Origin: Prevotellaceae bacterium UBA7028
GTDB lineage: Bacteria; Bacteroidota; Bacteroidia; Bacteroidales; Bacteroidaceae
NCBI GenBank assembly: GCA_002494215.1
Contig: DLBF01000085.1
Span: forward strand, 7,596-21,402
Reading direction: 5' to 3'
DNA: 13,807 nucleotides
Within the stretch, counting starts at the first letter, position 1; each line of letters opens with the position of its first letter. Under the pieces are notes generated by a model. The model worked only from the letters and a program-made list of their open reading frames with translations. It searched no databases and was not told the DNA's origin. Shown in pieces: positions 1 through 13,807 of the stretch. The position numbers and the translations under genes are program-made.

Positions 1-251
1 CCCGCCACATCTACATCGGTGGTCGTTACTTCGATCCTCGTTGGGAAGGCCGTATCCGTTACGAGAGCGGTCGATGGGGTTACCTCCGTGGTTCTGACTG
101 GTACTGGTACGACAGATACTACGAGCCCGACTACTACTTCGATCATCCCGTAGCACACTTCCACCATTGCCATGTTTCTCCTGCAGCCGCAGTAGCAGGT
201 GCCATAGGTGCAGTAGCCGTAGGTGCTCTCATCTCTGCTCTCTGCTATTAA
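1..251 (+). CDS. C-terminal part of a Tyr/Trp/Arg-rich hypothetical protein with a glycine-zipper-like tail (5' truncated)
   Basis: The reading frame is open from the first complete codon at position 3 to the TAA at 249-251, giving 82 visible residues; the N-terminus lies outside the window. The first ~50 residues are very rich in Tyr, Trp, Arg and Asp (for example WYWYDRYY). They are followed by a His-rich stretch (HFHHCH) and a small-residue hydrophobic tail of Ala, Gly and Val with GxxxG-like spacing (AGAIGAVAVGALISAL) ending in Cys-Tyr. That tail could be a membrane-inserting helix or glycine zipper. I do not recognise the family. Coding is supported by the regular codon pattern and by the strong terminator immediately after the stop. 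No function is assigned. Confidence 0.75.
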   Translation, partial: RHIYIGGRYFDPRWEGRIRYESGRWGYLRGSDWYWYDRYYEPDYYFDHPVAHFHHCHVSPAAAVAGAIGAVAVGALISALCY

Positions 252-275
252 ATAATAACAATCATACGCTTTTTT

Positions 276-309
276 CGGGAGCATCCTCAGGGGTGCTCCT
301 GTTTTTTTT
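276..309 (+). terminator. Rho-independent terminator
   Basis: An 11-bp stem (276-286 with 291-301, including two G-T pairs) closes on the tetraloop TCAG and is followed by eight T at 302-309. It lies 24 nt after the stop of the truncated gene and isolates it from the operon that starts at 475. Confidence 0.9.
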
Positions 310-399
310 GTATCATTACTTCCATTCAGCCTGAGCAAAATTCTCATACAAATTAACATACTTTAACAAGAAAAGCAAGAATGGAGTGTGTTTTTTACC

Positions 400-407
400 T
401 ATCTTTG
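400..407 (+). promoter_or_regulatory. Bacteroidota-type -7 box for the exported-protein operon
   Basis: TATCTTTG fits the TAnnTTTG consensus exactly. A clear TTTG -33 element is not visible. Transcription would begin around 413, leaving a leader of about 60 nt before the ATG at 475. This is the only convincing promoter upstream of the seven-gene run ending at 6130. Confidence 0.65.
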
Positions 408-474
408 CATTTACCATTAACTATGTAATTGAGAATCTAAACCAAACTAATTATAAACCTAATCGAAATTACCC

Positions 475-1299
475 ATGAAAAAATCTGTTATTCTGTTATC
501 GTTTTTCTCGATAACAATGTTGTTCTCTTGTAATAAACAGACACAGTATTCTGCCCCGTCTGCCGAGGAGGGCGCAGTGCAGGAAGTGCTTGAGCAACAG
601 GATGTTGACAAGATGGTGACGCTAATCAATGAGGTTTCTTCGTGCCTGGATTCTATTCAGATTCAGGAGAAGATGATCTTTGAGAATAAGGAGGGTGTTA
701 CCGATAATGAAAAAATCCTGATTCAGGTGCGTAGTCTGAAGGACCTGCTGGCACGTAAGCAGGCTCAGATAAATGCGCTGAACGGTAAGTTCTCTGACTC
801 GGAAAAGGAGTCGGCACAGAATCTGCAGAAGATGGTTGACTTCATTAACAATCAGTTGACGGAGAAAACGGAGAAGATGGGAATGCTGGAGGAAGCACTT
901 CAGAACAAAGATACCAAGATAGACGAGTTGCGCTATGGTATCACCCAGCTGAGAAAAGAGACTGAATACCTGAAGGAGCAGAACTACCAGCAGGACCGCC
1001 AGCTGAATGCCGTTTACTATGTGGTCGGCACGAAGAAGGAGCTGAAGAATATGGGACTACTGAAGAGCACTGCAAGCAAGAAGATTCTAACAGAGAATCT
1101 GGACAAGAGCAAGTTTAAACGTGCTGACAAGCGAGGCTTGAAGACTATCCCTCTGAACAAAAAGAAGGCAATCATCCTTACCAACAATCCTGCCAGCTCA
1201 TATACCATTACAACAGGTGCTGACGGTAAGAGTGTGCTGACAATCACGGATAAGGAAAAGTTCTGGGGGGCCTCTCCATATCTGATTATTCAGGAATGA
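475..1299 (+). CDS. Coiled-coil lipoprotein, Cbp1 (collagen-binding adhesin)-like
   Basis: 274-residue predicted lipoprotein. The N-terminus has a basic start, a hydrophobic core and a lipobox LFSC with the lipidated Cys at residue 19, so the mature protein should be lipid-anchored. Residues ~85-170 are a long heptad-like coiled coil rich in Lys, Glu, Gln and Leu. It is followed by a conserved-looking segment (NAVYYVVGTKKEL) and a compact C-terminal domain ending FWGASPYLIIQE. This architecture and the tail match my memory of the Bacteroides Cbp1 family, described as a collagen-binding glycoprotein; I could not test that. A D-S-I triplet at 59-61 fits the Bacteroidota O-glycosylation sequon D(S/T)(A/I/L/M/T/V). 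It is the first gene of the operon, 31 nt before the next. Adhesin function is inference; lipoprotein and coiled coil are seen. Confidence 0.85.
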   Translation: MKKSVILLSFFSITMLFSCNKQTQYSAPSAEEGAVQEVLEQQDVDKMVTLINEVSSCLDSIQIQEKMIFENKEGVTDNEKILIQVRSLKDLLARKQAQINALNGKFSDSEKESAQNLQKMVDFINNQLTEKTEKMGMLEEALQNKDTKIDELRYGITQLRKETEYLKEQNYQQDRQLNAVYYVVGTKKELKNMGLLKSTASKKILTENLDKSKFKRADKRGLKTIPLNKKKAIILTNNPASSYTITTGADGKSVLTITDKEKFWGASPYLIIQE

Positions 1300-1330
1300 T
1301 TATTTATTAACCCATTAAACATATACCATT

Positions 1331-2692
1331 ATGAAAAAAGCTTTATTATTATCAATTGCTGTGATGTGTCTGGGTACAACAGTTAAGGCACAGGAGGATT
1401 CGGACTCTAAGTATATCCGTAATTCGCTATATATGATGAAGTTGGACATGGTTCCGGATAATGCGGATTATGCCCATGCCTTTGAGGTGATGAACAACAC
1501 CTTTAACGAAATTGACTTTGCTAAGCGCTACGAGCGTTACAATGATTTCTCACTGGGCGAGCGTCATATCGACTGGGCTACCATCCCCACTGTTACCAAG
1601 GAAGAGATGGATGCCATTGGCAAGGAAACACAGAAGGATCTGATGATTAAGCAGCAGCTGCGGAACATGGGCGTAAAGGTTGACCCCATCTCTGAGCGCG
1701 AATATGCAGCACGTATCCTGAAATACTTCAACGAGAATAAGTTCGGTAACCAGCTGGTTGCTAAGTGGCATGTGGCAGCAGGAGCTGACACCAAGAATAT
1801 TGCAGCCTGGGACGATAAGCTTTCTGTTATCATGGATCTGGGTATGAAGGGTCTGAGCGAGGAGGCACGTGCCAATGCCAAGGCTTCAGAGAACCTGATT
1901 CAGATGTGTGGCAATTCAGAGAATAAACTGATAAGCACCACCTATGTGTGCGTGAATGACTATCGTCTGATTACTGCCAAGGAGAAGAGTGCTGTGCCCA
2001 TTGCAGTGGCAGAGATTACCTTGCAGTTCCTGCCCAGCATTGCTCAGTTGGCTGGTTCTGCTGCCGTATCAATTGCCAAGAAAGCAGCCGAGAAGACAAA
2101 GGGCTACTTCGTTAAGACAAATGCTTACCTCTTTAAGTTGGATTGGGATCAGACCAAGTTTGACTCCTTCTACAAAGACTTCTGGGGAGAGCCCGCTACG
2201 TTCCTGGAGAAGGCCGACTATCAGTTGAAGTACGTTGGCAAGTCCTCCAAGGCTGCTGGTGCAGGTATGACCATGGATGCCGAGAAGGTGGATGCACTGA
2301 CCGCTCGTGGTGCCCTGCGTGCAACGGATGCTGCCTTTGCAGCCCTGCAGCGCGACTACGAGGAGTTCCGTCCTATGTGCTCTCTGCATGTAATCGACGG
2401 CAAGCTGGGTGCTTACATTGGCAAGAAGGAAAGCATCAAGGGTGGTGACAAGTTCAATGTATTCATTCCTGAGGAGGATAAGGATGGTAATGTCACATGG
2501 AAGCAGGTTGGTAGTATCAAGGTTGATAAGAACGGTGTCTGGGATAATAGCGAAGGTGCCGGTGTAAAGATTGAAGGTGCTGCCGAGGATGGTGAGGAAG
2601 AGGAAGCAAACACTGCTCTTACATACACCGTATTCTCTGATAAGCCAAGCAAGAAGATTGGCGAGGGCTGTATGATTCGCCTGGCTAAGTAA
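1331..2692 (+). CDS. Exported protein of unknown function with possible FlgT-C-like C-terminal domain
   Basis: 453 residues, starting with a signal peptide cleaved by signal peptidase I after VKA (residue 20), leaving Gln21 at the mature N-terminus. The middle is mixed alpha/beta. It includes an Ala-rich hydrophobic stretch around residues 220-245, which looks more like a buried or amphipathic helix than a clear membrane span. The last ~105 residues are beta-rich (LGAYIGKKESIKGGDKFNVF, then VGSIKV and a closing GEGCMIRLAK). They recall the small barrel at the C-terminus of FlgT-like proteins, with an acidic insertion (DGEEEE) between strands; this is pattern-level inference. Family not recognised. 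It sits second in the exported-protein operon, 31 nt after the lipoprotein gene and 25 nt before the next gene. Confidence 0.85.
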   Translation: MKKALLLSIAVMCLGTTVKAQEDSDSKYIRNSLYMMKLDMVPDNADYAHAFEVMNNTFNEIDFAKRYERYNDFSLGERHIDWATIPTVTKEEMDAIGKETQKDLMIKQQLRNMGVKVDPISEREYAARILKYFNENKFGNQLVAKWHVAAGADTKNIAAWDDKLSVIMDLGMKGLSEEARANAKASENLIQMCGNSENKLISTTYVCVNDYRLITAKEKSAVPIAVAEITLQFLPSIAQLAGSAAVSIAKKAAEKTKGYFVKTNAYLFKLDWDQTKFDSFYKDFWGEPATFLEKADYQLKYVGKSSKAAGAGMTMDAEKVDALTARGALRATDAAFAALQRDYEEFRPMCSLHVIDGKLGAYIGKKESIKGGDKFNVFIPEEDKDGNVTWKQVGSIKVDKNGVWDNSEGAGVKIEGAAEDGEEEEANTALTYTVFSDKPSKKIGEGCMIRLAK

Positions 2693-2717
2693 ATAACCAT
2701 TAAAAACACATAGGAAT

Positions 2718-3230
2718 ATGAAAAAGTTTTTGTTCGCATGTATAATGCTACTAGCCTTCACAACAGTTGCCCATGCACAGAAGAAGGCTGTTGTAGGATA
2801 TAACTATGAGCTAAGCCTATCTAAGGAAAATGTTGCAGCCACCTCAGGCTTCAAGATCTTCAAGGTATGGAGCTATGGCAAGAAGAAGGAGCTGCTTACG
2901 CAGGACATCTGTATGCGTAATGCCATACACGGCTTACTCTTCAAGGGCTTGGCATCCAGTGATGTAGGTACTCAGGGAAATTTCCCCGCTCTCTGCCCCG
3001 AAGGCTATGACGCACATCAGGAGTACTTCGACGGATTCTTCGAGTCTGGAGACTACAGACAGTTCATCCAGCTTACCAGCAAAGGTGCTCAGCAGGCTGG
3101 CGATGTCATAAAGACTGCAAGCAAGGAGTGGAAGGTTGGCCTGCTGGTTCAGGTTAACGTGAATGCTCTGCGCAAGCGTCTGGAGCAGGATGGCATCATC
3201 CAGGGAGCCAGAGGAATTTTCTCACGCTAA
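2718..3230 (+). CDS. Small exported protein, paralogue of the gene at 5663
   Basis: 170 residues with a signal peptide ending AHA before Gln21. The mature domain pairs with the protein at 5663-6130 at several points: LLFKG (73-77) with VLFQG, YFDGFF (103-108) with YFDRFF, GDYRQF with GEYRNY, and a C-terminal LR..L..DGII in both. This copy differs by a nine-residue tail after DGII. The segment before LLFKG (a strand, then a helix with Ala and aromatic residues) loosely resembles the strand-helix start of LPP20/FlgT-N-like periplasmic domains; that is inference. No catalytic motif is visible. It is third in the operon. The duplication with two unrelated genes and a small gene in between suggests the two products partner or substitute for each other. 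Confidence 0.85.
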   Translation: MKKFLFACIMLLAFTTVAHAQKKAVVGYNYELSLSKENVAATSGFKIFKVWSYGKKKELLTQDICMRNAIHGLLFKGLASSDVGTQGNFPALCPEGYDAHQEYFDGFFESGDYRQFIQLTSKGAQQAGDVIKTASKEWKVGLLVQVNVNALRKRLEQDGIIQGARGIFSR

Positions 3231-3265
3231 GGAGTTACACATAAAACTAACAAACACTACAGAAG

Positions 3266-4219
3266 ATGAAAAAGACATATTTATTCAGTATATTGACTGC
3301 TTTCTTCATCAGTCTTACCGCTTATGCTCAGCAAGCTGCCATGCCTACCATCATTGTATTCCCCTCTGACGAGTGGATGAATGAACATGGCTACATGAAA
3401 ACAATCGATAACGATGGAGAGACAGAGTACATCCCCAGGTATAATGATGCCTTTGTACAGACGCGCGACATGGGTGCTGCCATTCAGGCGTTGCAGAAGG
3501 TTTTCGAGGAGCGTAAGTTTGAACATGAGGACTTGCAGAGCCTTCTGAAGGACATGAAGCGTGAGCGTGCCGAGGAACTGGCTAATGCTGCCGATGGTGA
3601 TGCTACAGAGAAGGGTGCTATGGATGACCTGATGCAGCAGGCCCGTCCTGACATCCGTGTTGACCTGGACTATGGTGTAACTGCCGTTGGCCCTAGAAAG
3701 AATATCAGCTACAAGATTAAGGCTGTTGATGCCTATACATCCGAGCAGTGCGCTTCGATAGAAGGAACTATCGAGATGACAATGGATCCCATAGACCTGG
3801 CTATCCGCAAGGCTGTGGCTGGTAACTGCGACGATTTCTGCCAGCAGATTATAGATTACTTCCTGGATCTGCGCGACAACGGCAGAAAGATTAACGTAAT
3901 CTTCCGTGCTGCCAAGGGTGCAGGCATCAATTTTATTAAGGATGAAATAGGTGACGAAGGTGACACCTATGACGAATTCCTGTATGACTGGGTCAAGAAA
4001 CATGCTGTGAAGAGTGCTTGCAAGAAAGGTCGTAAGACTGCAAACATGGTCGAGTTCAAGTCTGTTCGTATCCCATTCTTCAACGAAGAGGATGAGCCTA
4101 TCGAGGCAGAAGACTGGGCAAAGAAGGTAAGAAAAGCCTTTAAGGACGAAACTGGCATAAAGGTCAGCAAAGGACAGGGCAATACCCTTGGCCGTGTTAA
4201 TTTCATTGTAGGTGAGTAA
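3266..4219 (+). CDS. Exported DUF6175-like protein
   Basis: 317 residues. A signal peptide ends TAYA, with Gln22 first in the mature protein. The N-terminal strand PTIIVFPSDEW (27-37) is followed by a helical stretch rich in Glu, Lys and Arg (residues ~65-115). Next come a strand-rich part (DIRVDLDYGVTAVGP) and a C-terminal half with the motifs VEFKSVRIPFF and GLGR-like LGRVNF near the end. This order of motifs matches my recollection of DUF6175, a Bacteroidota family of exported proteins without assigned function; it was not checked against a profile. An AGAAG-like stretch 5 nt before the ATG may help initiation. It lies in the middle of the operon, 35 nt after the previous gene and 22 nt before the next. 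Confidence 0.85.
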   Translation: MKKTYLFSILTAFFISLTAYAQQAAMPTIIVFPSDEWMNEHGYMKTIDNDGETEYIPRYNDAFVQTRDMGAAIQALQKVFEERKFEHEDLQSLLKDMKRERAEELANAADGDATEKGAMDDLMQQARPDIRVDLDYGVTAVGPRKNISYKIKAVDAYTSEQCASIEGTIEMTMDPIDLAIRKAVAGNCDDFCQQIIDYFLDLRDNGRKINVIFRAAKGAGINFIKDEIGDEGDTYDEFLYDWVKKHAVKSACKKGRKTANMVEFKSVRIPFFNEEDEPIEAEDWAKKVRKAFKDETGIKVSKGQGNTLGRVNFIVGE

Positions 4220-4241
4220 TTTAACCTAAAAATCAAGAATC

Positions 4242-5177
4242 ATGAAAATCAAACATTTCCTTATAGGAGTATCTCTGTTGCTGGGCTCGGCAAGTACCTC
4301 GGCACAGATTATGCTTTCGCCTGTATTTGATTCTGCTATTGATGGCCTGAACGAGAATAATGTCTCTATCCTGGAGGGCAGACTACAGAGCCTGATTTCC
4401 TCTATGGGTATGGAGAGCGGTTATGGCGGACGTTTCGTACTGGCCTGCAAGGTAGCAGCATTGCAGCGCGAGGTTAGCAATTCCAAATTGATACAGCATC
4501 TGCAAGTGTCGTTTGCTGTGGGTGATAACGAGAGTAATATCTGCTTTGGCTCTACCACTACAGAATGTATCGGTATCGGTAATACTGAGGAACAGGCTAT
4601 GACCAGCGCTCTCAGGAATATCAAGGCCAGCAAGCAGTTGAAGGACTTGGTTGCATCCAGCAAGCAACGTATCATCGACTACTACAACAAGAATGGGGCT
4701 GCCATCCTGCAGCGAGCAAAGGCTCTGATAACAGCTCAGAAGTGGGAAGAGGCGCTGTGCGAGTTGTCTGCCATTCCTCAAGAGTGTGTATGTTACCGCG
4801 ATGCAGTGGCTATGATGGAGAGTACCTATGTTGCCCACATCAACCACGATGCTGCACAGGTACTGGCCGAGGCTCAGGCTGTATGGAGTGCCGATCCTAA
4901 TCCGGGTCCTGCTGCCGATCAGGCAATGGCCATCCTGGCGACTATTGATCCCAGCGCTAAATGCTATCCTCAGGCTCAGGCTCTGATGAAGAAGATAGAG
5001 AGTCGTGTTCAGAACGTTACAGATCAGCGTTACAAGGATGCCGTAACACTCGAGAAGGCTCGTATCAATACACAAGCCGCGTTGGAGAAGGCTCGCCTTC
5101 AAGCTTGTCGTGATGTGGCCAAGGCATATGCCCGCCGTACAGTGGTTGTTCGTAACTATTACCGTTCTTGGTGGTAA
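4242..5177 (+). CDS. Exported helical-repeat (TPR-like) protein of unknown function
   Basis: 311 residues with a signal peptide ending STSA before Gln22. The N-terminal ~120 residues look alpha/beta (strands around HLQVSFAVGDN and TTTECIGIGNTEEQA). From about residue 150 to the end the protein is almost entirely helical, with repeated Ala-rich pairs such as ILQRAKALITAQKWEEAL and the following helix, spaced like tetratricopeptide repeats. The tail is an Arg/Lys/Ala helix ending in YYRSWW. A D-S-A triplet at 30-32 fits the Bacteroidota O-glycosylation sequon. TPR-like repeats usually mediate protein contacts, so a scaffold role among the products of this operon is plausible but inferred. Only 9 nt separate its stop from the ATG chosen for the next gene, so translational coupling is likely. 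Confidence 0.82.
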   Translation: MKIKHFLIGVSLLLGSASTSAQIMLSPVFDSAIDGLNENNVSILEGRLQSLISSMGMESGYGGRFVLACKVAALQREVSNSKLIQHLQVSFAVGDNESNICFGSTTTECIGIGNTEEQAMTSALRNIKASKQLKDLVASSKQRIIDYYNKNGAAILQRAKALITAQKWEEALCELSAIPQECVCYRDAVAMMESTYVAHINHDAAQVLAEAQAVWSADPNPGPAADQAMAILATIDPSAKCYPQAQALMKKIESRVQNVTDQRYKDAVTLEKARINTQAALEKARLQACRDVAKAYARRTVVVRNYYRSWW

Positions 5178-5186
5178 TTGCCTGCC

Positions 5187-5639
5187 ATGCAAATGAATAG
5201 GTCATTAACTATAGTATTACTGTTATTATCCTGTGCATATAGCGTGTATGCACAGGATAGCTTCCAGAATCCGTACAAGTTCACGTACGAGATTGAATAC
5301 ACGTCGGAATACATGGATACCATAGCATCCTCTAATCTGGCCAGACTCGAAGTCAGATACGATGTAACGCAGAAGTCCCCGGTATGCAGCATCATGTATA
5401 ACGGAGAGCAGCGTTACCAAGGACGTATCCTTGATATTCAACTGGATAAAGACCATCAGACATTCGTACTCGAGAAGTATTTCATGAACAAGTACAATGC
5501 CTGTCTGCTGGTTGCCAGAGGGACGGGGGAGAACCGTGATGCCAAGATAGGGATGATCTATTATGCCAACCAGAAAGAAGATCCCGCATCAGAGAAAACA
5601 TGTTATTGTCTGATGCTGAAGGATGTGGATAAGAAATAG
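5187..5639 (+). CDS. Small exported protein of unknown function
   Basis: 150 residues from the ATG at 5187; a second ATG at 5193 is equally acceptable and gives 148. A TTG at 5178 in the same frame is less likely, because it directly abuts the preceding stop and adds nothing to the signal peptide. The hydrophobic core is followed by SVYA and then Gln, a good signal peptidase I site. An earlier LLSC inside the core could instead be read as a lipobox, so anchoring is uncertain. The mature part is strand-rich (FTYEIEYTSEYMDTIAS, SPVCSIMYNGEQ, FVLEKYFMNKYNACLLVARG). A D-T-I triplet fits the O-glycosylation sequon. Family not recognised. Its place between the helical-repeat gene and the paralogue at 5663 makes it part of the same exported module. 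Confidence 0.75.
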   Translation: MQMNRSLTIVLLLLSCAYSVYAQDSFQNPYKFTYEIEYTSEYMDTIASSNLARLEVRYDVTQKSPVCSIMYNGEQRYQGRILDIQLDKDHQTFVLEKYFMNKYNACLLVARGTGENRDAKIGMIYYANQKEDPASEKTCYCLMLKDVDKK

Positions 5640-5662
5640 AATCATTAAATCAATCAGAAGAT

Positions 5663-6130
5663 ATGAAAAAGCTTTTTCTTTTAATGCTGACCTTTATTGC
5701 TGTTTCCGGTACAGCCAAGGCGCAGGACAAGGTTCTGTACAAGGAGACCGTGAGGTGCCTGAACGTTGAGCAGGACGGTTCGGAGACATTGCGCATTACA
5801 GGCTTTGGCCGCAACCGCAGGGATGCCAAGGAGCAGGCAATGAAAAACTCTGTATATGTGGTACTCTTCCAGGGTGTTAAGGATGGCAATAAGGGTTGTA
5901 ACATGCGTCCTCTGATAGAGGAGACAGGTGCAAGAGAGAAGTACGAGGGATACTTTGACCGTTTCTTTGCTGACGACGGCGAATATCGTAATTATGTCTC
6001 TCTGAAGGACACCAGATGGGGTTCTAAGAACAAGAGTAAGAACAAGATTGGTGCTGCTTACGAGATGACAGTACGTGTACTACGTTCTCAGCTGAAGACT
6101 CGCTTGCAGAATGACGGTATCATCCGTTAA
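5663..6130 (+). CDS. Small exported protein, paralogue of the gene at 2718
   Basis: 155 residues with a signal peptide ending AKA before Gln21. Residues 42-71 read as a strand, a glycine turn and a helix (LRITGFGRNRRDAKEQAM, then VYVVLFQG). That is the layout of LPP20/FlgT-N-type periplasmic domains (strand, G-x-G, Ala-rich helix); the fold call is inference. From VLFQG to DGII it aligns with the protein at 2718-3230: YFDRFF (97-102), GEYRNY, and LRSQLKTRLQNDGII at the C-terminus. The protein stops one residue after DGII, whereas the paralogue continues for nine more. It is the last gene of the operon, 23 nt after the previous stop; only a weak 4-bp hairpin plus TTTT follows, then a MITE-like element. 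Confidence 0.85.
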   Translation: MKKLFLLMLTFIAVSGTAKAQDKVLYKETVRCLNVEQDGSETLRITGFGRNRRDAKEQAMKNSVYVVLFQGVKDGNKGCNMRPLIEETGAREKYEGYFDRFFADDGEYRNYVSLKDTRWGSKNKSKNKIGAAYEMTVRVLRSQLKTRLQNDGIIR

Positions 6131-6161
6131 TAGGCGTTAGCCTTTTCATTCATACGATAGA

Positions 6162-6298
6162 GGCTGTGTCATAATAAAGAGACTGCGTGGAAAGTATTTG
6201 TCCGTCACGTGCGAACTTTTTGTCCGTCACGTGCGGACTCGGAGTCCGTCCCGTGCGAACGATACTTACCTAAGGTGTATCTTTATTATAGCACAGCC
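6162..6298. mobile_element. MITE-like element with 19-bp imperfect terminal inverted repeats
   Basis: The left arm ggctgtgtcataataaaga (6162-6180) and the reverse complement of the right arm (6280-6298) match at 17 of 19 positions. A second short pair lies inside (aagtat near 6192-6197 with atactt at 6262-6267). No ORF lies between, and the interior is three 22-bp tandem units. Ends beginning GGCTGTGTCA are reminiscent of insertion-sequence ends in Bacteroidota, which is my recollection rather than a search result. I see no clear target-site duplication. It separates the exported-protein operon from the ABC transporter gene and could act as a large RNA hairpin in a read-through transcript. 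Confidence 0.55.
6200..6260. repeat. Three 22-bp tandem units with a 17-bp core
   Basis: The core gtccgtcacgtgcgaac occurs at 6200-6216, as gtccgtcacgtgcggac at 6222-6238, and as gtccgtcccgtgcgaac at 6244-6260, giving an exact 22-bp period. The first two carry CACGTG. The junction between units two and three makes a perfect 6-bp hairpin (cggact, loop cgg, agtccg). The linkers are ttttt and tcgga. The block sits in the centre of the inverted-repeat element. Confidence 0.85.
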
Positions 6299-6362
6299 CC
6301 TTCTTGCATTAGGATAGGGATTTAAAAAATGTTTATTCTTTCGTTTATCCCTCTTTTTTTCG

Positions 6363-6370
6363 TACCTTCG
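6363..6370 (+). promoter_or_regulatory. Putative -7 box for the ABC transporter gene
   Basis: TACCTTCG differs from TAnnTTTG at one base and lies 25 nt before the ATG at 6396. A TTTC at 6339-6342 is a near match to the -33 TTTG at 20-nt spacing. Confidence 0.5.
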
Positions 6371-6395
6371 CATTCTGAAAGAAAAGGTAAATAGT

Positions 6396-8231
6396 ATGCT
6401 GAAGCAATTTCTATCCATAATGTCGCGCTTCCTGAAGCCCTACAGAAAGTATCTGGCATGGTCGGTGGTGCTGAATTTTGTATCACAATGGCTCAACGTT
6501 TTCTCCTTTGTGGTGCTCATTCCTATCCTGAATATCCTGTTCAAGATAGACACTACCGTATATGAATACAAGGAGTGGACGTGGGATACGCTTAGCAAAG
6601 ACTTGATAGTGAACAATGCCTACGCTTGGGTGCAGGATCTGATAGATGTTCACGGTGCCTTCCTTACGCTTGTCTTTATGGGTATTGCCCTGATAGTGAT
6701 GACGGGACTGAAGACAGCCGGATACTTTGCCTCCTCTGCTATCATGGTTCCCTTGCGTACGGGTGTGGTTCGTGATATCAGAACTGCCGTATATAATAAG
6801 GTATTGAAGTTGCCCCTCAGTTTCTTCTCTGAGGAGCGTAAGGGCGACATCATTGCCCGTATGAGTGCCGATGTGCAGACGGTAGAAACCTCCATCACCA
6901 ATTCAGTGGATATGCTGATACGTCAGCCCATAGCCATTCTGGTATGCTTTGTCACCTTGTTTGCCGTTAGTTGGCAGATGACACTCTTTGTCCTGGTGGT
7001 AGCGCCCGTTGCCGGATGGGTGATGGGTGTGGTTGGCAGGAAGCTGAAACGTCAGTCGGCAACCGTGCAGCGTCAGTGGGGCGGTATCATTGCCCAGTTG
7101 GACGAGACACTGGGAGGCCTGCGCATCATCAAGGCTTTCATAGCCGAGAAGAAGATGGAGAAGCGCTTCCTGCAGATTAACGATGCCTATCGTAAGGATA
7201 TGAGTGCCATGGTTATCCGTCAGAGCGCCGCTCACCCTATGAGTGAGTTTCTGGGCACTATCATATTGACTGTAGTGCTATGGTTTGGCGGTTCGCTGAT
7301 TCTGAACGATTCGAACCTGATAGATGCCTCTACCTTTATCTTCTATATGGTTATCCTATATAGTGTTATCAATCCGCTGAAGGAGTTCTCCCGCGCTACC
7401 TATCAGATACCTCAGGGCTTGGCATCCATGGATCGCATTGATTTCATCCTGCAGGCAGAGAATCCCATCAAGGAACCTGAACATCCACAACCCATGCCCT
7501 CTTTCGAGAAGGAGATAGAGTTGCGTGACGTTTCGTTCAGCTATACAGAGGGACGAGAGGTGCTGAAGCATATCAACCTAACCGTTCCCAAAGGCAAGAC
7601 GGTAGCATTGGTGGGTCAGTCGGGTTCCGGCAAGTCCACGCTGGTGGATCTGATTCCCCGCTACCACGATGTGCAGACGGGTGAAGTACTTATTGATGGA
7701 ACCAATATCAAAGGATTGCGTATCAGCGACTTGCGTTCACTAATTGGTAATGTCAATCAGGAGGCTATCCTCTTTAACGATACATTCTATAACAATATCA
7801 CCTTCGGAGTGGAGAATGCCACCATGGAGCAGGTGATAGAAGCTGCCAAGATAGCCAATGCGCATGAGTTTATTATGGAATCAGAAAACGGATACGATAC
7901 CATGATTGGTGACCGAGGCGGACGTCTGTCAGGTGGTCAGCGTCAGCGTGTATCTATTGCTCGTGCCATACTAAAGAACCCGCCCATCCTTATTCTGGAC
8001 GAGGCAACTTCAGCCCTTGATACAGAGAGCGAACGTCTGGTGCAGGAGGCTTTGGAAAGGTTGATGAAGAGTCGTACCACCATAGCCATTGCCCATCGAC
8101 TTTCTACCATCAGGAATGCCGACATCATACACGTCTTGTATGAGGGAGAGATTGTAGAGAGCGGTCAGCACGACGAGCTCATTGCCAAGAACGGCTACTA
8201 CAAGCGTCTTTACGATATGCAGCAGCTGTAG
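6396..8231 (+). CDS. MsbA-like ABC transporter, fused permease and ATPase
   Basis: 611 residues, the usual size for a homodimeric half-transporter. Residues ~1-340 are the membrane domain, with hydrophobic segments near 20-50, 85-115, 175-210 and 285-335 and a long charged coupling region (GLRIIKAF). The ATPase domain has Walker A GQSGSGKST at 407-415, the signature LSGGQ at 511-515, Walker B ILILDE ending at Glu536, and the switch His567 in AIAHRLST. All catalytic motifs are intact. MsbA-type exporters flip lipid A/LOS or other lipid-linked substrates across the inner membrane. The surrounding glycosyltransferase and acyltransferase genes favour such a substrate, but family members also move drugs and peptides. 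Its last 22 nt overlap the 3' end of the convergent glycosyltransferase gene. Confidence 0.93.
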   Translation: MLKQFLSIMSRFLKPYRKYLAWSVVLNFVSQWLNVFSFVVLIPILNILFKIDTTVYEYKEWTWDTLSKDLIVNNAYAWVQDLIDVHGAFLTLVFMGIALIVMTGLKTAGYFASSAIMVPLRTGVVRDIRTAVYNKVLKLPLSFFSEERKGDIIARMSADVQTVETSITNSVDMLIRQPIAILVCFVTLFAVSWQMTLFVLVVAPVAGWVMGVVGRKLKRQSATVQRQWGGIIAQLDETLGGLRIIKAFIAEKKMEKRFLQINDAYRKDMSAMVIRQSAAHPMSEFLGTIILTVVLWFGGSLILNDSNLIDASTFIFYMVILYSVINPLKEFSRATYQIPQGLASMDRIDFILQAENPIKEPEHPQPMPSFEKEIELRDVSFSYTEGREVLKHINLTVPKGKTVALVGQSGSGKSTLVDLIPRYHDVQTGEVLIDGTNIKGLRISDLRSLIGNVNQEAILFNDTFYNNITFGVENATMEQVIEAAKIANAHEFIMESENGYDTMIGDRGGRLSGGQRQRVSIARAILKNPPILILDEATSALDTESERLVQEALERLMKSRTTIAIAHRLSTIRNADIIHVLYEGEIVESGQHDELIAKNGYYKRLYDMQQL

Positions 8232-9211
8232 CGGTTGGCGTTCAGTCTGGAAATCTTGGGTATCAGATTACGGATGAATTTGATATAGAAGATAAACGGC
8301 ATCAGGTAAAGAATAATAAGGTATGAAGTAGGCCAGATGCCTTTCTTTACCAGCTGCCATAGGATTCCCCATGTTTCTTTTCTTACCACCGGGTCAATGC
8401 AGGTTGGCCTGATGTCGTTGATGAAATTCCACAGACACTCTGTCTGCTCTCTCTTCAACTCGGGGATGAACATGTTTAGCATATCCTTCCATACGGGCAG
8501 ACAGGCCAGCGCTCTCTCGTCATTGTTTTTGAAACGGGTCATGATACTCTGCGGACGTATGCGGTAGAAGTAAGTGTCGTGCTTGCAGAAGGCAATGCGC
8601 GTAATCTTAGGTGCCAACGTGAAGTTCCACAACTCATCCTCGTGTACTGCTCCTTCGCGGAAGAAGAGTTGGTTTTCTATCAGGAAGTCTCTTCTGACCA
8701 GTCGGTTCCATGCCGTTACGGGAATTCCTCTCCGTCCTCCTCTGCTCAGCATCATTGTGGCAATCCATTTTGGATTGTCGGCATAGTCGGGGAAGGGCTT
8801 CTCCATGGTGTAGCTTTTCCTTTTTGTAGTCTTGGCACCCGCGGCTATCATCTGTGCCTCGGGGTATTGCTGTGCAACCTGCATGAAGTACATGAGGCAC
8901 TGGTCGGAGATGCTGTCGTCGCTGTCCACAAAGAGTACATACTTGCCCTTGGCATCCATGATACCTGTATTACGGGCTGCCGATAGTCCTCGGTTGTGTT
9001 CGTGCTTGACAATCCTGAAGTCTATCTCTCCCTTGTAACTGTCCAGATAGTCATTCACCATCTTCATGCTGTTGTCATTTCCGCAGTCATCTACCAAGAT
9101 ACATTCCACACCAGCAGTATAGGTCTGTGAGGCAATAGAGTCCAGGCATTCTATGATGTAGTCCTGCACATTATAGATGGGGATGATAATGGAGATGATT
9201 GTCTCTGGCAT
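8210..9211 (-). CDS. Glycosyltransferase family 2
   Basis: 333 residues from the ATG at 9211. Upstream in-frame sequence to 9421 is open but lies inside the preceding gene and looks non-coding in this frame. The start MPETIISIIIPIYN is the canonical GT-A N-terminal strand. Asp41-Asp42 (ILVDD) and the DSDD at 96-99 in VLFVDSDDS are the nucleotide-sugar and metal-binding residues, and HEDE at 190-193 fits the catalytic-base region. Residues ~294-313 are hydrophobic (TSYLIILYLMPFIFYIKF), suggesting membrane association at the C-terminus. It should add a sugar to a surface glycan or LOS; the sugar cannot be told. It follows the pyruvyl transferase gene by 11 nt in one operon. The stop lies inside the convergent ABC transporter gene (22-bp overlap). 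Confidence 0.92.
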   Translation of the reverse strand: MPETIISIIIPIYNVQDYIIECLDSIASQTYTAGVECILVDDCGNDNSMKMVNDYLDSYKGEIDFRIVKHEHNRGLSAARNTGIMDAKGKYVLFVDSDDSISDQCLMYFMQVAQQYPEAQMIAAGAKTTKRKSYTMEKPFPDYADNPKWIATMMLSRGGRRGIPVTAWNRLVRRDFLIENQLFFREGAVHEDELWNFTLAPKITRIAFCKHDTYFYRIRPQSIMTRFKNNDERALACLPVWKDMLNMFIPELKREQTECLWNFINDIRPTCIDPVVRKETWGILWQLVKKGIWPTSYLIILYLMPFIFYIKFIRNLIPKISRLNANRYSCCIS

Positions 9212-9222
9212 ATCGTAATAGA

Positions 9223-10311
9223 TTATTTTGTGGAGAGATAGGCGATTAACATTTCCAAGGCTAGAATGAAGATGGTAAGGAAAAGGGCCCATGTGAGGAG
9301 GCGTATTCTCTTTTCTCTCTTCTTCTGTATCTGTTCCTGACGGTGTACGTAGATGGTCATGTCCAGGAGTTCCTGCTCTTCTTCGTTGGGCACGCCTGCC
9401 AGTTCGGAATCCTTCAGCCATGTGTTATAGAAGGTTAGGTTCTTTCCGTAGGAGTTGTCCATCATCTTTACGGGCAATCCTAACAACAGTCGCAGGATGG
9501 CCACATGCAGTCGTGTAGAATAGACCATCTTATATTCCGATACAAACCTTACGCCTTCGCTGATACGGTCGGGCAGGAACGAAGTCTGGAAGAAAGTATC
9601 TGTCTCCTCGGCCGAATGCTTGCGGGTATATCTCTTAGCTATCTTATAGGCCTCCTTCTGGTTGGGCCAGTCTTTTATCTCAATACGAGCGGAGGCGATA
9701 TCTGCATTCAGGGAACCTACGGGCGACTCCTTGTCTTTCCTCAGTAATAGCAGTGCCTCTTTGGTGATTTTGCTCTTTTGGGCGTATAGCTGTTCTCTGT
9801 CTATGCAGAATGCCATATCCGGCAGTGTTAGCATCTGACCGGTATATCCATGTTTCGTCAGCTGTTCTGCCGAATTGTCGTCGCGGGCACAGATAATCAG
9901 GTTCTTGTGCTGGTTCATCCTTCGGATATCCTCGTTGAAGACATCGTCCGACTCGTAATGTATCGTCTGCGGCAGTATGATGATGCGGTTTTCGGGGTAT
10001 GAATCTATCACCTTTAGCCTGAAGTTCTGATGCTTGCGCCACATGTCACCAAAATTCCCGCCTCCATGCAATAAAATAATGGCATTCTTAGGTAATGGGC
10101 GGAAGTTGAAGGTTCCTATGCTGTGTTGTCCCAGACACTGATGTGGTATATCCTTTAAGAAATGAACTGTCCCCAACCATATTAGCGTATCACCTATGTT
10201 GCTATGATAGGGAACGTCCAAATAGCAGTAGTCCGAGTCTATCAGCGACGTCAGCTGCTCCCTGATTTCCATTTGCAGTTTGTTGCAAATATCTTGTTCG
10301 TTCTGTTTCAT
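9223..10311 (-). CDS. Polysaccharide pyruvyl transferase family protein with C-terminal membrane anchor
   Basis: 362 residues. Motifs of the polysaccharide pyruvyl transferase family (PF04230) are visible: NIGD at 38-41, LHGGGNFGD at 81-89, ILPQT at 112-116, and a later STRLHVAI segment followed by GLPV. Members transfer pyruvate from phosphoenolpyruvate to a sugar as a ketal, adding a negative charge to exopolysaccharide or capsule. Some relatives do other chemistry, so the reaction is family-level. Residues 338-359 form one clear hydrophobic segment after a Lys/Arg-rich stretch (QKKREKRIR), placing the enzyme on the cytoplasmic face of the inner membrane. No signal peptide is present. It is the first gene of a two-gene minus-strand operon with the GT2 gene. 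Confidence 0.88.
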   Translation of the reverse strand: MKQNEQDICNKLQMEIREQLTSLIDSDYCYLDVPYHSNIGDTLIWLGTVHFLKDIPHQCLGQHSIGTFNFRPLPKNAIILLHGGGNFGDMWRKHQNFRLKVIDSYPENRIIILPQTIHYESDDVFNEDIRRMNQHKNLIICARDDNSAEQLTKHGYTGQMLTLPDMAFCIDREQLYAQKSKITKEALLLLRKDKESPVGSLNADIASARIEIKDWPNQKEAYKIAKRYTRKHSAEETDTFFQTSFLPDRISEGVRFVSEYKMVYSTRLHVAILRLLLGLPVKMMDNSYGKNLTFYNTWLKDSELAGVPNEEEQELLDMTIYVHRQEQIQKKREKRIRLLTWALFLTIFILALEMLIAYLSTK

Positions 10312-10349
10312 AGGTTTTACGCTTTACTCATTTATGATGATAGCATATG

Positions 10350-10357
10350 CAAAGGTA
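10350..10357 (-). promoter_or_regulatory. -7 box for the pyruvyl transferase / GT2 operon
   Basis: On the minus strand this reads TACCTTTG, an exact TAnnTTTG match, 38 nt before the ATG at 10311. No good -33 element is seen. It is divergent from the promoter at 10422. Confidence 0.65.
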
Positions 10358-10373
10358 ATGAAATTTATGGACA

Positions 10374-10388
10374 ATTCATTTAATGAAT
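10374..10388. promoter_or_regulatory. 15-bp palindrome between divergent promoters
   Basis: attcatt, one central t, then aatgaat: a perfect 7-bp dyad lying between the two divergent -7 boxes (10350-10357 and 10422-10429). It is a candidate operator, but the AT-rich context makes a chance palindrome possible. Confidence 0.35.
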
Positions 10389-10395
10389 GTAAATA

Positions 10396-10429
10396 TTTGT
10401 GATATTGTTATTTTTTTTGCCTACCTTTG
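10396..10429 (+). promoter_or_regulatory. Promoter of the TTG-initiated glycosyltransferase gene
   Basis: TTTG at 10396-10399 and TACCTTTG at 10422-10429 match the -33 and -7 elements with 22 nt between them. Transcription would start near 10436, downstream of the ATG at 10383, which rules out that ATG as the translational start for this transcript. Confidence 0.7.
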
Positions 10430-10448
10430 TGCAACAAATAAGACGAAT

Positions 10449-11285
10449 TTGAAAAAGATAGCAGTACTCACAATGGTCCGTAACGATGACTTCTTCCTGC
10501 GTAAGTGGGTAGAGTATTACGGACGTGAATTGGGCAAGGAGAACCTATATATATATTACGACGGTGAGGATCAGGTCGTTGCCGACTTCTGCCAAGGCAC
10601 CAATGCCTATGTGCATCCTAAGATTGGTACGCAGGTAGTGAGCGCAGAGAAAGGTCGTCTGAGATTCCTCTCAGATAAAGCAGCAGAGCTCTTCTCTAAA
10701 GGGTATGATCTGGTCATTGGAGTGGATGCCGACGAGTATATTGTGGTTGACCCTAAGTTGGGCGTCAGCCTTAGGGAGTATCTTTCTGCCCAGGATATTG
10801 ATATAAGCCTTTCTCCCTTAGGGCTCGACTTTGGTCAGAAGTTAGGTGAGGAGGGTGATTTATCTGTGGAGGATGCTTTCCTTCGTCAGCGTCGTTATGC
10901 CCAGATAGGTACCCGTTATACGAAACCCTCTATTATTGCAGAGCCTTGTCTGTGGGGTAGTGGTTTCCATCGTGTAAAGGGCCATAACTTCCATATCGCT
11001 AAAGACTTGTACCTGATGCACTTCGGCTATGCCGACAAGAAAATTCTGCAAGAAAGGTTGGGGGATACTGACCGTATAGCGCAGGGATGGGAGAAGCATA
11101 TCTATAAGCGTAGTCGTACCATCCGATATGCTACGGAGAAGAAGGCACGCGACTTTGATTGCTGGACTCGTTATGCACGTATCTGCCAGACGTTGTGTCG
11201 TCCTTTTTATGCGCTCAATAAGCCTGCGATGCTGGAATTAAGAATTGTGGTTAGGATACCTGATAGGTTTGAAGAGGTATTATAA
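10449..11285 (+). CDS. Glycosyltransferase (GT2/GT92-like), TTG start
   Basis: 278 residues from a TTG at 10449. The frame is open back to an ATG at 10383, but the promoter at 10396-10429 lies inside that extension, and the family's conserved start (KKIAVLTMVRNDDFFLRKWVEYY) begins right at the TTG. The next ATG (10473) would cut into that strand. The pattern 'V(L)T MVRND..FL..W..YY' with a following YIYYDG and the acidic DADE at 93-96 (IGVDADEY) fits the Glyco_tranf_2_4 / GT92-like group that modifies surface polysaccharide or LOS. It contains a late region rich in Arg, Lys and aromatic residues, with no clear membrane span. It is a single-gene unit, divergent from the pyruvyl transferase operon. 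Its stop is 4 nt from the convergent stop of the Stealth gene. Confidence 0.85.
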   Translation: MKKIAVLTMVRNDDFFLRKWVEYYGRELGKENLYIYYDGEDQVVADFCQGTNAYVHPKIGTQVVSAEKGRLRFLSDKAAELFSKGYDLVIGVDADEYIVVDPKLGVSLREYLSAQDIDISLSPLGLDFGQKLGEEGDLSVEDAFLRQRRYAQIGTRYTKPSIIAEPCLWGSGFHRVKGHNFHIAKDLYLMHFGYADKKILQERLGDTDRIAQGWEKHIYKRSRTIRYATEKKARDFDCWTRYARICQTLCRPFYALNKPAMLELRIVVRIPDRFEEVL

Positions 11286-11289
11286 GGCT

Positions 11290-12243
11290 TTATTCTCTCA
11301 GCAAATCCTCTACAAACTTTTTGATGCGAGCAAAGACCTCATCGCTTACTTGATCCAAAGCATAGAAGCAGCCAAAGCAAACGTGGCTACCTGGTTTGGT
11401 TACGCGTCGCAGCGTCCATTCCAACTGCATCATTCCCTTTTTAGAATAATAACGCATCAGTATGGGGCGAACAGACTGGAAGTGCAGCCTTCCTTTCTTC
11501 CATAATATAATATAACAGATTTCATCCGTACGGAAGTGCTGACGACTGCGGAAGCGGTTCTGGATATTCTGTATAAGGCGGTCGGGATGCGTCTCGTAAA
11601 ACTGTTGCAGGGTGCTGCGTAGCAATGGGCGAGGCGTGTGTGCCAGACGGATAAACGTCCGTCCCTCACCAGCTATCTCGGCTGCATCCATCATCTGCTG
11701 TATATGGTTCACTTGGCAAGAATGCCCAATAAAGTGTTTCAGGGAGAACCATGCTTTCGTCCAGAAGAGTGAGGATCTGTTTCCATAGCAATTGATATGT
11801 CCTTCGCAGGGAAAGAAAACCTCAGGTTCTACGCTACGGCATACCAGCAGGTCGTCATTGAAGTATATGAAGTGCTCGCTCAGGTTAGGAATCCTCCATA
11901 GCAGAGCTTCTATGCTTAGGGAATTGAAGGTGGGCAGGTATTGTTCGTATCCGCTAAAGATAATTTTATGATCCACTATCTCAACGGGAATCCTGCTCTC
12001 CACCTTAGGATCCTGTTGGTCTGTAACAATGAAGATGCGGTTTACCCAAGGCATGAATTTATTGATAGAACGTATGCACCAATGTATCTCGCCCCTGTCG
12101 GCATAACGGGTGGGTGCTGCAATATCCTTCTCTTGTGCTTCCTCTGGTCGGATATAGGCAGCCCTCTTGGCATTCAGGACGGCATCGTTGCCATCTACCC
12201 AAGTGACGACAACGTCTATGTCGAAGTGCTGTAGTGCATTCAT
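11290..12243 (-). CDS. Stealth-family sugar phosphotransferase
   Basis: 317 residues. The Stealth signature is clear. CR1 is DIDVVVTWVDGND at 8-20. CR2 spans roughly 46-133 (RYADRGEIHWCIRSI, FIVTDQQ, YLPTFNSLSIEALL, FIYFNDDLLV). A CR3-like AHTPRPLLRS lies near residue 200. Stealth proteins transfer a hexose-1-phosphate to a glycan acceptor, giving a phosphodiester-linked sugar; that activity is known for capsule polymerases of this family and is inferred here. No signal peptide or membrane segment is apparent, so action at the cytoplasmic face is expected. The start ATG overlaps the stop of the upstream acyltransferase gene by 4 bp (ATGA), indicating translational coupling. Confidence 0.9.
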   Translation of the reverse strand: MNALQHFDIDVVVTWVDGNDAVLNAKRAAYIRPEEAQEKDIAAPTRYADRGEIHWCIRSINKFMPWVNRIFIVTDQQDPKVESRIPVEIVDHKIIFSGYEQYLPTFNSLSIEALLWRIPNLSEHFIYFNDDLLVCRSVEPEVFFPCEGHINCYGNRSSLFWTKAWFSLKHFIGHSCQVNHIQQMMDAAEIAGEGRTFIRLAHTPRPLLRSTLQQFYETHPDRLIQNIQNRFRSRQHFRTDEICYIILWKKGRLHFQSVRPILMRYYSKKGMMQLEWTLRRVTKPGSHVCFGCFYALDQVSDEVFARIKKFVEDLLRE

Positions 12244-13109
12244 CTCTGTCTGATTTTGCTAAGCCAACGGTTATGCGACCACAGCCATATCTCAGGCTGT
12301 CGCTTTATAGTCTCCTCCAGCATGCGGAAGAATAGTGCGGTAAGAGGGTAGGGTTGTTGTTTCAGGTCCTCGGGAACCTCCATCTCGTAAAATGTCAGTC
12401 TGTAGTGCCCACGACGTGGTTTCTCTACATCCAGATATACTAACTCTGCGTTCACCTTCTTGGCAATCTCTTCGGCACTGGGAACATACCGCGTTTTCTG
12501 GTTCATGAAGGTAAGTGTATCCTTTACTTTTGTAAACGGGCGCTGGTCGGTAATGAATCCGCATAGGAACGGCTCGCCCATGGCATTCCATCTCAGCAGT
12601 GTGCGGACGGTCTGCATGGTCTCTATCTGTTCTGTGTTCCAACGACTACGTATCTCGTTCATCAGCGACGAGAAGTACTTGTTCTTGATATACTTGTATA
12701 TCTCGCAGGTCTTCTTGGGGGCTTTGTAGTGCATACTCACTTCCTGAGCCCATTCCCAACACCCGCAGTGCCCCATTAGCATAAAGATGTTCTTGCCTTG
12801 GGCAGCTATCCGTTCAGGCAGTTCGCTGTTCACAACCTCCACGCGTCTACGCATCTCCTGGTCTGATATGTTCAGACACTTAAAGGCTTCTATGAAGACG
12901 TCGCACAGGTTATGGTAAAAGGCCTTCTCTATGCAGATAATCTCCTCCAGGCTCTTTTCCGGGAAGGAACGGCTCAGGTTTTCTCTGACCAGACGTCGCC
13001 TATACCTTATTATATAATATATAATAGGGAATGCCGCATCGCTAATCAGGTAGAGGATACCCAATGGTAATCCCGCCAATAACCGCATAAAATGGTGTTT
13101 CTTCTTCAT
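12240..13109 (-). CDS. LpxL/HtrB-type lipid A acyltransferase
   Basis: 289 residues, typical for the LpxL/LpxM/HtrB family. An N-terminal hydrophobic helix (LLAGLPLGILYLISDAAFPIIYYII, read in two parts at ~10-34) anchors it to the inner membrane. The catalytic HX4(D/E) motif is His114 with Glu119 in GHCGCWEWA. A later FITDQRP and the closing IWLWSHNRW are also characteristic of the family. It should add a secondary acyl chain to the lipid A precursor; chain and position cannot be told. The ATG at 13109 lies only ~8 nt after a -7 box, so a transcript from that box would be nearly leaderless; Met8 (ATG at 13088) is an alternative start. It is the first gene of an operon with the Stealth gene, sharing ATGA. 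Confidence 0.9.
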   Translation of the reverse strand: MKKKHHFMRLLAGLPLGILYLISDAAFPIIYYIIRYRRRLVRENLSRSFPEKSLEEIICIEKAFYHNLCDVFIEAFKCLNISDQEMRRRVEVVNSELPERIAAQGKNIFMLMGHCGCWEWAQEVSMHYKAPKKTCEIYKYIKNKYFSSLMNEIRSRWNTEQIETMQTVRTLLRWNAMGEPFLCGFITDQRPFTKVKDTLTFMNQKTRYVPSAEEIAKKVNAELVYLDVEKPRRGHYRLTFYEMEVPEDLKQQPYPLTALFFRMLEETIKRQPEIWLWSHNRWLSKIRQR

Positions 13110-13117
13110 CGTAATGA

Positions 13118-13148
13118 CAAAGGTACGAATAAGCGAGAGATAAAGAAA
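13118..13148 (-). promoter_or_regulatory. Proximal promoter of the acyltransferase-Stealth operon (in repeat copy A)
   Basis: Minus-strand TACCTTTG at 13125-13118 matches the -7 consensus, and TTTC at 13148-13145 sits at -33 spacing (19 nt between). The -33 lies inside one arm of the 10-bp inverted repeat. Predicted start near 13112. Confidence 0.65.
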
Positions 13149-13203
13149 GAAAAGTTCGTTTTTATTTCTTTATCCGAGCGGAAGTAACTTCGAGACGCAT
13201 TCT

Positions 13204-13234
13204 CAAAGGTACGAATAAGCGAGAGATAAAGAAA
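13204..13234 (-). promoter_or_regulatory. Distal promoter of the acyltransferase-Stealth operon (in repeat copy B)
   Basis: Identical -7 box (13211-13204) and -33-like TTTC (13234-13231), 86 bp upstream of the proximal promoter. It would give a leader of about 90 nt that includes most of repeat copy A and its hairpin. Confidence 0.55.
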
Positions 13235-13359
13235 GAAAAGTTCTTTTTTATTTCTTTATCTGAGCGGAAGTAGCTTCGAGACGAAGTCTCAAAGCACAAT
13301 TAAGTGAGCGTAAAGTAAAATTATCACCTTATTTTTGTATTTTTCCATCGCGAATACTA

Positions 13360-13626
13360 TTGACAAACACCTTGTTTTGGGTATTGCCTTATGCTTTCCG
13401 TACTGCCAATCTGGATAAAATGACAGTATGTGTTACGTGGCAGCATCGGCTGAAAAGAATGGCTGTAGGACTTAATGCTAAGCTCTATATCGCTAACGGC
13501 AATCGGAAAGAAGATGTTGCATATGCCGGTACTGTCGGATTCCCATCAACGGCACCTATGATTACATTATCTCCGGATAAACATAAAGAGCGATGGGGGA
13601 GTGTTACTGCATTTGTGACATTCTAA
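13360..13626 (+). CDS. Small ORF of unknown function, possibly a C-terminal remnant
   Basis: The frame encodes up to 88 residues from a TTG at 13360; the first ATG is at 13420 (68 residues). The composition is protein-like and looks beta-rich (MTVCVTWQHR, GLNAKLYIANG, AYAGTVGFPSTAPMITLSPD, GSVTAFVTF), suggesting one small beta domain. The frame stays open upstream into the repeat region without an ATG, so this may be the 3' end of a gene whose front was lost. A TATTTTTG at 13330-13337 matches a -7 box and would sit correctly for the TTG. No signal peptide and no recognised family. The gene to its left is divergent, and a riboswitch-controlled unit follows. Confidence 0.4.
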   Translation: MTNTLFWVLPYAFRTANLDKMTVCVTWQHRLKRMAVGLNAKLYIANGNRKEDVAYAGTVGFPSTAPMITLSPDKHKERWGSVTAFVTF

Positions 13627-13658
13627 TAAGAAAAATAATAAGTTTTTTCTACGATTTC

Positions 13659-13690
13659 TTTGGACATATTAGAAATAAATACTAACTTTA
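13659..13690 (+). promoter_or_regulatory. Promoter for the riboswitch-led transcript
   Basis: TTTG at 13659-13662 and TAACTTTA at 13683-13690 (one mismatch to TAnnTTTG) are separated by 20 nt. The predicted start near 13696 falls right at the beginning of the aptamer-like sequence. Confidence 0.6.
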
Positions 13691-13807
13691 CTGCCGTTTT
13701 CCAATGGATGGGCCGTGCCACAATATACTGACGCCATCCGGAATGGGGAACTGAGTAAGAGGTTTGCTTAACCGCAATTAATTGGGAATGGGGTGAAAAT
13801 CCCCGAC
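13691..13807 (+). promoter_or_regulatory. Cobalamin riboswitch, 5' part (cut by window end)
   Basis: The end of the window reads GGGAA, tgg, GGTGAAAATCC, ccgac (13784-13807), the most conserved stretch of the cobalamin (B12) aptamer. It stops just before the CCGC/ACTG part expected next. Upstream are a TGCC element (13716-13719) and a 6-bp paired stem ggatgg/ccatcc (13706-13711 with 13734-13739). A matching promoter lies directly in front. Such elements repress vitamin B12 uptake (BtuB-type TonB-dependent receptors) or cobalamin biosynthesis genes when the cofactor is plentiful; the controlled gene lies beyond the window on the plus strand. Confidence 0.78.

Follow-up and report, generated by a model that had tools for sequence, protein, structure and literature searches.

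The Vibrio H-ring consists of FlgO, FlgP and FlgT (PMC6375700), and a FlgP basal disk is described in Campylobacter (PMC12222027). Module types of these flagellar structures recur in a cluster of seven genes, g1 to g7, in the 13,807-nucleotide stretch of DNA analysed here (the window): a FlgT-like/CsgG-like domain in g4 and g5, a FlgT_C-like tail on g2, and possibly, in g7, an SHS2 topology whose helix is followed by an insert, plus a helix at the C-terminus. Unlike the flagellar rings, the cluster has its modules split over separate genes and carries additional parts, namely the TPR-like region of g5 and the C-domain of DUF6175, the family of g4.

To compare host genomes, 19 chosen DUF6175-bearing relatives were used as carriers, the window's own genome not being among them. 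Flagellar rod proteins were found in only 1 of these 19 possibly incomplete genomes and curlin repeats in none, and both a flagellar H-ring and a curli system were rejected; CsgG-family genes were present in 7. The cluster shares module types of curli and flagellar rings and, by these tests on relatives, is neither. It departs from the outer-membrane secretion or anchor proteins CsgG and HfaB (for HfaB, PMC6707917) both in the curlin-free carriers (19/19) and in the membrane hairpins, for which the DUF6175 model gives no indication. The Pel exporter, with its PelC lipoprotein ring, differs too, no Pel protein appearing in the Pfam matches of the seven products, and, in contrast to LpoB and TolB, these matches gave neither a beta-propeller nor a known synthase partner. 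The terms DUF6175, PF19672 and NF052320 were not found in the literature searched, and papers on FlgP, FlgT, FlgO, CsgG, LpoB, HfaB, TolB, PelC, Lpp20, Tip alpha and dodecin held nothing on the cluster in their titles and abstract beginnings.

Gene layout and probable export signals in the window

The seven genes run on the plus strand from 475 to 6130 with intergenic gaps of 31, 25, 35, 22, 9 and 23 nt, and the ORF coordinates bear out an earlier note on this DNA, which had described seven plus-strand genes separated by 9-35 nt.

400..408, plus strand: TATCTTTGC, possible Bacteroides-type -7 promoter element (weak pattern match)
475..1299, plus strand: g1, Cbp1-family lipoprotein, lineage-specific accessory
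1331..2692, plus strand: g2, probable exported protein with a FlgT_C-like tail
2718..3230, plus strand: g3, probable single-domain exported protein, paralogue of g7
3266..4219, plus strand: g4, DUF6175 (PF19672), N-domain predicted in the CsgG/PelC/FlgT/TolB fold class
4242..5177, plus strand: g5, probably exported, CsgG/LpoB-like N-domain followed by TPR-like helices
5187..5639, plus strand: g6, small, probably exported protein, found in close relatives only
5663..6130, plus strand: g7, paralogue of g3; topology possibly SHS2/dodecin-like, interrupted by an inserted segment

The start of g6 was taken as the ATG at 5187; the mechanical ORF begins with TTG at 5178. The ORF preceding the cluster is followed by a terminator-like hairpin at 276-301, a class numbering 8 in the window against a shuffle mean of 9.8 and hence not enriched. 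The evidence for the single promoter that had been proposed for all seven genes is weak: TATCTTTGC is the sole plus-strand match in the window to a Bacteroides-type -7 pattern, and 2.06 matches were expected by chance over both strands together; further promoters inside the cluster may exist. The next gene downstream of the cluster is an ABC transporter gene (at 6396), followed by genes related to glycans and lipid A. Rfam gave no match anywhere in the window at its gathering cut-off, and among the seven products only g4 passed the Pfam cut-offs and only g1 those of NCBIfam.

Export signals were assessed by eye together with a simple hydropathy score. Close to the N-terminus, the highest Kyte-Doolittle mean over 10 residues was 2.41-2.95 across the seven products; two control ORFs of the window scored 2.74 (a glycosyltransferase) and 1.96, so by itself the score is not specific for export. 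The same scan revealed no membrane-spanning segment further along, no later 19-residue stretch reaching 1.6 in any of the seven (maximum 1.42, in g2). By eye, g1 has the lipobox LFSC and the other products have A-x-A/Q-like sites; g6 carries LLSC besides and is ambiguous. All seven products are likely exported, with g1 as the one lipoprotein, in line with what had been claimed.

Conservation of the cluster in relatives

A contig scan of genomes yielded 21 DUF6175 loci. All seven genes were found in unchanged order in L001, L002 and L004; L003 was without g6, L005 was without g1 and g6, and two loci were incomplete (L006 begins within g2, L007 stops within g4). The order g2-g3-g7-g4-g5 was seen in Flavobacterium (L008-L010, the g7 ORF of L010 having just 88 aa) and in a Chitinophaga-labelled MAG (L011), and L012 was without g7. 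In the Flavobacteriaceae locus L019, g2 was followed by a g3-type domain fused to DUF6175 and then by g5. Eight loci (L013-L018, L020, L021) held DUF6175 and g5 alone of the seven-gene set. Co-occurrence of g2, g3, g4/DUF6175, g5 and g7 thus extended over Bacteroidales, Flavobacterium and the Chitinophaga-labelled MAG. DUF6175 itself was present in 19 of 395 genomes sampled across the phylum and in 55 of 251 sampled from the family of L001.

A larger set of 60 loci combined the 21 with 40 larger regions, picked for diversity among the DUF6175 places of these two genome samples, L097 being dropped as a copy of L016. With profiles iterated on these loci themselves, so that matches are partly by construction, g5 lay immediately downstream of DUF6175 in 50 of the 60, and a g3/g7-type gene lay within 1.5 kb upstream in 35, was fused to DUF6175 in 9 (44 together), and was found anywhere on the DUF6175 strand, or fused, in 45. 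The g2 gene was present in 26/60 and a CsgG-like protein in 11/60, 9 of these being rows of that profile. The two never occurred together (0/60, hypergeometric 8e-4), a pattern not counted as independent evidence because related loci share type.

When the g5 profile was run over the 251 genomes, 63 places matched, of which 7 (E 2.3e-4 to 9.2e-4) were dropped and 56, in 49 genomes, were kept. Of these strong places, 54 lay within 1 kb of DUF6175; conversely, 55 of 69 DUF6175 places, some of which are pieces of one gene, had a strong g5 within 1 kb. The distance matrices of g4 and g5 were correlated (r 0.84, 51 loci), as shared ancestry alone can yield.

Since it is conserved in other genomes, the cluster is more than a chance arrangement, and g2-g5 with g7 form a conserved multi-gene operon that is kept together, not scattered, around DUF6175 homologues. 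The suggestion of one undescribed system is supported for g2-g5 and g7, as a conserved multi-gene envelope system for which the searches made gave no name, and not for g1 and g6; the seven genes as one conserved unit were ruled out.

These two genes are lineage-specific additions to the conserved set. The lipoprotein g1, earlier called Cbp1-like, indeed belongs to NCBIfam Cbp1_fam_LP (NF052320; 220.5 bits, cut-off 90). This family was over cut-off in 216 of the 251 genomes from the family of L001, at least 161 of the 216 being without DUF6175, and g1 was near DUF6175 in 4/60 loci. Cbp1 of Bacteroides fragilis (BF0586; PMC3949742) falls in the same NCBIfam family, and g1 differs from it in sitting in an operon with DUF6175. 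By family membership, g1 is a candidate collagen-binding adhesin. For g6 no Pfam or NCBIfam match was obtained up to E 1, and its profile matched in 5 of 69 loci, one of which (L041) is the same place as L001 and another (L064) apparently the same as L004. PADLOC, searched at E up to 0.01 with the seven products, returned only PbeC matches of g1 (0.0011 and 0.0061) and none for the other six, and a known anti-phage defence system was rejected.

Domain relationships of the conserved products

In some related operons a CsgG/LpoB-like protein replaces g2, as judged from sequence. Nine such proteins were aligned (A7); the gene was directly upstream of a g3/g7-type gene or DUF6175 in 8 of the 9 and followed g5 in L095. 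Of six A7 proteins scanned, four were over the Pfam cut-off for LpoB (a fifth just under, 21.8 vs 22.3) and four for CsgG; FlgT_C matched three below its cut-off, and one had no Pfam match up to 0.1. Profile pairs were compared with hhalign and calibrated with 40 column shuffles per pair, a lenient control.

The 3266 gene, g4, matched DUF6175 with 264.5 bits (cut-off 23), confirming an earlier DUF6175-like call. The predicted DUF6175 model aligned best with CsgG, PelC, HpaA and FlgT, and no Foldseek match reached E 0.001 or better. The DUF6175 N-domain scored 34.3 against the CsgG domain of A7 (shuffled maximum 18.2) and, with a low score, 22.2 against the g5 N-domain (shuffled maximum 16.9). 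On the predicted model, the g4 N-domain is placed in the CsgG/LpoB/FlgT-M/TolB-N fold class. The long strands of the model (130-141, 144-155 and 161-172) are linked by 2 and 5 residues, and membrane hairpins of the CsgG type are therefore not evident in this part. The C-domain of DUF6175 was not above shuffles against the A7 tail (7/40 reached the score) or the g5 N-domain (17/40). Among solved-structure sequences the g4 profile found nothing significant (best 0.051). A search of 72,556 plasmid records found no DUF6175; among 50,697 phage records it occurred in one, an unverified 9 kb faecal scaffold. That scaffold carries the cluster together with an ATPase-like and a Fic-like ORF, both identified by eye, and it looks bacterial.

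The g5 N-domain scored 36.1 against the CsgG domain of A7 (shuffled maximum 24.0). The helical-repeat protein of the earlier note corresponds to g5, whose relatives matched TPR-type models (best 1.4e-6), the window copy reaching only 0.015. Its profile found no significant solved-structure sequence (best 0.15 and 0.17 [LptE]).

The FlgT-C-like tail that the note had pointed to was located on g2. The g2 tail scored 41.8 against the A7 tail (shuffled maximum 19.1), and the likeness of g2 to FlgT_C is only remote, by way of this tail of the CsgG-like protein: at E up to 1, g2 of the window itself had no match to FlgT_C (PF16538), and 2 of 17 g2-family members matched (best E 0.033). The g2 N-domain barely exceeded shuffles against the A7 CsgG domain (18.9 vs 18.6), the g2 tail did not (14/40 reached the score), and the g2 profile had no match among solved-structure sequences.

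The two paralogues reported before are g3 and g7 (phmmer 6.6e-12, searched among the seven products). Their likeness to SHS2/dodecin is weak, and they are only possible members of the LPP20/FlgP (SHS2) family. Foldseek with the g7 model gave a best E of 0.57, and the g3/g7 profile found nothing significant among solved-structure sequences (best 0.02, a designed protein). Against the g5 N-domain the g3/g7 profile scored 27.2 over 25 columns only (shuffled maximum 13.5), and against the DUF6175 C-domain 16.0 over 15 columns (shuffled maximum 13.7); it was not above shuffles against the A7 CsgG domain (5/40 reached the score).

Proposed assembly and alternative explanations

The computations show operon conservation, likely export signals, a fold class for g4 on a predicted model, and profile similarity for g5 and for the tail of g2. 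We tentatively propose, at slightly less than even confidence, that the products of g2-g5 and g7 are components of a single periplasmic assembly associated with the outer membrane, for which a ring or scaffold is the most likely form. In it, modules of the CsgG/LpoB/FlgT type, supplied by g4, by the N-domain of g5 and by g2 or the CsgG-like protein that replaces it, would lie next to one another. The g3/g7 subunits, possibly SHS2-like, would supply a second layer or ring, comparable to that of FlgP in flagellar motors. CsgG/FlgT-type and possibly SHS2-type modules would in this way build stacked rings or a lattice. The TPR-like part of g5 may be a docking arm for a partner, and g1 and g6 would be local additions to the scaffold. 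Ring formation, outer-membrane location, assembly and cargo are all points that we infer.

Some relatives carry extra genes in the operon. These encode WG-repeat proteins or small proteins that look barrel-like by eye, one of which matched OMP_b-brl just below its cut-off (8.1e-6); a barrel-like family of three (L101, L102, L118) had no significant Pfam match. In one branch a gene for a channel-like protein is added. These genes agree with an envelope location, without proving it, and suggest that scaffold cargo varies by lineage.

The added channel-like protein bears on a rather unlikely alternative, an envelope-spanning sensor or gate in which exported g4 and g5 bind an inner-membrane ion channel and couple the state of the outer envelope to ion flow, g2, g3 and g7 replacing the channel-linked part in the window type. 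Directly upstream of DUF6175-g5 in all eight of the loci that keep only these two genes (L013-L018, L020, L021), a gene encodes a protein in which two TM-like segments accompany the conserved stretch TRYIGDPG and which clusters with true Ion_trans channels of the same loci (phmmer, E 1e-5), and the DUF6175 and g5 proteins there look like lipoproteins by eye. However, two proteins of this type matched Pfam Ion_trans below cut-off (0.079 and 0.042) and a third not at all up to 0.1. In four other loci without g2 and g3/g7 (L089, L098, L099, L106) the channel-like gene is not upstream, L098 having a relative downstream instead with a different pore stretch, and the channel is absent from the window's own cluster.

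An export apparatus, that is, a CsgG/PelC-like outer-membrane complex passing polymer or protein outward, is unlikely. CsgG and PelC were among the best fold matches of the DUF6175 model, glycan genes lie downstream in the window and the operons of some relatives include barrel-like genes, but the model lacks visible CsgG-type membrane hairpins, the 19 carriers showed no curlin repeats, and the clusters of L001 and L003 have no flanking glycan genes (ORF starts read by eye).

It is distinctly improbable that the products are LpoB-like regulators that span the envelope and switch a peptidoglycan synthase. LpoB works as one lipoprotein, and although Pfam LpoB was over cut-off in most of the g2-position proteins scanned, this reading leaves the conserved partners unexplained, and the recurrent neighbours, by eye, include no recognisable cell-wall gene. 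A chance grouping of unrelated exported proteins is very improbable and, for g2-g5 and g7, refuted by an order kept across orders, with fusions, linked presence and the g4/g5 correlation (which shared ancestry can also give) alongside, even if g1 and g6 do stand outside the conserved set.

A broader picture, in which a flagellum-free ring machine of the Bacteroidota envelope uses H-ring/CsgG/PelC module types and, in one branch, is seated on an ion channel of the inner membrane whose pore sequence is unusual, acting as an envelope-spanning sensor or gate, we consider unlikely.

The analysis places the DUF6175 family in a predicted fold class, identifies partners that regularly accompany it and suggests a role open to testing. 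Should the ring proposal be correct, a FlgT/CsgG-type toolkit would have been reused, with neither curli nor a flagellum, in an appreciable fraction of a gut-associated family. This would bear on the origin of flagellar accessory rings and on the organisation of the outer membrane in Bacteroidota.

Flanks of the gene run and the repeat array

The features on either side of the seven plus-strand genes for probably exported proteins (g1 to g7) are as follows.

1-251, truncated by the window start: 3' end of a Tyr-/His-rich ORF, recognized by eye
276-301: terminator-like hairpin, beyond the end of that ORF
6159-6301, in the intergenic region separating g7 from the ABC transporter gene: inverted repeat and GTCCGTCACGTGCGAAC array
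6396-13109, both strands: genes for an ABC exporter, glycosyltransferases, a polysaccharide pyruvyl transferase, a Stealth protein and a lipid A acyltransferase

The inverted repeat spanning 6159-6301 is imperfect (25 nt, 84%) and encloses three 17-nt repeats, GTCCGTCACGTGCGAAC, at a spacing of 22 nt. The exact 15-nt core of these repeats was found in none of the 117 loci compared.

Flagellar and CsgG genes in carrier genomes

Flagellar rod protein matches were obtained in only one of the 19 DUF6175 carrier genomes searched (G117), where they lie on a different contig from DUF6175. A strong CsgG match (E = 5.8e-62) was located in carrier genome G166 at G166:C32:514964-515602, again on a different contig from DUF6175; a search of that genome for curlin repeats gave none.

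Gene neighbors in related loci

At DUF6175 loci L013-L018, L020 and L021, the gene immediately 5' of DUF6175 encodes a channel-like protein, 426-460 aa long, that has two TM-like segments. It also has a conserved stretch, TRYIGDPG, at the position occupied by TVGYGD in the canonical channels encoded in L017, L018 and L020. Downstream of g5 (TPR-like helices), L091 carries a gene for an SPFH/Band 7 and GYF_2 domain protein within the same-strand run, and a relative of this protein is encoded likewise in L109.

Locus L118 is a 9-kb record of faecal source (MT836698.1) with an unverified "Bacteriophage sp." label. It holds a WG repeat gene, g2 (FlgT_C-like tail), a pair of g3/g7-type genes separated by a barrel-like gene, g4 (DUF6175) and g5, and by its appearance it looks like bacterial chromosome.
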